Shown here piece by piece: positions 1 to 64,000 of a stretch of 64,000 nucleotides of DNA. The stretch is taken from NCBI RefSeq assembly GCF_000327285.1, contig NZ_HE998567.1, positions 337,588 to 401,587 on the forward strand. The letters are read 5' to 3'. The notes beneath the pieces were generated by a model, which saw only the letters and a list, made by a program, of their open reading frames with translations, did not search any database and was not told where the DNA came from. The first letter of the stretch is position 1; the number at the start of each line of letters is the position of its first letter. The position numbers were made by a program, and so were the translations under genes. Source of the DNA: Holdemania massiliensis AP2 (GTDB taxonomy: Bacteria > Bacillota_I > Bacilli_A > Erysipelotrichales > Erysipelotrichaceae).

Positions 1-29
1 TTAAACTAAGGCAAAAGGAGGAAGGAAGC

Positions 30-593
30 ATGAAAAAGGGGTTGCTGATCGTGCTGAGCGGACCAAGCGGAGTCGGGAAGGGGACGATTCTGAAGGAGTT
101 TGTTGAGGATCCGGAATTAAATTTAGCGTATTCGGTTTCCATGACGACCCGCGGGATGCGGCCGGGGGAAGTGGAAGGTGTCAATTATAACTTTGTTGAC
201 CGTCCGACCTTTGAACAGGCGATTAAGGACGGCGAGCTGCTGGAGTATGCGGAATTTGTCGGCAACTATTACGGAACACCGCTAAAAAACGTTGAAAAGC
301 TGCGCAGCGAGGGGAAAAATGTGCTGCTGGAAATCGAAGTGCAGGGTTGTCAGCAGGTGATGGAGAAATGTCCGGATGCCCTGACGATCTTTATCATCCC
401 GCCTAGCATGGAAGAGCTGGAAAAACGGATCCGCGGTCGCGGTACTGAGCCGGAAGAAATCGTGCAGCAACGCTTAAGCAAGGCCAGCCGGGAGATGGAA
501 CTGGTGGATCAATATAAATTCATCGTCTGCAATGAAGATCCGAAACTGGCGGCTTCCATCATTTCTTTAATTATAAAACGGCATATGGAATAG
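30..593 (+). CDS. gmk: Guanylate kinase
   Basis: Phosphorylates GMP to GDP with ATP in the cytoplasm, feeding GTP and dGTP pools. The 187-residue product has the usual family length. It has a P-loop near residues 10-19 (SGPSGVGKGT), the GMP-binding region with SMTTRGMRPGE at about 37-47 and YAEFVGNYYGTP at about 73-84, and the lid with RIRGRGTE at about 133-140. The ATG follows a strong AAGGAGGAAGG ribosome site. A terminator overlaps the stop codon, so this is the end of a transcript whose upstream part lies outside the window. Nothing about it is unusual. Confidence 0.97.
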   Translation: MKKGLLIVLSGPSGVGKGTILKEFVEDPELNLAYSVSMTTRGMRPGEVEGVNYNFVDRPTFEQAIKDGELLEYAEFVGNYYGTPLKNVEKLRSEGKNVLLEIEVQGCQQVMEKCPDALTIFIIPPSMEELEKRIRGRGTEPEEIVQQRLSKASREMELVDQYKFIVCNEDPKLAASIISLIIKRHME

Positions 594-625
594 AAGAATC
601 GACAGATAGGTTCTTCTTTTATTTT
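593..625 (+). terminator. Rho-independent terminator after gmk
   Basis: GAAGAA (593-598) pairs with TTCTTC (611-616), followed by TTTTATTTT. The stem is AT-rich and short but sits exactly at the end of gmk. Confidence 0.65.
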
Positions 626-705
626 GTCCGCTCCAGCGTCAAATTATTTATTCTATATATTATGTGACAAATTGATTAAATTATCCAAAAACATCGTGAA
701 AGCGG

Positions 706-734
706 TTGACACTGTCCCAGAAAATAGCTATCAT
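706..734 (+). promoter_or_regulatory. Sigma-A promoter for the SIS-domain operon
   Basis: A perfect -35 TTGACA (706-711) and a -10 TATCAT (729-734) are separated by 17 bases. They lie about 60 bases before the first of three SIS genes. Confidence 0.75.
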
Positions 735-792
735 AAAGTCAGCGTAAAGGGTCATTCGCGGGAGTGATTCTGCGTGAAAGGGAGGTTTCAGT

Positions 793-1536
793 ATGGCTGA
801 AGCAAAAGAATTTTTCTCAGCTGCCAAACACGCTCTGGAAGAGGTTAAAAACACTCAGAGAGAGCCGATTTACCAGGCTGCCAAAATGATGGGCGACTGC
901 ATGCTGGAAAACGGTCTTGTTCAGTTGTTCGGGTTAGGACATGGACTGGCGTTTTCCATGGAACTGGGGTATCGTGCCGGCGGGTTGATGCCGTTCCACC
1001 AGATCAAAATGGAGGATTTATTGCTGCGCGGCATCGTTTCTCCGGAAGAAGCGAACCAGCCTGATTTTAACGACCGCACTGATTTGGCGGACAAACTGTG
1101 GGATATGTACAATATCGATGATCACGATATGTTCATTCTGATTTCCAATCCGGCCAACAACGGTGTTATCGTTGAATTTGCAAAGAAAGTCAAAGAAATG
1201 GGCCGCAAGCTGATCGTGGTGACGTCAAAGGCGGAAGCGGAGGCTTCGGTTTCCCGTCATCCATCCGGGAAGAAACTGACGGATTATGCAGATCTGATTT
1301 TGGATAACTGCGCGCCAAGTCCGGATATGGTAGTTTCTCTGGAAAATGGTCAGAAGATCAATCAGGTTTCCACAGTGACCGGCAACGTTATTGCACAGAT
1401 GCTGTGTGCTGAAACTTATCACTATCTGACCGGATTAGGCCATGACTGTCCGGTATTGCTGAGCGCCAATGTGAAGGGTGCCGATGTCCATAACCGCGAA
1501 ATCTCAGATGTCTATCTGGGACGCTGGAATTCCTAG
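793..1536 (+). CDS. SIS-domain sugar isomerase-like protein, paralogue 1 (altered phosphosugar motifs)
   Basis: Member of the UPF0309-like sugar isomerase (SIS) proteins, about 247 residues, predicted cytosolic phosphosugar binder. The fold is recognisable and HPSGKKL at about residues 154-160 is shared with the two next genes. The positions that carry serines in the paralogues are changed: FGLGHG (46-51) replaces FGSGHS/FGTGHS, and SNPANN (118-123) replaces SNSGxN. It may therefore bind a different ligand or act as a non-catalytic partner. First gene of a three-gene operon with tight spacing (11 and 23 bases). It has a good GGGAGG ribosome site. Confidence 0.82.
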   Translation: MAEAKEFFSAAKHALEEVKNTQREPIYQAAKMMGDCMLENGLVQLFGLGHGLAFSMELGYRAGGLMPFHQIKMEDLLLRGIVSPEEANQPDFNDRTDLADKLWDMYNIDDHDMFILISNPANNGVIVEFAKKVKEMGRKLIVVTSKAEAEASVSRHPSGKKLTDYADLILDNCAPSPDMVVSLENGQKINQVSTVTGNVIAQMLCAETYHYLTGLGHDCPVLLSANVKGADVHNREISDVYLGRWNS

Positions 1537-1547
1537 GAGGTGCGCTC

Positions 1548-2297
1548 ATGAAAGAAATTACAATGGATTTGTTCTATGAGGAAATGCTGAAAGTTGTCGA
1601 TGTACTGGAAGGCAAAGAAATGGACAATATCCGCAAGGCTTCAGAGGTCTGCGCGGAAACGATTGCTCAGGGCGGCGTTGTGCATGTCTTTGGTTCCGGG
1701 CATTCTGTTGGATTTGGCATGGAACTGGCAGGCCGTCCGGGCTCTTTAGTTCCATTCCATACGATCGTCACCAGTGATTTCGTGCTGCATGGCAAGGTTA
1801 CGCTGGCGGAGTTTAAAGATCCGGACAATATTTTTGAACGCCGTGCGGATATTGCCGATCGACTGTACGACCTGTATGACATCCGTCCGCAGGACAGCTT
1901 CATTATCATCTCGAATTCCGGAATCAACGGCGTCGTCATTGACTTTGCGATCAAAGCGAAGGCAGAAGGCCACAAGGTCATCGTTGTGACCAGCTGGCAG
2001 CATACCAGTGCAGAAGCCAGCCGTCATCCAAGCGGCAAGAAGCTGTATGAGATGGGCGATGTGGTCATTGATAACTGCGGTCCGCAGGGCGATGCGCTGA
2101 TTGAAACTGGCAAGATTGAAAAGATCTGCTCGATTTCTTCGATTACTGGTGCCTTTATCGCTCAGTCGATCACGACAGAAACCTGCCGGCTGTTAAGTGA
2201 GAAGGGCGTGGAACTGCCGCTGTTGCTGAGTGAAGAAACCGAAGAAAACCGCAGACACAATGCAGAATTAAGACAGAAATACGCAGGCCGTATTTAA
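1548..2297 (+). CDS. SIS-domain sugar isomerase-like protein, paralogue 2
   Basis: 249 residues, same family as its neighbours. It keeps the usual SIS phosphosugar-binding signatures: FGSGHS near residue 50, SNSGIN near 123-128, and SRHPSGKKL near 160. It probably binds or isomerises an aldose/ketose phosphate, but no transporter or kinase is linked, so the substrate cannot be told. The ATG has an AGGAGG ribosome site 11 bases after the previous stop. Translational coupling is likely. Confidence 0.85.
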   Translation: MKEITMDLFYEEMLKVVDVLEGKEMDNIRKASEVCAETIAQGGVVHVFGSGHSVGFGMELAGRPGSLVPFHTIVTSDFVLHGKVTLAEFKDPDNIFERRADIADRLYDLYDIRPQDSFIIISNSGINGVVIDFAIKAKAEGHKVIVVTSWQHTSAEASRHPSGKKLYEMGDVVIDNCGPQGDALIETGKIEKICSISSITGAFIAQSITTETCRLLSEKGVELPLLLSEETEENRRHNAELRQKYAGRI

Positions 2298-2320
2298 TTA
2301 AGGAAAAGGGAGGTACTAAA

Positions 2321-3043
2321 ATGTACAATTTTGAATACATGAACAAGGTTGATGAGCTGCTGCACACGGTGGATGATGCTAACAAGGAAAAAATCCAGGA
2401 ATTGGCAGTCAAGTTTGCCGACAACATCAAGAATAACCACATCATCCATGTCTTTGGCACAGGTCATTCCCACATGATCGGCATTGAACTGTTCTGCCGT
2501 GCCGGCGGACTGGGCAATGTCAATGCGATTCTGGATCCGGATGCGCTGACTAACTTCGGCGCTCGCCGCAGCGGTGCCATGGAAAAGGTTTCCGGTTTGG
2601 CGGATGTCATCTTTGATCAGTATAAAATTGACAAAGACGATATCATGATCATTATCTCCAACTCCGGCCGTAACGCTGTTCCAGTAGAAATGGCGATGCG
2701 CTGCCAGAAAGAGGGCGTTTATTCTATCGCTTTAACCAATCTGCATCAGTCGCAGAACACAACCAGCCGTCATCCTAGCGGCAAGCGTCTGTTTGAGTGC
2801 GTTGACTGCATTCTGGACAACTGTGTTCCAGATGGCGATGCTTTGATGAATGTCGGCGGCGTTGCAACCGGCCCAGGCAGCACAATCTCCAGCATCTTTG
2901 TTCTGGATACGATCGTCAATGAAGCACTGAAGATCCTGGCGGCTGAAGGCTGTGAACTGCCGGTATTCCAGAGTCAGAACGTCGATGGCTTCAACAATGA
3001 TGCGATCTACGCGAAGTATGAAGACCGCGTAAAACATTTCTAA
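2321..3043 (+). CDS. SIS-domain sugar isomerase-like protein, paralogue 3
   Basis: 240 residues, last gene of the SIS operon. It keeps FGTGHS near residues 46-51, SNSGRN near 113-118 and SRHPSGKRL. The family is annotated in Firmicutes as UPF0309 or sugar isomerase domain proteins. The three products could form a hetero-oligomer, as SIS domains work as dimers with sites at interfaces; this is inference. A strong terminator follows. Confidence 0.85.
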   Translation: MYNFEYMNKVDELLHTVDDANKEKIQELAVKFADNIKNNHIIHVFGTGHSHMIGIELFCRAGGLGNVNAILDPDALTNFGARRSGAMEKVSGLADVIFDQYKIDKDDIMIIISNSGRNAVPVEMAMRCQKEGVYSIALTNLHQSQNTTSRHPSGKRLFECVDCILDNCVPDGDALMNVGGVATGPGSTISSIFVLDTIVNEALKILAAEGCELPVFQSQNVDGFNNDAIYAKYEDRVKHF

Positions 3044-3059
3044 GAATCAGAGAAACAGA

Positions 3060-3093
3060 CTGCAGCATGAATTCAAAGTGCTGCAGTTTTTTT
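3060..3093 (+). terminator. Rho-independent terminator of the SIS operon
   Basis: A perfect 8-bp stem (CTGCAGCA / TGCTGCAG) with an 11-base loop is followed by seven T. Confidence 0.9.
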
Positions 3094-3125
3094 GCGGACT
3101 CGCTGAACTTTGTTCTTGCTCTTTC

Positions 3126-3159
3126 TTTCTTTCTCTGATAGGATAGAAAGAGAAAGAAA
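3126..3159 (+). repeat. Purine/pyrimidine inverted repeat before the AlbA-type gene
   Basis: TTTCTTTCTCT (3126-3136) is the exact inverted complement of AGAGAAAGAAA (3149-3159), with a 12-base spacer. It ends 12 bases before the ATG, next to the ribosome site. It could be an operator or a leader hairpin that hides the ribosome site. Confidence 0.5.
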
Positions 3160-3171
3160 TGAGGCCGTGAC

Positions 3172-4491
3172 ATGTTTGACTTTGAAAACCACGATTTGGA
3201 GTTTAAACAGGAATACACTTCGGATATAAGAAAAGAAGTGATTGCTTTTGCGAATGCAGAAGGAGGAACCATTCTTATCGGAATCCGCAAGGATGGAAGT
3301 GTTTTAGGTGTGGTGGATCCCGATTCTGTGATGCTTCAAATTGTGAATTCATTGAAAGATTCCATAGCTCCGGATATCATGCCTTTTGTGACTGTGAAAA
3401 CGAAGAAAACAGAAGGTAAATTCATTATTGAAGTTCATGTGTCAACAGGGATCAATCGTCCTTATTATCTTAAAGAGAAAGGCTTGAAACCAATCGGTGT
3501 CTATATCCGGAAGGGAAGTTCCTCACAACCGATGACAGATGAAGGAATTCGCGAGATGATTGTTCAAAGTAGCGGAAAATCCTATGAAGCTTTAAGAAGT
3601 TTGACTCAAGAACTTACCTTTTTAACACTGAGTAAAGAATTAGAGAAAAAATCAGTTGATTTCAGTTCATCTAAAATGAAAACTTTAAAACTAATTGGAG
3701 ATGATGGACTGTATACAAATTTAGCCTACTTGGTTTCTGACCAATGTGAAGTAACGATAAAAGTTGCTTTATTTCAAGGAATGGATAAAGCCGTATTCAG
3801 GGATCGAAAAGAGTTTTTCGGATCAATTTTAAAGCAGCTGGAGGAAGTCTACGAATTTATCGATTTGGTGAATAAAACCAAAGCCACATTCTCTGGACTA
3901 GATCGTATGGATAAACGTGATTATCCTCAAGAAGCCGTAAGAGAAGCTCTATTAAATTGTATTGTTCATCGAGATTACTCATTTAGCGGAAGTAATATCA
4001 TTAATATTTATGATGATCGGATTGAATTTGTATCGCTGGGTGGATTAGTTCCTGGACTGGAAATGAAATCGATTTTCTTAGGTGTTTCGCAATCAAGAAA
4101 TCCAAATTTGGCTGCTTTGTTCTATCGCATGCGTTTAATAGAAAGTTATGGAACGGGAATTAACAAAATCCAGCGCGCTTATCATAACGAAGAAAGACAT
4201 CCTGTCTTTGAAACAGCGAAGGGTGTGTTCCGAGTGACTTTACCAAACCGAAATGAGTTCAGTGAACTTGTGAGATTAGAATCTTCTGATGAATTCGAAG
4301 GTATATTAGAAAAACAAAAAAATAGAATCTTAGAAATAGCCTTAAAACAAGGTCAAGTAACTAGAAAAGATGTAGAAGAATTATTAAAAGCGGGGTCAAC
4401 AAAAGCCTTTCGTTTGCTGCGGCAGTTATGTGAAGAAGGCAAACTGCAGAGTGTAGGCAATGGGAAACTCAGCCATTATGTACTAAAATAG
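3172..4491 (+). CDS. Schlafen/AlbA_2-domain ATP-binding regulator (RecG-like annotation)
   Basis: 439 residues. The N-terminal part, about residues 1-125, is an AlbA_2/Schlafen-type domain: DFENHDLEFKQEYT start, then IAFANAEGGTILIGI at about 24-38. The middle has the conserved REALLNCIVHRDYS segment (about 259-272) and ESYGTGINKI (about 324-333) of the HATPase-like C-terminal region seen in these proteins. The C-terminus ends in a winged-helix-like segment. Such proteins are often misnamed RecG-like helicases; they are predicted DNA-binding regulators, and some belong to defence loci. It is a single gene with its own terminator. Codon use is more AT-rich than the SIS operon, suggesting acquisition. 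Confidence 0.8.
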   Translation: MFDFENHDLEFKQEYTSDIRKEVIAFANAEGGTILIGIRKDGSVLGVVDPDSVMLQIVNSLKDSIAPDIMPFVTVKTKKTEGKFIIEVHVSTGINRPYYLKEKGLKPIGVYIRKGSSSQPMTDEGIREMIVQSSGKSYEALRSLTQELTFLTLSKELEKKSVDFSSSKMKTLKLIGDDGLYTNLAYLVSDQCEVTIKVALFQGMDKAVFRDRKEFFGSILKQLEEVYEFIDLVNKTKATFSGLDRMDKRDYPQEAVREALLNCIVHRDYSFSGSNIINIYDDRIEFVSLGGLVPGLEMKSIFLGVSQSRNPNLAALFYRMRLIESYGTGINKIQRAYHNEERHPVFETAKGVFRVTLPNRNEFSELVRLESSDEFEGILEKQKNRILEIALKQGQVTRKDVEELLKAGSTKAFRLLRQLCEEGKLQSVGNGKLSHYVLK

Positions 4492-4513
4492 GATTAGATA
4501 TAGTTTAATGAAG

Positions 4514-4557
4514 GAGCTGTGACGCAAATACCTAAAAGCGTTGCAGCTCTTTTTTTA
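4514..4557 (+). terminator. Rho-independent terminator
   Basis: A 12-bp stem beginning GAGCTG (4514-4519) and closing with CAGCTC (4544-4549) is followed by eight T. It separates the AlbA-type gene from the capsule locus. Confidence 0.9.
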
Positions 4558-4837
4558 TTTTTTAAGTTATTCACAGAAATAAAGACTAATCATTCATGAC
4601 ATTAATTTTGTCGTTGATGACATTTTTTCTTCTAATTGTGTAAAAAAAATTAGACTTTTTTTGACTGATAAACTAGAGCTGGAAATTACTGTAAATAACA
4701 TGTTTATTCAGCCTTTATTCATTATAAATGGCTCACTTTTTAATGTCAATAAAAGTCTACTTTAAATTACAGGCTTGTTGACGACTTCGCAGGTGGCGAG
4801 AGAAGCGGTCATTTTTTTATTAAAAGGGGGTGAAGGG
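4558..4837 (+). other. AT-rich gap before the capsule locus
   Basis: About 280 bases without a credible gene. It should hold the promoter of the capsule operon. TTGACT at about 4657 is a possible -35, but I find no convincing -10 at the right distance. The composition drops sharply from here, marking the left edge of the locus. Confidence 0.4.
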
Positions 4838-5353
4838 TTGAACTGGTATTTTATTGAAACTGAACGATTTGAAGAAGAGAAAGTAAAACAGATCCTGATT
4901 AATTCAGGCTTTGACGCCTTTATCCCAAAGAAAGAAATGTATTTTAAAAAAGGGGAATTCACAGAGATAACCCAACGACTGTTGTTTCCGGGGACGGTTA
5001 TGGTCTGCGATCCGGAATCACCACCGCAATTTACCCAGAAGTTGAATGACTGGCTTGCTTTAAAGAAATCGGGATCAGAACTCATTCGATTAGAATCGGA
5101 TACTTATTATTCCTTATCTAATAAGGAGAAAGCTTGTTTAAGTCAATTATTAGACAGTCAAAGGATTCTACGATTTTCAACAGGTGTAATTCGACAACGA
5201 GAACTCCACGTCCTAAAAGGTCCTTTACAAGGTCATGAAAAAGAAATTCAGAAGATTAAACGCCATCAACGCCTAGCGACATTGCCTGTCCAGCTATGTG
5301 GTCAAACGATAGCCTTAATCGTAGGCTTAGAAGTAATCGAAAAAATTGGATAG
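4838..5353 (+). CDS. loaP: LoaP-type NusG paralogue, transcription antiterminator of the capsule operon
   Basis: 171 residues with TTG start at 4838, chosen because AAGGGGG lies 7 bases upstream and because the protein then matches the length and N-terminus (NWYF) of the second paralogue at 24743. Longer in-frame starts exist from 4775 but lack a ribosome site. The N-terminal half is a NusG NGN domain (NWYFIETERFEEEKV, LLFPGTVMVCD). The C-terminal part has the KOW-like VLKGPLQGHEKEIQKIK segment. LoaP proteins bind RNA polymerase and a leader RNA hairpin to let it pass terminators in long operons. Position at the head of a capsule operon fits exactly. Confidence 0.88.
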   Translation: MNWYFIETERFEEEKVKQILINSGFDAFIPKKEMYFKKGEFTEITQRLLFPGTVMVCDPESPPQFTQKLNDWLALKKSGSELIRLESDTYYSLSNKEKACLSQLLDSQRILRFSTGVIRQRELHVLKGPLQGHEKEIQKIKRHQRLATLPVQLCGQTIALIVGLEVIEKIG

Positions 5354-5422
5354 AAAACAAATAGTTGTTGCGGCACTTTTAATTCATCCGAGATCATCTT
5401 TTACAAACTCATCGTGTGCTTG

Positions 5423-5445
5423 AGGTGGCGAAGCCTACCTTTTTT
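5423..5445 (+). terminator. Leader terminator between loaP and the first capsule gene
   Basis: AGGT-GGC (5423-5429) pairs with GCC-(T)-ACCT (5433-5440), with a GAA loop and one bulged T, followed by six T. The 116-base leader has no gene. A terminator between an antiterminator gene and its target operon is the expected LoaP target layout. Confidence 0.75.
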
Positions 5446-5469
5446 ATATAAACCAAAGGATGTGACAGA

Positions 5470-6528
5470 TTGAAAAAACAGAAAAACACCCACAAAAAAG
5501 ACAAGAAAACAAGGATCTTATTGATACTAATAGGTGTTCTTGTTTCTTTAATCTTAATTCTAGTTTTGGGTGGAAATCTCTATATTGATTCTTTATTGAA
5601 CAGAACGATCCGTTCTAGAAAACTCTCTAACGAAGACGCTTTAGTCAGCCAAGAAGTCTTAGATCAAGTCAAAAATCATCGCATTGTGAATATCGCCTTA
5701 TTTGGATCGGATAATGCCAGAAAAGCGCAATGGAATGACTATGAAATGGAACGTTCTGATGCCACAAAGATTGTTTCTTTGGATTTTGATTCTAAAAAGA
5801 TTAAGATCACTTCTGTTCAACGTGATACTTTAATTTGGATTCCAGAACCTTACAATGATTATGATAAATTGAATCATGCGCATTGGCGAGGTGGGCCAGA
5901 ACTGGCAGTAAAAATGTTGAATTATAACTTTGACTTGGATATCACGCAATATGTCGGTTTTAGTTTTGAAGCATTAGAAACTTTAGTTGATTTAATTGGT
6001 GGAATTGATTTAGTATTGCCGGAAGGACTCTTATCTCAAATGATGTATGATCAGGGGGCGAGAGAAGAGAATGGAGTGTATCATTTAAATGGAGCCCAAA
6101 TAACATACTACTGTAGAATTAGAGAAACAGACGATGATTTTCATCGGATGGATCGACAGAATGATATTATATTAAAAATCTTAGAGAAGTTAGTTAAAAA
6201 GAATGTGTTTGAATTAATGGAAATCGTGGATGAAATGCTTCCTTATGTGGAAACCAACTTAACGAATAACGAAATCAAAAATGATATCACTTCCTTGTTA
6301 AGCTTTGATTTAAAGCATATTGATCAATTCCAAATTCCATCGAAAGGGATGGATTCGATTGAGAAAGTCATTGAATACAATGGATTCAGCCCAATTTATA
6401 TGATGGAAAACTACGAAGACTTAGCGAAAGAACTTCATTGGAATATCTATGAGGATGAGAGTTATCAGCCAAGTTCTACCATTGTTCAATTAGAAAAGAA
6501 TATTCAAAATCAATTCGGAGGATCCTGA
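5470..6528 (+). CDS. LytR-CpsA-Psr (LCP) family glycopolymer ligase
   Basis: 352 residues, TTG start with AAAGGATG upstream. A lysine-rich N-terminus (1-15) is followed by one membrane segment (about 17-40) and an extracellular LCP domain. Visible motifs are NIALFGSDN (about 72-80), SVQRDTL with the conserved arginine (about 115-121), and LIGGIDLVLPEG (about 174-185). LCP enzymes move undecaprenyl-linked polymer onto peptidoglycan, so this gene probably anchors the capsule to the wall. First structural gene of the operon. Confidence 0.9.
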   Translation: MKKQKNTHKKDKKTRILLILIGVLVSLILILVLGGNLYIDSLLNRTIRSRKLSNEDALVSQEVLDQVKNHRIVNIALFGSDNARKAQWNDYEMERSDATKIVSLDFDSKKIKITSVQRDTLIWIPEPYNDYDKLNHAHWRGGPELAVKMLNYNFDLDITQYVGFSFEALETLVDLIGGIDLVLPEGLLSQMMYDQGAREENGVYHLNGAQITYYCRIRETDDDFHRMDRQNDIILKILEKLVKKNVFELMEIVDEMLPYVETNLTNNEIKNDITSLLSFDLKHIDQFQIPSKGMDSIEKVIEYNGFSPIYMMENYEDLAKELHWNIYEDESYQPSSTIVQLEKNIQNQFGGS

Positions 6529-6542
6529 AGATAGGGTTCTTT
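6519..6542 (+). terminator. Weak internal terminator after the LCP gene
   Basis: AGGATCC (6519-6525) can pair, with two G-T pairs, to GGGTTCT (6534-6540) around an 8-base loop, followed by a short T-rich stretch. It overlaps the stop codon region. It is probably weak, and read through if LoaP is active. Confidence 0.4.
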
Positions 6543-6575
6543 ATTATAGAGAAGAGAATAAAGGGGATATAGAAA

Positions 6576-7277
6576 ATGAACGAAAACGACGAAATTGAAA
6601 TTGATCTTTCGCGGGTGTTTGAAATCATTAAAAAGCATTTCAAACTTTTCGCTTTGATCATCCTAGCAACCTCTGCCGTTGCCGCCTTAGTAACTCTGTT
6701 TTTGATACCAAAGAAATATACTGCAGAAACGAAGCTGATTATTGTCCAGAAGTCGAATCCAGACAGTCAACAGATTAGCTATAATGATCTTCAGACATCA
6801 CAAAAATTAGTTAATACTTACAGTGAAATCCTAAAGAGTGAAGCCATTAGTGATGAAGTCATTCAAAATCTGAAGTTAGATGATTTAGATACAGAAGGGT
6901 ATCAGAAAATTGTCAAAATCAGTTCAGTGAAAGATACAGAAGTTATCACGGTTGCGGTTACTTCTAAAGATTCTAAAGAAGCTGCGACCATTGCGAATGA
7001 AGTTGTCCGTGTGTTCCAGGATAAAATCTATTCCATTATGAATATTGAAAATGTCACTGTTCTGAATTCCGCCAAAGTACCTGAGAAGAAATCCAGTCCT
7101 TCTACAATGAGAAATACGTTAGTTGGATTTTTATTAGGTTGTGTCATTGATGGATGTATAGTGGTGTATCTCTTATTGAATGATCGGAATATTCGAACCG
7201 AAGAAGAAATGAAACAGATCTTTGATTATCCGATTATTGGTTTGATTCCAGATATGAATGCAGGGGGGACAGAGTAA
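6576..7277 (+). CDS. Wzz/CpsC-type polysaccharide chain-length determinant (BY-kinase modulator)
   Basis: 233 residues. An acidic N-terminus leads into a first membrane segment (about 23-45). An extracytoplasmic domain follows, with KKYTAETKLIIV and a YSEILKSEAISDEVI region. A second membrane segment is at about 185-205, just after KVPEKKSSPSTMRN, where the Wzz family has its proline-rich motif. Together with CpsD it forms a split tyrosine autokinase that controls chain length. Its stop codon overlaps the CpsD start by one base. Confidence 0.9.
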   Translation: MNENDEIEIDLSRVFEIIKKHFKLFALIILATSAVAALVTLFLIPKKYTAETKLIIVQKSNPDSQQISYNDLQTSQKLVNTYSEILKSEAISDEVIQNLKLDDLDTEGYQKIVKISSVKDTEVITVAVTSKDSKEAATIANEVVRVFQDKIYSIMNIENVTVLNSAKVPEKKSSPSTMRNTLVGFLLGCVIDGCIVVYLLLNDRNIRTEEEMKQIFDYPIIGLIPDMNAGGTE

Positions 7278-8032
7278 TGTTAAGAGTAGGAGATGAATTG
7301 ATTACATTAACGGATCCAGATGCTCCTGCATCGGAAGCCTATCGTACCTTAAGAACCAATATCTTAATGCGCAATTTCGATAAGGATATGAAAGTAATTA
7401 ATATTATATCCACAACGGCACAGGAGGGAAAAAGTACTTGTGTCTTAAATTTGGCAATGGTTTATGCTCAGCTTCAAAAGAAAGTTCTTGTCATTGATTT
7501 GGACTTAAGAATGCCTACGATCCATAAGAAGCTGAAACTAAAGAATAAAAAAGGAATCTCGGATATTATAGGTCATCAGGCCGAGTTTGAAGAGGTTGTA
7601 TTACAGCCTTATGAACATGTGGATGTGATTACAGCGGGGACAAAGATTCCATTTGCTTCGGAGTTCATTCAGTCGAATGCGTTAAAAGTATTTATTGATG
7701 AACGAAGAGCAGAGTATGATTTGATTTTATTAGATTGCCCTCCAGTGGGCTTAGTCACCGATGGTGTGGTAGCGGCCAGTTATTGTGACGGGACAATTCT
7801 TGTCTGCGCTTCCAATCGAAATGACCGTAAGGAATTACTGCGAGTGAAGGATCAGTTAGAACAGACCCAAGTCAACGTCATTGGGATTGTGATGACCATG
7901 ATGCCAGTTCAGAAGAAATACTATAACAGCTATGGCTATCGTTACAGTGACAGTCAGAAGAAAGCTCCGAGTAAAAAGAAACAAACGAATTTGTTAAGTT
8001 CATTGAATAAGAAAAGCGGCAAGAAGAAATGA
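7277..8032 (+). CDS. CpsD-type bacterial tyrosine kinase
   Basis: 251 residues. Walker A is at about 48-57 (TAQEGKST), Walker A' at about 71-84 (VLVIDLDLRMPTIH), and Walker B near 150-157 (LILLDCPP). The C-terminal tail carries a tyrosine cluster (KKYYNSYGYRYSD, about 213-225), the usual site of autophosphorylation. A lysine-rich end follows. It partners with the upstream Wzz/CpsC protein and is the substrate of the CpsB phosphatase encoded immediately downstream, which overlaps by 4 bases. Confidence 0.93.
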   Translation: MLRVGDELITLTDPDAPASEAYRTLRTNILMRNFDKDMKVINIISTTAQEGKSTCVLNLAMVYAQLQKKVLVIDLDLRMPTIHKKLKLKNKKGISDIIGHQAEFEEVVLQPYEHVDVITAGTKIPFASEFIQSNALKVFIDERRAEYDLILLDCPPVGLVTDGVVAASYCDGTILVCASNRNDRKELLRVKDQLEQTQVNVIGIVMTMMPVQKKYYNSYGYRYSDSQKKAPSKKKQTNLLSSLNKKSGKKK

Positions 8033-8775
8033 TCGATAGCCATAGTCATTTAGTGCCTGGAGTGGATGATGGGAGTCAGAGTATAGAAGAATCTTTAGCT
8101 TTATTAAAACAAGCAGAAGAAGATGGGATTACAGAGTTAATTACCACACCCCACTTCATGAAGAATGGCGAGTATCGGATAAAAGCTTCAGAATTAGTGA
8201 AACGATTCAATGAACTAAAACAAGCGTATCCAGGTTCAATTAAGCTTCACTTAGGGAATGAGCTTTATATTCACCCGGATTTGCCAGAATTATTGGAAAA
8301 GGGAGACATCTTAACTTTGGCAGAATCCGATACGATTCTCGTTGAGTTTCCATTCCACGATTATAAAGAGGAATATGATGAGATTCTCTATGAATTATCT
8401 CTGAAGTATTGGATTATTATCGCTCATCCTGAGCGATATCGCTATGTTCAAGATAATCCTAATTTCTGCTTGCGCTGGTTGAAGGAAGGCTATTTACTTC
8501 AGTCAAATCAGAATAGTTTATTTAAGAAGGAAACGAAGAGAATCTTGTTTTCTATGATTGAACATGGATTTGTCAGCTTTATTGCCAGTGATGCGCATAA
8601 TAAATACCGTCCTTTAATTTTAAAGGAAGCTTATGACTTACTCGAAGAAGAATTCGGGATGAGAGTCGCAAAGCAATTGACCGAAGAGAATCCAGGGAAG
8701 CTTTTGGTCAATGAAGAAATCAGAGTGGAATATCAAGAAATAGAGAAAAAGAAGAAACGATTTTTGTGGTTTTGA
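8029..8775 (+). CDS. CpsB-type PHP-domain protein tyrosine phosphatase
   Basis: 248 residues. It shows metal-ligand motifs of the PHP family: IDSHSHLVPGVDDG at the start, TPHF near 42-45, GNE near 82-84, AHPERYR near 141-147 and ASDAHN near 184-189. CpsB/YwqE enzymes dephosphorylate CpsD and so tune capsule assembly. It overlaps cpsD by 4 bases (ATGA), indicating translational coupling. Confidence 0.93.
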   Translation: MIDSHSHLVPGVDDGSQSIEESLALLKQAEEDGITELITTPHFMKNGEYRIKASELVKRFNELKQAYPGSIKLHLGNELYIHPDLPELLEKGDILTLAESDTILVEFPFHDYKEEYDEILYELSLKYWIIIAHPERYRYVQDNPNFCLRWLKEGYLLQSNQNSLFKKETKRILFSMIEHGFVSFIASDAHNKYRPLILKEAYDLLEEEFGMRVAKQLTEENPGKLLVNEEIRVEYQEIEKKKKRFLWF

Positions 8776-8814
8776 CAGAAGTCGTTTTTTAGTTGAGGGA
8801 AGGGGAGAGAAAAG

Positions 8815-10824
8815 ATGCAGGAAAGAAAACGAAAGATTGAACACTGGCATGTGATCTCTTTGTACCTGATCGTTTATGATGCTATCACTGTAAACTTAGC
8901 GTATCTGCTTGCCTTATGGTTTCGCTTTGATTGTCAGTTTACAAGGATTCCTTTAATTTATTTGAATGCATGGATGCAATTCGTGCCCATTTATACGGTG
9001 ATCTGTTTAATTATCTTTTTCAGTTTAAAGCTCTATCGCAGCTTATGGCGTTTTGCGGGATACAGTGAACTGTTAAGAGTCACAGCTGCGACGATAGTGA
9101 CGGGAATTCTTCATGCTTTAGGAATTATGACGTTTTTTCAGCCGATGCCAACGTCTTACTACTTATTTGGGATGATTATCCAATTCTGTTTAACCATTGG
9201 AATTCGTTTCTCTTATCGGTTTGTTTTATTAGAAAGAAGCCGAAGAGAGAAAATGGCTAAAAAGAAACAGGAAAAGAACATCATGTTAATTGGAGCGGGG
9301 GATGCGGGTCGACTGATCTTACGAGATGTTCAGAGGACGGAGTTTGACGTAGGCAAGGTTCAATGCATCATTGATGATAATCCAAATAAATGGGGACGCT
9401 TCATTGATGGGATTCCGATTGTCGGAGGCCGGGATGATATCTTAGCTAACGTTGAGAAGTATCAAATCCAACAGATTCTAGTGGCAATTCCGAGTGCCAA
9501 AGCAAAAGCAAAACGCGATATTCTAAATATCTGTAAAGAAACCGGCTGTGAGCTGAAGATGCTTCCGGGAATCTATCAGATGGTCAATGGCGATGTCGCT
9601 TTTTCTAAGATGAAAGAAGTAGCCGTGGAAGATCTCTTGGGAAGAGAACCCATTCAAGTTAATATGGATGAAATCTTTGAACACTTGAAAGGGAAAGTTA
9701 TTTTAGTTACAGGTGGAGGCGGATCAATCGGCAGTGAATTATGCCGTCAGATCGCAGGCCATCATCCTAAACAACTCATTCTCTTTGAAATCTATGAAAA
9801 TAATGCTTATGACATTGAACAGGTATTGAAACGGAAATATCCAGAGTTAAACTTGGTTGTTTTAATTGGCTCTGTTCGGGACAGCCGAAGAATTGATAGT
9901 GTCTTTGAAACATATAAACCGGATATCGTCTATCATGCGGCAGCGCATAAACATGTCCCATTGATGGAAGGAAGCCCCAATGAAGCCATAAAAAACAATG
10001 TCATCGGTACGTATAAAACAGCGTATGCCGCATTAAAGAATGGCTGTCAACGATTTGTCCTTATCAGTACCGACAAAGCAGTGAATCCTACGAATATCAT
10101 GGGAGCGAGTAAGCGGCTGTGTGAGATGGTGATTCAGAGTATGAATCAAATCAGTCAGACCGGAAGCTATCAGCTTCTTCCTCAGCTTTGGTCGCATACG
10201 TGGAATCCAATCCAAGAGATCTGTCAAAACCAAGTCAAAACGGAATTTGTGGCAGTGCGCTTTGGGAATGTATTAGGAAGCAACGGATCAGTAATTCCTT
10301 TGTTTAAGAAACAAATCGCAGAAGGCGGACCGGTGACGGTAACACATCCAGATATCATTCGATACTTCATGACGATTCCGGAAGCTGTGAGCTTGGTCTT
10401 GCAAGCCGGAACCTATGCCAAGGGAGGAGAAATCTTCGTCTTAGATATGGGAGATCCGGTGAAGATTGATACATTGGCAAGAAATCTGATTAAGCTGTCG
10501 GGTTATAAGCCGAATGTGGATATCCAGATTGAGTATACGGGCTTAAGACCCGGTGAGAAATTATACGAAGAGAAACTAATGGCAGAAGAAGGGTTACAAA
10601 CAACCCCGAATCAATTGATTCATATCGCAAAGCCCATTGCTTTTGATGTGAAACAGTTTATGGATCAAATCGAGATCTTATCAGAAGCCAGTTACACAAA
10701 CAGTGCAACAATTAAACAGCTAGTTTCTGAGATTATCCCAACCTATCATCCTGAAAAGAAACAGGATGAGATTGAAGAAAGAAAAATTCAGAGACTTAGT
10801 GAGTGTAAACAAGTGAAAGCTTAA
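8815..10824 (+). CDS. CapD/FlaA1-type UDP-N-acetylhexosamine 4,6-dehydratase (membrane)
   Basis: 669 residues. Four N-terminal membrane segments (about 15-135) are followed by a CoA-binding-like Rossmann region (NIMLIGAGDAGR, about 159-170) and the catalytic SDR domain (VTGGGGSIGSE, about 299-309; STDKAVNPTNIMGASKR, about 420-436). The family makes 4-keto-6-deoxy sugars from UDP-GlcNAc for capsule units. It is longer than usual because of an insertion of roughly 25 residues after MVIQSMNQ (about 448-475) and before the conserved AVRFGNVLGSNGS. It follows CpsB in the conserved half of the locus. Confidence 0.9.
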   Translation: MQERKRKIEHWHVISLYLIVYDAITVNLAYLLALWFRFDCQFTRIPLIYLNAWMQFVPIYTVICLIIFFSLKLYRSLWRFAGYSELLRVTAATIVTGILHALGIMTFFQPMPTSYYLFGMIIQFCLTIGIRFSYRFVLLERSRREKMAKKKQEKNIMLIGAGDAGRLILRDVQRTEFDVGKVQCIIDDNPNKWGRFIDGIPIVGGRDDILANVEKYQIQQILVAIPSAKAKAKRDILNICKETGCELKMLPGIYQMVNGDVAFSKMKEVAVEDLLGREPIQVNMDEIFEHLKGKVILVTGGGGSIGSELCRQIAGHHPKQLILFEIYENNAYDIEQVLKRKYPELNLVVLIGSVRDSRRIDSVFETYKPDIVYHAAAHKHVPLMEGSPNEAIKNNVIGTYKTAYAALKNGCQRFVLISTDKAVNPTNIMGASKRLCEMVIQSMNQISQTGSYQLLPQLWSHTWNPIQEICQNQVKTEFVAVRFGNVLGSNGSVIPLFKKQIAEGGPVTVTHPDIIRYFMTIPEAVSLVLQAGTYAKGGEIFVLDMGDPVKIDTLARNLIKLSGYKPNVDIQIEYTGLRPGEKLYEEKLMAEEGLQTTPNQLIHIAKPIAFDVKQFMDQIEILSEASYTNSATIKQLVSEIIPTYHPEKKQDEIEERKIQRLSECKQVKA

Positions 10825-10875
10825 TATATTCTAATGTGTAAAAATATCATGTGATTTGATTTGAAGGGGGATATA

Positions 10876-11547
10876 ATGAATTATTTATTTGTTGTTGCGC
10901 ATCCGGATGATGAATCTGATGCAGCTGGAGGTACAATTCATAAATTAATTAAGGAAGGAAACAATGTTGCGATAGCTATCATGTCTAGTCAAGTTAAAGC
11001 AAGGTCTAATTTATCTGAGACTTTACTAGAAGATGAAAAGGAAGCGATGAATATTCTTGGAGTGAAAACGGTTTATCATGCCAATTTCCCTAATATAAAA
11101 ATGAATACCGTTCCTCATCTTGATTTAGTTCAATTCATAGAATCTTGCATAAATGATTTTAGTGCAGAAGCAATTATAACGCATCATCCTGCTGATACTA
11201 ATAATGATCATGTAATTACTAGCTATGCAGTGCAAGCCGCGTGTAGATATTTTCAAAGAAAGAAAGTTGCTTATCGTTTAAAACTTTTTATGTATATGGA
11301 GACACCTTCAGCAACAGAATGGTCGTTAGATTCTTCATCACATAGATTTATTCCTAATCGATTTGTTGAAATTGGTGACGAAGGATTAAATGTTAAAATA
11401 AAAGCATTACAAGCTTATAAAGGGGTTATGCGTCCATTTCCACATCCAAGATCTATTAAAGCGTATGAAGGACTTGCGGCTTATCGTGGTTGTCAATCTG
11501 GACTAAACTATGCAGAAGCATTTGAAATTGTATTTGAAGCAAATTGA
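10876..11547 (+). CDS. PIG-L family N-acetyl-sugar deacetylase
   Basis: 223 residues with ATG at 10876, preceded by AAGGGGG. A TTG 15 bases earlier would lie inside the ribosome site. The zinc motif AHPDDES sits near residues 7-13 and the second motif HHPADTNNDH near 95-104. The LmbE/PIG-L family removes acetyl groups from GlcNAc-type sugars, exposing an amine. Composition changes abruptly here to very AT-rich. A free amine on the sugar would be the acceptor for the ATP-grasp ligase two genes later; that link is inference. Confidence 0.88.
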   Translation: MNYLFVVAHPDDESDAAGGTIHKLIKEGNNVAIAIMSSQVKARSNLSETLLEDEKEAMNILGVKTVYHANFPNIKMNTVPHLDLVQFIESCINDFSAEAIITHHPADTNNDHVITSYAVQAACRYFQRKKVAYRLKLFMYMETPSATEWSLDSSSHRFIPNRFVEIGDEGLNVKIKALQAYKGVMRPFPHPRSIKAYEGLAAYRGCQSGLNYAEAFEIVFEAN

Positions 11548-11561
11548 AAAGAGTGATTTTA

Positions 11562-12149
11562 ATGTATAAACATTATATTAAGTATACAATCGATTTCGTT
11601 ATTGCTTTAATTGCTTTAATAGTTCTCTTCATACCGATAATTGTCATTTCTATTGCAATAAAACTAGATAGTGAAGGCCCAATTGTTTTTAAGCAAATAA
11701 GATTAGGGAAAGACAGAAAAGAATTTACTATTTATAAGTTTAGAACAATGACCAAGGATATGTCTGAAAAAGACGGAATCGTTACACTTTCTACAGATAG
11801 TAGAATTACTAAGATAGGCGCTTTTTTAAGAAAGACGAGTTTAGATGAAATTTTACAGTTTGTAAACATCCTAAAAGGACAAATGTCAATAATTGGACCG
11901 CGACCAATATTACCGATACAATTTGAACCTTATATAGATAATTCTCATTTTTGTAAACGTTATGAGGTAAGGCCTGGATTAAGCTGTACGATAGATATTA
12001 ATAACAGAGCTTCTTTTGATAGAGAACTTCAATTCAATATGGATGCAGATTATGTAGATAATATTTCATTTTTACAAGATATACGAATCTGTTTCTTATT
12101 AGCCAAAACGGTTTTATTTGATAAAAAAATCTATGAAGATGAGACTTAA
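11562..12149 (+). CDS. Undecaprenyl-phosphate sugar-1-phosphate transferase (initiating transferase)
   Basis: About 195 residues from ATG 11562; a TTG at 11544 overlaps the previous stop and is an alternative. One N-terminal membrane segment (about 6-32) precedes the cytosolic bacterial sugar transferase domain. This shows GPIVFKQIRLGKDRKEF, YKFRTM, LRKTSLDEILQFVNILKGQM and IIGPRP, all signature segments of the family. The enzyme places the first sugar-1-phosphate on undecaprenyl phosphate and so starts the repeat unit. This is a short form lacking the extra N-terminal membrane domain of WbaP-like enzymes. Confidence 0.9.
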   Translation: MYKHYIKYTIDFVIALIALIVLFIPIIVISIAIKLDSEGPIVFKQIRLGKDRKEFTIYKFRTMTKDMSEKDGIVTLSTDSRITKIGAFLRKTSLDEILQFVNILKGQMSIIGPRPILPIQFEPYIDNSHFCKRYEVRPGLSCTIDINNRASFDRELQFNMDADYVDNISFLQDIRICFLLAKTVLFDKKIYEDET

Positions 12150-12165
12150 AGGAGGGGCATAAATT

Positions 12166-13302
12166 ATGGAAAATGGGATTAAAGATCATGTGTTTATTGT
12201 ATTCGCTTTAGATCATTATAATCCACTGGGGGTAGTTAGATCTTTAGGAGAGGCAGGTATCAATCCTGTTTTGATAGCAGTTAAACATAAAGTTGACCTT
12301 ACCGTGAAGAGTAAATATGTAAAAGAATGTTATAAAGTTAAAAATGTAGAAGAAGGATTTAATATCTTAGTTAAAAACTTTAGTTCAAAATATAAATATA
12401 AACCTTTTGTTATTACTTGTGATGATAAAACAGAGGGATATTTGGATGAACATTATGATGAACTAAAAGATAATTTCTATTTCTTTAATGCAGGCGATAA
12501 GGGACAGATTGCAAAGTATATGGATAAAAAGAATATACTTGAATTAGCTAAGAAACATGGATTAAAAATATTGAATTCAATTGTTGTGTCAAGAGGAGAA
12601 ATTCCTGACAGTATTGGATATCCAATTATAACAAAGTCCATTTCACCTAACAGTGGAAAATGGAAATCTGATGTCCATATATGCTTTTCTGAAGCAGAGT
12701 TAATAAAGGCATATAATGGAATATCATCATCCATAGTTTTACTTCAAGAGTATATTGAAAAAAAGAACGAATTATGTTTAGATGGTTATTCAATTAATGC
12801 TGGAGAAGATATGTTTATTTCCATAGCTTCGAAATATAATTATCAAATTCCAGGTTATTATAGCCCATATATGACAGTCAGTAATTTTGATAATCCTGAG
12901 ATGGAAATTGCATTAAAAGCAATGTTAAAAGAAATAGGTTTTGAAGGTATTTTTTCTATTGAATTTTTAATTGATAATAATGACAATTATTATTTTAGTG
13001 AAATCAATTTTAGAAATTCAACATGGAGTTATGCCTCGACTTATGCTGGCATGTCACTTCCAGTTTTGTGGGCTGAATCCACAATTAATAAAAAAATTCC
13101 TGAAGATGTTTATAAACCAATTCCTAATAATTTCATGGCAATGGTTGAGCCTGTTGATTATATGAAAAGAGTGAATTCGAAGAAAATTGATCTCTCACAG
13201 TGGATATCAGATTTTAAAAAGACAGAGTGTTGTTTCTACTATAATGAAAATGATTTGGATCCTTTTCGCGAGATGTTAGGAAATTTTGAAAAATTGGGCT
13301 AA
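12166..13302 (+). CDS. ATP-grasp ligase of the capsule core
   Basis: 378 residues. An N-terminal pre-ATP-grasp Rossmann-like domain (about 1-105) leads into the ATP-grasp fold: YPIITKSISPNSGKW with the conserved lysine (about 148-162), LLQEYIEKKNELCLDGYSI (about 188-206), and the metal-binding FSEINFRNST (about 282-291). ATP-grasp ligases join a carboxylate, through an acyl-phosphate, to an amine or similar nucleophile. In this neighbourhood the likely product is an amide on an amino sugar. The real substrates cannot be read from sequence. It lies between the initiating transferase and the BCCT transporter with a good GGAGGGG ribosome site. Confidence 0.82.
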   Translation: MENGIKDHVFIVFALDHYNPLGVVRSLGEAGINPVLIAVKHKVDLTVKSKYVKECYKVKNVEEGFNILVKNFSSKYKYKPFVITCDDKTEGYLDEHYDELKDNFYFFNAGDKGQIAKYMDKKNILELAKKHGLKILNSIVVSRGEIPDSIGYPIITKSISPNSGKWKSDVHICFSEAELIKAYNGISSSIVLLQEYIEKKNELCLDGYSINAGEDMFISIASKYNYQIPGYYSPYMTVSNFDNPEMEIALKAMLKEIGFEGIFSIEFLIDNNDNYYFSEINFRNSTWSYASTYAGMSLPVLWAESTINKKIPEDVYKPIPNNFMAMVEPVDYMKRVNSKKIDLSQWISDFKKTECCFYYNENDLDPFREMLGNFEKLG

Positions 13303-13332
13303 TGGAATTAGAAAAAAGGGAGATATAGGGGA

Positions 13333-14834
13333 ATGATTAGATTTATAAAGAGAAATATTGTTTTTTTATATCGATTATTATAGCTGTTATTTTAATTGCA
13401 TATGGCAGTTTGTTCAATGATAGTTTAAATGCTGTTTCAAGTGTTGTTATGACTTTTGTTAGTGACAAATTCGGTTGGTTATATCTTCTTTTTATTTTCT
13501 TTTTGTGTGTATTTATAACGTGGTTGGCTTTTTCAAAATATGGAAATATAAAACTAGGGGCTGATGATAGTAAGCCTGAATATAGTAATTTTAGTTGGTA
13601 TGCAATGCTTTTCTGTGGTGGAACAGGGATAGGGTTAGTGTTTTGGAGTATAGCTGAACCGTTGTCACATTATATTGCACCTCCTAATCCTATAGAACCT
13701 GGGACAATTGAGGCAGCAAACTTTTCAATTAGAACCTGTTTTTTACATTGGGGTATTACTCAATGGGTATGTTTTGCAATTGTAGGCTTAGGACTAGCGT
13801 ATTTTCAATTTAGAAAGAATAAAAGAGGACAAATAAGTGATCTATTAACTCCGCTTGTAGGTGAAAAAGCAACAAAAGGAATTTTTGGTAAGGTAATTGA
13901 TGTTTTTTCTGTTGTTGTCTCATTTGCTGGGGTTGCAACTTCATTGGGCTTAGGTGTTTCACAAATTTCTGGAGGATTAAATTTTCTTTGGAATGTCCCA
14001 AATCAAAAAGAAACTTGGTTTGTTATTATTTTTGTTATAACTTGTATTTTTTTAGCAAGCGCGGTCTCTGGTGTAAATAAAGGAATTAAATTTCTTTCAA
14101 GAATAAACACGTATTTAGCTTTCATTTTATTATTCCTTGGTTTTATGATTGGTCCAACAACAATGATTTTCGATACATTTGTTAACGGAGTTGGTCAGCA
14201 TATACAAAACTTCATAGGAGATGTCTTAATGATAAATCCTTATGGAGATAATACTTGGATAATGAATTGGCGAGTTTTTTATTTCGCGTGGTTCATAGCT
14301 TGGACACCATTTGTCGGAATGTTTATTGCAAGGATTTCTAAGGGGAGAACAATAAGAGAATTTATAATTGGAGTTGTTATCGTTCCAACGATTTTTACAA
14401 TTATATGGTTATCTGTGTTTGGGACTATTGCTTTAAACGCTTCTGCAAATTGGAATCTAATGGAGTTAAAAGATATAATTGCTTTACCTGAAACGGCTGT
14501 ATTTATTATTTTTTCACAGTATCCTTTGGTAAAAGTAATGTCTGTTCTTGTTATAGTGTTGTTAGCAATATTTTTTATTACTTCAGCAGATTCAGCTACT
14601 TATTCACTTAGCTTAATGACTTCAGAAGGAAATCCTAATCCTCCAATTTTTAAAAAGATAATTTGGGCAATAATTGAGGCACTATTGGCATTTGTACTAT
14701 TATCTGTAGGGAGCATAAAACCATTGCAAACAATTTCGATTGCTGCATCATTACCTTTTTTATTTATCATGATTGCTATGTGTCCTGCACTTTTGATAGA
14801 GCTTAAAAAAGAAAGTATAAATAAGAAGAACTAA
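13333..14834 (+). CDS. BCCT (betaine/carnitine/choline) transporter with a frameshift in its 5' end
   Basis: Reading starts at ATG 13333 after AGGGG and gives MIRFIKRNIVF, then meets a stop after 16 codons. One extra base in the T7 run at 13361-13367 would join it to the long downstream frame (13410-14834), restoring a first membrane helix FFISIIIAVILIAYGSLFN. The rest is a clear BCCT protein: FCGGTGIGLVFWSIAEPLSHY-type motif near the second third of helix 2, and YFAWFIAWTPFVGMF with ARISKGRTIRE, the family signature. Without correction only a TTG-started protein lacking helix 1 could be made. A compatible-solute carrier inside a capsule core is unusual. Frameshift, slippage and sequencing error are all possible. 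Confidence 0.85.
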
Positions 14835-14882
14835 TTTAATTTGTTATAAAGCTATTTACTAGTTTAAAGAAAGTGAATTTAT

Positions 14883-15974
14883 ATGGAAAAAATATTGTTA
14901 ATATCACCAAAAGATAATAATTTTTTCAATTTCAGAAGTGAATTGATAATGAAATTAGTTAAAGATAAATTTGAAGTTATTTTAGTTTGTCCTTATGGAT
15001 GTAAGATGGATTATTTTATTAATCAAGGTTGTCGCTTTATAGATATACAAGTAGATCGTAGAGGGACCAATCCAATAAATGATATGAAACTGATTTATAA
15101 TTATTTTAAAGTGATTAAAATGGAGCAACCTAAAATTGTATTAACGTATACAGCAAAATCATCTATATATGGTGGTTTTGTATGTAGACTATTAAATATA
15201 CCGTATATAACAAATAATGCAGGGATAATGAATAACGAAGGTTGGCTGGGAAAGTTAATGCCAATTCTTTATAAAATAGGATTTCAAAAGGCATCATGTA
15301 TTATGTATCAGAATAATGAAGAAAGAGAATATTTTAATAGACTTTTTGATTACAAACTTTATTACAGAAGTATACCGGGCTCAGGTGTGAATTTAGATGT
15401 TTTTAAACTTAAACCCTATCCAAATGATGATGTAATAATATTTAACTTTGTAGCGCGTATTGTTTCTATAAAAGGTATCAATGAGTTTTTAGAATGTGCT
15501 ACCAGAATAAAGAATAAATATCCTAATACACGGTTTATTATTTATGGTGAATATGATGATAAAAGGTACGAAAAAAAAATTAATGACCTTGCAGGAAAAG
15601 GAATAGTTGAATATGGTGGGATTAAAATTGATATGAAACCATATATTGAATTAGCGCACGCAGTTATTCACCCTAGCTATTATGAAGGAATGACCAATGT
15701 TGTATTAGAACATAGTGCTATGGGGCGAGTTTGCTTAGGGGCAGATATAGCTGGGGTTCGAGAGGGAATTGAAGATGGTTTAACAGGATATTTGTTTGAA
15801 CAAAAAAATGTAGATTCAATGATAAAAGCTGTGGAAAAATTTATTAATCTACCATATGAAAGTAAGAGAGAAATGGGACTTAAAGCTAGAAAAAAAATGG
15901 AAACTGAGTTCAACAGAGAGCTAGTTGTAAATACTTATATAGAAGAAATAAAGCGAATTGTAGGAAGCGTTTAA
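14883..15974 (+). CDS. Glycosyltransferase family 4 (capsule repeat-unit assembly)
   Basis: 363 residues. The N-terminal half resembles the GT4 donor-independent Rossmann domain (LLISPKDNNFFNFRSELI; TYTAKSSIYGGFVCRLLNI). The C-terminal half contains PGSGVNLDVF, FVARIVSIKGINEF and HPSYYEGMTNVVLEHSAM with the two glutamates of the E-x7-E motif. It transfers a sugar from a nucleotide donor to the lipid-linked repeat unit; the specific sugar cannot be told. The ribosome site is weak (GAAAGTG). Confidence 0.87.
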   Translation: MEKILLISPKDNNFFNFRSELIMKLVKDKFEVILVCPYGCKMDYFINQGCRFIDIQVDRRGTNPINDMKLIYNYFKVIKMEQPKIVLTYTAKSSIYGGFVCRLLNIPYITNNAGIMNNEGWLGKLMPILYKIGFQKASCIMYQNNEEREYFNRLFDYKLYYRSIPGSGVNLDVFKLKPYPNDDVIIFNFVARIVSIKGINEFLECATRIKNKYPNTRFIIYGEYDDKRYEKKINDLAGKGIVEYGGIKIDMKPYIELAHAVIHPSYYEGMTNVVLEHSAMGRVCLGADIAGVREGIEDGLTGYLFEQKNVDSMIKAVEKFINLPYESKREMGLKARKKMETEFNRELVVNTYIEEIKRIVGSV

Positions 15975-16343
15975 ATGATTTTAAGAAGTAAATATATAAC
16001 TTCAATATAAATATAATTTACTTTTATATATGAATGAATGCATAGTAATAAGAGAGTTCTTTGTTTTTTTTAGTTTAGGAAAATAGAATTAAACTTAAAT
16101 AGTGAATAGTTGTCACATGTACTATAAGAATTAGTGCAGATTAGGATCATAATATTAGATTTGTTTTGGTTATATTAAATATAACTGATAATATAATTAC
16201 TTTTGCACAGCTGAGATGTTAAAAATACTATTAAAGTGATAGATTTTTATTGGAACATAAGTAACAGTAAGAATTCATCTGTTTCTAATTTCAAAAGAAA
16301 ATATGAATAAGGTTATCTAATTAATAAAAAAATGGAGAATGAA
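15975..16343 (+). other. AT-rich gene-free gap inside the capsule core
   Basis: About 370 bases with stops in all frames and no recognisable hairpin terminator. It may be a fully decayed gene or a recombination junction between capsule modules. I see no coding remnant that I can name. Confidence 0.4.
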
Positions 16344-16928
16344 ATGAGAGTGTTTATTGCGTCTGAGTTTAGATGTCATATTTGTAATGGAGAGTATTAT
16401 CTCACGTCGAAAGCATATTCTATTTATAAGCATTATTCGGATGCTTTCGGAGAAGTAGTTCTTTGCTCAAGATTTATTGAAATTACTAATTTGGAATCGA
16501 GTATGGTAAAGGTTAATTTTATTAGGGATATAATTCAAATCAAGAGCCTTAATAGTGCATTAATAGGACTATATGATAAAGATATTGAGAATAAAATTAG
16601 AAATTGTGATTTAGTAATAGGTCGTTTACCTTCTATAATTGCAATTCGTTCGTGTAAAATTGCAGAAAAAGTTAATAAATCTTACTTAGTAGAATTAATG
16701 TGTGACAGTTGGGCATCTTATTGGAATCATGGTGTTTCAGGTAAGGTCATTGCACCATATATGTATTTAAGTACTAAAAGCATTACATATAATGCTAACT
16801 ATGCTATATATGTAACAGAAAAATACTTACAGAAGCATTATCCATGTAAAAATCAAAGTATTAATGCTTCAAATGTTACAATAAATGAAATTTCTAATGA
16901 TATTTTGATTAACAGATTAAAAAAATAA
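16344..16928 (+). CDS. Glycosyltransferase, N-terminal half (frameshifted gene)
   Basis: ATG 16344 is chosen because GGAG lies 6 bases upstream; the ATG at 16332 overlaps that site. The 194 residues (MRVFIASEF start) look like the N-terminal acceptor domain of a GT-B glycosyltransferase, with VIGRLPSIIAIRSCKIAEK and a SWASYWNHG segment. The frame stops at TAA directly after a run of seven A (16919-16925). One more A would continue smoothly into the second half (16951-17523), giving one protein of about 390 residues. Alone, this half lacks the nucleotide-sugar-binding domain. Confidence 0.75.
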   Translation: MRVFIASEFRCHICNGEYYLTSKAYSIYKHYSDAFGEVVLCSRFIEITNLESSMVKVNFIRDIIQIKSLNSALIGLYDKDIENKIRNCDLVIGRLPSIIAIRSCKIAEKVNKSYLVELMCDSWASYWNHGVSGKVIAPYMYLSTKSITYNANYAIYVTEKYLQKHYPCKNQSINASNVTINEISNDILINRLKK

Positions 16929-16950
16929 AAATAAAGATAATTGTAAGGAA

Positions 16951-17523
16951 TTGGCTATAATGACTAGCGCAGATATCGACTTATCATCTAAAGGTCAAAG
17001 GTTTGTAGTAAGGTCAATGGGAAAATTAAAAGCAATAGGAATTACAGTTACTTATTATCTTGCTGGGAATGGCAATCAACAACATTTATTACATGAGGCT
17101 GTAAAAGCAAAAGTTGAAAATCAAATTGTGTTTTTAGGATGGTTAACACAAGAGGAAATATTTAGCCAAATAGATAAAGTTGATATATATATTCAACCGA
17201 GTTTACAAGAAGGATTGCCAAGAGCAGTAATAGAAGCAATGAGTAGAGGGTGTCCTTGCATAGGGACGAATATTGCTGGAACTCCAGAATTATTAGATAA
17301 AGACTGTATTGTTAAAACTGCTTCTAGTAATGATATTGTAAGAGTGATTGTTAATATGCTTTCCAAGGGTTTAGAAAAATATGCGATACATAATTTTGAA
17401 CGCAGTAAGGATTATTTAGAATCAACATTGAATGGAAGGAGAAATCAATATTTTAAAATAATTATTGATGAATTGAAGGAAATAAAATATGGAACAAACG
17501 ATGATTCGTCGATTCACAATTGA
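16951..17523 (+). CDS. Glycosyltransferase family 4, C-terminal half (frameshifted gene)
   Basis: About 190 residues forming the donor-binding half of a GT4 enzyme: TYYLAGNGNQQHLL, FLGWLTQEEIFSQI, QPSLQEGLPRAVIEAMSRG with E-x7-E, and GTNIAGTPELL. The frame is open upstream through KDNCKELAIM to just after the A7 run, so it belongs with the preceding half. A TTG at 16951 or ATG at 16960 could start it separately, with AAGGA upstream. Whether the cell makes a joined protein by slippage is unknown. Confidence 0.8.
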   Translation: MAIMTSADIDLSSKGQRFVVRSMGKLKAIGITVTYYLAGNGNQQHLLHEAVKAKVENQIVFLGWLTQEEIFSQIDKVDIYIQPSLQEGLPRAVIEAMSRGCPCIGTNIAGTPELLDKDCIVKTASSNDIVRVIVNMLSKGLEKYAIHNFERSKDYLESTLNGRRNQYFKIIIDELKEIKYGTNDDSSIHN

Positions 17524-18157
17524 TAAAATGATTTCAATGACTGAAAAAATAGATAATATTTTTCTTAGTACTAAGCGTAGAAATAAATTGAACAATACAG
17601 ACTTTTCTATAATATCAAATAATTGTTGGGGTGGGAGTGTCTATAGAAGATATGGTTTGCAATATAAATCTCCAACCATTGGCTTATATTTTTTTGCTGA
17701 AGAATATATAAAGTTTTTGATGAATTTAGAAATATCGATAAATTCAGAAATAAAAATTATAGACGCATATAAATCTAAATATGCACAAATATTGGAAGAA
17801 AAGCAGCAAATGAATGTTCCTATAGGTGTTATAAATGATGATATAGAAATTGTTTTCTTACATTATAAAACCAAACAAGAGGCTTATAATAAATGGATGA
17901 GAAGAGCAGAAAGACTGAATTTTGATAATCTAATTGTCAAATTCAGTGAAATGAATTTATGTAATGAGATCCATTTACATGAATTCGAACAACTTTCGTT
18001 TCACAAAAAAATACTTCTTACATCTAAATCTTATCATAATATACAGTCAGGAATTATTGTTGAAAAATATACTCATAACGGAGAAATAAGTAACGACACT
18101 TTGTACTATGATAGTTTTTTAGATTTGGAAACCTTTATAAATTCTGATGTTATATAG
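17489..18157 (+). CDS. DUF1919 family exopolysaccharide biosynthesis protein
   Basis: 222 residues, overlapping the preceding glycosyltransferase end by 35 bases in another frame, with GAAGGA upstream. FSIISNNCWGGSVYRRYGLQ (about 40-59) and SPTIGLYFFAEEYIKFL are typical of DUF1919 proteins, which are found in capsule and teichoic-acid-like loci. FNDxxVKFSEMN is similar to the family's later motif. Biochemical role unknown; proposed to be a transferase. Two C-terminal acidic stretches are of unknown meaning. Confidence 0.78.
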   Translation: MEQTMIRRFTIDKMISMTEKIDNIFLSTKRRNKLNNTDFSIISNNCWGGSVYRRYGLQYKSPTIGLYFFAEEYIKFLMNLEISINSEIKIIDAYKSKYAQILEEKQQMNVPIGVINDDIEIVFLHYKTKQEAYNKWMRRAERLNFDNLIVKFSEMNLCNEIHLHEFEQLSFHKKILLTSKSYHNIQSGIIVEKYTHNGEISNDTLYYDSFLDLETFINSDVI

Positions 18158-18189
18158 ATTTACTCACAATAAATTGGAGAGCGATTGAA

Positions 18190-19482
18190 ATGAAGATTAA
18201 AAAAGACATCCTCATAAAATACATAGTTATAATACTCAGTTTTATGGCTATTGAAGTGTTGATAATGAGTACTGATGGAATACTTATTCATATATTAGGA
18301 TTAGTTGCTTTTTCAGCTGTTGCTATAATAATGAGTGATCTGGATTTAATGCACCCTTATACTTGGTTTTCGGCTTTTTTTTGTTTATATAGTATTGGAT
18401 TTCCTATACTAACTTACTTAGGAAAAGAAAATCTTCGAGCAGCGTATAGCAAAGAATTAATGGTTATACAACTTTTAGCTTTTTTTGTAATTTTGTTTTG
18501 TATCGGCCCCCAAAAAAATACAAATGAACTAATTCGTGAAAAACACAATATTAACCTAGGCATATTTAATAAAATTTTATATGCAGGAATGATTTTTATT
18601 CTTTTAGGAGCTATTTTGTTCCTTGGAAGAAGTGATTTTGCTGGAAAAGCAAGTATATATGCTAGTGGTAATTTAATATTACTTGCCGTTTTTAGAATTC
18701 CTTTGATTTTAACAATGCTTTATACTTTATTGATAGTGAGTGCATGGATAAATACTAATAAAATATCATTTATAACTTTGATAATTACAGGCTTATCATT
18801 GCTAGGAATTACAATGTATTCTGGTGAAAGAGACTTTATCTTTAGATTTTTAATAATTAGCGTCATTTTTTTATGCTTTACAGGGAAGTTAAAGAAAAAA
18901 CATTTAATAATGCTTGTTCCTTTAGCAATAGGCATACTTATTCTTTCAGACAAGTATAAGTATTTTCTTTCTACTGGTGTTATAAATAATTCCACAGAAA
19001 ATATAATTTTACGACTGTTCTCAGGCGAATTTGAGTCAGCAGGAACAAATTTACAAGTTGTTATTAATAGTGGAATGAAATACAGTCTGGGTTTTGAAAG
19101 ATATGTGTCAGACGTTTTATCTATATTTATACCTAATATAAGTAGTGTAACATCGTGGTTTACAAATACCTTTTACTTAGGAAATACAGTCCAATATGGA
19201 TTCACACTCATAGGCGAAGGTTATGTAACTGGAGGAATTGTTGGCGTTATATTAATTAGTTGTATAGTTGGTTTTATCATTAAAATATTTTATAGAAATT
19301 TTAATAGAAGTATATATTGGTTTTCTGCTTATTTATATCTTATAACTGTTATAATTTATTCAATTCGAATGGATTTGGGGACAATTTTAGCTGCGATAGT
19401 AAAGCAAATTGGTTTAGTTCTTTTCATAGTAGTAATGATAGAACAAATTTCAAAAATTAAACCGGTGAGGTTGAAAATATGA
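18190..19482 (+). CDS. Wzy-type oligosaccharide repeat-unit polymerase
   Basis: 430 residues with about ten to twelve hydrophobic membrane segments across the whole length and a larger outside loop near residues 270-345 (SGEFESAGTNLQVVI; SSVTSWFTNTFYLG). This is the architecture of O-antigen/capsule polymerases, which are too divergent for motif assignment. It would polymerise repeat units on the outer face of the membrane. It overlaps the flippase gene by 4 bases. ATG follows a TTGGAGAG ribosome site. Confidence 0.82.
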   Translation: MKIKKDILIKYIVIILSFMAIEVLIMSTDGILIHILGLVAFSAVAIIMSDLDLMHPYTWFSAFFCLYSIGFPILTYLGKENLRAAYSKELMVIQLLAFFVILFCIGPQKNTNELIREKHNINLGIFNKILYAGMIFILLGAILFLGRSDFAGKASIYASGNLILLAVFRIPLILTMLYTLLIVSAWINTNKISFITLIITGLSLLGITMYSGERDFIFRFLIISVIFLCFTGKLKKKHLIMLVPLAIGILILSDKYKYFLSTGVINNSTENIILRLFSGEFESAGTNLQVVINSGMKYSLGFERYVSDVLSIFIPNISSVTSWFTNTFYLGNTVQYGFTLIGEGYVTGGIVGVILISCIVGFIIKIFYRNFNRSIYWFSAYLYLITVIIYSIRMDLGTILAAIVKQIGLVLFIVVMIEQISKIKPVRLKI

Positions 19483-20651
19483 AATTAAAAAAAGATTACT
19501 GGGTTGCCATTGCTTGTAAAATAATTGTTATATTAACTGAATTGATAATTACAATTTTTATTAATAGAGGTCTAGGAGTTATAAGTAAAGGTGAGTACTC
19601 TTATGTAATGAAGATAGTAGAAGTACTATACATTTTATGTAGTCTTGGACTAGGACAAACTTATGCAACTTTAAAAAAACAAGGTAAAGAGTACCTAAGA
19701 AATACTTTTATTTTCTTGGCTTTTTCTCAAAGCTTTCTTGTAATTATATTGGGGATGATAACTGTCAAATTATTTCATGTTGATTATGGAGAAGTAATTG
19801 TTATTTTTACAGCAATTTCAGTTTTAAAGTCAATTTTTTCAATGATTGCTGTGATAGAGAGAAATGTCTTAAGAAATATAATTCAAGTCTTTATTAATGT
19901 ATGTTATGCAATATTCTTGGGTATTCTTTTTCTGGGGAAGATATGTTCGCTAAGAAATGTTTTCTTATGTTATGGGATAGCTGAAATTTTTAGAATAGTT
20001 ATAATTTGTTATATTTATAAATTCAAACCATCTTTAAAAGGGTTAAATCAAAGAGTTATAAGGGAGATATATAAAGTTGGTTTTGTCACAATGATATTAA
20101 TGGTGCTTATAACTTTAAATTATTCTATTGATACAGTAATGATTAGAAATATGTCTTCTTCATATTCGACTGGAATTTATAGTGTTGGTGTAAATTTTGC
20201 TTCTATGTTTTTAATGGTGCCAGATGCTTTTAAAGATGTTCTTTTTGGAGACGCCTCAAATAAAAAGTTTGATTATCATACTACTTATTCTATAATAAAA
20301 GTTTCTGTAAGCATTTTAATTTTAGGGATAGTAGTTTGGCTATTGTTTGGAAAATTTGCAATAAGCATTTTATACGGAAAGGTGTATTTAGATGCATATT
20401 TTGTAACAATAATTTTATTCTTTGGTTGCTTATCTTTGACTTTTTTCAAAATACTACAGCCTATATTTATTGCAAATGGTGATCAATCAACAGCATGTGC
20501 ATACCTGTTTATTTCTGTTTTAGCAAATATAATTGCGAACTATTTCTTGATACCGACATTTGATTATTTGGGAGCATCAATAGCTTCTGTTATATCATAT
20601 ACTGTCTGTGGATTATTATTCTTGATAAATTATAAACGCAAAAGTCGATAA
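19479..20651 (+). CDS. Wzx-type polysaccharide flippase (MOP superfamily)
   Basis: 390 residues, strongly hydrophobic. The N-terminal FINRGLGVISKGEYSYVMKI pattern (about 30-49) is typical of MATE/Wzx-like exporters. LNYSIDTVMIRNMSSSYSTGIYSVG in the centre is the usual conserved loop. It is somewhat short for the family (about 400-480). It moves the lipid-linked repeat unit across the membrane before Wzy acts. It is the last gene of the very AT-rich core. Confidence 0.87.
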   Translation: MKLKKDYWVAIACKIIVILTELIITIFINRGLGVISKGEYSYVMKIVEVLYILCSLGLGQTYATLKKQGKEYLRNTFIFLAFSQSFLVIILGMITVKLFHVDYGEVIVIFTAISVLKSIFSMIAVIERNVLRNIIQVFINVCYAIFLGILFLGKICSLRNVFLCYGIAEIFRIVIICYIYKFKPSLKGLNQRVIREIYKVGFVTMILMVLITLNYSIDTVMIRNMSSSYSTGIYSVGVNFASMFLMVPDAFKDVLFGDASNKKFDYHTTYSIIKVSVSILILGIVVWLLFGKFAISILYGKVYLDAYFVTIILFFGCLSLTFFKILQPIFIANGDQSTACAYLFISVLANIIANYFLIPTFDYLGASIASVISYTVCGLLFLINYKRKSR

Positions 20652-20701
20652 GGAATACACAAACTTAATTAGATATTAAATAAAAAAGGAGTATGATAAA
20701 T

Positions 20702-21769
20702 ATGGAAACATTTATAATAACAGGAGCTACAGGTTTTATAGGCTCAAATCTAGTTCTTAAGTTACTGCGAATGCATTCACTTGTTGACATTATTGGTATA
20801 GATAATATGAATGACTATTATGATGTATCATTAAAAGAATATCGTTTAAAACGAATTGAAGCTTGTGCTGCTGAATATCCAGATAGTCGTTGGACTTTCA
20901 TAAAGGGGTCAATTGCGGATAAGAACTTAGTTAATAAAGTCTTTCAAGAGTTTAAGCCTTCAATTGTAATTAACCTGGCTGCCCAAGCTGGGGTGCGGTA
21001 TTCGATCACTAATCCAGATGCCTACATAGAATCCAATCTCATTGGTTTCTACAATATTTTAGAGGCCTGTCGTCACAGCTACGATAATGGAGAATCTGGT
21101 GTGCAACATCTCGTTTATGCATCTTCATCCTCGGTATATGGTTCTAATAAAAATGTACCTTATTCTACCGAAGATCAAGTTGATAATCCAGTTTCATTGT
21201 ACGCAGCTACCAAGAAATCGAATGAATTGATGGCTCATGCTTATAGTAAGCTTTATAACATTCCATCCACCGGGCTGCGTTTCTTTACTGTTTATGGGCC
21301 TGCAGGAAGACCGGATATGGCTTATTTTGGATTTACCAATAAACTGATCAAAGGGGAAACCATTGAGATCTTCAATTATGGAAACTGTAAACGGGATTTT
21401 ACTTATATTGATGATATTGTGGAAGGAATCATTAAGGTGATGCAAAAACCACCTAAGAAACAGATGGGAGAAGATGGGTTACCTTTACCTCCTTATGCAA
21501 TTTATAACATAGGAAACAATCATCCAGAAAATCTGCTTGATTTTGTAACCATACTTCAGGAAGAATTGATACGAGCAGGAGTATTGCCGAAAGACTATGA
21601 TTTTGAAGCACATAAGAAATTAGTGCCGATGCAGCCTGGGGATGTCCCAATCACTTATGCTGATACAACGGCATTAGAACGCGATTTTGGATTTAAGCCG
21701 AGCACAAGTTTAAGAGAAGGACTAAGAAAATTTGCACAGTGGTATAAAGAGTATTATTTAGGGAAGTAG
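20702..21769 (+). CDS. UDP-glucuronate 4-epimerase-like NAD-dependent SDR
   Basis: 355 residues from ATG 20702. The ATG at 20693 directly abuts the AAGGAG site and is too close. GATGFIGSNL near residues 8-17 binds NAD. The catalytic SSSSVYG serine region is near 140 and YAATK near 167. PGDVPITYADT at the C-terminal end is characteristic of UDP-GlcA 4-epimerases and CapI-type enzymes. It would make UDP-GalA from the UDP-GlcA produced by the next gene, suggesting an acidic capsule with uronic acids. GC returns toward normal within the gene. Confidence 0.88.
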   Translation: METFIITGATGFIGSNLVLKLLRMHSLVDIIGIDNMNDYYDVSLKEYRLKRIEACAAEYPDSRWTFIKGSIADKNLVNKVFQEFKPSIVINLAAQAGVRYSITNPDAYIESNLIGFYNILEACRHSYDNGESGVQHLVYASSSSVYGSNKNVPYSTEDQVDNPVSLYAATKKSNELMAHAYSKLYNIPSTGLRFFTVYGPAGRPDMAYFGFTNKLIKGETIEIFNYGNCKRDFTYIDDIVEGIIKVMQKPPKKQMGEDGLPLPPYAIYNIGNNHPENLLDFVTILQEELIRAGVLPKDYDFEAHKKLVPMQPGDVPITYADTTALERDFGFKPSTSLREGLRKFAQWYKEYYLGK

Positions 21770-21783
21770 GAACTTCTTTTTTT
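21763..21783 (+). terminator. Internal intrinsic terminator overlapping the epimerase stop
   Basis: GAAGT (21763-21767), loop AGGA, ACTTC (21772-21776), then seven T. It sits between two genes of the same operon, with the ugd ribosome site directly after. Confidence 0.65.
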
Positions 21784-21796
21784 ATTGGAGGAACAT

Positions 21797-23029
21797 ATGA
21801 AAATAGCGGTAGCTGGAACTGGATATGTGGGGTTATCCATCGCCACATTATTAGCACAACATCATGAAGTATGGGCAGTAGATATTATTCCTGAAAAAGT
21901 AGAGTTAATCAATCAGAGAAAGTCGCCAATTCAAGATGTATACATTGAGAAGTATCTGAAAGAAAAAGAATTGAACTTGACCGCAACGTTGGATGCTCAA
22001 AAAGCTTATAAAGAAGCAGAGTATGTTGTCGTTGCAGCACCGACGAATTATGACAGTCAGAGGAATTTCTTTGATACTTCGGCAGTGGAAGCGGTTATTC
22101 ATCAAGTCATGGAAATTAATCCGGATGCGTTTATCATTATTAAATCTACGGTGCCTGTAGGTTATACTAAGCAATTAAGGGAAAGCTTAAGAAACAAGAA
22201 GATCTTGTTCAGTCCTGAATTCTTAAGGGAATCTAAGGCATTATATGATAATCTGTACCCATCCCGAATTATTGTGGGGACAGATTTGGAAGATGAAAGT
22301 TTGACGGAAGCTGCGCATACCTTTGCGAAGTTATTACAGGAAGGCGCACTGAAGGAGAAGATTGAAACGTTATTCATGGGCTTTACCGAAGCGGAAGCTG
22401 TGAAACTGTTTGCGAATACTTATTTGGCACTGCGGGTGTCTTTTTTTAATGAACTGGATACGTATGCAGAAGTAAAGGGATTAGATACGAAACAGATCAT
22501 TGATGGAGTGTGTATGGATCCAAGAATCGGAAGTCATTACAATAATCCATCCTTTGGTTATGGAGGGTATTGTCTGCCGAAAGATACCAAACAGCTGTTG
22601 GCTAATTATGCTAATGTGCCAGAGAATCTGATTGAAGCTATCGTTGAAAGCAATCGCACCCGAAAAGATTTCATCGCAGACCAAGTGCTGAAGATGGCAG
22701 GGTATTATGATGAGAACAGCAGTTGGGATGAAAGCAAAGAAAAGCAAGTGACAATTGGAATTTATCGCTTAACGATGAAATCGAATAGTGATAACTTCCG
22801 ACAGAGTTCAATCCAGGGAGTCATGAAGCGGATCAAAGCCAAAGGGGCGAAGGTGATCGTATATGAGCCGACATTGGAAGCGGGAAGTACGTTCTTTGGC
22901 AGTGAGATCGTAAATGATTTCGAAGCGTTCAAGCAGAGGAGTCAGGCTATCATTGCCAATCGAGTGGATGATGTACTTCAGACGGTTATGGAGAAAGTGT
23001 ATACACGAGATCTATTTCAACGTGATTAA
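21797..23029 (+). CDS. ugd: UDP-glucose 6-dehydrogenase
   Basis: 410 residues from ATG 21797, with TGGAGGAAC upstream; a TTG 12 bases earlier lies inside that site. [10 protein letters not shown] at about 7-16 is the NAD motif. SPEFLRES lies near residue 140. [14 protein letters not shown] near 250-263 carries the catalytic cysteine. It oxidises UDP-glucose to UDP-glucuronate in two NAD-dependent steps. It is the last capsule gene and is followed by a terminator. It supplies the epimerase just upstream and possibly direct GlcA transfer. Confidence 0.93.
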
Positions 23030-23036
23030 TAAAGTT

Positions 23037-23067
23037 AAGGTGGCCATATAGGTCACCTTGTTTTGTC
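23037..23067 (+). terminator. Terminator of the capsule operon
   Basis: AAGGTGGCC (23037-23045) pairs with GGTCACCTT (23051-23059) with one mismatch and a 5-base loop, followed by GTTTTGTC. It marks the right end of the locus. Confidence 0.8.
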
Positions 23068-23234
23068 TAGGGGATCAGTGAATACTTTTTTGTATTATAT
23101 TAAGGATAGAAGTCTGGGGATGTTTTTGTCAAATTCAGTTGTAAGAAATGGGGAAGAAGTGATAAAGTTGTATGTATCAAGACTAAAAGCAGAGTCAGTA
23201 ATTTAAAAAATTACTGCGGAAAGGAGAAGCTGAA

Positions 23235-23954
23235 ATGATCAATAAACCTATTCTTCAGGGAACCCATAATACACGTGAGCTGGGTGGGTATCCGTTGGAA
23301 GAAGGCATGCAGACAAGGAAGAATCGATTCCTGCGCAGTGATTCTCTGTGCGGAATCACGTTGGAGGATCGGCAATTATTAAAACACAAAGGGCTTTCTC
23401 TGGTGATTGATCTGCGTTCGCAATATGAACAGGAACAATCGCCGGATCCCAAGCTTAGTGTACCGCATTTGAGCTTTCCGTTGTTGGATCAAGTCAATTC
23501 AGGGATGAGCGCGGCGGGTTTTCCATCCAATATGGGGGATGTGTATATCGGCTTGCTGGATCACAGTCAGGATACTCTCTGTGGGGTTTTTGAAGCGATG
23601 GCAGAAACAGAAGGCTGTATTTTGTTTCACTGTTCTGCAGGAAAGGATCGAACCGGGGTGACAGCGATGCTTTTGCTGGATCTGGCTGGGGCTGAAGAAG
23701 CGCTGATCATTGAGGATTATGCCGCTTCGGCGTTTAACTTGTATCCGCATTTACAGGATCAGATGGAGATGCTGCAAAAGATGGGTGTTAAGGATCCGGA
23801 TGCTTTATTGGGATCACCGAAATCCAATATGATTCGGACTTTGGAACATCTAAGAAAAATGTATGGGACAGCTGAAAAATATTTAAGAAAGATTGGCGTA
23901 AGTGATGCTAAAATAGAAGTATTAAAAGCATCATTGCAGGAAAGGGTGGAATAA
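23235..23954 (+). CDS. Tyrosine-protein phosphatase (DSP-like, HCX5R)
   Basis: 239 residues. N-terminal NTRELGGYPLEEG (about 12-24) and the active-site HCSAGKDRTG (about 133-142) with catalytic cysteine and arginine mark a Y_phosphatase3/DSP family phosphatase. The substrate is unknown. Despite being next to the capsule operon it lies after its terminator, so a role on CpsD is only a possibility. ATG follows AAAGGAGAAG. Its stop overlaps the ribosome site of the next gene. Confidence 0.85.
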   Translation: MINKPILQGTHNTRELGGYPLEEGMQTRKNRFLRSDSLCGITLEDRQLLKHKGLSLVIDLRSQYEQEQSPDPKLSVPHLSFPLLDQVNSGMSAAGFPSNMGDVYIGLLDHSQDTLCGVFEAMAETEGCILFHCSAGKDRTGVTAMLLLDLAGAEEALIIEDYAASAFNLYPHLQDQMEMLQKMGVKDPDALLGSPKSNMIRTLEHLRKMYGTAEKYLRKIGVSDAKIEVLKASLQERVE

Positions 23955-24587
23955 ATGGATAAACACACACAAACACTGCGTTGGACGCAGATGCTGCAGG
24001 CAAAGAAAAAGCTGGAGGACCATCAGTTTCAAGTCGATTTGTTTCAATCTCAGGATGCATGTCTGCAATATTTAAAAGACTTGCTGAAAGACCAGGTGTC
24101 GGTCAGTGTCGGTGGATCGATGACGCTGTTTGAAATGGGAATCATTGACTTTCTGGAGAACAATTCGGAGATTCAGTATTTAGATCGGTATCACAGTGAA
24201 CATCCGCATGAAATCTATCATGCAGCGCTGTCCTGCGATTATTTTTTGACCAGCACGAATGCGGTCACGCTCAGTGGTGAATTATACAATGTCGACGGCA
24301 ACGGCAATCGTGTTGCGGCAATGATTTATGGTCCTGAACATGTCTTAGTGATCGCCGGTGCCAATAAGATTGTAAGGGATTTAAAAGCGGCGGAAGATCG
24401 GGTGAAAACGATCGCAGCGCCGGCTAACTGTGTTCGCTTAAATAAGGATAACCCGTGTACTAAGATTGGAGCCTGTGTGGATTGTCAATTGCCAACTCGG
24501 ATTTGTTCAGCTGTGGTGACATTGCAGCGTTCCCATGTGCCGGGACGTATTCATGTTTTACTCATTAACGAAGATCTTGGTTATTAA
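23955..24587 (+). CDS. LUD (LutC/DUF162) domain protein
   Basis: 210 residues. SVGGSMTLFEMGI near residues 50-62 and NVDGNGNRVAAMIYGPEHV near 112-130 match the lactate-utilisation LUD family. The C-terminal cysteines (NPCTKIGACVDC) resemble those of stand-alone LUD proteins in Firmicutes. No LutA/LutB partners are nearby, so involvement in lactate oxidation is not shown. It begins one base after the phosphatase gene stop and is clearly co-transcribed with it. Confidence 0.87.
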   Translation: MDKHTQTLRWTQMLQAKKKLEDHQFQVDLFQSQDACLQYLKDLLKDQVSVSVGGSMTLFEMGIIDFLENNSEIQYLDRYHSEHPHEIYHAALSCDYFLTSTNAVTLSGELYNVDGNGNRVAAMIYGPEHVLVIAGANKIVRDLKAAEDRVKTIAAPANCVRLNKDNPCTKIGACVDCQLPTRICSAVVTLQRSHVPGRIHVLLINEDLGY

Positions 24588-24596
24588 TTCGTACTT

Positions 24597-24625
24597 GGCG
24601 GCAGAGTAGGCCGCCTTTTCTTTTG
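24597..24625 (+). terminator. Rho-independent terminator
   Basis: GGCGGC (24597-24602) and GCCGCC (24610-24615) with a 7-base loop, followed by TTTTCTTTT. Confidence 0.9.
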
Positions 24626-24682
24626 GATGAGAGTGAAACAGAGTGCATAGCTTGTGAAAAAGGAAACAATACAGTTTGTTCC

Positions 24683-24711
24683 TTGACTTTTTAAAGTGAA
24701 CTTTGTATCCT
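24683..24711 (+). promoter_or_regulatory. Promoter of the second LoaP-type gene
   Basis: TTGACT (24683-24688), 17-base spacer, TATCCT (24706-24711). The spacer contains the small palindrome AAAGTGAACTTT, a possible operator. Confidence 0.65.
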
Positions 24712-24742
24712 TTAAAAGATTCTTGTCGAAAGGGGAGAGCGC

Positions 24743-25258
24743 ATGAACTGGTATGTACTGTTTATCCGCAGCGGAATGGAAGAGAAAATCCGAGATTTTT
24801 TTCTCAGTCAGGGTCTTCAGGCTTTTATTCCTAAGATGAAAGTCGTGTTCAGAAAACAGGGAATCTCCGAACTCGTAGAGAAAACGATGTTTCCAGGCTA
24901 TTTGTTTATCGAAAGCGAGCTGGGACAAGTCGCGATGGATGAGCGGATTAAAGAACTGCGGCAGCAGAAAACCGGAATTGTCAAGCTACTTAAATTTGAT
25001 AAAGAAGGGACCCCAGCGCTGCGCAGCGAGGAAAAAGAATATCTTGAACGTCTGCTGGGCAAAAATAAAGTATTGGAGCATTCCACCGGTCTGATTCAGG
25101 GCAATCAGGTCATCATTACCGAGGGTCCGCTGCAAGGCTTCGAATCGCAGATCGTTAAGATTGATCGGCATAAGCGTCGGGCGGTGTTGGAACTGGAATT
25201 GTGTGGTCAGCCGACACGCGTCAGCGTTTCCTTGGAAATTGTTCAGAAGATTGATTAA
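24743..25258 (+). CDS. loaP: Second LoaP-type NusG paralogue
   Basis: 171 residues, exactly the length of the capsule Loa[15 protein letters not shown] at the N-terminus and [11 protein letters not shown] (about 51-61) form the NGN domain. [19 protein letters not shown] near 128-146 is the KOW-like part. It has GC near the chromosomal average, unlike the capsule copy. It has its own promoter and a terminator, and the next genes (asnA, then purine genes) are not polysaccharide genes. It may act on an operon elsewhere or also on the capsule locus. AAAGGGGAGAG ribosome site. Confidence 0.87.
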
Positions 25259-25260
25259 GG

Positions 25261-25280
25261 CAGGAAAATTTCCTGTCTTT
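25261..25280 (+). terminator. Terminator after the second LoaP-type gene
   Basis: CAGGAAA-A-TTTCCTG is a near-perfect palindrome (25261-25275) followed by TCTTTT. The loop must open a few pairs to fit. Confidence 0.55.
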
Positions 25281-25283
25281 TAC

Positions 25284-25312
25284 TTTTGTTCCAGTCAGGA
25301 TACTGGTATAAT
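25284..25312 (+). promoter_or_regulatory. asnA promoter with a palindrome between -35 and -10
   Basis: TATAAT at 25307-25312 with TTTTGT 17 bases upstream. CCAGT (25291-25295) and ACTGG (25302-25306) form an inverted repeat filling the spacer, which could be a repressor site. Confidence 0.6.
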
Positions 25313-25340
25313 AAAAGACAGTTTTGAAATGGGGGATACC

Positions 25341-26354
25341 ATGTCGATAGAACACTGCATACTGCCTGAGCATTATCGCTCACTGCTGAATCAAAAAGAA
25401 ACCCAGCTTGCCATCAAGCTGGTCAAAGATACCTTTGAGCGGAAACTGGCTGACAACCTGCGCTTAATTCGTGTCAGCGCCCCGCTGTTTGTAGAAGCTT
25501 CCAGCGGTCTCAATGACAACCTGAATGGGGTTGAACGTCCGGTTCATTTTGATGTGAAGGAAACACAGACTGAAGCGGAAATCGTGCATTCGCTGGCGAA
25601 GTGGAAGCGGCTGGCCCTGCGACAATACGCGTTTGAGCCGGGTGAGGGACTATATACGGATATGAATGCGATCCGCCGGGATGAAGATCTGGATAATCTG
25701 CACTCGATCTATGTGGATCAGTGGGATTGGGAAAAGATCATCCTGCGTCCGCAGCGGACCTTAGCTCAGTTGGAAGAAACCGTGCGTCTGATCGTCCGGA
25801 GTTTGAAGGAAACGGAAGAAACACTCTGTTCACAGGTGCCGCAGATCACGCCGATCATCGCGGAAAAAGTGACGTTTATTACTTCTCAGGAGCTGTTGGA
25901 TCGTTATCCGTCGCTGAGCGCAAAACAGCGTGAAGATGCGATCACGAAAGAATATGGTACAGTGTTTATCGAACAGATCGGTGATCGGCTGAGTGATGGA
26001 AAGCCGCATGATGGCCGGGCTCCGGACTATGATGACTGGAAGCTCAACGGTGACTTGCTGATCTGGGATGCGGTGTTGGACAGAGCCATGGAAATTTCGT
26101 CAATGGGCATCCGCGTGGATGAGGCCAGCATGATCGATCAGCTGAACAAAGCCGGCTGTCCTGAACGCTCCGTGCTGCCGTTTCATCGGGCATTATTAGC
26201 TGGGGATCTGCCGTTAACCATGGGCGGGGGCATCGGACAGAGCCGCATCTGTATGTTGCTGCTGCATAAAGCTCATATTGGTGAGGTTCAGGCTTCACTG
26301 TGGCCGCAGATCATGCGCAAGCTGTGTCATGACAATGGGATTGAGCTGCTTTAA
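25341..26354 (+). CDS. asnA: Aspartate-ammonia ligase (asparagine synthetase A)
   Basis: 337 residues from ATG 25341, with GGGGGAT upstream. A longer in-frame reading from 25161 runs inside the LoaP gene and is rejected. It makes asparagine from aspartate, ammonia and ATP (AMP-forming). [20 protein letters not shown] near residues 37-56, [11 protein letters not shown] near 102-112 and the final [11 protein letters not shown], typical of the class II aminoacyl-tRNA synthetase-like fold, are all present. The length matches AsnA (about 330). It is monocistronic or grouped with the next membrane protein. Confidence 0.95.
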
Positions 26355-26400
26355 GATCGGATTCAATCTTTAAAAGCATTAAAGTAAGGAAGGAAAACCT

Positions 26401-26898
26401 ATGGAAATATTTAATTTAATTTTGCTTGTCTTTTTTGCCGCTGCCTGCGTCTGGCTGATTCGGATTCTGCTGCGTCAGAAGAAAGCGATTGAGATTTACT
26501 GCTGCTTCTGGACGGCGTCGCGGATCATGATTCTGATCGCGGCTTCGCTTTGCTTTCTGCCGTTTTTAGCTCTCGATTTCAGTCCGATGACGATTCTGCG
26601 TTCCGTGCTGATGGCCGTGGTGATCATCATGTTCGCACTGATTAGTGACGGATTGGGCAGTGAAGGATTCATGTATATGGGCAGCTCAGTTCCGTTTGAA
26701 GCAATCACAGAATATGATGTGAAGGAAGTTAAGAATAAGTGTAAAGTCGTCATGACCGTCAAGGAAACGGATAAAAAAGGCAAAACTTCCTTAACGCAGC
26801 TGACCTTTGATTTTAAGAAAGAACAGAATGAAGAAATAACCCGCCGTTTAAAAGCGGCAATCGGCAAGAAATACCGCAGAATGAAGCTGGAGCGTTAA
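26401..26898 (+). CDS. Small membrane protein of unknown function
   Basis: 165 residues. One hydrophobic segment lies at about 4-23, then two more at about 40-80, followed by a charged cytosolic C-terminal half beginning at SSVPFEAITEYDVKEVKNK. The C-terminal part looks like a small beta-rich domain of the type found in DUF5673-like proteins, but I cannot confirm this. Good AAGGAAGGAAAACCT ribosome site. It ends in a terminator that overlaps its stop codon. Confidence 0.7.
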   Translation: MEIFNLILLVFFAAACVWLIRILLRQKKAIEIYCCFWTASRIMILIAASLCFLPFLALDFSPMTILRSVLMAVVIIMFALISDGLGSEGFMYMGSSVPFEAITEYDVKEVKNKCKVVMTVKETDKKGKTSLTQLTFDFKKEQNEEITRRLKAAIGKKYRRMKLER

Positions 26899-26912
26899 AC
26901 TCCGGCTTTTTT
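26886..26912 (+). terminator. Rho-independent terminator overlapping the stop codon
   Basis: GCTGGAG (26886-26892) pairs with CTCCGGC (26900-26906) with one G-T pair, followed by six T. Confidence 0.85.
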
Positions 26913-26930
26913 GTTACGCTTTTTCAAATG

Positions 26931-27051
26931 AATTTGAAAGGGTCCTGCTGCTATGAGGGAGCGATGCGAATAAAGAAGACGAGGAAAAGATAAGGGGAGA
27001 ATGCTGACTTTCTTGATTTTCTGCCAGTCGTCTGCCTGATCCTTTGAAATT
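26931..27051 (+). ncRNA. Candidate structured RNA upstream of the purine leader
   Basis: AATTTGAAAGGGTC (26931-26944) can pair with GATCCTTTGAAATT (27038-27051), one mismatch. Inside, AGACGA (26977-26982) pairs with TCGTCT (27028-27033), GGAAAA with TTTTCT, and AAGGGGAG with CTTTCTT. The result is a rod with a large asymmetric bulge (26945-26976). There is no credible gene in 26899-27394. The rod is reminiscent of 6S-type RNAs, but I find no clear promoter and it is shorter than usual. Confidence 0.3.
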
Positions 27052-27108
27052 TAAGTAAAATCTCAACAAAACCAAAGAAAAAGCCTTTTTTTGCCTGCCT
27101 GTTTATGG

Positions 27109-27114
27109 TATTAT
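27109..27114 (+). promoter_or_regulatory. Possible extended -10 promoter for the purine operon leader
   Basis: TGG followed by TATTAT (27109-27114) gives an extended -10. The -35 region is only a T-rich stretch. It would start a leader of about 270 bases including the riboswitch. Confidence 0.4.
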
Positions 27115-27198
27115 ATCCGCGTGAAAGGTGACTGGTGAGCAATGAGAAAAACAGGCATTTCCATGAAGGATACTTTTCATAAAAATCAAGAATAAGCA

Positions 27199-27227
27199 TG
27201 GGTGTTTTGCACCTGTGTTTTCTTTTT
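27199..27227 (+). terminator. Short hairpin with T-tract upstream of the riboswitch
   Basis: GGGTG-TTTTG-CACCT (27200-27214) is followed by GTGTTTTCTTTTT. It could end a short transcript before the riboswitch begins at 27241. Confidence 0.4.
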
Positions 27228-27240
27228 GACGGCTTCATGA

Positions 27241-27366
27241 TTTTGTATAATCGTGGGAATAAGGCTCACAAGTTTCTACCTTGCTGCCGTAAACGGCAAG
27301 ACTACAAAACGAAGGCTTTTTTGTTTTTGTTTTGTAGACATTGGAGGTTCTCTGATGTCTTTTTCT
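27241..27366 (+). promoter_or_regulatory. Purine (guanine-type) riboswitch with terminator platform
   Basis: The aptamer spans 27241-27310. P1 is TTTTGTA / TACAAAA; the conserved TATAATC starts at 27246; P2 is GTGGG/CTCAC; GTTTCTACC and CCGTAAA are present; P3 is CTTGC/GCAAG. The key base is C in GACTAC (U in adenine sensors), so guanine or hypoxanthine is expected. CTACAAAAC (27302-27310) is perfectly complementary to GTTTTGTAG (27329-27337), an antiterminator. That overlaps AGACAT (27336), which pairs with ATGTCT (27355-27360) before TTTTTCTATTT as terminator. Ligand binding should switch purE-D off. Confidence 0.95.
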
Positions 27367-27394
27367 ATTTCTAAATTCAAGGAGGAGTATGAAA

Positions 27395-27886
27395 ATGGAA
27401 GAAAAAGCAGTTGTTGGGATTGTTATGGGTTCGATGAGCGATTATGAGGGAAACGTTTCATCAACCTGCGAAACCTTGGAATCCTTAGGTATTCCGTATG
27501 AAAAGATTGTACTGAGCGCTCACCGCACTCCGGATGAAACGATCGAATATGCCAAAACCGCCTATGATCGCGGTCTCAAGGTGATCATTGCGGCAGCGGG
27601 AGGCGCGGCGCATCTGGCCGGAGTCATTGCCGGCTGCTCAACACTGCCGGTCATCGGCATCCCGATGAAAACCAGTACGCTCGATGGATTAGACAGTTTG
27701 CTTTCAATTGTCCAGATGCCGGCCGGTGTTCCGGTTGCGACCGTTGCGATTGGCAAAGCCGGATGCAAAAATGCTGCTTATTTGGCCGCAACGATGCTGG
27801 GCGCTTTTGATCCACAAATGCATAAAAAGATCGAAGATCATAAAGCTCAGATGAAGAAGAACGTCTTAGAAAACATGAAATTTTAG
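27395..27886 (+). CDS. purE: N5-carboxyaminoimidazole ribonucleotide mutase / AIR carboxylase catalytic subunit
   Basis: 163 residues; ATG 27395 gives 9 bases to AAGGAGG, better than ATG 27389 (3 bases). GIVMGSMSDYEG (about 8-19), SAHRTPDET (about 43-51) and AAGGAAHLAGVIAG (about 69-82) are PurE signatures. It carries out the carboxylation step of purine synthesis producing CAIR. No purK follows, so the enzyme may use CO2 directly or purK may be elsewhere. First gene under the riboswitch. Confidence 0.95.
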   Translation: MEEKAVVGIVMGSMSDYEGNVSSTCETLESLGIPYEKIVLSAHRTPDETIEYAKTAYDRGLKVIIAAAGGAAHLAGVIAGCSTLPVIGIPMKTSTLDGLDSLLSIVQMPAGVPVATVAIGKAGCKNAAYLAATMLGAFDPQMHKKIEDHKAQMKKNVLENMKF

Positions 27887-27900
27887 AAATGGAGAAAGCC

Positions 27901-30900
27901 ATGAGTTTAATAAACAAGCGCATCTTTGTTGAAAAGAAAGACCGCTTCCGTACGGAGGCGCAGGATCTGTTGAATGAATTAAGCGAAAATCTGCAGCTTC
28001 AGGCGCAGGGACTGCGTCTGTTCAATATTTATGATATCTTTGATATTGACAGCGAAGATTATGCTAAGGCCAAGAAAACCGTTTTTACTGAAGTCATGAC
28101 CGATACGCTCTATGAAACGCTGGATCTGGAAGCCAAGTCGGTTATCGTTTGGGAAACGCTGCCGGGGCAGTATGATCAGCGGGCCGACAGTGCCATGCAG
28201 TGTGTCAAGCTGCTGAATCCCGCGTCAAACTGCCGGATCACGACCGGCAAGCTGATGATCCTGGAAGGGGAAGTCAGCGATGAAATGTTGAAGAAAATCG
28301 AAGCCTATGTCATCAATCCGATTGAATCCCGCGTGAAGGATCTGTCGAAGCTGGCGATTGATCAGAACGTTGATGTTAAGCCGCTGCAGCAGTTCCCGCA
28401 TTTTATTGAGATGGATGCCGCCCAGATCGCCGCGTTTGTCGCAGAGCAGGGATTAGCGATGAGCGAAGCCGATCTGACCTTGGTGCAGCACTATTTCCGC
28501 GACGAAGAGAAGCGCAATCCGACAGAAACGGAAATTCGCGTTTTGGATACCTATTGGTCGGATCATTGCCGGCATACAACCTTTGAAACCTGTCTGAAAA
28601 GCGTTAAGATTACGACAGAGCGGTTTGGCGAGCAGATTCAGCAGGCCTACCAGCGTTATCTGCAGCTGCGCACAGCCTGCGGTCGGGATGAAAAGCCGCA
28701 GACGTTGATGGACATGGCAACGATCAATGCCCGCGATCTGCGCCGTCAAGGCAAATCGCCGGAAGTTGAGGTCAGCGAAGAAATCAATGCCTGCAGCGTC
28801 TTTATTGACGTCGATCATGACGGACAGCCTGAAAAGTGGCTTTTGATGTTCAAAAATGAAACACACAATCATCCGACCGAAATCGAACCCTTCGGCGGTG
28901 CTTCTACCTGCATCGGCGGTGCGATCCGTGATCCGTTAAGCGGACGCAGCTACGTCTATCAGGCCATGCGTGTCAGCGGCTGCGGCAACATTTTGGAAAA
29001 ACTGGATGAAACGATTGCCGGCAAGCTGCCGCAGAAAGTCATTTCCAAAAAAGCCACGCATGGCAATTCCTCCTATGGGAATCAGATCGGTCTGCCGACA
29101 ACGCATGTCCGTGAGATCATTCATCCAAGCTATGTCGCCAAGCACATGGAAGTCGGAGCGGTGGTCGGTGCGGCCAAAGCGGAAAATGTCGTGCGCCAAT
29201 CTCCGCAGGCGGGCGATGTTGTCATTCTGTTAGGCGGCAAAACCGGACGGGACGGCATTGGCGGCGCTACCGGTTCTTCCAAGGAACACAATTTAAAATC
29301 GTTGGAGGTCTGCGCCAGTGAGGTACAGAAGGGCAATGCGCCGGAAGAGCGGAAGATTCAACGGTTATTCCGTAATCCGGACTGCACCTGTTTAATTAAA
29401 AAATGCAATGATTTCGGAGCCGGCGGCGTCTGTGTAGCGATCGGCGAACTGGCTGATGGGCTTGAGATTCATCTCGATCAGGTCCGGACTAAATATGCCG
29501 GTCTGAACGCAACGGAAATCGCGATCAGCGAAAGTCAGGAACGTATGGCAGTGGTTGTTTCAGCAGCGGATGAAGCGAAATTCATCACCTTGGCCGCGGA
29601 AGAAAATCTGGAAGCATACCGCGTGGCAGAAGTGACGGATACCGGCCGCTTAATCATGAAGATGAATGATCAGACGGTCGTCGATCTGGCGCGGAAGTTT
29701 ATTGATACCAGCGGTGTCCGCCAGCAGGCCGATGTTGAAATTGCGACCTTGGAGGGAGCGAATCCGTTTGGCACGGATACGCCGTTAGGCAAGGAAGCGA
29801 TTCTGACCATGATGGCTCAGCCGAACGTCTGCTGCCAGAAAGGGGTGGGCGAAATGTTTGACGCCTCGATTGGATCCACGACGGTGCTGATGCCGTATGG
29901 CGGCAAGACGCAGCTGACACCGGCTCAGGCTTCGGTGCAGAAATTGCCGGTCCTCGACGGCAAAACAACAACCTGCAGCATTCTGACCTATGGCTTTAAT
30001 CCGCGGATTATGGAATATTCGACCTATGTCGGAGCGATGGACAGCGTGCTGGAATCGATGGCTAAGACCGTTGCCTGCGGCGGAGACTTTGAAAAGATTC
30101 ATTTCTCATTCCAGGAATATTTTGAACGACTGAATCAGGATCCACAGCGTTGGGGTAAAGTCACTGAAGCGCTCTTGGGGGCGATGCAGGTGCAGGATTA
30201 TTTCCAGAAAGCGGCGATCGGCGGCAAGGACAGCATGTCCGGAACCTTCAATGACAAGCATGTCGTACCGACGCTGATTTCGTTTGCCTGCTCGGATGGT
30301 TCGGTCCGCAACATCATCACGCCGCAGTTAAAAACACCGGGCAATCGTCTGGTTGCCTTCAAGCCGCAGATCAGTGCTGAGGGTCTGCCGGATTTAGCCA
30401 GCTACAAAACAATGTTTGAGGCGGTTCGTGAAGGAATTCGTCAGGGAACAATTCAATCGGCCTATGTCGCAGAAGAGGGCGGTATTCTGGCAGCGCTGTT
30501 CAAGATGAGCTTCGGCAATCGTCTCGGCTTTGAAATCAGCGGCGGCAACGAACTGCTGCAGCTGCAGCCGGGGTTGATCGTGGCGGAGGTCACGCCGGAA
30601 TTTAACGATGAACGCGCCGCTATGATCGGTCAGGTCATCGCCCAGCCGCTGTATCGAATCAATGAATTGGAACTGACTCAGGAAGAAGTGCTGGCGTCCT
30701 GGATGGGAACGCTCAGCGCACTCTATCCGGTTTACAGCAAGGGCGAAGCCACGACACTGCCAGTGCGGGATAAAGCAAGTACGCATCCGTATCGCTGTGA
30801 ACAGCCGAGTGCGGAAGTCCGCGTTTTGATTCCGGTTTTCCCAGGCAGCAACTGCGAATATGATACCCGCCGGGCCTTTGAAGAAGAAGGGGCAAACGTC

Positions 30901-31626
30901 ACCATCTTCGTTTTCCGCAATCAGAATGAACAGGCGATTTTCGATTCGATTGATCAGATGGCTGCCTTGTTGGACAACAGTCACATTCTGGCGATCCCAG
31001 GCGGCTTCTCAGCCGGGGATGAACCGGATGGATCGGCGAAGTTCATTGTGAACATCTTACAGAATGAGAAGATTAAAGCCGCGGTAAGCCGGCTTCTGAA
31101 ACGCGATGGGTTGATCCTGGGCATCTGCAACGGTTTCCAGGCGCTGATCAAGTCCGGCCTGCTGCCGTATGGCGAGATCCGCACACTCAATGAAACCAGT
31201 CCGACGCTGACCCGCAATCATATTAACCGGCATATTTCCAGTGTCGTGAGAACCCGGGTTGCCAGCACCTGCTCTCCATGGCTGCAGGGAATGGAGTGCG
31301 GTGAAGTGTATTCGATTCCGGTCAGCCATGGCGAAGGCCGGCTGGTCGCAGACGAAGCGATGATCAATCAGCTGTTTGCCAATGGCCAGGTGGCATTCCA
31401 ATACTGCGATGAAAACGGCTCGCCGACGATGGATCCGAAAGCAAACCTCAACGGCTCAGACTGGGCGATTGAAGGTCTGGTTTCTCCAGACGGCAAGGTG
31501 TTAGGAAAAATGGGTCATTCCGAACGCTTCTTTACGGATGTCTTTAAAAATATTGACGGAGAAAAGAAACAGAATATTTTCGCCAACGGGGTAAATTACA
31601 TCCGGGGCAAGGGAGGAAAAGCATGA
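27901..31626 (+). CDS. purL: Phosphoribosylformylglycinamidine synthase, single-chain
   Basis: 1241 residues from ATG 27901 (GGAGAAAG upstream). This is the long fused form: N-terminal PurS-like part, two AIRS-type halves ([15 protein letters not shown] near 320-334; GGKDSMSG near 775), and a C-terminal class I glutaminase with [15 protein letters not shown] (near 1073-1087), containing the catalytic cysteine. It converts FGAR, glutamine and ATP to FGAM. Many Firmicutes use separate PurSQL; the fused form is notable but known in Clostridia-like groups. It overlaps purM by 4 bases. Confidence 0.96.
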
Positions 31627-32648
31627 GTACACAGTATGAAAAGGCCGGCGTTTCGTTAGAGGCTGGATACGAGTCGGTTCGTTTGATTAAAAAACACATT
31701 GAAAAAACCCGCCGCTTCGGCATGATGGGCGGCATCGGCAGCTTCGGCGGCCTGTTTGATCTGAGTGCGCTGAACATGAAAGAGCCGGTGCTGGTCAGCG
31801 GCACAGACGGAGTCGGGACGAAGCTGAAACTGGCCTTTATGATGGATAAGCATGATACCGTTGGACAGGACGTCGTCGCGATGTGCGTCAACGATATCAT
31901 CGCCCAAGGCGCCCAGCCGCTGTTTTTCCTGGACTACATTGCGGTTGGCAAAAATCATCCGGAGAAAATTGAACAGATTGTCAAGGGGGTAGCTGATGGC
32001 TGCGTGCTTGCCAACTGTGCTTTGGTTGGCGGGGAAACGGCGGAAATGCCGGATATGTATGACGAAGAAGATTATGATATCGCCGGTTTTACGGTCGGGG
32101 CTGTAGAGAAATCCCAGATGATTACCGGAGAGAAAACTAAGGCCGGTGACATCGTGATTGGACTGGCTTCCAGCGGTGTCCATTCCAACGGCTTCTCCTT
32201 GGTCCGCAAGATTGTCTTAAAAGACAATCAGCTTGATCTGAACACGAAGTTTGACGAATTGCAGGACTCCCTGGGAAATACATTGCTGAGTCCGACGCGG
32301 ATTTATGTTCGTCCGGTGCTGGAAGTCTTGAAAAGCGTGGATGTTCATGGCATCGCCCATATTACCGGCGGCGGCTTCTATGAGAACATGCCGCGCTGTC
32401 TGAATCCGGGATTAGGCATTGAAATCCATCGCGGAACCTGGGAAGTGCTGCCGATTTTCCATGTTCTGCAGAAGCTCTCAGGCATGGAAGAAAAGGAAAT
32501 GTACAATGTCTTCAATATGGGAATTGGCATGATTCTCGTTGTGGATCCGAAGGATGCGGAGGCCACATTGGAAATTTTGGCTGCTCAGGGTGAAAAGGCA
32601 ACGGTGATCGGGAAGGTGACCAGTCAGGAAGGAATTGACATTCAATGA
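31623..32648 (+). CDS. purM: Phosphoribosylformylglycinamidine cyclo-ligase (AIR synthetase)
   Basis: 341 residues. [20 protein letters not shown] (about 59-78) is the ATP-binding signature; [12 protein letters not shown] (near 136-147) and [13 protein letters not shown] (near 241-253) are also conserved. Closes FGAM to aminoimidazole ribotide with ATP. Start overlaps the purL stop (ATGA) and its own stop overlaps purN, indicating translational coupling throughout. Confidence 0.97.
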
Positions 32649-33211
32649 AGAACCTCGCGGTCTTTGCTTCCGGAACGGGAACGAATTTTGAAGCGATTGC
32701 CGATGCGATTGAGGCCGGTCAGCTGAAAGCGAAACTGACGCTGGTCGTCGTGGATAAACAAAACGCCCCGGTCATCGAAAAAGCACGGCAGCGCGGCATT
32801 GACGTGTTTGCGTTCAATCCGAAGGACTATTCGTCCAAGCCGGATTATGAACGGGAAATCATTGCGCAATGTCAGGCGCATCATGTCGATTTTATCGCCT
32901 TGGCCGGATATATGCGCTTGCTTTCTCCATTAATGTTAGAGGCTTACGATCAGCGGATCGTGAACATTCATCCGTCGCTATTGCCGGCGTTTAAAGGCAA
33001 GGATGCCATCGGGCAGGCGATTGATTATGGCGTTAAAGTTATGGGCGTGACGATTCATTACGTCGATGCGTCGATGGACGGCGGCCGGATTATCGCGCAG
33101 CGGGCCTTTGCCGTGCAGCCGCAGTGGAGCAAGGAAGAAATTGAGGCGCAGGTGCATGCGATCGAGCATGTCCTGTATCCGGAAACATTAAAAATGCTGG
33201 TGGAGGAATAA
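32645..33211 (+). CDS. purN: Phosphoribosylglycinamide formyltransferase
   Basis: 188 residues, typical length. [15 protein letters not shown] at the N-terminus binds the phosphoribosyl group. [19 protein letters not shown] (near 108-126) contains the catalytic histidine region, and the final aspartate loop is in [10 protein letters not shown]. It uses 10-formyl-THF to formylate GAR. Placed between purM and purD as in many Firmicute operons. Confidence 0.96.
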
Positions 33212-33217
33212 ACAGGT

Positions 33218-34477
33218 ATGGCAAAAGTATTGGTGATCGGCAGCGGCGGACGGGAACACGCGTTAGCTTGGAAATTTGCGCAGAGTCCGCAGGTTGAAAA
33301 AGTCTATGCCGCTCCGGGTAATCCGGGGATGGCGGAAGTTGCCGAATGCGTGGCGATCGGCGTACTGGAGTTTGACAAGCTGATTGCGTTTGTGAAGGCT
33401 CAGGCAATTGATCTGACGTTTGTCGGACCGGAAGTGCCGTTATGTGAGGGCATTGCCGATGCCTTTGCGGCCGCGGGATTGACGGTCTTTGGTCCTAGCC
33501 GTGCGGCAGCGCGGTTAGAGGGAAGCAAGGCCTTTGCCAAAGCCATGATGAAAAAATATGCGATTCCAACCGCAGCTTATCAAAGCTTCTCCGATTATGA
33601 TCAGGCGAAGGCATATCTTGAGCAGCAGCCGATGCCGATCGTGCTGAAGGCCGATGGTCTGGCTGCGGGCAAAGGTGTAATCATTGCCCAAACCCAGGCC
33701 GAGGCGCAGGATGCTTTAAAAGAGATGATGTGCGGCGGATTGTTCGATCAGGCTGGGGCAACCGTTGTCATCGAGGAATATCTTGAGGGAGAAGAATTCT
33801 CCCAGCTGGCCTTTGTCAATGGGACAACCGTCATTCCGATGGAGATCGCGCAGGATCATAAGCGGGCCTTTGATCATGATGAGGGGCTGAATACCGGTGG
33901 AATGGGCGCTTATACACCAGTATCGCATTTGTCCAAAGCCGTTGTTGAAGAAGCGATTGAAAAGATCGTTAAGCCGATGGCGGCGGCCATGGTACAGGAA
34001 GGCTGTCCCTTTACCGGAATTTTATATGCCGGCTGCATGGCGACGGAGCGCGGCGTGAAAACGATTGAATACAATGTCCGCTTCGGCGATCCGGAAACGG
34101 AAGTGCTGATGATCGCCCTGCAGGATGATCTCTATGAAATCTGCATGCAGGTGCTGCAGCATCAGACCCTGCCGCTGCATTGGTCGAAAGAACCGGTGCT
34201 GGGCGTCGTGCTGGCCAGTCAGGGGTATCCGGAAAGTTCAACGAAAGGTGCGAAGGTCAGCAATCTTGAGCAAGTGGATGCGACCGTCTTTCATATGGGA
34301 ACGGCGATCGAAAACGGACAGCTGGTGACCTCCGGCGGACGAGTGCTGTTTGTCGCTGCGCAGAGGCCGACGCTGAAGCAGGCGCAGGCTGCGGCGTATG
34401 CCGAAATTGAAAAAATTGCCTGCGATGCGCTGTTTTACCGTCATGATATCGGGGCGCGGGGACTGCAGGATTGTTGA
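33218..34477 (+). CDS. purD: Phosphoribosylamine-glycine ligase (GAR synthetase)
   Basis: 419 residues, ATP-grasp enzyme. VLVIGSGGREHALAWK at the N-terminus is the family signature; VLKADGLAAGKGV (near 142-154) is in the ATP-grasp domain; NVRFGDPETEVL (near 287-298) is the metal site. Joins phosphoribosylamine and glycine. Last gene of this operon; purF, purC and purH are not in the window. A strong promoter for the next small gene overlaps its stop codon. Confidence 0.97.
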   Translation: MAKVLVIGSGGREHALAWKFAQSPQVEKVYAAPGNPGMAEVAECVAIGVLEFDKLIAFVKAQAIDLTFVGPEVPLCEGIADAFAAAGLTVFGPSRAAARLEGSKAFAKAMMKKYAIPTAAYQSFSDYDQAKAYLEQQPMPIVLKADGLAAGKGVIIAQTQAEAQDALKEMMCGGLFDQAGATVVIEEYLEGEEFSQLAFVNGTTVIPMEIAQDHKRAFDHDEGLNTGGMGAYTPVSHLSKAVVEEAIEKIVKPMAAAMVQEGCPFTGILYAGCMATERGVKTIEYNVRFGDPETEVLMIALQDDLYEICMQVLQHQTLPLHWSKEPVLGVVLASQGYPESSTKGAKVSNLEQVDATVFHMGTAIENGQLVTSGGRVLFVAAQRPTLKQAQAAAYAEIEKIACDALFYRHDIGARGLQDC

Positions 34478-34502
34478 CAGCGAACCGGCTTTGCGGTACA
34501 CT
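34474..34502 (+). promoter_or_regulatory. Consensus promoter for the 32-residue membrane peptide
   Basis: TTGACA (34474-34479), 17-base spacer, TACACT (34497-34502). The -35 overlaps the purD stop codon. Confidence 0.8.
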
Positions 34503-34525
34503 AGCAATACTGTAAGGAGGCCATC

Positions 34526-34624
34526 ATGACGAAATCGAAGAAAACATTTCAGAAAATCATGGTGATCGGCTTGATCAGTTTCATCTGTTTGATGATGATT
34601 CTGAATACGATCCTGATGTTTTAA
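34526..34624 (+). CDS. Small single-pass membrane peptide (DUF4044-like)
   Basis: 32 residues: a basic N-terminus (MTKSKKTFQKIM) followed by one hydrophobic helix. It has its own consensus promoter, an AAGGAGG ribosome site 5 bases before the ATG, and a terminator right after, so it is very likely expressed. The layout resembles the short DUF4044 proteins of Firmicutes (lysine-rich start, one helix), but similarity is judged by eye. Function unknown. Confidence 0.7.
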   Translation: MTKSKKTFQKIMVIGLISFICLMMILNTILMF

Positions 34625-34645
34625 AAAGATACGCATTCACAAACA

Positions 34646-34682
34646 GGAAGCGGACGGGATAAGACAAAACTTCCGCTTTTTC
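34646..34682 (+). terminator. Rho-independent terminator after the small peptide gene
   Basis: AAGCGGA (34648-34654) pairs with TCCGCTT (34672-34678) around a 17-base loop, followed by T-rich sequence. Confidence 0.75.
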
Positions 34683-34754
34683 TCTATTTGCGGCTTGGAT
34701 CCGTTTTTCGGCCGAGCAAAGCCGATTCATTTTACGAAAAAGGGGGGATAAAGG

Positions 34755-35447
34755 ATGGATCAAACTAAAAAAGAGGCTTTGGGAGCCTCGCTGGCAGTCT
34801 TTCCCGGCTATCTAGTCGTGGGTATCGCTTTCGGTCTGCTTGCCCAGCAGCACCAGATCAGCTGGGGCTGGGCTGTGTTAATGAGCGTTGTTGTCTATGC
34901 CGGCTCGATGCAGTTTGTCGGAATTTCGCTGATCGCCCAAGCGGCCAGTCCGCTGCAGGTGATCTTCATGACGCTGGCCGTCAATCTGCGGCATCTGTTT
35001 TACGGTTTTTCATTTCTGCAGGAATTTGGCGAGCGCGGCCTTCGCCGGCTGTATCTGATTTTTGGACTGACCGATGAAACCTACGGCTTGTTATGTCAGA
35101 AAAAGCTGGAGAAAAGGGCGGCGCCGCAGCGGCTGTATTTCTGGATTACCTTGCTGGATCAGCTGTGGTGGATTTGGGGAACGCTGATCGGAGCGGCGGT
35201 CGGTTCGGTTATTCCTTTTGATACAACAGGAATTGACTTTGCAATGACCGCGCTGTTCTTTGTTACCTGCCTGGATCAGCTGAAATCGGCCAATACGCCG
35301 ATCCCCACGGGGATTGGACTGATCAGTGCCGTGGCCGCGCTTGTTTTCTTCGGCGCTGACGGCATGATTCTGCCGGCTCTGGTGATGATTGCAGCGGGCT
35401 TATTGGGCGTGCGGCGAACGTTGCAGCGAAGGGGGCTGATCCAATGA
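34755..35447 (+). CDS. azlC: AzlC-type branched-chain amino acid exporter subunit
   Basis: 230 residues with multiple membrane segments. The N-terminal SLAVFPGYLVVGIAFGLLA (about 12-30), SMQFVGISLI and LAVNLRHLFYGFSF (near 75-88) are AzlC signatures. With AzlD it forms an exporter of branched-chain amino acids or analogues. RBS is a run of GGGGGG. Its stop overlaps the azlD start. Confidence 0.92.
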   Translation: MDQTKKEALGASLAVFPGYLVVGIAFGLLAQQHQISWGWAVLMSVVVYAGSMQFVGISLIAQAASPLQVIFMTLAVNLRHLFYGFSFLQEFGERGLRRLYLIFGLTDETYGLLCQKKLEKRAAPQRLYFWITLLDQLWWIWGTLIGAAVGSVIPFDTTGIDFAMTALFFVTCLDQLKSANTPIPTGIGLISAVAALVFFGADGMILPALVMIAAGLLGVRRTLQRRGLIQ

Positions 35448-35767
35448 ATCCTATTCTGATTTCAATTTTGTTGATGGCTGCGGTCACCTTCCTGACACGC
35501 TGGCTGCCCTTTGCGGCGTTTCGCCCCGGTCAGCCGATCCCCAAAACGATTGCTTATCTGGGGCAGGTCTTGCCGATGGCGATGATGGCGATGCTGGTGG
35601 TGTATGGCCTGCGTACTGCTTCGTGGCTGGGACCGTACCATGGGACGCCGGAACTGCTGGCACTGGCGCTGACCGGCTTCATCCATCATTGGAAACAGAA
35701 CAGTCTGATGAGTATCGGCTGCGGTACATTGTTTTATATGTTTCTCGTCCAGCAGATCTTCCGTTGA
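35444..35767 (+). CDS. azlD: AzlD-type branched-chain amino acid transport subunit
   Basis: 107 residues, three to four membrane segments. FLTRWLPFAAF near residues 16-26 followed by YLGQVLPMAMMAMLVVYGL is the AzlD pattern. It is the small partner of AzlC and overlaps it by 4 bases. Confidence 0.92.
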   Translation: MNPILISILLMAAVTFLTRWLPFAAFRPGQPIPKTIAYLGQVLPMAMMAMLVVYGLRTASWLGPYHGTPELLALALTGFIHHWKQNSLMSIGCGTLFYMFLVQQIFR

Positions 35768-35770
35768 AAA

Positions 35771-35791
35771 CAGACTGCAAAATGCAGTCTG
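35771..35791 (+). terminator. Perfect 9-bp hairpin after azlD
   Basis: CAGACTGCA-AAA-TGCAGTCTG. It lacks a T-tract on the plus strand; on the minus strand it is followed by TTTTC. It may be a weak terminator or an RNA-stabilising 3' end. Confidence 0.5.
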
Positions 35792-35831
35792 AAACGCATG
35801 AAAATTTTCAATGCAAGCTTTGAGGGAAATC

Positions 35832-35840
35832 TGGTATAAT
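35832..35840 (+). promoter_or_regulatory. Extended -10 promoter for the DUF969 operon
   Basis: TGG immediately before a perfect TATAAT (35835-35840), 31 bases before the ATG. No good -35 is seen, as is common for extended -10 promoters. Confidence 0.65.
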
Positions 35841-35871
35841 GGGAATACTCTAAAAGGGAAAGGAATGGATT

Positions 35872-36546
35872 ATGGAATACTTGAAATTAATCGGCATTCT
35901 GATCATTGTGGTTGGATTTGCCTTAAAGTGGGACGTCATTGCGGTCGTTTTAATCTCTGGTTTAGTTACTGGACTGGTCTCAGGCCTGAATTTTATTCAG
36001 ATCTTGGAGATTATGGGGAAATCGTTTGTGGATAACCGTCTGATGTCGATCTTTTTGATCAGCTTTCCGGCGATTGCCTTGATCGAACGCTACGGCATGA
36101 AGGAGAGGGCCGCGGAATTGATCGGCAAGATCAAAAACGCAACGGCCGGCAAGGTCTTGTCTATTTATATGGTTGTTCGAATTTTGGCTTCGGTGATGTC
36201 AATTCGATTAGGCGGTCATGTGCAGTTTGTCCGGCCGCTGATTCTGCCGATGAGTGAAGCGGCAGGGCAGACCGCCATCAAAAAACCGCTGAATGAAAAG
36301 CAGCGTGAACGGATTAAAGGTCTGGCCGCCGCGGTTGAAAACTACGGCAACTTTTTCGGTCAGAACATTTTCTTAGGTAACAGCGGCGTTCTGTTAATTC
36401 AGGGGACTTTGGCTGCGGCCGGATATGAAGTAACGCTGGGTTCAATTGCGCAGGCTTCCATTCCAGTTGGAATCGTTGTCACCCTCTTTACAATCATCCA
36501 GGTCTTATTGGCTGATCGCAAGCTGAAAAAGGAGGTGCAGGCATAA
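35872..36546 (+). CDS. DUF969 family membrane protein (paired transporter subunit)
   Basis: 224 residues, largely hydrophobic. The conserved block SFPAIALIERYGMKERAAELI (in two parts near 63-83) and SIRLGGHVQFVRPLI near 106-120 match DUF969. Such proteins always occur with DUF979 and often beside pyroglutamyl-peptidase or 5-oxoprolinase genes. A 5-oxoproline (pyroglutamate) transporter has been proposed; here the partner pcp follows. It overlaps the DUF979 start by one base. Confidence 0.85.
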   Translation: MEYLKLIGILIIVVGFALKWDVIAVVLISGLVTGLVSGLNFIQILEIMGKSFVDNRLMSIFLISFPAIALIERYGMKERAAELIGKIKNATAGKVLSIYMVVRILASVMSIRLGGHVQFVRPLILPMSEAAGQTAIKKPLNEKQRERIKGLAAAVENYGNFFGQNIFLGNSGVLLIQGTLAAAGYEVTLGSIAQASIPVGIVVTLFTIIQVLLADRKLKKEVQA

Positions 36547-37700
36547 TGGATTTAAAAACAGTGCTGAATTGGGGCAGTGAAATCATTTTCTGCCTGTGCG
36601 GACTGGTCAGCTTTAACGCCGCGTGGCGCGGGCTGCAGAACGAGAAGTGCCGGATCGGTACGTTTGCTTTTTGGACAATCCTAGGTTTAATCTTTATTCT
36701 AGGGCCTTATCTGCCCTATGCTCTGACAGGCGCTTTGCTTCTGGTGTTGGGCTGTCTGACGGCGGCCAAACAAGTGCAGATGGGGAAATTTGTTCCTTCA
36801 GAAGCGGCATTCCGCAAGGCGCAGGCGGATAAGCTGGGCAACAAGATATTCCTGCCGGCGATCACGATCGGCGTTGTCGCCCTGGTGCTGTCGATGCTGA
36901 AATTTTCCGGCAGTTCCCCGGTCATTTCGTTTCCGTTAGTTTGGGGCTTGATTCCGGCTGCGGTTTTGATCGTCTGGGCCGGTTTGAAGTTTGTAGGTGC
37001 AAAGAAGCTGGAAGCTCAGGCAGCCCGCAAAGCGCAGCGTCAGGCTGGGCAGTTAGCGATTGCCGGTGTGATTTTAGCTGTGGTGACCTTCATCTTGTCA
37101 CAGCTTCAATTCACTGTTGCGGAAGGAGGCGTGTCGTTTCCATCCGCTCTGGCAATTGGTTTAGCTTCGATTTTAGCTTATCTGATCGGTGTGGCAATCA
37201 CTAGGCCGAAGTTTGCGGATACGCGGGATGATACTGCGCGGCTGTTGATGACGGTGGGGGCTGCCAGCCTGCTGCCGCAGCTGTTAGGTGCTTTGGGCTC
37301 AGTCTTTACAGAAGCCGGCGTCGGGGCAGTCATTTCCGGCATCATGGCGAATGTGGTACCGCAGGGCAGTATTGTTCTCGGCGTCATTGTGTATGTAGCC
37401 GGAATGGTGCTGTTTACGATGGTGATGGGCAATGCCTTTGCGGCGTTTTCCGTCATCACCGTCGGAATCGGTGTACCGTTTGTCATTCTGCAGGGCGGAG
37501 ATCCGGCGATTGTCGGGGCCTTGGGCATGACGGCGGGTTTCTGCGGGACACTGATGACGCCCATGGCCGCTAATTTCAACATTGTTCCGGCAGCCGTGCT
37601 GGAAACGAAGGACAAGTATACGGTGATCAAGGCTCAGCTGCCGATGGCGCTGGTGATGATCGCCGTGCATGTTATCCTCATGCTGGTGCTGGCTTTCTAA
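36546..37700 (+). CDS. DUF979 family membrane protein (paired transporter subunit)
   Basis: 384 residues with roughly ten membrane segments and a charged linker at about 160-180. The C-terminal GNAFAAFSVITVGIGVPF and GFCGTLMTPMAANFNIVPAA segments are typical. Functions with DUF969, probably as a permease. Co-transcribed with pcp, 79 bases downstream, so the operon can be read as uptake plus release of pyroglutamate; that is inference from neighbours. Confidence 0.85.
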   Translation: MDLKTVLNWGSEIIFCLCGLVSFNAAWRGLQNEKCRIGTFAFWTILGLIFILGPYLPYALTGALLLVLGCLTAAKQVQMGKFVPSEAAFRKAQADKLGNKIFLPAITIGVVALVLSMLKFSGSSPVISFPLVWGLIPAAVLIVWAGLKFVGAKKLEAQAARKAQRQAGQLAIAGVILAVVTFILSQLQFTVAEGGVSFPSALAIGLASILAYLIGVAITRPKFADTRDDTARLLMTVGAASLLPQLLGALGSVFTEAGVGAVISGIMANVVPQGSIVLGVIVYVAGMVLFTMVMGNAFAAFSVITVGIGVPFVILQGGDPAIVGALGMTAGFCGTLMTPMAANFNIVPAAVLETKDKYTVIKAQLPMALVMIAVHVILMLVLAF

Positions 37701-37779
37701 ATTCAAGTATTTCTCAGCATCTTTGCGTAGGGTAAAATCGCAGATTTTGAAGTAAAAAATACACAAGGAGGACAGATCA

Positions 37780-38421
37780 ATGAAAATATTAGTGACAGGC
37801 TTTGACCCTTTTGGCGGAGAGTCCATCAATCCGGCGATTGAATCTGTTAAGCGGCTGCCGGAGGTGATCGGCGGAGCGCAGATTATGAAACTGGAAATTC
37901 CAACCGTTGTCCATAAGTCGTTAGCGGTCATCCGCGAGGCCATTCTCAAAGAAGATCCGGATATGATCTTATCCATCGGTCAGGCCGGCGGACGGGCAGA
38001 GATTACAGTGGAGCGGGTCGGCATCAATGTTGATGATTGCCGGATCAGCGACAATGAAGGCAATCAGCCGGTGGATGAGCTCATCTATGCCGATGGGCCG
38101 GATGCTTACTTTGTAACGCTGCCGATCAAGGCGATGGTGAAGGCGATGCAGGAAGCGGGCATTCCCGCTTCGGTTTCCAACAGTGCCGGAACGTTTGTAT
38201 GCAATCATGTGACTTACGGCGTCCGTTATCTGATTGAAAAAGAATTTCCGGGCAAGCGCTCCGGGTTCATTCATATTCCGTATCTGCCATCGCAGGCGGC
38301 ATCAAAAAAAGCGATGCCGTCGATGGAACTGGACACGATTGTCCGAGGATTGACTGCAGCAATTGAAGCGATGATCGAACATCAGGAAGATGTGAAGATT
38401 ACCGGCGGAACAATCTGTTAA
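37780..38421 (+). CDS. pcp: Pyrrolidone-carboxylate peptidase (pyroglutamyl-peptidase I)
   Basis: 213 residues. [16 protein letters not shown] at the N-terminus is the family signature. The C15 catalytic triad is visible: glutamate in [10 protein letters not shown] (near 78), cysteine in [15 protein letters not shown] (near 143) and histidine in GFIHIPYLP (near 166). It removes N-terminal pyroglutamate from peptides in the cytoplasm. RBS AAGGAGG. Confidence 0.96.
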
Positions 38422-38444
38422 AGAAGCAGTACGGGGGCTGAATT

Positions 38445-40334
38445 ATGAAAATTGCGTTAGGACAAATCAAGGTTAAGCAAGGACAGCCGACGGAGAATCT
38501 GGTAGCTATGCGCCGTATGATTGAACAGGCCAAAGCTGAACATGCGGATCTGATCGTTTTTCCGGAAATGGCACTGAGCGGATACTGTCTGCAGGATCAA
38601 TGGCTGGATCTGGACTGGTGTCGGAATCTGGACAGCTTCAATGATGAACTTCTGGCCTTGTCCGAGGGGATTGGGATTCTCTATGGTAATCTATGGAATA
38701 AACCGCTGGGGCAGGCAGTCTGCGGCCGTGACGGTCGTCCGATTCGCTGCAATGCCGCGTATTTCTGTTACAACCAAAAATGGGTGAAGAAAGAAAAGGA
38801 TGCGTTGGATGGGATTTATATCAAACATCTCAATCCGGATTACCGCGTTTTTGATGATTCCCGTTATTTTCTTTCCGGAATTGAGATTGCGATGCGCAAT
38901 CAAAAAGCCGTTGATTCCATGATCAGTCCGTTTCTGTTTGAAAAGGATGGGAAAACGTGGCGGATCGGCGTTGAGATTTGCGAGGATCTGTGGAGCGATG
39001 ATTATGCACTGGATGTGACGGAAGCTTATCTGCGTCAGGATGTGAATCTGATCATCAATCTGTCCTGTTCGCCATGGACAGTCAATAAGGAACACTCCCG
39101 TGATAAACGGGTGAAATCCCATGCAAAAAAAGCGTCGGGACACTTTGTGCCGCTGGTGTATGTCAATGCCTGCGGTATGCAGAATAATGGCAAGAATGTC
39201 ATGGTGTTTGACGGCGACAGCACGATTTATGGAGAAAATGGCGATCGTCAGATTTCATTGAATGATACGTTTGAAGCAGAATGCCGAACCTGTTCGCTGC
39301 ATGAGCATCAGACGATTTCCCGTCAGTCTGAATCGAAGCTGATGACGGCTTTGGTTTGTGCGGTCCGCGAATTTGACCGGCAGATGTTTTCGCCGAAGAT
39401 GAAATGGATCGTTGGTTTGTCCGGCGGTCTGGACAGCAGTATTACGTCGGCACTATTAGTTTATGCTTTAGGAGCGGAGCGGGTCGTTGGCTACAACATG
39501 GCCAGCCGCTATAACAGTCTGACGACCAAAAACAACGCAAAGGCTCTGGCAAATCGGCTAGGCATAACCATCCGCGAGGGTAGTATTGAGAAGATTGTGG
39601 ATGCAACGGTGGAAACGCTGCAGGACTATGGCTATCCGCAGGCTGAGGGACTGGCGCTTGAAAATATCCAGGCTCGCCTGCGTGGTCACCTGTTGTCCAG
39701 CTTTGCGTCGATGGAAAACGGTGTGATCGTCAACAACGGCAACAAGGTCGAGGCGGCCTTGGGTTACTGCACGTTGTATGGCGATGCCATCGGTGCGCTC
39801 TCGCCGATTGCGGATTGCACGAAGGTGCAGTTGTTTGATTTAGCGAAACAAATCAATGCTGCATTTGGCAAAACGATCATTCCGGACAATCTGCTTCCGG
39901 AAATTCATGGCGATTCACTGATCTGGGAATTCCCGCCGTCTGCGGAATTAAAAACGGATCAGCGGGATCCGATGAAGTGGTTTTATCATGACTGGCTGAT
40001 TGGCAAGCTGACAGAATACCCAAGCGCACAGGTCGAGGAAATCATGGGAGATTATCTCAACGGAACGCTGCAGGACAGTGAAATGGGCCATTGGATTCGT
40101 TATTATGGTCTGGATGATCCGGAAGCCTTTATTCAGGATTTAGAATGGGTATTGCGGACGATGAAGGGATCCGTATTCAAGCGAATTCAGTTCCCGCCGA
40201 TTGTGATGATCAGCCGCGGTGCTTTCGGCAATGATGTGCGGGAGGCTCAGATGCATCCGGAAACAACGCGTCGCTATCGTGAGCTTCGGGATAAGATATT
40301 AGCGCTGAAAAAACCAAGTTCACTGGGAAAATAA
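38445..40334 (+). CDS. nadE: Glutamine-dependent NAD+ synthetase
   Basis: 629 residues with two domains. The N-terminal nitrilase-type amidase (about 1-280) shows VFPEMALSGYC with the catalytic glutamate, a lysine near 119 and EICEDLW with the cysteine. The C-terminal NAD synthetase has the PP-loop GLSGGLDSSITSALL (near 324-338). It releases ammonia from glutamine to amidate deamido-NAD. Last step of NAD synthesis. Ends in a terminator shared with the convergent SDR gene. Confidence 0.96.
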   Translation: MKIALGQIKVKQGQPTENLVAMRRMIEQAKAEHADLIVFPEMALSGYCLQDQWLDLDWCRNLDSFNDELLALSEGIGILYGNLWNKPLGQAVCGRDGRPIRCNAAYFCYNQKWVKKEKDALDGIYIKHLNPDYRVFDDSRYFLSGIEIAMRNQKAVDSMISPFLFEKDGKTWRIGVEICEDLWSDDYALDVTEAYLRQDVNLIINLSCSPWTVNKEHSRDKRVKSHAKKASGHFVPLVYVNACGMQNNGKNVMVFDGDSTIYGENGDRQISLNDTFEAECRTCSLHEHQTISRQSESKLMTALVCAVREFDRQMFSPKMKWIVGLSGGLDSSITSALLVYALGAERVVGYNMASRYNSLTTKNNAKALANRLGITIREGSIEKIVDATVETLQDYGYPQAEGLALENIQARLRGHLLSSFASMENGVIVNNGNKVEAALGYCTLYGDAIGALSPIADCTKVQLFDLAKQINAAFGKTIIPDNLLPEIHGDSLIWEFPPSAELKTDQRDPMKWFYHDWLIGKLTEYPSAQVEEIMGDYLNGTLQDSEMGHWIRYYGLDDPEAFIQDLEWVLRTMKGSVFKRIQFPPIVMISRGAFGNDVREAQMHPETTRRYRELRDKILALKKPSSLGK

Positions 40335-40364
40335 AGTAATCTTAAAGTAATAAAGAGGCAAAGA

Positions 40365-40412
40365 AAAAGCTGAGGAGGACAGATATAATCCTGTTTCCCT
40401 CAGCTTTTTTTT
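40365..40412. terminator. Bidirectional terminator between nadE and the SDR gene
   Basis: AAAAGCTGAGG (40365-40375) and CCTCAGCTTTT (40398-40408) form an 11-bp stem with T-tracts on both strands. Confidence 0.9.
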
Positions 40413-40426
40413 GTGAAACTGGTTTG

Positions 40427-41230
40427 TTAATGCTTTTGTTCAGCGCTTAAATCAATCATGTCTGCGAAGACCGGGGTTGGCAGGCCAAAGCCCCCATGAA
40501 CAGCCATAACCTGCCCCGTTGTATAGGCAGATTCATCGCTGGCGAAGTAAACAACTGCCGCGGCAATCTCTTCCGGTTTGCCCATCCGTTTGATCGGTGT
40601 GTGGCGCAGGAAGAACTCCTGAAATTCCAAGGACATGTTGTTCATCACGGCGTCGGTTGCGGTCTGTCCTGGACAAACGACATTAACGCGGATGTTGCTG
40701 CGGGCTGTCTGCACAGCGATGTTTTTAGAAAGATAGATGATCGCATCTTTGCTGACCGCATATCCAATTCGGGCAATATCCGGGGTTAGGCCGCCGATCG
40801 AGCTGATGTTGATAATGCTGCCGCCGCCTTGCTTTTCCATATGCGGAATGACAGCTTGGCTGCTGACATAGACACTGGCCAGGTTGATATTGACCGTCGA
40901 CTGGAAATCTTCCCATTTTGTATGTTTAATATCAAGATCTGTTTGCGGATTGGAGGTACCGAAATTGTTGACCAATACATCGATTCGCCCTTCAAGCTTG
41001 ATCACTTCTTCGATCATTGTCCGGTAGGAATCCAGTTTGGTCGCATCGTTGTAGACCGTGTGGACACGATAACCTTTCTGATTTAATTCCTCAGCTCGCT
41101 GCTGAGCCAGATCTAAATTACGGGCTGCCATATAAACGATTGCGCCTTCCTTGGCGCAGGCTTGGATGGTAGCCAAACCAATGCCTCGGGTCGAGGCCGT
41201 AACCAATACTACTTTATCTTGTAATCGCAT
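40427..41230 (-). CDS. Short-chain dehydrogenase/reductase
   Basis: 267 residues. VTASTRGIGLAT near 10-21 is the cofactor motif (TGxxxGxG type with S replacing G); NNFG near 88-91; catalytic serine in INISSIGGL (near 146) and YAVSK (near 157-161). The C-terminus has the usual GQVMAVHGGFGLPTP. Related to 3-oxoacyl-ACP or gluconate reductase-type enzymes; substrate not identifiable. Monocistronic on the minus strand. Confidence 0.88.
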   Translation of the reverse strand: MRLQDKVVLVTASTRGIGLATIQACAKEGAIVYMAARNLDLAQQRAEELNQKGYRVHTVYNDATKLDSYRTMIEEVIKLEGRIDVLVNNFGTSNPQTDLDIKHTKWEDFQSTVNINLASVYVSSQAVIPHMEKQGGGSIINISSIGGLTPDIARIGYAVSKDAIIYLSKNIAVQTARSNIRVNVVCPGQTATDAVMNNMSLEFQEFFLRHTPIKRMGKPEEIAAAVVYFASDESAYTTGQVMAVHGGFGLPTPVFADMIDLSAEQKH

Positions 41231-41365
41231 TTTTTTCTCCTTAGGGTAATGTAGGTATTATAAGTCAGAATCGGAAAAAAGAATATCGAAACGCCCCGAT
41301 AAAAGGTTGGAAATCGAACACAAGTTAAGCTTAGAGGCTTATATGTGATGTTTAAAGGAACAAAA

Positions 41366-41411
41366 GGAAAACAGCGCTGAGGAAAAACGGTTTTCTCTTG
41401 ACGCTGTTTTC
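41366..41411 (-). terminator. Terminator of the aldolase gene
   Basis: On the minus strand GAAAACAGCG pairs with CGCTGTTTTCC around a 24-base region and is followed by TTTTGTT. Confidence 0.75.
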
Positions 41412-41432
41412 TAAAATTGTACTGGAACGAAA

Positions 41433-42320
41433 TTATTGAACAGAAGCATCGTAAATCGATTGAATCGAAGATTTCAACAGAGTATTGAATTCTTCATCGG
41501 TTTGCTGAGCCTTAAGACCTTCGGTTAAAGCGCGGGAGAAGCTGGCGATCAGGCCTGGATTGCGCGCCAGTTTTTCGTTGGCTTCCTTGCGGGAATAGCC
41601 GCCGGATAAGGCAACGACACGCACAACATGCGGATCTTCCATCAAGTCACCGTAAAAGCCATCAACGGTCGGAATCGAAAGCTTAAACATCAAGCGGACA
41701 TCCTCTGTTAATTTGGCCAGGTGCTGCTGGATTTCAGCTTTCAGCAGTAGTTCACATTTTTCCTTGTCGGCAATGGTGATGTCAACTTCCGGCTCCAGAA
41801 TTGGAACGAAGCCAGCTTTGGCAATTTCCAAGCCGATTTCAAATTGCTGGGCTACAATAGCATGGATTCCAGCAGGATCGGCTTCCTTGATGACTGAGCG
41901 CATTTTAGTGCCAAAAATATGCCGATCTTGGGCTCGTTCAAGCAACGCCTTCAGATTCAGAATCGGCTTCATCAGCTGAACACCGTTTTCCAGTGGAGCT
42001 AATCCTTTATCTACTTTTAAGATTGGAAGAATCCCTTTCTTTTCCCACAGATAATCAGCGGTATACTGACCTTCAATCTGACGATCCATGGTCATTTCAA
42101 AGAGGATAGCGGCCAGAATTTGTTCGCTGGTAAAGGCTGGACTGGTGATAATGCGAGTTCTCATCTGGTGGATCAGATCAAACATCGCTTCTTCACCCTC
42201 ATACTGATCTTCCTCAATTCCATACAGCCGAAGTGCTTTCGGTGTACTTCCTCCACTTTGGTCCAGAGCGGCGATAAAGCCTGAGGCGAAATGCATACGA
42301 TTCAGTTGTTCTTGATTCAT
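41433..42320 (-). CDS. Class I fructose-bisphosphate aldolase
   Basis: 295 residues, the short bacterial class I form. [16 protein letters not shown] near the N-terminus, the Schiff-base region [13 protein letters not shown] (near 93-105) and ILEPEVDI (near 173-180) are family hallmarks. Cleaves fructose-1,6-bisphosphate in glycolysis without a metal. Divergent from rlmD, with promoters in the shared gap. Confidence 0.92.
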
Positions 42321-42480
42321 GCGAAACCCTCCTTTTCTCTTGCCCGGGATGATTCAGTTCATCTCTAAACTCATGATAGCACTTTCTTTTTAAAATATCT
42401 ACGATATCTCACTGGACATCGGGATAATTAAACACTGCCGAGCAGGACTGTTTTATGATATGATGTACAAGGTGATAACG

Positions 42481-43902
42481 ATGAAGGAAAAAAAGAAAGA
42501 AACGAATAAAGCACTAAAAAAAGCACCTAAGAAAGATCTGAAGAAAGAACAAAAGAAGGAACCTACTTATACATTAAAAACAATCTGTTCGGGACTGGAT
42601 GCTTCCGGCAAGGGAATTGTTAAGATCAAAAATGACAAGGTTTTGATTGAAAATCTGCTTCCCCAAGAGGAGGTAGAGTTGGAATATACGATCAAAAAAG
42701 AGCCTAAGGTGATCTCTGCGATGCGCTTAAGCGAAAGTGCTGATCGGGTAAAGCCGCGCTGCCGGATCTTTGATCGCTGTGGCGGATGCCAACTTCAGCA
42801 TGTGAACTACAAAGCTCAGCTGGAATGGAAAAAGGAAAAGGTACAATCGCTTTTAGGCCGCTATGGACAGGTTCAGGAGATTCTGGGAATGGAGGAACCA
42901 TGGGCATACCGCAACAAGGTGATTGCTACGTTTTCGTTGAATAAGAAGGGCAAGGTGATCGCCGGCATCTATGAAGAGGACAGCCATCAGGTTGTACCTT
43001 ATTCAGAATGCTGGATTCAAGATGCGATGGCAGCAAAGATTTTAAATACTTTGTGTGAACTGATGACAAAATTCAGGATCGAACCGTATGATGAAGATAA
43101 ACGAACAGGATTAGTCCGTCATTGTTTGATTCGAATTGGTCATGTCAGCCGTGAAGTGCTGGTTTGTCTTGTGTGTGCTTCTCCGATTTTCCCAGCGCGA
43201 AAGCAACTGGTTCAGCAGCTGCGCAGCCGACATCCGGAGATTACAACGATTGTCATGAATGTCAATAACCGCAGTACAAGTATTGTCCTGGGACAGCAGG
43301 AACGAGTGTTGAGCGGAACGGGGAAAATTCAGGATCAGCTGTGCGGGCTCAGATTTTCCATTACCGCGAAGTCTTTTTATCAGATCAATACGCAGCAGAC
43401 AGAAATCCTGTATTATAAAGCAATGGAACTGGCAAATTTAACCGGTCAGGAACGTGTTCTGGACGCTTATTGTGGGATTGGAACGATCAGTCTAGTCGCT
43501 GCTCAGAAGGCGAAAGAGGTAGTCGGTGTCGAGGTAAACCCCGTTTCGATTAAAAATGCGATTGAGAATGCTCGCGTAAATCATATTCGCAATGCTTGGT
43601 TTGTGGAGGCTGACGCCGGCTTGTTTATGGAACAAGCAGCTCGGGAAGGACAACGGTACGACGTTGTGTTGATGGATCCTCCACGCTCAGGTGCAGATGA
43701 GCGATTCTTAAAGTCTTTGTGTCAGCTGAGTCCGGATCGAATTGTTTATATTTCATGCAATCCTTCCACACAGGCAAGAGATCTGCGTCATTTAACTCAC
43801 GAAGGGTATCAGGTGGAAGCGATTGTTCCCGTAGATTTATTTCCGATGACAGTTCATGTTGAGACGGTAGTTTTGATGTCAAAGGTGAACCGGGGTAAAT
43901 AA
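42481..43902 (+). CDS. rlmD: 23S rRNA (uracil-C5)-methyltransferase, RlmD family
   Basis: 473 residues from ATG 42481, with AAGGTGAT upstream. An unusual lysine-rich N-terminal tail (about 1-27, KKKET, KKAPKKDLKKEQKK) precedes the TRAM domain. The iron-sulphur cysteines lie in RCRIFDRCGGCQLQH. The SAM domain has LDAYCGIGTISL and MDPPRSGADE; the catalytic cysteine is in YISCNPSTQARDL. Methylates 23S rRNA uracil. The final codons (HVETVVLMSK) are the target sequence of mobile elements and recur in two downstream copies. Confidence 0.93.
   Translation: MKEKKKETNKALKKAPKKDLKKEQKKEPTYTLKTICSGLDASGKGIVKIKNDKVLIENLLPQEEVELEYTIKKEPKVISAMRLSESADRVKPRCRIFDRCGGCQLQHVNYKAQLEWKKEKVQSLLGRYGQVQEILGMEEPWAYRNKVIATFSLNKKGKVIAGIYEEDSHQVVPYSECWIQDAMAAKILNTLCELMTKFRIEPYDEDKRTGLVRHCLIRIGHVSREVLVCLVCASPIFPARKQLVQQLRSRHPEITTIVMNVNNRSTSIVLGQQERVLSGTGKIQDQLCGLRFSITAKSFYQINTQQTEILYYKAMELANLTGQERVLDAYCGIGTISLVAAQKAKEVVGVEVNPVSIKNAIENARVNHIRNAWFVEADAGLFMEQAAREGQRYDVVLMDPPRSGADERFLKSLCQLSPDRIVYISCNPSTQARDLRHLTHEGYQVEAIVPVDLFPMTVHVETVVLMSKVNRGK
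43855..43882 (+). repeat. att-like copy 1: 3' end of rlmD
   Basis: 28 bases starting CATGTTGAGACGG and ending TTGATGTCAA inside the last codons of the intact gene. It matches copy 3 (48430-48457) at 25 of 28 positions and copy 2 (47112-47139) at 22 of 28. Confidence 0.75.
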
Positions 43903-43918
43903 GAATAATGTAGTAAAC

Positions 43919-43980
43919 AAAAGGCTTTTCAGAGAGCTGTCGTTAATGAGTACGATTGGCAGCTGGAAAGCCTTTATTTT
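43919..43980 (+). terminator. Terminator of rlmD
   Basis: AAAAGGCTTTTC and GAAAGCCTTTA form the outer stem, with a second pairing between AGCTG and CAGCT inside, and a T-rich tail. Confidence 0.75.
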
Positions 43981-44093
43981 TATGCTTGAAAGTGGCTTTG
44001 TGGGACTGGTCCACAATGCAGGGTTGAAACTAGGGAATAGATAACATACTAAAATGAACCTTTTGGGTTCACTGTTTAACGATTGGTAGGAAT

Positions 44094-44125
44094 AGAAAAA
44101 ACAGCGACCGGATATCCAGCCGCTG
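44094..44125 (-). terminator. Strong minus-strand terminator of a lost gene
   Basis: Read on the minus strand, CAGCG(GCTGGA TA TCCGGT)CGCTG is paired almost throughout and is followed by TTTTTTCT. No intact gene lies upstream of it, which fits the decayed coding fragment at 44133-44300. Confidence 0.75.
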
Positions 44126-44132
44126 TACGCCA

Positions 44133-44300
44133 TTAACGGTAATTCTTGTTATAGAGCTCTTTCTCATATGACTGCATCTTCTTCATGTTATTGTACGCCT
44201 TGGATTTTCCTTTTTTAAATCAATCTACTTAAGCACATTGCTAATCTGTGGATCTTCCATAAGAAGCGAGAAGATGACTTTTGGATCATTTGGGGTTTTT
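44133..44300 (-). pseudogene. Decayed coding remnant upstream of the minus-strand terminator
   Basis: The minus strand gives KGKSKAYNNMKKMQSYEKEL ending in NKNYR and a TAA at 44133. In another frame just upstream it gives PKVIFSLLMEDPQISNVLK. Both look like real protein but are separated by a frame change and stops. I do not recognise the family. Confidence 0.35.
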
Positions 44301-44399
44301 GCTTAAGTCAGGGATTTAAATCGAGACTAAGGTCTAAAAATTTATATTAAAATAGTAGGCACTATGTGGAAATGATAGGCTGCTTATTTTTTTGATGCG

Positions 44400-44428
44400 T
44401 TGAAAAAAATATGGAAATTAGGTATAAT
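44400..44428 (+). promoter_or_regulatory. Promoter of the HTH-RhuM operon
   Basis: TTGAAA (44400-44405), 17-base spacer, perfect TATAAT (44423-44428), 43 bases before the HTH ATG. Confidence 0.8.
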
Positions 44429-44471
44429 AAATTATCTAATGAGTGTAATTTCTTAGACAGAAGAGAATTGT

Positions 44472-44684
44472 ATGCTAAAAAATAATATAGAAGTGGACGT
44501 AAAGATAAAATGCATAGAGGAGGGCATGACACAGACTCAGCTTGCAGAGCAGATTAAAACGACAAGTCCGTATGTCAACCGTATTATCAAAAAGCAGGAC
44601 GGTGTTGTAAACAAAACCTTTGTGCAGATGCTGGAAGCATTGGGATATGATATTGAATTAACATATGTGAAGCGAGAAGATTAG
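44472..44684 (+). CDS. Small HTH (XRE-like) DNA-binding protein
   Basis: 70 residues. A helix-turn-helix is visible in EEGMTQTQLAEQIKTTSPYV (about 16-35) followed by a recognition-like helix NRIIKKQDG. It resembles Cro/C1-type regulators and antitoxin-like proteins. It is followed 12 bases later by the rhuM gene, so the pair is one operon and the HTH protein probably represses it. It lies within the island and is AT-rich. Confidence 0.8.
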   Translation: MLKNNIEVDVKIKCIEEGMTQTQLAEQIKTTSPYVNRIIKKQDGVVNKTFVQMLEALGYDIELTYVKRED

Positions 44685-44696
44685 GAGGATACCACA

Positions 44697-45695
44697 GTGG
44701 ATAGTTATGGAGAAATTCTCATATACCAATCTGATGATGGATTAACCAATATTGATGTAAAGGTTCAGGATGAAACCGTGTGGCTGACCCAGCAGCAGAT
44801 GGCAGATTTGTTTCGAACATCTCGTACCAATGTTGTGGAACACATAAAACATATTTATGATGAAGGTGAGCTTGATGAAAATTCAACCCGTCGGAATTTC
44901 CGACAGGTTCGAAAAGAAGGAAATCGTGAAGTAGCAAGAGAGATACCCTTTTACAATCTTGATATGATTATTTCTCTCGGATACAGAGTGAAATCTGCTA
45001 TTGCAACTAATTTTAGACGATGGGCAACAGTGCGTTTGAAAGAATATATGATCAAGGGATTCACTATGGATGATGACCGTCTGAAGGAGTTGGGTGGTGG
45101 TGGATACTTTAAAGAACTATTGGAGAGAATCCGTGACATCCGGGCATCTGAAAAAGTATTCTATCGTCAGGTGTTGGAAATCTATGCTACAAGTATAGAC
45201 TATGATCCCAAAGCGGAAGTTTCTGTTCAGTTTTTCAAGAGAGTACAGAATAAAATTCACTATGCTGTTTCTGGAGAAACGGCAGCAGAGGTGATTTACC
45301 ATCGTGCAGATGCTGAAAAAGACTTTATGGGATTGATGTCATTTTCTGGGGAACAACCGACTTTGAAGGAAGCAAAAATTGCAAAAAATTATTTGGATGA
45401 AAAAGAACTGCGGGCCATGGGGCAGTTAGTATCTGGTTATTTGGATTTTGCAGAAAGACAAGCGGAACGGGAGATTCCAATGACAATGGTGGATTGGGCA
45501 AAACATCTGGATGGAATTTTAACTTCCACAGGCGAAAATCTTCTCATCAGAAATGGCACGGTTAGTCATTTGCAGGCGATGGAAAAGGCTCAGGCCGAGT
45601 ATAAAAAGTATAAAGCTAAAACGCTTAGCAGTGTGGAAAAGGACTATTTGGAAAGCATCAAAACGCTGGAAGAAAAAGGAAAACAGCAGAAATAA
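44697..45695 (+). CDS. RhuM family protein
   Basis: 332 residues, GTG start with AGGAGG 8 bases upstream. The N-terminal part (WLTQQQMADLFRTSRTNV, about 29-46) is winged-helix-like. Conserved RhuM segments follow: YNLDMIISLGYRVKS (about 87-101) and FRRWATVRLKEYMIKGF. The C-terminal VQNKIHYAVSGETAAEVI (about 183-200) recurs in the pseudogene at 48.6 kb. RhuM was named from a Salmonella pathogenicity island; molecular role unknown. Such genes travel on islands and near restriction or toxin systems. Confidence 0.85.
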   Translation: MDSYGEILIYQSDDGLTNIDVKVQDETVWLTQQQMADLFRTSRTNVVEHIKHIYDEGELDENSTRRNFRQVRKEGNREVAREIPFYNLDMIISLGYRVKSAIATNFRRWATVRLKEYMIKGFTMDDDRLKELGGGGYFKELLERIRDIRASEKVFYRQVLEIYATSIDYDPKAEVSVQFFKRVQNKIHYAVSGETAAEVIYHRADAEKDFMGLMSFSGEQPTLKEAKIAKNYLDEKELRAMGQLVSGYLDFAERQAEREIPMTMVDWAKHLDGILTSTGENLLIRNGTVSHLQAMEKAQAEYKKYKAKTLSSVEKDYLESIKTLEEKGKQQK

Positions 45696-45836
45696 GTTAT
45701 TTGAAAATTTCGTAGAACTGTTTACTTGAACTATTCGGAATTTCCTGATAGTTGAGATATGAGGATATTCAGTTGTAAAGAAAAACTTTATAACTGAAGC
45801 GATGTGTATAAGTATAGTTTTAAGGGAGATGTGTTC

Positions 45837-46137
45837 ATGAAAATTGCGATAGGAAATTTTACGCATTTTTAATGCGAAAACTATCCACGCACCAGTAATT
45901 CAAGAAGCTTTTATCAATATGGAAGTACATTGAAAGATATACAGGATCTAAGTGGTTACATCTTTGGTGATTGGACAAGTACAGCACATTTCTGCTGAGG
46001 AAAGATATGCACAAGGCTATGAACAACGATATGGTAAGGAAGGATTTATGATGCTGATACCGGCACCCCAAAATCTTGTTACAGGAAAACCAAATCAATC
46101 GGCGATAGCTACTGTAAATATTAAAAATTATGACTGA
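45837..46137 (+). pseudogene. Remnant of an island gene (start and end of a protein with internal stops)
   Basis: A ribosome site AAGGGAG precedes ATG 45837, giving MKIAIGN and an early stop. From 45871 the frame reads AKTIHAPVIQEAFINMEVH, two stops, then IGQVQHISAEERYAQGYEQR and APQNLVTGKPNQSAIATVNI up to a stop at 46137. The start resembles that of virulence-associated-E primase-like genes of mobile elements, which is a guess. Clearly not intact. Confidence 0.4.
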
Positions 46138-46211
46138 CTACTTCCGATTTATTTGGAAATTATTTAGAATGAAAATTGGGATTTAGTTTGCGACTGTCGA
46201 GGAGGTTAACT

Positions 46212-46817
46212 ATGGAATATACACCTATAGAAAAAGATGTCCTTTTAATGATGAAAAAGACGAATTTTAAGAATTTATCTAAAAATGATGTTATTAGTTT
46301 CGTGTCAAAATTAGGAGAATTGCGTCCAGAAGTCGCAAAAGAGGTTCTTGCTCAGTATCCAGAATTTGTAAAGTTGGTGAACTCTACTCTAGCAGAATAT
46401 AAAAATATGATTGATTCTATCGTTAAAAGTGATGATGAGAGTCTTAAAGTGTATTACAGTATCGCAGATAAAGAAATGGATAGTGCATCAGATAGTAGGA
46501 AACAGTTTTACAATCTTGTGAAACAAGTTCAATCAGATTACAGCAAATGCTTAGATAATCCAAACTTATCTCCAAAAATGCTTATGGAGGTATTAAACAG
46601 GGAAACTGAATTTATTAAGATGGCTAATGAAAAAGACACAGAAATTCGTGACCAAGAAAAAGAAATCGAAAGTAAAGCTTATAAAAAAGATACGGAAAAA
46701 AGAGAATTCAATTGGAAACTTGTAAGCGGAATCAGTTTGGCATTAGTTACGGTTGCAGGAATTAGTGCAGGAGTGCTGGGTGGTAAATTTGATTTTAAGC
46801 TACCAAATAAAAGTTGA
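46212..46817 (+). CDS. Island protein of unknown function, coiled-coil with C-terminal membrane segment
   Basis: 201 residues from ATG 46212 with AGGAGG 6 bases upstream; an earlier in-frame ATG at 46176 has no site. The protein is mostly charged helix, with heptad-like stretches around KDTEIRDQEKEIESKAYKKD (about 145-164), and a single hydrophobic segment near the end (VSGISLALVTVAGISAGVLG, about 173-192). I do not recognise a family. AT-rich like the rest of the island. Confidence 0.6.
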   Translation: MEYTPIEKDVLLMMKKTNFKNLSKNDVISFVSKLGELRPEVAKEVLAQYPEFVKLVNSTLAEYKNMIDSIVKSDDESLKVYYSIADKEMDSASDSRKQFYNLVKQVQSDYSKCLDNPNLSPKMLMEVLNRETEFIKMANEKDTEIRDQEKEIESKAYKKDTEKREFNWKLVSGISLALVTVAGISAGVLGGKFDFKLPNKS

Positions 46818-46874
46818 AACCTAAAATAACTCATTTTATTCATGATATAATTATGGACATAGAAACCGTTGCCT

Positions 46875-46935
46875 GTTCTCCCATGGACAGACCTCTGTTT
46901 TGAAAATGCCGTTGACCGATTACCGATGGGAGAAC
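46875..46935 (+). repeat. 10-bp perfect inverted repeat in an island gap
   Basis: GTTCTCCCAT (46875-46884) and ATGGGAGAAC (46926-46935) with 41 bases between. CTGTTTT and AAAACAG lie beside or inside the arms. The 46818-47165 gap has no credible gene. Confidence 0.5.
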
Positions 46936-47111
46936 GTCCAAAACAGTGAAAAAGCCATAAATCACCCTTGATCTATTTACTGAAATACAAGCATTTTCTA
47001 AGGATTTCGGCTTGGACTTGTTCATGCAAATTCAGCGGATTTTGTGGACTTATTACCCGCAATAATAAGGACTTAGGCTCTAACATCGCTATCAAAACTA
47101 CACGCTCAAGC

Positions 47112-47139
47112 CATGCTGAAAAGGTTGTGTTGATGTCTA
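47112..47139 (+). repeat. att-like copy 2: remnant of an rlmD-type 3' end
   Basis: Starts CATGCTGAAAAGG and ends TTGATGTCTA; in frame it reads SHAEKVVLMSKK and stop, like the end of RlmD (HVETVVLMSK). No rlmD gene body lies upstream of it. Confidence 0.6.
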
Positions 47140-47165
47140 AAAAATGAATAGGAGAAAGATGAACT

Positions 47166-48104
47166 ATGGAATTATTTAAAAAATCAGAAGTGACGATTCT
47201 GAAAGAGTCCAGCTACAATCGGGTATATCTGGAAAAGCTGGAAGGATTACTTATCAAGGCGAATGGGGATGTAAAAGATAAGATTCAGAAAGAGTGTGCT
47301 ATTGCAAAAGCGGGTATTATAGGTGAGGATAATATTCTGTTTGAACTAAAAAACAGCAATATAGATATGGTTGTATTGCATGATATCTATATTGAAACAG
47401 TAGATGGCCGCAGTGCACAAATTGATTTTGTTGTTGTGACATCAAAGATTACGTTTATTATTGAATGTAAAAATCTATATGGAAATATTGAAATTGATTC
47501 AAAAGGAAATTTCATTCGTGTAATGGAGTATGGTGGAAAAAAACATAAGGAAGGCATATATTCTCCAATTACTCAAAATGAACGACATATGACTATACTA
47601 AAGGAATGCAATGCAGAGAATAAAAGTGTATTACAGGCTGCATTGATTAGAAAATATTTTAATGACTTCAATAAGTCACTGGTAGTTTTAGCAAATCCAA
47701 AGACTATTCTTAATGACCGATATGCAAAGAAAGAAATAAAAGAGCAGATTCTTCGAGCTGATCAGCTTATTAAAGTTATGAAAGAGATGATTTCAAAATC
47801 AAAAGAAATTGCTTCTTCGAGAAAGGATATGCTGAAAACTGCTGAAAATATTTTACGATTAAATAAAGACATGAGTAATGACTATATTACTAAATATGAA
47901 GAATTAGTATCAAATATGCAAAATACTGTAACTACTCAAGAAAACGAAATGCAAGAGGCAAAAGCAAAGCTTGAGACTATGGTCTGCAAAAGGTGTGGGG
48001 CACCTCTAGTGCTAAGAACTGCAAAAAAAGGGGATAAAGCAGGAAACCAATTTTATGGCTGTTCAAATTATCCAAAATGCAGATTCATTAAGAATATCGA
48101 ATAG
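47166..48104 (+). CDS. NERD nuclease-related domain protein with topoisomerase-type zinc ribbon
   Basis: 312 residues. The NERD region lies at about 50-150: KAGIIGEDNILFELKNS, then IDFVVVTSKITFIIECKNL with acidic and lysine residues of the PD-(D/E)XK-like core. A helical middle (about 190-270) follows. The C-terminal zinc ribbon (CKRCGAPLVLRT, then GCSNYPKCRF) is like those at the end of topoisomerase I. NERD proteins are predicted DNA-processing enzymes, common on plasmids and islands. RBS GGAGAAAG. Confidence 0.85.
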   Translation: MELFKKSEVTILKESSYNRVYLEKLEGLLIKANGDVKDKIQKECAIAKAGIIGEDNILFELKNSNIDMVVLHDIYIETVDGRSAQIDFVVVTSKITFIIECKNLYGNIEIDSKGNFIRVMEYGGKKHKEGIYSPITQNERHMTILKECNAENKSVLQAALIRKYFNDFNKSLVVLANPKTILNDRYAKKEIKEQILRADQLIKVMKEMISKSKEIASSRKDMLKTAENILRLNKDMSNDYITKYEELVSNMQNTVTTQENEMQEAKAKLETMVCKRCGAPLVLRTAKKGDKAGNQFYGCSNYPKCRFIKNIE

Positions 48105-48554
48105 ATGAAATTCGATTGAGGATATACTGGAGCAAAATTAAGCAGGGATATAAAGCGTAAAATAAGGAATAGGTTTTAGCTTTATAGTATATCTGTATAT
48201 GGATTAAATTACCTTGTTTATATCGGTAGTTATAGAAGAAATTAAATAATAATGAAAACAAATGCCTTATATTTCATGATTCAATTCCGAAGATAATATT
48301 AAATTCTTTTGAGAGTTAAGCGAAAACCAATCAAATAGCCGGATTCATAAGTTCTAATTTTTCGATATATTTCCATAAACGAACTGTTACTAAAATCGAT
48401 GGTAGGATATTCATGCGCTTAACTCGTGACATGTTGAAACGGTAGCATTGATGTCAAGGAAGACATGAATTTCAGTAGTATAATCATGTCATGATGCCGG
48501 GTCAAAAGTCTTATATTTCACAGTAAATATAGCTCATTAAGGAGTAACTACAAA
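48105..48554 (+). other. Gene-free island segment
   Basis: About 450 AT-rich bases. The only recognisable element is att-like copy 3 at 48430-48457. Confidence 0.4.
48430..48457 (+). repeat. att-like copy 3: remnant of an rlmD-type 3' end
   Basis: Starts CATGTTGAAACGG and ends TTGATGTCAA; in frame it reads HVETVALMSRKT and stop. It differs from the intact rlmD end at only 3 of 28 bases. It marks a likely right end of an element inserted at rlmD. Confidence 0.7.
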
Positions 48555-49017
48555 AAAGTTTTATGCAATGGTTCAAAATAAGATGCACTATACAGTATAT
48601 GGGCATACAGCTGTTGAATTGATTGTAGAGAGCAGACCATACAAAAGAGCATACTGCATTAACCACATGGGCAGATGTGCCTGAAGATAAAATCAAGAAA
48701 AGTGATGCCACAATTACAAAGAGTTTTCTGAACCAAGAAGAAATGAAGCAATTAGATCGTATGGGTAAAGCATATCTAGATTTTGCCGTAAATATAAGAT
48801 ATATTCTATTGACAATGCAGTATTTGGAAAAACGTCTTGATAGTTTTATTGAGATGTTACGGAATTTTGCAGGGTGCAGGTAAAGTGATTGCTGAGATTG
48901 CAAAACTTCATACAGACTGATTTGAAAAATATAGAATTATTCAGGTCAGATTATTTATGTCTGATTTTGATAAGTGATAAGTATATGTTGGAATCAGAAG
49001 AAAATGTAAAGGAATGA
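48555..49017 (+). pseudogene. Decayed second rhuM gene (3' part)
   Basis: Fragments in several frames match the C-terminal part of RhuM: FYAMVQNKMHYTVYGHTAVE, then TTWADVPEDKIKKSDATITK, FLNQEEMKQLDRMGKAYLDF, LEKRLDSFIEM, GAGKVIAEIAKLHTD, and a final MSDFDK. The intact copy has VQNKIHYAVSGETAAE at the same place. Stops and frame changes separate the pieces, and the first half is missing. Confidence 0.75.
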
Positions 49018-49307
49018 AGGTTTTTATTTTGATATAATTAACGTTCATTCAAACTCGTTTGAGAGAAGACATTCTTCCTTTCAATAAGTTTACATAACAG
49101 GATGAGGCGATCGGTATGGATCATAAAGTTAATAAGAATAAAAATTTGAATGTTATTATTCATATATCAGAAGAGAGTCGGATTTAAATTGAATCAGTCT
49201 TTTACGCAGATACTTTTTGGCTTTCTTCGGACAAAAAGATCAGAAGACACTGGATCTTCTGAAATTTTCCGAAAAGGAAAATTAAGTTTAGAAAAGGGGG
49301 ATTAAGG

Positions 49308-50060
49308 ATGAAGCTGATCATTGCACCGGCAAAACGGATTAAAGATGATGAAGTATTTCTGAAGCCCCGTCATTTTCCTTTTTTTCTGGAAGACAGCCGA
49401 AAACTTTTGAGTGTCATGAAAACATTGTCGGCAAAACAGCTGGAAAAACTGCTGAAATGCAGTCCCAAAATTGCGGAGGAAGCCGCGAAGCAATATCAGC
49501 GGATGGATTTGGATCAGGAGGGAACTCCGGCGCTTTTAAGTTATGACGGAATTCAGTATTGGACGATGGCACCGCATGTTTTTACGGATGATCAGCTGAC
49601 TTATATGGAAGAACATGTTCGCATTCTTTCAGGTTTCTATGGTCTGCTTCGGCCTTTGGATTCAATTCATCCCCATCGCTTAGAAATGGATTCACCATTA
49701 AAAACATCGGATTTTCATAGCTTGTATGAATTTTGGGGAGATCGGCTATATCGACATTTAACACAAACAGACTCAGTCATCATTGATTTGGCCAGCGCTC
49801 AGCATGCCCGCAGCGTCAGCCGCTATGCAGCATCGCCAGTGCGGGTTATCAAGTGCTGGTTCTACGAAGAAACGGCACAAGGACTTCGTGAAAAGGGCGT
49901 TTATGTCAAGATGGCACGCGGAGAGATGGTTCGCTATTTAGCTGAAATCCAGGCGGAAGATCCTGATCTGATCAAGACGTTCCATCGCCGGAATTATCAT
50001 TTTTGTCCCGACCTTTCCAATGATCAAAACTTTGTCTTTACGAGGAAGAACGCAGGATAA
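49308..50060 (+). CDS. yaaA: YaaA family (DUF328) peroxide stress protein
   Basis: 250 residues, normal length. Starts MKLIIAPAKRI; contains LLSYDGIQYWTM, ILSGFYGLLRPLDSI (near 105-119) and the final FHRRNYHF. In E. coli, YaaA lowers free iron damage during peroxide stress and binds DNA; the family is otherwise little known. AAAGGGGGATT ribosome site. First normal-composition gene after the island. Its 3' end overlaps a zinc-ribbon gene. Confidence 0.92.
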   Translation: MKLIIAPAKRIKDDEVFLKPRHFPFFLEDSRKLLSVMKTLSAKQLEKLLKCSPKIAEEAAKQYQRMDLDQEGTPALLSYDGIQYWTMAPHVFTDDQLTYMEEHVRILSGFYGLLRPLDSIHPHRLEMDSPLKTSDFHSLYEFWGDRLYRHLTQTDSVIIDLASAQHARSVSRYAASPVRVIKCWFYEETAQGLREKGVYVKMARGEMVRYLAEIQAEDPDLIKTFHRRNYHFCPDLSNDQNFVFTRKNAG

Positions 50061-50217
50061 CATTTGTCTGAGTCCAGAACGGGAAGATTCCCTGATTTGT
50101 CCGCGCTGCGGTGGGAAACTGCTTTTAAGAACGGCGAAAAAAGGAAAAAATACCGGAAAATCCTTTTATGGATGCGCCAATTTTCCTCAATGCCGCTATG
50201 TCAAACCTTTGGATTGA
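50020..50217 (+). CDS. Small topoisomerase-type zinc-ribbon protein
   Basis: 65 residues, overlapping the end of yaaA by 41 bases in another frame. The C-terminal 38 residues form a four-cysteine ribbon (CPRCGGKLLLRTAKKG, then YGCANFPQCRYV) of the topoisomerase I C4 type, very similar to the end of the NERD protein at 47.2 kb. ATG 50020 has no clear ribosome site, so it depends on coupling to yaaA. It could instead be the tail of a yaaA fusion broken by a frameshift. Confidence 0.6.
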   Translation: MIKTLSLRGRTQDNICLSPEREDSLICPRCGGKLLLRTAKKGKNTGKSFYGCANFPQCRYVKPLD

Positions 50218-50320
50218 ACGAAGAGAAAGCAAGCCGAGAGTAAAAGAACCTTGCTAAAAAACCAGTCAGACAGTTAAAATAAAGTGAACAAGAACTCTGC
50301 AGAAAAGGGAGGGAAAAGGT

Positions 50321-51019
50321 TTGGAGAGATTAGGAATCATTGCAGCGGCAGACGATGAAATTCAGCCGCTGATCGATCAGATGCAAATTGAAAGCGTCAT
50401 TGAAACGGCGAAACTGAAATTGTTTGTCGGTCAATGGCAAAAACAGGCGGTGATTGCCGTTCGCTGCGGCGTAGGCAAAGTCAATGCAGCACTCGCTGCT
50501 CAGCTATTGATCAATCAATCCATCTCGGCGCTCTTGATGATTGGGACAGCTGGAGCATTGGATTCCCGCCTAAAGATTGGCGATGTTGTGATTTTGGAAC
50601 AGTGTACTTATCACGATGTAGACCTTCAGGGAGTTTTGATGGATTATCATCCTTATATGGAAGATCCATGGTTTGCCAGCGATTCAAAACTGACTGCCTG
50701 GGCTAAAGCTGCGGCGATGCAGGCTGATCTGCAAGGTCAGGTGCGGACGGGACGAGGCGTTACAGGCGATCAATTTATTGATCAGGATCAGCGGGATTCA
50801 ATCATCGAACGGCTGGATCCACTTTGTGTCGATATGGAAAGTGCAGCCGTGGCGCATGTTGCTTATGCCAATGACGTTCCTTTTCTGGCAATTCGTGCGA
50901 TTTCAGATACACCCTTTAACAGCGGCCTGGAAGTATACCATGCACATTCAGAAAGCGCAGCTAAACAGGCGCTGATTCTGTTCAATGCGATGATGAGAAA
51001 AGGAAAACCGATTGAATGA
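50321..51019 (+). CDS. mtnN: 5'-methylthioadenosine/S-adenosylhomocysteine nucleosidase
   Basis: 232 residues, TTG start with GGGAGGGAAAAGG upstream. LGIIAAADDEIQPLIDQM at the N-terminus, GTAGALDSRLKIGDVVI (near 75-91), and VDMESAAVAHVAY (near 169-181) with DMES ribose-binding glutamate are the signatures. The catalytic aspartate is in AISDTPFN (near 195). Splits MTA and SAH for methionine and purine salvage. Coupled by a 4-base overlap to the next gene. Confidence 0.93.
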   Translation: MERLGIIAAADDEIQPLIDQMQIESVIETAKLKLFVGQWQKQAVIAVRCGVGKVNAALAAQLLINQSISALLMIGTAGALDSRLKIGDVVILEQCTYHDVDLQGVLMDYHPYMEDPWFASDSKLTAWAKAAAMQADLQGQVRTGRGVTGDQFIDQDQRDSIIERLDPLCVDMESAAVAHVAYANDVPFLAIRAISDTPFNSGLEVYHAHSESAAKQALILFNAMMRKGKPIE

Positions 51020-51624
51020 AAGAAAAGACAAAAATGATTGCCGGAGAACACTATAATCCACTGGATCCGCAGCTGATTGTTCTGCGGGACAGAGCCGGCC
51101 GAATTTGTCATCGGTATAACAAAAAAGTTTTCCATGAAATTAATCTGCGCAATCGGCTGTTGCGCAAACTGGTAAACACGACGGGGAATTTCTGGGTAAA
51201 GCCGCCATTCTATTGTGATTATGGTTTCAACATTACTTTGGGTTCGGATGTGATGCTGAACTATGGCTGCGTATTGCTGGACGTCTGTCCCATTACGATT
51301 GGCGATAAAACGTTGATCGGCCCGCAGGTTCAGCTGGTCACAGCCTGCCATGCGTTAGAACCTGAGCTACGTGAGAAAAATGTGGAATGGGGAAAGCCAA
51401 TTACCATCGGCAGAAATGTTTGGATTGGAGCAGGAGCGATCCTATGTCCGGGAGTTACGGTTGGGGACAACACTGTGATAGGAGCAGGCAGCGTGGTCAC
51501 CCGATCCCTGCCGGAAAATGTCGTTGCGGTCGGCAATCCCTGCCGCATCCTCAGACAGCTTGGGGAAGCACCAAATCCAAAAGAAGATGACGAAAAAAGA
51601 AGCCATTTTATTGAGCCGGAGTAA
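51016..51624 (+). CDS. Sugar O-acetyltransferase (maltose/galactoside acetyltransferase type)
   Basis: 202 residues. N-terminal Mac domain (MIAGEHYNPLDPQL) then left-handed beta helix with hexapeptide repeats. NVWIGAGAILCPGVTVGDN (near 135-153) and IGAGSVVTRSLPENVVAVG (near 155-173) are typical. The catalytic histidine lies in TACHALEPELRE. Uses acetyl-CoA to acetylate sugars. A tail of charged residues extends past the fold. Overlaps mtnN by 4 bases. Confidence 0.9.
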   Translation: MKEKTKMIAGEHYNPLDPQLIVLRDRAGRICHRYNKKVFHEINLRNRLLRKLVNTTGNFWVKPPFYCDYGFNITLGSDVMLNYGCVLLDVCPITIGDKTLIGPQVQLVTACHALEPELREKNVEWGKPITIGRNVWIGAGAILCPGVTVGDNTVIGAGSVVTRSLPENVVAVGNPCRILRQLGEAPNPKEDDEKRSHFIEPE

Positions 51625-51642
51625 ACTCAATAAAGGCTTCTC
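51598..51642. terminator. Terminator between the acetyltransferase and the convergent dehydrogenase
   Basis: GAAGCC...TATTGAG pairs with CTCAATA...GGCTTC; the plus-strand tail is TCTTTTCATTT. The stop codon of the acetyltransferase lies in the loop. Confidence 0.75.
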
Positions 51643-51660
51643 TTTTCATTTCCAATAAAC

Positions 51661-52659
51661 CTAAAGTTTGGCGATCAGGGCATCAGTAAATTCGATTGTT
51701 GAGGCTGTACCGCCCAAATCCCGTGTGCGGATTGACGTTTCACTCAGCACACTCACTAAAGCCTGATGAATCCGCTGCGCATGCTCGTCATACCCTAAAT
51801 GCTCCAGCATCATGCATGCCGACTGCAGCAAAGCGGTTGGATTGGCAAGATTTTTCCCGGCAATGTCCGGCGCCGAGCCATGCACAGCTTCAAAAATCGC
51901 GATATCTTCGTTGCGGTTGACCCCTGGCAGTAATCCCAGACCCCCAATTAAACCACTGGAGAGATCGGAAAGGATATCACCATATAAATTCGGCATGACC
52001 ATGATATCAAACTGTTCCGGATGCATGACCAGCTGCATGCACGCATTATCAACAATCAAATCATTCGCTTCGATGTCCGGATAAAGAGCCGCTGTTTCGC
52101 GGAAGACCTGCAGGAACAGTCCATCACTCTGCTTTAAAATATTGGCTTTATGCACGCAGGTAACTTTTTTTCGCTGGTGCGCGAGGGCATAATCAAATGC
52201 CGCCTGAATAATCCGTTTGGAAGCGGGACGGGTGATCCGCTTGATCGCCTCAACGGTGTCCGCATCCACGACGCGTTCTTCACCAATATATAAATCTTCT
52301 GTGTTTTCACGGAAAATGATCAGATCGACTTGATCATATCGGGTTTTTATACCCTTTAATGAATGAGCAGGACGGATGTTTGCGTACAGATCAAACGCCA
52401 GCCGCAATCCGACGTTTACGCTGCGGAAGCCCTTGCCAATCGGCGTGGTACAGGGGGCTTTTAGCGCCACCTGGTTACGGCGGATGGACTGCAGCGTGGC
52501 TTCCGGAATCAGACTGCCGGTCTGTTCCCATGCTTTCTGGCCTAAACTCTGCCGGTCAAAGCTTAGGGGAGCCCCTGCCGCATTTAAAACACGGACGACC
52601 TGAGCTGTAATCTCCGGGCCGATGCCATCGCCCTCGATCAAAGTGATTGTTTTTGTCAT
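51661..52659 (-). CDS. Isocitrate/isopropylmalate dehydrogenase family protein
   Basis: 332 residues from the ATG at 52659, with AAGG upstream on the minus strand; a longer reading adds 27 unlikely residues. TLIEGDGIGPEITAQVV at the N-terminus, IIFRENTEDLYIGEE (near 106-120), KANILKQSDGLF (near 170-181) and NLYGDILSDLSSGLIGGLG (near 217-235) are the signatures. The IFRENTEDLY pattern favours NAD-dependent isocitrate dehydrogenase or homoisocitrate/tartrate-like members over LeuB. No leu or TCA genes are near. Substrate not certain. Confidence 0.9.
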   Translation of the reverse strand: MTKTITLIEGDGIGPEITAQVVRVLNAAGAPLSFDRQSLGQKAWEQTGSLIPEATLQSIRRNQVALKAPCTTPIGKGFRSVNVGLRLAFDLYANIRPAHSLKGIKTRYDQVDLIIFRENTEDLYIGEERVVDADTVEAIKRITRPASKRIIQAAFDYALAHQRKKVTCVHKANILKQSDGLFLQVFRETAALYPDIEANDLIVDNACMQLVMHPEQFDIMVMPNLYGDILSDLSSGLIGGLGLLPGVNRNEDIAIFEAVHGSAPDIAGKNLANPTALLQSACMMLEHLGYDEHAQRIHQALVSVLSETSIRTRDLGGTASTIEFTDALIAKL

Positions 52660-52794
52660 GTTCAATGCCTTCTTTCTACCTGTTTTTAAGTGTACCGCAT
52701 TCAAGAAAATTTGAAAAGAAGAAAATGAAAAACAAATCAAAGAATCTGAAAATTTTTTCTTTTCATATTCCCTCTGGATTTTTAAACGGACTGA

Positions 52795-53646
52795 TTAAGG
52801 CCGGCTGAGTTTCCACGAGACGCCTAAAATCAGAACGGCTCCCACGATCTGGAGAATCGTAAAGGGTTCATGCAGTAAATAACCAGAAAAAAGCAGCGCG
52901 CTGATCGGATCAATATAGCTGAGAAAAGCCGCTGTCGTACTGTTCAGCTTCGGCAGCGCTGAGAAGTAAAGAGCGTAGGCGATTCCAGTATGAACAATCC
53001 CCAACACAAGCACAAGCCCCCATTGAATTGTGTTGATGGCTTTCCAATGAATCATCGGCGGCTGAATGAACAGATACAGAAGCAGGATGAGGGCAGCGAT
53101 CAATAGCTGCAAGCAGGAACTGTCCAGTCCGGAGACCGCTTTAAAATAGGGATTGATCAAAATGATTCCGGCATACATCAGGGCAGCGATGAGCCCGAAA
53201 CTGATTCCGATCACTGGATCACTTCCCAACTGTGCGCCCGGATTGATTAACAGACCCAATCCAATTAAAGCACTTAATAAAAGAATACCGGAGTGGCGGT
53301 TAAAAGTTCGCGAACGCATCAAGGTGAAAAAGGCAACGAGAATGGGCGCCAGATAATAACATAAGGTAGCGACAGAAACCGTGGTTCTGCGGTACGCTTC
53401 AAATAAGAAGACCCAGTTGGAACCAAGCAGGACGCCAGAGATCAACAAGGCCAGCCGCGCTTGAAATGACTTTGGAAGCTGCAGCGGTGTATGTCGGATC
53501 ACTTTGTAAAGCCCCAGAACACCCGCTCCGATTCCGGCTCGCAAAGCAGCGATAACGGCAGAAGGCAGTGGAAGCTGCCGGACAAATAATCCCAGACTGC
53601 CGAAGATCAGCATCGCGCTGATCAGCTGAATTTGACTGCGTTTCAT
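52795..53646 (-). CDS. EamA family (DMT superfamily) transporter
   Basis: 283 residues with ten predicted membrane helices in two EamA repeats. The first shows PSAVIAALRAGIGAGVLG; the second has ALYFSALPKLNSTTAAFLSY and PISALLFSGYLLHEPFTILQ. These are typical of drug/metabolite exporters. Substrate unknown. Monocistronic on the minus strand, divergent from uxaC. Confidence 0.9.
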   Translation of the reverse strand: MKRSQIQLISAMLIFGSLGLFVRQLPLPSAVIAALRAGIGAGVLGLYKVIRHTPLQLPKSFQARLALLISGVLLGSNWVFLFEAYRRTTVSVATLCYYLAPILVAFFTLMRSRTFNRHSGILLLSALIGLGLLINPGAQLGSDPVIGISFGLIAALMYAGIILINPYFKAVSGLDSSCLQLLIAALILLLYLFIQPPMIHWKAINTIQWGLVLVLGIVHTGIAYALYFSALPKLNSTTAAFLSYIDPISALLFSGYLLHEPFTILQIVGAVLILGVSWKLSRP

Positions 53647-53884
53647 CTTATTTCACCTTTGCTCTCAAGAAGTTCTTAAATATAGGATAGAAAAGAAGCA
53701 AGGCGCTGTCAATGGAAAGCCATAAAAGAAAGCATGAGGAATGGACTATTTCGCTGCGCAGACCGTTTTCATGCGATGAATCAATCAAGAAAACGGAAAG
53801 AACAAAAAAAGGGTCAGTATGCAGATTCCTTATGCTTCCATTTATAAAATGCGGTATACTGGAAGAAAGAGCGGAGTGAGACAG

Positions 53885-55279
53885 ATGAAAAAATTTATGG
53901 ATGAAGATTTTTTACTGCAGAATGAAACAGCGAAGCGATTGTATCATGAGGCGGCGCAGAAGATGCCGATCCTCGATTATCACAATCATCTGGAACCTCA
54001 GGTCATCTATGAGGATCGATGCTATTCCGATATCGCCGAAGTGTGGCTGGGGCGCGATCATTATAAATGGCGGGCAATGCGAGCGGACGGTGTGAATGAA
54101 GAAAAGATTACCGGTAAGGCCAGCAATCGTGAGAAATTTAACGCCTGGTGCGCAACGATGCCAGATTTAATTGGCAATCCACTATATCATTGGACGCATT
54201 TGGAATTAAAACGATATTTTGGAATCGACGCTTTGATCTGTCCGGAAAATGCAGATGCAATTTGGCAACAGACTCAGGCGCTGCTTCAGACACCGGCGTA
54301 TTCAACTCGCAATCTGCTGCGGAAGATGAATGTGAAAACCCTTTGCACAACAGACGATCCGCTGGATGATCTGCACTGGCATCGTGGGTTGAAGGATGAT
54401 TTTGAAATTCGTGTGCTGCCGGCATTCCGGCCGGATCCCGTGCTGAATTTGGATCAGCCTGATTATTTAGAGTATATCGGCAGGCTGGAAGCCCTGACGA
54501 GTGAATACTGCGGCCAGTGGTCAGGATTAAAAACCGCCTTAAAAAAGCGAATGGATGTTTTTGGTCAGCACGGATGCCGTTTGAGCGATCACGCCCTGGA
54601 TGGAAACTTTTATGCTCCGGCAAAGGATCAGGAAATTCAGGCGATTCTGGACTTGAAAAAAGCCGGACAACCTCTGACTTCACTGCAGCTGCGGCAATAT
54701 CGTGGGGCTATTCTTATCTTTTTAGCCGGAGAATATGTGCAGCGCGGCTGGGCGATGCAGCTGCATATCGGAGCACTGCGCAACAACAATACCCGAATGT
54801 TCAAAACACTGGGTGCGGATACCGGTTATGACAGTACGGATGATCCGATGATTGCCGCTCAGCTCAATGCTCTGCTCGATGCGATGGAACAATCGCAGGG
54901 TGTTCCGAAGCTGATCCTGTATAGTTTGAATTCCAAGGATTATGAAGTTTTGGCTACGGCAGCCGGTAATTTTCAGGATGGAACGATTCCCGGAAAGATT
55001 CAATTGGGTTCGGCGTGGTGGTTCTGCGATCAGAAACGCGGGATAGAAAAACAGCTGGGTACGCTGGCTGAGGTTGGCTTGTTATCACGATTTGTCGGCA
55101 TGCTGACGGATTCCCGCAGTTTCCTGTCATTTCCAAGGCATGAATATTTCCGCAGAATCTTGTGCAACAAGGTGGGAACTTGGGTGGAGAATGGTGAAGC
55201 GCCGCAGGATTGGGCTTTGCTGGAAAAGCTGGTTCAGGATATTTGCTATGATAACGCAGTCCGTTATTTTGATTTCTGA
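53885..55279 (+). CDS. uxaC: Uronate (glucuronate/galacturonate) isomerase
   Basis: 464 residues from ATG 53885 with GGAGTGAG upstream, close to the 466-470 expected; a longer frame from 53819 contains the promoter. PILDYHNHLEPQVIYEDR (near 28-45) has the metal-binding HxH. LCTTDDPLDDL and HIGALRNNNTRMF are also conserved. Converts glucuronate to fructuronate. None of the usual partners (uxuA, uxuB, kdgK) are near, and the gene appears to be alone with its own TATACT -10. Confidence 0.94.
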   Translation: MKKFMDEDFLLQNETAKRLYHEAAQKMPILDYHNHLEPQVIYEDRCYSDIAEVWLGRDHYKWRAMRADGVNEEKITGKASNREKFNAWCATMPDLIGNPLYHWTHLELKRYFGIDALICPENADAIWQQTQALLQTPAYSTRNLLRKMNVKTLCTTDDPLDDLHWHRGLKDDFEIRVLPAFRPDPVLNLDQPDYLEYIGRLEALTSEYCGQWSGLKTALKKRMDVFGQHGCRLSDHALDGNFYAPAKDQEIQAILDLKKAGQPLTSLQLRQYRGAILIFLAGEYVQRGWAMQLHIGALRNNNTRMFKTLGADTGYDSTDDPMIAAQLNALLDAMEQSQGVPKLILYSLNSKDYEVLATAAGNFQDGTIPGKIQLGSAWWFCDQKRGIEKQLGTLAEVGLLSRFVGMLTDSRSFLSFPRHEYFRRILCNKVGTWVENGEAPQDWALLEKLVQDICYDNAVRYFDF

Positions 55280-55426
55280 GAGGATAAGTGTAAAGAAAGA
55301 GAGTCAAGGGATCTTGGCTTTTTTTCATTCATCTATAAAAAGCGATGAAATGATCTTACACTATGTTGCAAAGCTGAATAGTGTATGATAGAGTGGAGAT
55401 AACTTCAAGGGGAAAGGAAGATCAAT

Positions 55427-56647
55427 ATGAAAATCAATCAGCTTTGGATCCAAGAACAAAATGCTCAGTTCACATACCAATGTCAGATGTTCTTGGAGAA
55501 AGATGAAAGTTTCTGGCTGTCGGATCAAATGCTTATCGATACCCTCTCCAAGCAAAATGAACCCATTCCTTTTACGGTTTCAGAATCAGAAAAATTATTG
55601 TTTCGGGCAAATGCGCGTCAAATTACACCGCGGCTGGATCAGGCCGGCGAAGTGCTTCTCTGTTATCATGGCCAGGCTGAAGGGTGGGCGAATGTTCACC
55701 AATCAGGATTACTGGCGATGAATTTCTATTCCGTCTATTTCCCTCAGCAGAGAAACTTTTCCATGATTCCTTTTCTACTTGTCTATCAAGGCCGGCCCGG
55801 TCATGTCATGCTGGAAGGAAAATGGGACGAAACAATCCAGGGCTGGCGAAGTCAGGGTTTGGCTGGGGATCCCGGCCACTTTGTCATCATGGATCCGGCA
55901 ATTCGGCGCGTGCAGGAAAATAATGTGGCTCAGTTTACTTATTTTGATGCCTCCGAAACAGCGTTGGTTTCCACGATGCTCAATGAAGTAGAACAGATCT
56001 TAGCCGACTACCAGCAGGCCTACGGCAGCCGTTGTTTACCGAAGCGGAAAATGATCTCTTTCAATCTTTACGACGATGGCAATTCCGGTGCTTTTCAGCG
56101 CGGCGACTGGACTTTTTATACGCGGATTCTGCCTGGAAAGGAGTATGATGAATTGCATATCCAGCAGATGATCGGTATCATGGCGCATGAATTCGGTCAT
56201 CTCTGGTTTACCGGCGCGGATATTTCATCATGGGAGGACTGGCTGAATGAAACCGGGGCAGAATGGGCCTGCCTGCGCTATTTAATGAAGCAGAATCGAC
56301 AAGCTCTGCTGAAGCAGAAATTGAATCGGCTGCTTGCTCTTTACGCGCAGGTTTCACCAATCCGCACGCCGGACCTGAAAAACAATGCGCAAAGCGTTCA
56401 TATTAAAGGAACAGCGTTGTTTCTGAGCTTGGCTTTGCGGCATGGCGTGGAGGTTGTTGATCAGCTGTTGTATTTGCTCGCCGAGCTGCCGGAAAAGACG
56501 ACCGCAGGCCTGTTAACCCAAATTCGGCAGAAGCTGTCTGCCCCATTGGCAGAAGAAATCGAATCTCTGCTGGATCAATCCGACTTTGGACTGACGGCAA
56601 AGGATTCGGCTTTTGAGCAGGTGCTGCATGTCAGGCTGACAGACTGA
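55427..56647 (+). CDS. M1-like (gluzincin) metallopeptidase
   Basis: 406 residues. The zinc motif HEFGH lies near 260-264 within IMAHEFGHLWFTG, and the third ligand glutamate follows 18-19 residues later in NETGAEW, as in M1 aminopeptidases. The GAMEN motif of classic M1 members is not seen, and the protein is short, so this is a compact divergent member. No signal peptide; cytosolic. It has AAAGGAAGATCA as ribosome site. Peptide substrate unknown. Confidence 0.82.
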   Translation: MKINQLWIQEQNAQFTYQCQMFLEKDESFWLSDQMLIDTLSKQNEPIPFTVSESEKLLFRANARQITPRLDQAGEVLLCYHGQAEGWANVHQSGLLAMNFYSVYFPQQRNFSMIPFLLVYQGRPGHVMLEGKWDETIQGWRSQGLAGDPGHFVIMDPAIRRVQENNVAQFTYFDASETALVSTMLNEVEQILADYQQAYGSRCLPKRKMISFNLYDDGNSGAFQRGDWTFYTRILPGKEYDELHIQQMIGIMAHEFGHLWFTGADISSWEDWLNETGAEWACLRYLMKQNRQALLKQKLNRLLALYAQVSPIRTPDLKNNAQSVHIKGTALFLSLALRHGVEVVDQLLYLLAELPEKTTAGLLTQIRQKLSAPLAEEIESLLDQSDFGLTAKDSAFEQVLHVRLTD

Positions 56648-56719
56648 CGGCATTCTGTTACCATCGCGGTTCACAAAAGCGAATTCAGGCATAAGACCAG
56701 ATAAAAAAGAAAGTAAAGA

Positions 56720-56746
56720 AAAAGGAGACGCGCATCTCCTTTTTTA
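56720..56746. terminator. Bidirectional terminator
   Basis: AAAGGAGA-CGCGCA-TCTCCTTT with A- and T-tracts on both sides, serving the peptidase gene and the convergent reductase gene. Confidence 0.85.
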
Positions 56747-56762
56747 GTTTAAAACGCATTCA

Positions 56763-58781
56763 TTAAATTGTCTTACCCGCGACATAGCCGGTTCTGACCG
56801 CTTCCAGGACGCTGCCGATGCCTTGCGCATCGCCGATCGTAATGACTTCATCACACAGATCCTGAATTTGATCCGCAAGAAGGGCATTAGGGCGATCTCC
56901 TACGGCGATGATAACATTATCTGCCGGAAGTGTCTGACAGCCTTGATCGGATTCAATGACAACCGCCTGATCCTGAATTTCGACACATCGTGTGTTCAGC
57001 AGCGTATTGCAGTTCAGATCGCGCAGATGGGCTTTGAGAATGAAGCGGGTCGTTTCAACCATCTTTCCCATTAACTGATCGCTCATTTCAACAATCGTCA
57101 CATTTTTTCCTGCCTCCAGCATCCATTCCGCCGTTTCACAGCCGACCGAGCCGCCGCCGAGGATCACAATATTTTCGCCTGTCGGCTTTCCCATCAAGGC
57201 TTCCTTGGCATTCATAACAGACGGCTTGTCAAAACCTGGAATCGGCAGAGCCGCAGGCAGAACGCCGGTCGCAACAATGACGGTGTCCGGCTTTAAGCGC
57301 GCCACTTCCTCGCGGGTAATCGGATGATTCAGCGCTACTGTAAAGCCGCGGTATTCAGCCTGGACTTCCATATAAGGAATATAATCAGCTAAATTTTGTT
57401 TGTAAGGCGGAACGATGGCCGGGATCAGCTGGCCACCCAAACGGTCGGTCGCTTCATAAACTGTGACATGATGACCGCGGATCGCTGCGACGCGGGCGGC
57501 TTCAATACCGGCCGGACCGCCGCCAACAACCATGACATTTTTGATCTTTTTAGCTGCCGGAAGGGATGCATCGTTGTCATCATGACCCAATACGGCGTTG
57601 CCGCTGCAGATCAGTTCGCCGTCATGATGCAGCTGATTGTCCATGCATTTCTGGCAGCCGATACATGGCCGGGCATATTTCCAAGTTCCTTCCATGATCA
57701 TGTTCGGACGATTCGGTTCAGTCAACAAGCCCCGGCCCATATGGATGAAATCGCATAGGCCCTGCGCTAGGGCGCCTTCAGCCAGTTCTGGATCATAAGT
57801 CCGGCCGCCGGAAATCAGGGGAAGGGTAATGGCCGGAACACCGCGGCCTTCCAGATTTGGGCGGTCTTCATTTTCCGCAATCGTTGCTTTGCGGATCATT
57901 CCGGCTAATGGGAAAGTCATGCCTTTCGCCTGGCCGCCGGCGGGAATATCTTTCAGCGTTGCGACATCGCTCCAGTCGCAGGCGATGACTTCAATCGCAT
58001 CGGCTCCGGCCTGCTGGACTAAATAACAGTTCAGCAAGCCGTCCATAACGCTGACGCCGCCGTTTAAGCCGCCGTCAACAACATTCATTTTGATCAGCAC
58101 TGGGAAATCCGCACCGCACCGGGCTTTGATTTTGCGGATAATATTGCACGCGAAGCGGGCGCGGTTGAAAGCATTTCCACCGTATTCGTCAGTCCTTAAA
58201 TTCGCCGTGGCTGAGAAAAACTGCGCGACTAAATAGTAACCGGCGCCATGCACTTCGACAGCGTCATAGCCAGCCTGCTTTGCCCGATAGGCCGCATCGG
58301 CAAATTTATCTTCCAGAGCCACGATTTCATCGTGCTCAAAGGCCCGCGGCGTTTCTCCGGTCAGACCGGTCAGAAAGCTGTACGGCATGGCAACGGCAGA
58401 AGGGGCAACCGCCGGCTGATGAAGCTGATGCAGGACATCCAGATTTGCCCCGCGGCCAGCATGGCTGAGCTGTATCGCGCATTTTGAACCATATTTGTGA
58501 ATCACATCGGTGATCCGGCGGAATCCCGGAATATACTTGTCGTCGCTGAGGGCAATGTATTGCGCGGTATTGATGCCTAACGGAGGATCGACACAGGTGA
58601 CTTCGGTAATGATCAGGCCGGTGCCGCCTTTGGCGTTTTCGGCATACCGGTTGACGATGGCGTCGGTGACAAACCCGTCTTTTCCGGCGTCGGTGCCCAT
58701 AGGCGGCAGAACGATGCGGTTTTTCAGTCCAAGCGAACCGATCTTGCCGGGGGAGGTGAGGATAGGGAATAAATTGGACAT
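56763..58781 (-). CDS. Old-yellow-enzyme type NADH:flavin oxidoreductase (FadH/BaiCD/2-enoate reductase family)
   Basis: 672 residues. The N-terminal FMN barrel (about 1-370) starts LGLKNRIVLPPMGT and contains AIQLSHAGR and HGAGYYLVAQFFS. The iron-sulphur cluster is in RPCIGCQKCMDN (near 372-383) plus a later cysteine. The FAD/NAD part has VMVVGGGPAGIEAARVAA (near 416-433) and VILGGGSVGCETAEW. The family reduces C=C bonds in enoates, dienoyl-CoA or bile acid intermediates; the substrate here is unknown. Expressed divergently from the TetR gene across palindromic operators. Confidence 0.92.
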   Translation of the reverse strand: MSNLFPILTSPGKIGSLGLKNRIVLPPMGTDAGKDGFVTDAIVNRYAENAKGGTGLIITEVTCVDPPLGINTAQYIALSDDKYIPGFRRITDVIHKYGSKCAIQLSHAGRGANLDVLHQLHQPAVAPSAVAMPYSFLTGLTGETPRAFEHDEIVALEDKFADAAYRAKQAGYDAVEVHGAGYYLVAQFFSATANLRTDEYGGNAFNRARFACNIIRKIKARCGADFPVLIKMNVVDGGLNGGVSVMDGLLNCYLVQQAGADAIEVIACDWSDVATLKDIPAGGQAKGMTFPLAGMIRKATIAENEDRPNLEGRGVPAITLPLISGGRTYDPELAEGALAQGLCDFIHMGRGLLTEPNRPNMIMEGTWKYARPCIGCQKCMDNQLHHDGELICSGNAVLGHDDNDASLPAAKKIKNVMVVGGGPAGIEAARVAAIRGHHVTVYEATDRLGGQLIPAIVPPYKQNLADYIPYMEVQAEYRGFTVALNHPITREEVARLKPDTVIVATGVLPAALPIPGFDKPSVMNAKEALMGKPTGENIVILGGGSVGCETAEWMLEAGKNVTIVEMSDQLMGKMVETTRFILKAHLRDLNCNTLLNTRCVEIQDQAVVIESDQGCQTLPADNVIIAVGDRPNALLADQIQDLCDEVITIGDAQGIGSVLEAVRTGYVAGKTI

Positions 58782-58803
58782 AAGAATAATTCTCCTTTCT
58801 GTG

Positions 58804-58818
58804 AATGTGATTCACATT
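58804..58818. promoter_or_regulatory. Operator palindrome 1 (TetR site, reductase side)
   Basis: AATGTGA-T-TCACATT, perfect 7-bp arms, about 22 bases upstream of the reductase start codon. Confidence 0.75.
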
Positions 58819-58860
58819 TTGTAATTTCATTATATCGTCTTGTGCATAGATTATCAAGAT

Positions 58861-58883
58861 AAATGTGAATTTAGTTCACATTT
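58861..58883. promoter_or_regulatory. Operator palindrome 2 (same half-sites, wider spacing)
   Basis: AAATGTGAA-TTTAG-TTCACATTT, perfect 9-bp arms with a 5-base centre. It shares the ATGTGA/TCACAT half-sites with palindrome 1, 57 bases away, covering the likely reductase promoter. Confidence 0.75.
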
Positions 58884-58906
58884 GATTTCTGAAATCTTCG
58901 CAGCGG

Positions 58907-58944
58907 TTGACACGCAGAATTCGCTGAGCTATAGTTAAGCTCAG
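58907..58944 (+). promoter_or_regulatory. tetR promoter with its own palindrome
   Basis: TTGACA (58907-58912), 17-base spacer, TATAGT (58930-58935). CTGAGCT (58924-58930) and AGCTCAG (58938-58944) form a perfect 7-bp inverted repeat over the -10. Its sequence differs from the ATGTGA half-sites. Confidence 0.75.
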
Positions 58945-58958
58945 AAAAGAGGGATAGT

Positions 58959-59558
58959 ATGCCGCGATCTGCCCGTTACAGCACGACGCACCAGCAGCTG
59001 AAAGAACAGGCGCTGGCGTTGTTTTTGGAAAAAGGCTACGAACAGACAGGAATTCAGGAAATAACGGAACGAGCTGGTGTGGCTGTCGGTTCCTTTTACC
59101 GTCATTTTTCGTGCAAGGAGGAAATCTTTGTCGAGATCTGGGATGAATACGCGGCCAATAATATTCGCCAGACTTTAGAAAAAGTTTCACATATAGATAA
59201 TCTGAAAGCTTTTCTGGATATCTTAATGAGCGAAAATGAGAAGTTTGCCCAGGATCCGATCACGGCAGCGTTATACTCCACACAGACTTCGCTGATCAGT
59301 TCGCATCGGGTTGAAAGCTTTCCGCAGATCGCAGAATGGTCGATGCGCTATCGGATTGAGATTCAGCGGCAGATTCAGCGCCATCTCCCTTCGCAAAGTG
59401 AGCAGGAAGCCGTAACTCAAGCTAATATTGTCCACTGTCTGCTTAACAGCTACGCCATGCGCTATGCGGATCGGCTGCAGCGGTTTACTTATCATGCCCG
59501 GCCATTTCGTCAGATTTTATATGCGATGCTACAGCTGGACGAGGATTCGGAAACCTGA
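58959..59558 (+). CDS. TetR family transcriptional regulator
   Basis: 199 residues. The N-terminal HTH is clear: YEQTGIQEITERAGVAVGSF (about 27-46) followed by YRHFSCKEEIF. The C-terminal ligand domain is variable. It almost certainly controls the divergent reductase gene, through the two ATGTGA/TCACAT palindromes. The inducer is unknown but is plausibly the reductase substrate. Confidence 0.92.
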   Translation: MPRSARYSTTHQQLKEQALALFLEKGYEQTGIQEITERAGVAVGSFYRHFSCKEEIFVEIWDEYAANNIRQTLEKVSHIDNLKAFLDILMSENEKFAQDPITAALYSTQTSLISSHRVESFPQIAEWSMRYRIEIQRQIQRHLPSQSEQEAVTQANIVHCLLNSYAMRYADRLQRFTYHARPFRQILYAMLQLDEDSET

Positions 59559-59570
59559 TTTTTAAACAGG

Positions 59571-59624
59571 AAGGATCTAAGAACTGGGAAATTTGAAAAA
59601 ATTTTCCTTTTATGATCCTTTTTT
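59571..59624 (+). terminator. Terminator of the tetR gene
   Basis: AAGGATC and GATCCTT enclose a second pairing of GGAAATT with AATTTTCC, followed by TTTTTT. Confidence 0.8.
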
Positions 59625-59647
59625 CGTGTTTTTCCTGCATTCGCTGG

Positions 59648-59676
59648 TTGAAAACGCAGGGGGAATGTGATAATCT
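59648..59676 (+). promoter_or_regulatory. Promoter of the lysine riboswitch transcript
   Basis: TTGAAA (59648-59653), 17-base spacer, TAATCT (59671-59676); an overlapping GATAAT is an alternative -10. Confidence 0.5.
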
Positions 59677-59689
59677 AAACATGCTTGTG

Positions 59690-59938
59690 AATCATCACAG
59701 CTAGAGGTGCGGAGATTAAGAGTACGCAGACTGAGGCCGAAAGCCATAGACGTCTGATGGAAAGGATGATCCGCCGAAGCCGTTTTGTCGCAGAAACGGC
59801 TGGGGGCCTATCAAACAGGTAGGTCACTGTCTTTGTAAAAAATGCCATTTTACAAAGGAGCACTATCTTAAGGCATATAGGGATGAATGATGATTTCCAT
59901 TGATCTTTACATGTTTTAGGATGTAAAGATTTTTTTTA
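59690..59938 (+). promoter_or_regulatory. Lysine riboswitch (L box) with terminator
   Basis: P1 is AATCATCA (59690-59697) with TGATGATT (59888-59895). Conserved core blocks appear in the right order: AGAGGTGCGG, AAGAGTA, a GGCCGAAAGCC hairpin, GGAAAGG, CCGCCGAAGC, GGCTGGGGGCC and GGTAGGTCACTGTC, then a hairpin CTTTGTAAAA/TTTTACAAAG followed by GAGCACTATCTT. Directly after is an intrinsic terminator: ATCTTTACAT (59903-59912), 8-base loop, ATGTAAAGAT, eight T. The ribosome site of the YfcC gene follows, so lysine is expected to shut it off. Confidence 0.95.
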
Positions 59939-59955
59939 TTCAAGGAGGAAATTGT

Positions 59956-61350
59956 ATGCGCAGAAAAACTGCCAAATCATTCAAAATGCCCCATACCTAC
60001 GTTATTATCTTCGGCATGGTGCTGCTTACAGCCCTGTTGGCCAACGTTGTTCCGGCCGGGGAATTTACCCGTGTGCTGGATGAAGCCAGCGGAAAAATGG
60101 TCGTTGTTGCCGATTCTTTTCATTATCTGCCGAAAACCGGCTGCAGCTTATTTGAAATTTTCACTTCGATTCAGTTAGGCTTTATTGACGGGGCTCAGAT
60201 TATTTTCTTCATCGTCTTTGCCTATGCGTTTGTTTATATGCTGTTGAAGAATGGAACTTTTGACGCCGTGGTCGGCGCGGTTCTGCGTAAGATTGGAACG
60301 CGCGTGCATCTTCTGATTCCGATCTGCATGATCGCGTTTGGCGTTTTGGGTTCAACGATTGGTCTGTTTGAAGAAACCTATGGACTGCTTCCAATTTTCA
60401 TTTCCATTGCGATTGCCTTGGGCTTTGACGCCATCGTCGGCGGTTCGATTGTCTACATTGCGGTGGCCGTTGGCTTTGCGGCGGCGACGATCAATCCGTT
60501 TACGATCGGCATTGCGCAGGAAGTTTCCCAGGTTCCGCTGTTTTCCGGCTTAGGTTATCGGGTACTCTGCTTTCTTGTTTTCATGGGAATCTCAATTCTT
60601 TATGTCTGGCGGTATGCGGAAAAAGTCAGAAAGCACCCGGAAACATCCATTTTAGCGGGCGAACAGCTGAACTTCCGCGAAGTGGGCACGAAGGAAGAAC
60701 TGATGAAGCGAGACTTCACAATGACGCAGAAAATTTCCGGTTTATGCTTTATCTTCACGGTTGTGATGCTATTGATCGGTACGATCCAGCTGGGATGGTA
60801 TATCAATGAAATCGCCGCTCTGTTTATTATTATGATGATCGTGATCGGTTTAATCTCCCGTTTTACGCCAAGTCAGATTGCGCAGTATTTTATTGAAGCG
60901 GCGAAGGATATGATGTTTGGGGCGCTGATCGTTGGTTTAAGCCGGGCAATTCCCGTTATTATGGACAATGCGCATATCATTGACACGATTGTCTACTGGC
61001 TTTCAACGGGATTGGCGCAGTTTCAGGGGATTGCCAGCGCACTAGGCATGTTGTTTGTGCAGAATATCATTAATTTCTTTATTCCGTCCGGCGGCGGACA
61101 GGCCGTGGTCACGATGCCGATTTTGGCGCCGGTATCCGAAATGGTTGGGTTAAGCCGCCAGATTGCTGTGCTGGCTTTCCAGTTCGGCGATGGCTTCTCG
61201 AATATTTTCTGGCCGACTTCGGTCTTCATGATGTGCGGCATTATGGGACTGCCGGTCAACAAGTGGTATAAGTTTGTAACGCCGCTGTTCGGTTTGTTAT
61301 TTGCCGCAGAAATTGTTCTGCTGATCGGCGCTGTTCTGATCGGCTATTAA
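59956..61350 (+). CDS. YfcC family membrane transporter under lysine control
   Basis: 464 residues with about twelve membrane helices. VVPAGEFTRVLDEASGKMVV near 30-49, FEEETYGLLPIFI-like segment (LFEETYGLLPIFISIAIALG) near 136-155, and NFFIPSGGGQAVVTMPIL near 373-390 are hallmarks of the YfcC/DcuC-ArcD-related (IT superfamily) group. Members carry basic amino acids or C4 acids, often poorly defined. The lysine riboswitch upstream makes lysine or a lysine derivative the likely cargo. Coupled to an M20 hydrolase 18 bases downstream. RBS AAGGAGG. Confidence 0.9.
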   Translation: MRRKTAKSFKMPHTYVIIFGMVLLTALLANVVPAGEFTRVLDEASGKMVVVADSFHYLPKTGCSLFEIFTSIQLGFIDGAQIIFFIVFAYAFVYMLLKNGTFDAVVGAVLRKIGTRVHLLIPICMIAFGVLGSTIGLFEETYGLLPIFISIAIALGFDAIVGGSIVYIAVAVGFAAATINPFTIGIAQEVSQVPLFSGLGYRVLCFLVFMGISILYVWRYAEKVRKHPETSILAGEQLNFREVGTKEELMKRDFTMTQKISGLCFIFTVVMLLIGTIQLGWYINEIAALFIIMMIVIGLISRFTPSQIAQYFIEAAKDMMFGALIVGLSRAIPVIMDNAHIIDTIVYWLSTGLAQFQGIASALGMLFVQNIINFFIPSGGGQAVVTMPILAPVSEMVGLSRQIAVLAFQFGDGFSNIFWPTSVFMMCGIMGLPVNKWYKFVTPLFGLLFAAEIVLLIGAVLIGY

Positions 61351-61368
61351 CAACAGGAGGTGCACTCA

Positions 61369-62562
61369 ATGGAAATGAATTTAGATGTTCTGCGCGAAGC
61401 GCTTTACGCTAGGGAAAATGAGATGGCTGCCCAGTTTGAAGCGGTGCGGGAAGCAATCTACGCCCATCCGGAACTGGGATGTGAAGAAGTCTGGTCGGCT
61501 GATTATCTGTGTGAGCTGATGCGCGGCTATGGCTTTGCGGTTACGCGGCCGTATGGTGGGCTGGACACTGCATTTCGGGCTGAACTGAACTGTGGGGAAG
61601 GTCCGAAGATTGCTTTTTTGGCAGAATATGACGCGCTGCCGGGCTATGGCCCTGACCATGATCAGAAGGCGCATGCCTGCGGGCATAACTGGATCGCGGC
61701 CTCGACGCTGGGCGCTGCGGTGCTGTTAGCGCAGTTTAAGGAGCAGTTCAGCGGTTCGATTGTGCTGATCGGAACCCCTGCCGAGGAAACGCTGGGGGGA
61801 AAATGCGATCTGGTAGAAGCCGGCTGCTTTGATGATATCGATGCGGTCTTTCAGATGCACTTGGGGGCTGAAAACAATATTCATGTCGTTTCGCTGGCCA
61901 TGGATTCGCTGCAGTTTGATTTTGTCGGCAAGGCCGCGCATGCGGCAGCTTATCCGCATTTGGGCATCAATGCACTGGATGCCGTGCAGCTGACTTTTGC
62001 GGGGATCAATGCCCTGCGTCAGCACATGCCCAACGATGCGCGGGTGCATGGGATTGTGACCAACGGCGGAGCAGCCGCTAACATCGTACCGGAAACGGCA
62101 TCCTGTCAGTTTTATATCCGGGCTAAGACCCGCGAAACGCTGGAAACCTTAACTGAGCGGATCATCAACTGTGCCAAAGGCGCGGCGCTGATGACAGGGG
62201 CGTCCCTGAATGTTCACAATTTTGAGAATTCCTATGATGATCTGGTTTACAGCGAACCGCTGCGGAAGCTGTTAAAAGAAAATCTGGAAGCGCTGGGGGT
62301 AACGAACTTTGTTCCTGAATCCAATGAAGCTTCCGGCTCCACCGATATCGGCAACGTTTCCCATGTCTGCCCAACGGTTTACTGTGAAATTGAAACCGGT
62401 GCCTGTCCGCCGGTCTATGCTCACAATGAAGATTTTCTGGCTTTTGTGCATGGCGTCAATGCCGATTCGTCGCTGCATACGGCGATCAAAGCGATGGCGT
62501 ACAGTGCTCTGCAGGTTTATCGCCAGCCGCAGCTGCTGAAAGAATCAGCTTTGCCGCGTTAA
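61369..62562 (+). CDS. M20 family amidohydrolase/peptidase (M20D, AbgB-like)
   Basis: 397 residues from ATG 61369 (AGGAGG 8 bases upstream); an earlier GTG lies too close to that site. HPELGCEEVWSADYL near 31-45, AEYDALPGYGPDHDQKAHAC (near 85-104) with GHNW, and GTPAEETLGGK near 136-146 are signatures of the AbgB/amidohydrolase group. It hydrolyses an amide of an amino acid. Sharing the lysine riboswitch with the transporter suggests that an N-acyl-lysine, diaminopimelate derivative or lysine dipeptide is imported and split. Confidence 0.9.
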   Translation: MEMNLDVLREALYARENEMAAQFEAVREAIYAHPELGCEEVWSADYLCELMRGYGFAVTRPYGGLDTAFRAELNCGEGPKIAFLAEYDALPGYGPDHDQKAHACGHNWIAASTLGAAVLLAQFKEQFSGSIVLIGTPAEETLGGKCDLVEAGCFDDIDAVFQMHLGAENNIHVVSLAMDSLQFDFVGKAAHAAAYPHLGINALDAVQLTFAGINALRQHMPNDARVHGIVTNGGAAANIVPETASCQFYIRAKTRETLETLTERIINCAKGAALMTGASLNVHNFENSYDDLVYSEPLRKLLKENLEALGVTNFVPESNEASGSTDIGNVSHVCPTVYCEIETGACPPVYAHNEDFLAFVHGVNADSSLHTAIKAMAYSALQVYRQPQLLKESALPR

Positions 62563-62585
62563 ACCGGACGAACCTTAGATGAAAA

Positions 62586-62622
62586 AAGACTGCCTTGATT
62601 TTGCATCAGGGCAGTTTTCTTG
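62586..62622 (+). terminator. Terminator of the YfcC-M20 operon
   Basis: CTGCCTTGAT (62590-62599) pairs with ATCAGGGCAG (62605-62614) with one G-T pair, followed by TTTTCTTG. The remaining gap to 62811 holds nothing I recognise. Confidence 0.85.
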
Positions 62623-62811
62623 TTTTGATAATGCTGCAAGTCAAACTCTTACTGTCATTGGATACGAACTCTTTCTATACCTCCTTTTGATTCCTGATCC
62701 ACCTTCAGCAGCAAGAAAAAGAAGCAGATTGGGCAGGCAGAAGCTTGTGTTTGGTCTGCCGGATGTTTATAATCTTTTTAGAGTCGTCAGACTTCAAGGA
62801 GGACGAGAAAT

Positions 62812-63648
62812 ATGAAGCGAATTGTGACCATTCAGGATATATCCTGCGTCGGGAAATGCTCGCTGACGGTGGCGCTGCCGATCCTTTCCGCGATGGGTGT
62901 GGAAACGGCGATCATTCCGACAGCAGTGCTGTCGACCCATACGATGTTTCAGAACTATACGTTTCATGACCTAACGGATGAAATTCAGCCGATTGCTCAG
63001 CATTGGAAGCAGGAAAAGCTGGATTTTGCGGCGATTTATACAGGCTATCTGGGATCGAAACGCCAAATCGAGCTGATTTCTGATTTTTTTGATCAGTTTA
63101 AAACGGAAGAGAATCTGATTTTTGTCGATCCGGTGATGGCGGATAATGGCAGGCTGTATCCGTTGTTTGATCTGGACTTTGCCCATCAGATGGCCCGACT
63201 GTGTGCCAAGGCGGATATCATTGTTCCAAATTTAACCGAAGCTTGTTTTCTGACCGGAACAGAATATCGGGAGGATTATGATGAAGCTTATATCGAGGCT
63301 TTGCTTAACAAGCTGGCGGCGTTGGGAACCCAACGGGCGGTAGTGTTAACGGGCATCGCTTTCCAGCCGGGAAAAAACGGCGTTGTTGGTCTGGACATTC
63401 AAACCGGGGAAAGAATCGCGTATGTTCATGATCGCATCCCGGTCAGCTACCATGGTACCGGTGATATTTTCTCCAGCACGACTGTCGGTGCATTGACCTT
63501 GGGAAAAAGTCTGCAGGAAGCGCTTGAGATTGCGGCGGATTACACCGTATCCTGTATACGCGAAACGATGGAGCATGATCAGCAGAAAAAGTATGGCGTT
63601 AATTTTGAATTGATGCTGCCGCAGTTAATCCATCGGCTGGGTCATTAG
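62812..63648 (+). CDS. Pyridoxine/pyridoxal kinase (PdxK/PdxY type, ribokinase superfamily)
   Basis: 278 residues. IQDISCVGKCSLTVALPILS near 7-26, LSTHTMFQNYTF (near 40-51) and DPVMADNGRLYP (near 103-114) mark the pyridoxal-kinase branch. YHGTGDIFSSTTVGALTLG (near 215-233) carries the catalytic GTGD aspartate. Phosphorylates B6 vitamers in salvage. Alternative: a PdxK/ThiD-like HMP kinase. AAGGAGG ribosome site. No other B6 genes near. Confidence 0.88.
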   Translation: MKRIVTIQDISCVGKCSLTVALPILSAMGVETAIIPTAVLSTHTMFQNYTFHDLTDEIQPIAQHWKQEKLDFAAIYTGYLGSKRQIELISDFFDQFKTEENLIFVDPVMADNGRLYPLFDLDFAHQMARLCAKADIIVPNLTEACFLTGTEYREDYDEAYIEALLNKLAALGTQRAVVLTGIAFQPGKNGVVGLDIQTGERIAYVHDRIPVSYHGTGDIFSSTTVGALTLGKSLQEALEIAADYTVSCIRETMEHDQQKKYGVNFELMLPQLIHRLGH

Positions 63649-63746
63649 GTTCACTTTCCCGAACGTCTGTCCCGGAAGGCGGGCCTGAAAGGTCAATCAA
63701 CAGTAAAAAAAACTTGAAAATCAGCGGTTGGATCGGTAAAATTACA

Positions 63747-63775
63747 TTGACTGGAAAAGGCCGTTGTGCTATTAT
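63747..63775 (+). promoter_or_regulatory. Promoter of the L21 operon
   Basis: TTGACT (63747-63752), 17-base spacer, TATTAT (63770-63775). Confidence 0.75.
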
Positions 63776-63779
63776 TATC

Positions 63780-63900
63780 ACGTTGTATGCCCCTCTGATG
63801 GCTGCAACCGCTCATAACAGGGCTTTAAGACAAAAGCTTGTCCCCTGCGTTGGCGAGTCTCTTTCAGAAATACATGAATAAATGAACGGAGGTGCAAGTC
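63780..63900 (+). promoter_or_regulatory. Ribosomal protein L21 leader
   Basis: The 5' leader before rplU holds GTTGTATGCCCCTCTGATGG, GCTGCAACCGC and ACAGGG as in the structured L21 leader of Firmicutes. GTTG(T) and GCAAC-type arms and CCCCT/AGGG arms can pair. This leader class is thought to mediate autoregulation by L21. Judged by eye. Confidence 0.7.
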
Positions 63901-64000
63901 ATGTACGCAGTAATTGAAACAGGCGGAAAGCAGCTGCGCGTTGAAGTCGGCCAGTCTATTTTCGTAGAAAAGCTGGACGTTCAGCCGGGTGAAGAAGTTG
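63901..64000 (+). CDS. rplU: 50S ribosomal protein L21 (5' part only)
   Basis: The window ends after 33 codons. [18 protein letters not shown] and [13 protein letters not shown] match the highly conserved L21 start. ATG follows a GGAGGTGC ribosome site. In Firmicutes rplU heads an operon with a cysteine protease gene (prp) and rpmA, which would lie just outside. Confidence 0.96.

Follow-up and report, generated by a model that had tools for sequence, protein, structure and literature searches.

The cassette and its capsule locus

The window, that is, the whole stretch of DNA analysed here, comprises 64,000 nucleotides of contig NZ_HE998567.1 (positions 337588-401587) from the 3.8-Mb genome of Holdemania massiliensis AP2. 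Between positions 10876 and 14834 it contains four consecutive genes encoding a PIG-L family de-N-acetylase, an initiating sugar transferase, an ATP-grasp ligase and a BCCT transporter, in this order (Table 1). These four families had been proposed in the initial annotation and were confirmed by the ORFs and by family matches, as was the AT-rich character of this capsule core, with a GC content of 0.27-0.31 over the cassette region vs about 0.48-0.53 in the flanks. The surroundings of the cassette form a complete Gram-positive Wzx/Wzy locus with LCP, Wzz, Wze-like kinase, CpsB, CapD, two GT4, DUF1919, Wzy and Wzx genes, in addition to the initiating transferase, the Wzx match being slightly below the Pfam cut-off (27.2 vs 28.2). 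The CapD-like dehydratase is a possible source of the amino sugar. The same locus carries genes for a UDP-glucuronate-epimerase-like SDR and a UDP-glucose dehydrogenase, which suggest that this capsule also contains an acidic residue, a uronate.

Table 1. Position of the cassette genes and of selected neighbouring features in the window
Feature	Position	Strand	Evidence or remark
CapD-like nucleotide-sugar 4,6-dehydratase	8815..10824	+	PF02719 4.6e-118; context gene
PIG-L family de-N-acetylase, 223 aa	10876..11547	+	PF02585 1.1e-21
Initiating phosphoglycosyltransferase, small, about 195 aa	11562..12149	+	PF02397 3.6e-55
ATP-grasp ligase, 378 aa	12166..13302	+	ATP-grasp fold by model
BCCT transporter	13333..14834	+	PF02028 7.6e-171; open from TTG 13410
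Run of seven T at BCCT frame break	13361..13367	+	
GT4 glycosyltransferase	14883..15974	+	Context, outside core module
UDP-glucuronate-epimerase-like SDR and UDP-glucose dehydrogenase	20693..23029	+	Context

The PIG-L protein (78 bits to PF02585, cut-off 28.2) has the HPDDE metal motif, conserved together with downstream H/D residues, and we propose that it would free a sugar amine by N-acetyl removal. The ORF of the initiating transferase spans 11544-12149, with a likely ATG start at 11562. The BCCT protein gives a full-length match to PF02028 (569 bits, profile positions 19-485). When compared with Holdemania filiformis, all cassette genes are under strong purifying selection, with pN of 0.10-0.22 vs pS of 0.67-0.75, the synonymous sites being near saturation.

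Two frame breaks were found in the window copy. The TTG listed as the BCCT start is internal, homology with H. filiformis extending upstream to the ATG at 13333, and over its first ~26 codons the gene is shifted out of the reading frame, the break lying near the run of seven T. A similar break near seven A (16919-16925) splits the second GT4. Both breaks sit at homopolymers, which suggests sequencing error; assembly error, decay or phase variation could also be the cause.

The ATP-grasp ligase has a weak Pfam score (5e-4) and a full ATP-grasp fold in the AF2 model (pLDDT 77, pTM 0.82, built with six sequences), with the Mg/ATP motif and a conserved EINFRN. Structural matches along the whole model were tied among PylC, PurK, biotin carboxylase and L-amino-acid ligases, with PylC at the top by Z (Z 23.4, rmsd 3.2 over 301 residues). 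The modelled fold points to carboxylate activation; which acid is activated cannot be read from it. L-amino-acid ligases (BL00235-type, RizA) and PylC share with this protein the fold and amide chemistry via an acyl phosphate, but they are only 10-17% identical to it, use other substrates and lie outside capsule loci. The clade of this ligase has a specific aromatic cluster (YxYxxxGYYSPY and NFRNSxWxY), partly changed in genomes G667 and G590 (see below) and not found in relatives at 22-28% identity. As a guess, this cluster could form an ammonium cage.

Recurrence of the gene set in other genomes

An alignment of the ATP-grasp ligase was run against 84,980 species genomes, recovering five loci: H. 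filiformis, one Eubacterium MAG, one Roseburia MAG and two Erysipelotrichaceae MAGs (L070 and L071). Sampling of 397 genomes of Lachnospiraceae, the family of the Roseburia MAG, added four more (G837, G920, G667 and G590). In a 392-genome sample of the phylum no further member was detected, which indicates that this ATP-grasp clade is rare. It is thus present in ten loci, nine of them with usable flanks, G590 being truncated by a contig end.

A PIG-L gene is found beside the ATP-grasp in 8 of the 9 evaluable loci. The BCCT is present in 6 of the 9, immediately adjoining the ATP-grasp in four of these, and its carriers are the two Holdemania species, the Eubacterium MAG, the Roseburia MAG, G837 and G920. 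The recurrent co-occurrence by which the initial annotation wanted its hypothesis judged was thus observed, PIG-L, ATP-grasp and BCCT being together in six loci of different genera. In H. filiformis DSM 12042 the gene order is identical to that of the window (66% identity for the ATP-grasp, 84% for the BCCT). In the Eubacterium MAG and G837, PIG-L, transferase and ATP-grasp are grouped, with the BCCT further downstream (about 8 and 17 kb), apparently within one run of polysaccharide genes; the GT4 that follows the BCCT in the window is 60-64% identical to its counterparts in the H. filiformis, Eubacterium and G837 loci. In the Roseburia MAG and G920, the ATP-grasp adjoins the BCCT and PIG-L is one or two genes further, while the remaining genes belong to a different, nonulosonate (pseudaminate/legionaminate-type) locus, so that essentially only the module is in common with the window. 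The initiating transferase, initially taken as part of the cassette, is no constant member: it adjoins the module in the window, H. filiformis, the Eubacterium MAG and G837, and is missing beside it in the Roseburia and G920 loci.

In the Lachnospiraceae sample (397 genomes), BCCT scores above 900 bits were reached three times, exactly in genomes with the ATP-grasp clade, the next score being 679. Under random placement, a BCCT would lie within 20 kb in four of the five Lachnospiraceae loci with a probability of about 2e-9; this is a rough guide, as the loci are not fully independent. Considering this estimate and the recurrence, we rejected a chance co-location. A spread by mobile elements or plasmids was also rejected: no relative of the BCCT was found in the viral contigs scanned, all matches in the plasmid collection were below 60% identity, and the sole ATP-grasp match there had 25%.

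The other three evaluable loci hold no BCCT. In L070 and L071, PIG-L and ATP-grasp are present, and no BCCT was found anywhere in the genomes. In G667, another type of membrane carrier lies directly after the ATP-grasp, and the flanks of about 10-30 kb on each side hold no PIG-L. This carrier, which may be YkvI-like, has no Pfam or NCBIfam family match and is 38% identical to a carrier near betaine-reductase-type genes in G740. Many BCCTs are osmoporters, and the two MAGs devoid of BCCT would fit a scheme in which PIG-L and ATP-grasp use a common amino or organic acid of the cell for amide formation and a BCCT in the locus serves only as an osmolyte porter. We consider this improbable, given the co-localisation far above chance, the alternative carrier of G667 and the two BCCT recruitments described below.

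The carriers and their probable cargo

In the BCCT tree, five cassette BCCTs form one clade with 100/100 support, and the one of G920 nests among carriers linked to betaine-reductase-type genes (mostly 60-66% identity). Since the near ATP-grasps form a single clade, the ligase must have gained BCCT partners at least twice. The PIG-L proteins beside the ATP-grasp also belong to three lineages, mutually about 27-37% alike, and together with the two BCCT recruitments this makes passive hitch-hiking unlikely. We are rather confident that PIG-L, ATP-grasp and BCCT constitute a functional module, and it is probable, with somewhat less confidence, that the imported compound is the substrate of the ligase.

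As a control, 21 stretches around the nearest non-cassette BCCTs were inspected. Genes reading as components of glycine/betaine/sarcosine reductases are beside the BCCT in 13 of them (one such locus was scanned, with betaine GrdH, the betaine reductase selenoprotein B, as the best score), and genes reading as MttB-family methyltransferases in 5 (two scanned). No PIG-L, cassette-type ATP-grasp or capsule glycosyltransferase lies within three genes of the BCCT in any of the 21. Judging by such neighbours, acids with a methylated ammonium group appear to be the cargo of the parent carriers. No MttB was found in the four cassette genomes searched and no GrdE/I homologue in seven cassette genomes, in a search whose positive control was recovered, and a catabolic betaine uptake was rejected on these grounds. 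Four genomes, including that of the window, have no BCCT besides that of the cassette, and G920 has a second, distant one.

The cassette carriers share with BetP, TmaT and the betaine-reductase-linked BCCTs the family, a GXGXG-type TM3 and the TSADS motif (sodium site). Those relatives act in a catabolic or osmotic setting, whereas the five-member cassette clade is found in capsule loci and its aromatic box is altered. The site-I box of TmaT consists of Trp146, Trp151, Tyr154 and Trp326, with Met105 (PMC11708041). At the aligned positions, this clade has Trp, Trp or Phe, Phe, Phe, and Thr in place of Met. In the window BCCT, the glycine-betaine-type signature (W, W, Y in TM4, W in TM8 and GMGxG) is replaced by W, W, F and F, with GTGIG, and its score to the NCBIfam betaine_BCCT model is 582 bits, under the cut-off of 650. 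Altogether, the box is altered in 5 of the 6 cassette BCCTs, two of them with a further Trp to Phe, and only the one of G920 keeps the full canonical set. The alteration in the main clade indicates that the cargo may not be glycine betaine.

The initial annotation had suggested a betaine- or carnitine-like carboxylate. The functional linkage in this idea is well supported by the six loci and the two BCCT recruitments. A betaine-type cargo fits the Grd/MttB context of the relatives, though the altered box in five carriers speaks against it. The same module could instead attach a non-quaternary acid (sarcosine, dimethylglycine, proline or an ectoine-like amino acid) after a change in the BCCT pocket. 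BCCTs are also known to carry dimethylglycine, ectoine and proline, with strict residue needs in a Vibrio BCCT for dimethylglycine and ectoine and looser ones for glycine betaine (PMC7876524), and some betaine-reductase-linked BCCTs likewise have Phe for Trp in TM8. However, a box containing Phe can still hold an ammonium group, the G920 carrier retains the canonical residues, and sister BCCTs adjoin MttB-family genes. We regard a non-quaternary cargo as rather unlikely, though a serious candidate, and judge the question of whether the imported compound is a betaine-type quaternary acid to be about evenly balanced.

A proposed capsule decoration and its closest parallels

We propose the following pathway, in which the identity of the substrate, the direction of the amide bond and the order of the steps are what we infer from the gene set. 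PIG-L would strip the N-acetyl group from a nucleotide- or lipid-linked amino sugar. The BCCT, probably by Na+ symport, would bring in a betaine-type zwitterion such as glycine betaine, in which a carboxylate is combined with a methylated ammonium group. The ATP-grasp would turn this carboxylate into an acyl phosphate and couple it through an amide bond to the amine that PIG-L has freed. The positively charged sugar would then enter the repeat unit, to be flipped by Wzx and polymerised by Wzy, and in Holdemania, where the locus also has uronate genes, the resulting capsule would be zwitterionic. We give an even chance to this capsule-decoration module, in which the sugar amine freed by PIG-L is amide-linked to a betaine-type carboxylate imported by the BCCT. 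The altered aromatic box, the two MAGs with no BCCT, the missing PIG-L of G667 and the frame break at the 5' end of the window BCCT count against it. The broader picture is more tentative and we hold it slightly less likely: a small mobile module of PIG-L, ATP-grasp and zwitterion importer that enters unrelated capsule loci, where scavenged betaine (glycine betaine or a relative, probably from the diet or the host) is amide-linked to capsule amino sugars, producing permanently cationic groups and a zwitterionic capsule, and representing a new class of surface-glycan decoration.

The known logics that come closest are Lic-1, which decorates glycans with phosphocholine (PMC10434233), and the capsule amidoligase of Campylobacter (PMC11800379). 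In Lic-1 (LicABCD), as in our proposal, a quaternary amine is imported and fixed on a surface glycan, resulting in a zwitterionic surface (PMC10434233). Lic-1 uses choline, a kinase, CDP-choline and a phosphodiester, while the cassette would use a carboxylate, an ATP-grasp and an amide, in a locus without LicD. The BCCT could, following that known logic, import choline for phosphocholine decoration, and LicD genes are in fact found in or near the loci of G667 and the two Erysipelotrichaceae MAGs. Against this, a scan of window proteins from 30 to 31623 gave no LicD, which is also absent from the whole cassette genomes G547 and G548, and Lic-1 has no role for an ATP-grasp or a PIG-L. The phosphocholine reading was rejected for the lack of LicD in the locus and in these two genomes, and it is the least credible of all readings considered. 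In genome G000 there are two LicD genes, both far from the cassette locus.

Cj1438 of Campylobacter jejuni, with a C-terminal TupA-like ATP-grasp, resembles our proposal in that an ATP-grasp makes a capsule amide (PMC11800379). It joins a glucuronate carboxylate to serinol or ethanolamine phosphate, unlike the sugar amine and imported carboxylate proposed here, and a Pfam scan of the window proteins gave no TupA match. This precedent (PMC11800379) and the uronate genes of the Holdemania loci would allow a reverse linkage, with the ATP-grasp joining the imported compound to a uronic acid carboxylate as an amide or ester, as the TupA-like ligase does with amines. Nevertheless, the recurrent partner is PIG-L rather than uronate genes, a uronate dehydrogenase was not seen in the Eubacterium or G920 stretches examined, and quaternary amines have no free amine; we find this linkage very improbable.

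In the open-access literature searched, we found no precedent for BCCT with capsule and ATP-grasp, for PIG-L with ATP-grasp, or for betaine-bearing polysaccharides. The proposed decoration by a betaine-like compound would be new. A zwitterionic capsule changes how a cell is recognised by the immune system, how phages adsorb to it and how well it resists cationic peptides. If dietary betaine is built into the capsules of gut commensals, surface charge would depend on diet, and BCCT carriers would have a third role besides osmoprotection and catabolism. A cassette-type ATP-grasp beside a zwitterion importer would serve as a genomic marker for such capsules. The module is carried by a named strain, H. 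filiformis DSM 12042, which makes the idea directly testable.

Other carriers

In G667, a genome with the same ATP-grasp clade, a carrier gene adjoins the ATP-grasp gene, and a carrier 38% identical to it lies beside betaine-reductase-type genes in G740. This family, which had no match in Pfam or NCBIfam, may be a further betaine-type importer. Both G667 and G920 also have a distant BCCT (29% identical) located 3' of a LicC-like nucleotidyltransferase, and since this gene precedes the carrier, the separate BCCT may supply a phosphocholine-type pathway.

Positions of the genes and sites described
Feature	Stretch	Positions
Carrier, G667	L084	10716-11825
Carrier, G740	L133	9883-11046
LicC-like gene and distant BCCT, G667 and G920	L141; L142	2739-6818; 2191-6338
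PglD-like acetyltransferase	L067	18644-19288
PglD-like acetyltransferase	L139	2235-2903
MaoC-like hydratase	L069	9574-9981
SIS-domain genes	window	793-3043
NusG-like genes	window	4775-5353; 24743-25258
GT4 glycosyltransferase	window	16332-17523
Seven-A run	window	16919-16925

Genes upstream of cassette members

In two cassette loci (L067 and L139), the gene immediately 5' of the BCCT encodes a PglD-like acetyltransferase, with an extra N-terminal stretch resembling an integrase arm-binding domain. A MaoC-like hydratase gene immediately precedes the ATP-grasp gene in the Roseburia locus.

The window capsule locus and its flanks

A GT4 glycosyltransferase, a single ORF in relatives, is in two pieces in the window, the break being near a seven-A run. 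NusG-like genes, possibly specialised antiterminators, flank the capsule locus on both sides. Also 5' of the locus are three tandem SIS-domain genes, between a guanylate kinase gene and an AlbA/Schlafen-type gene.
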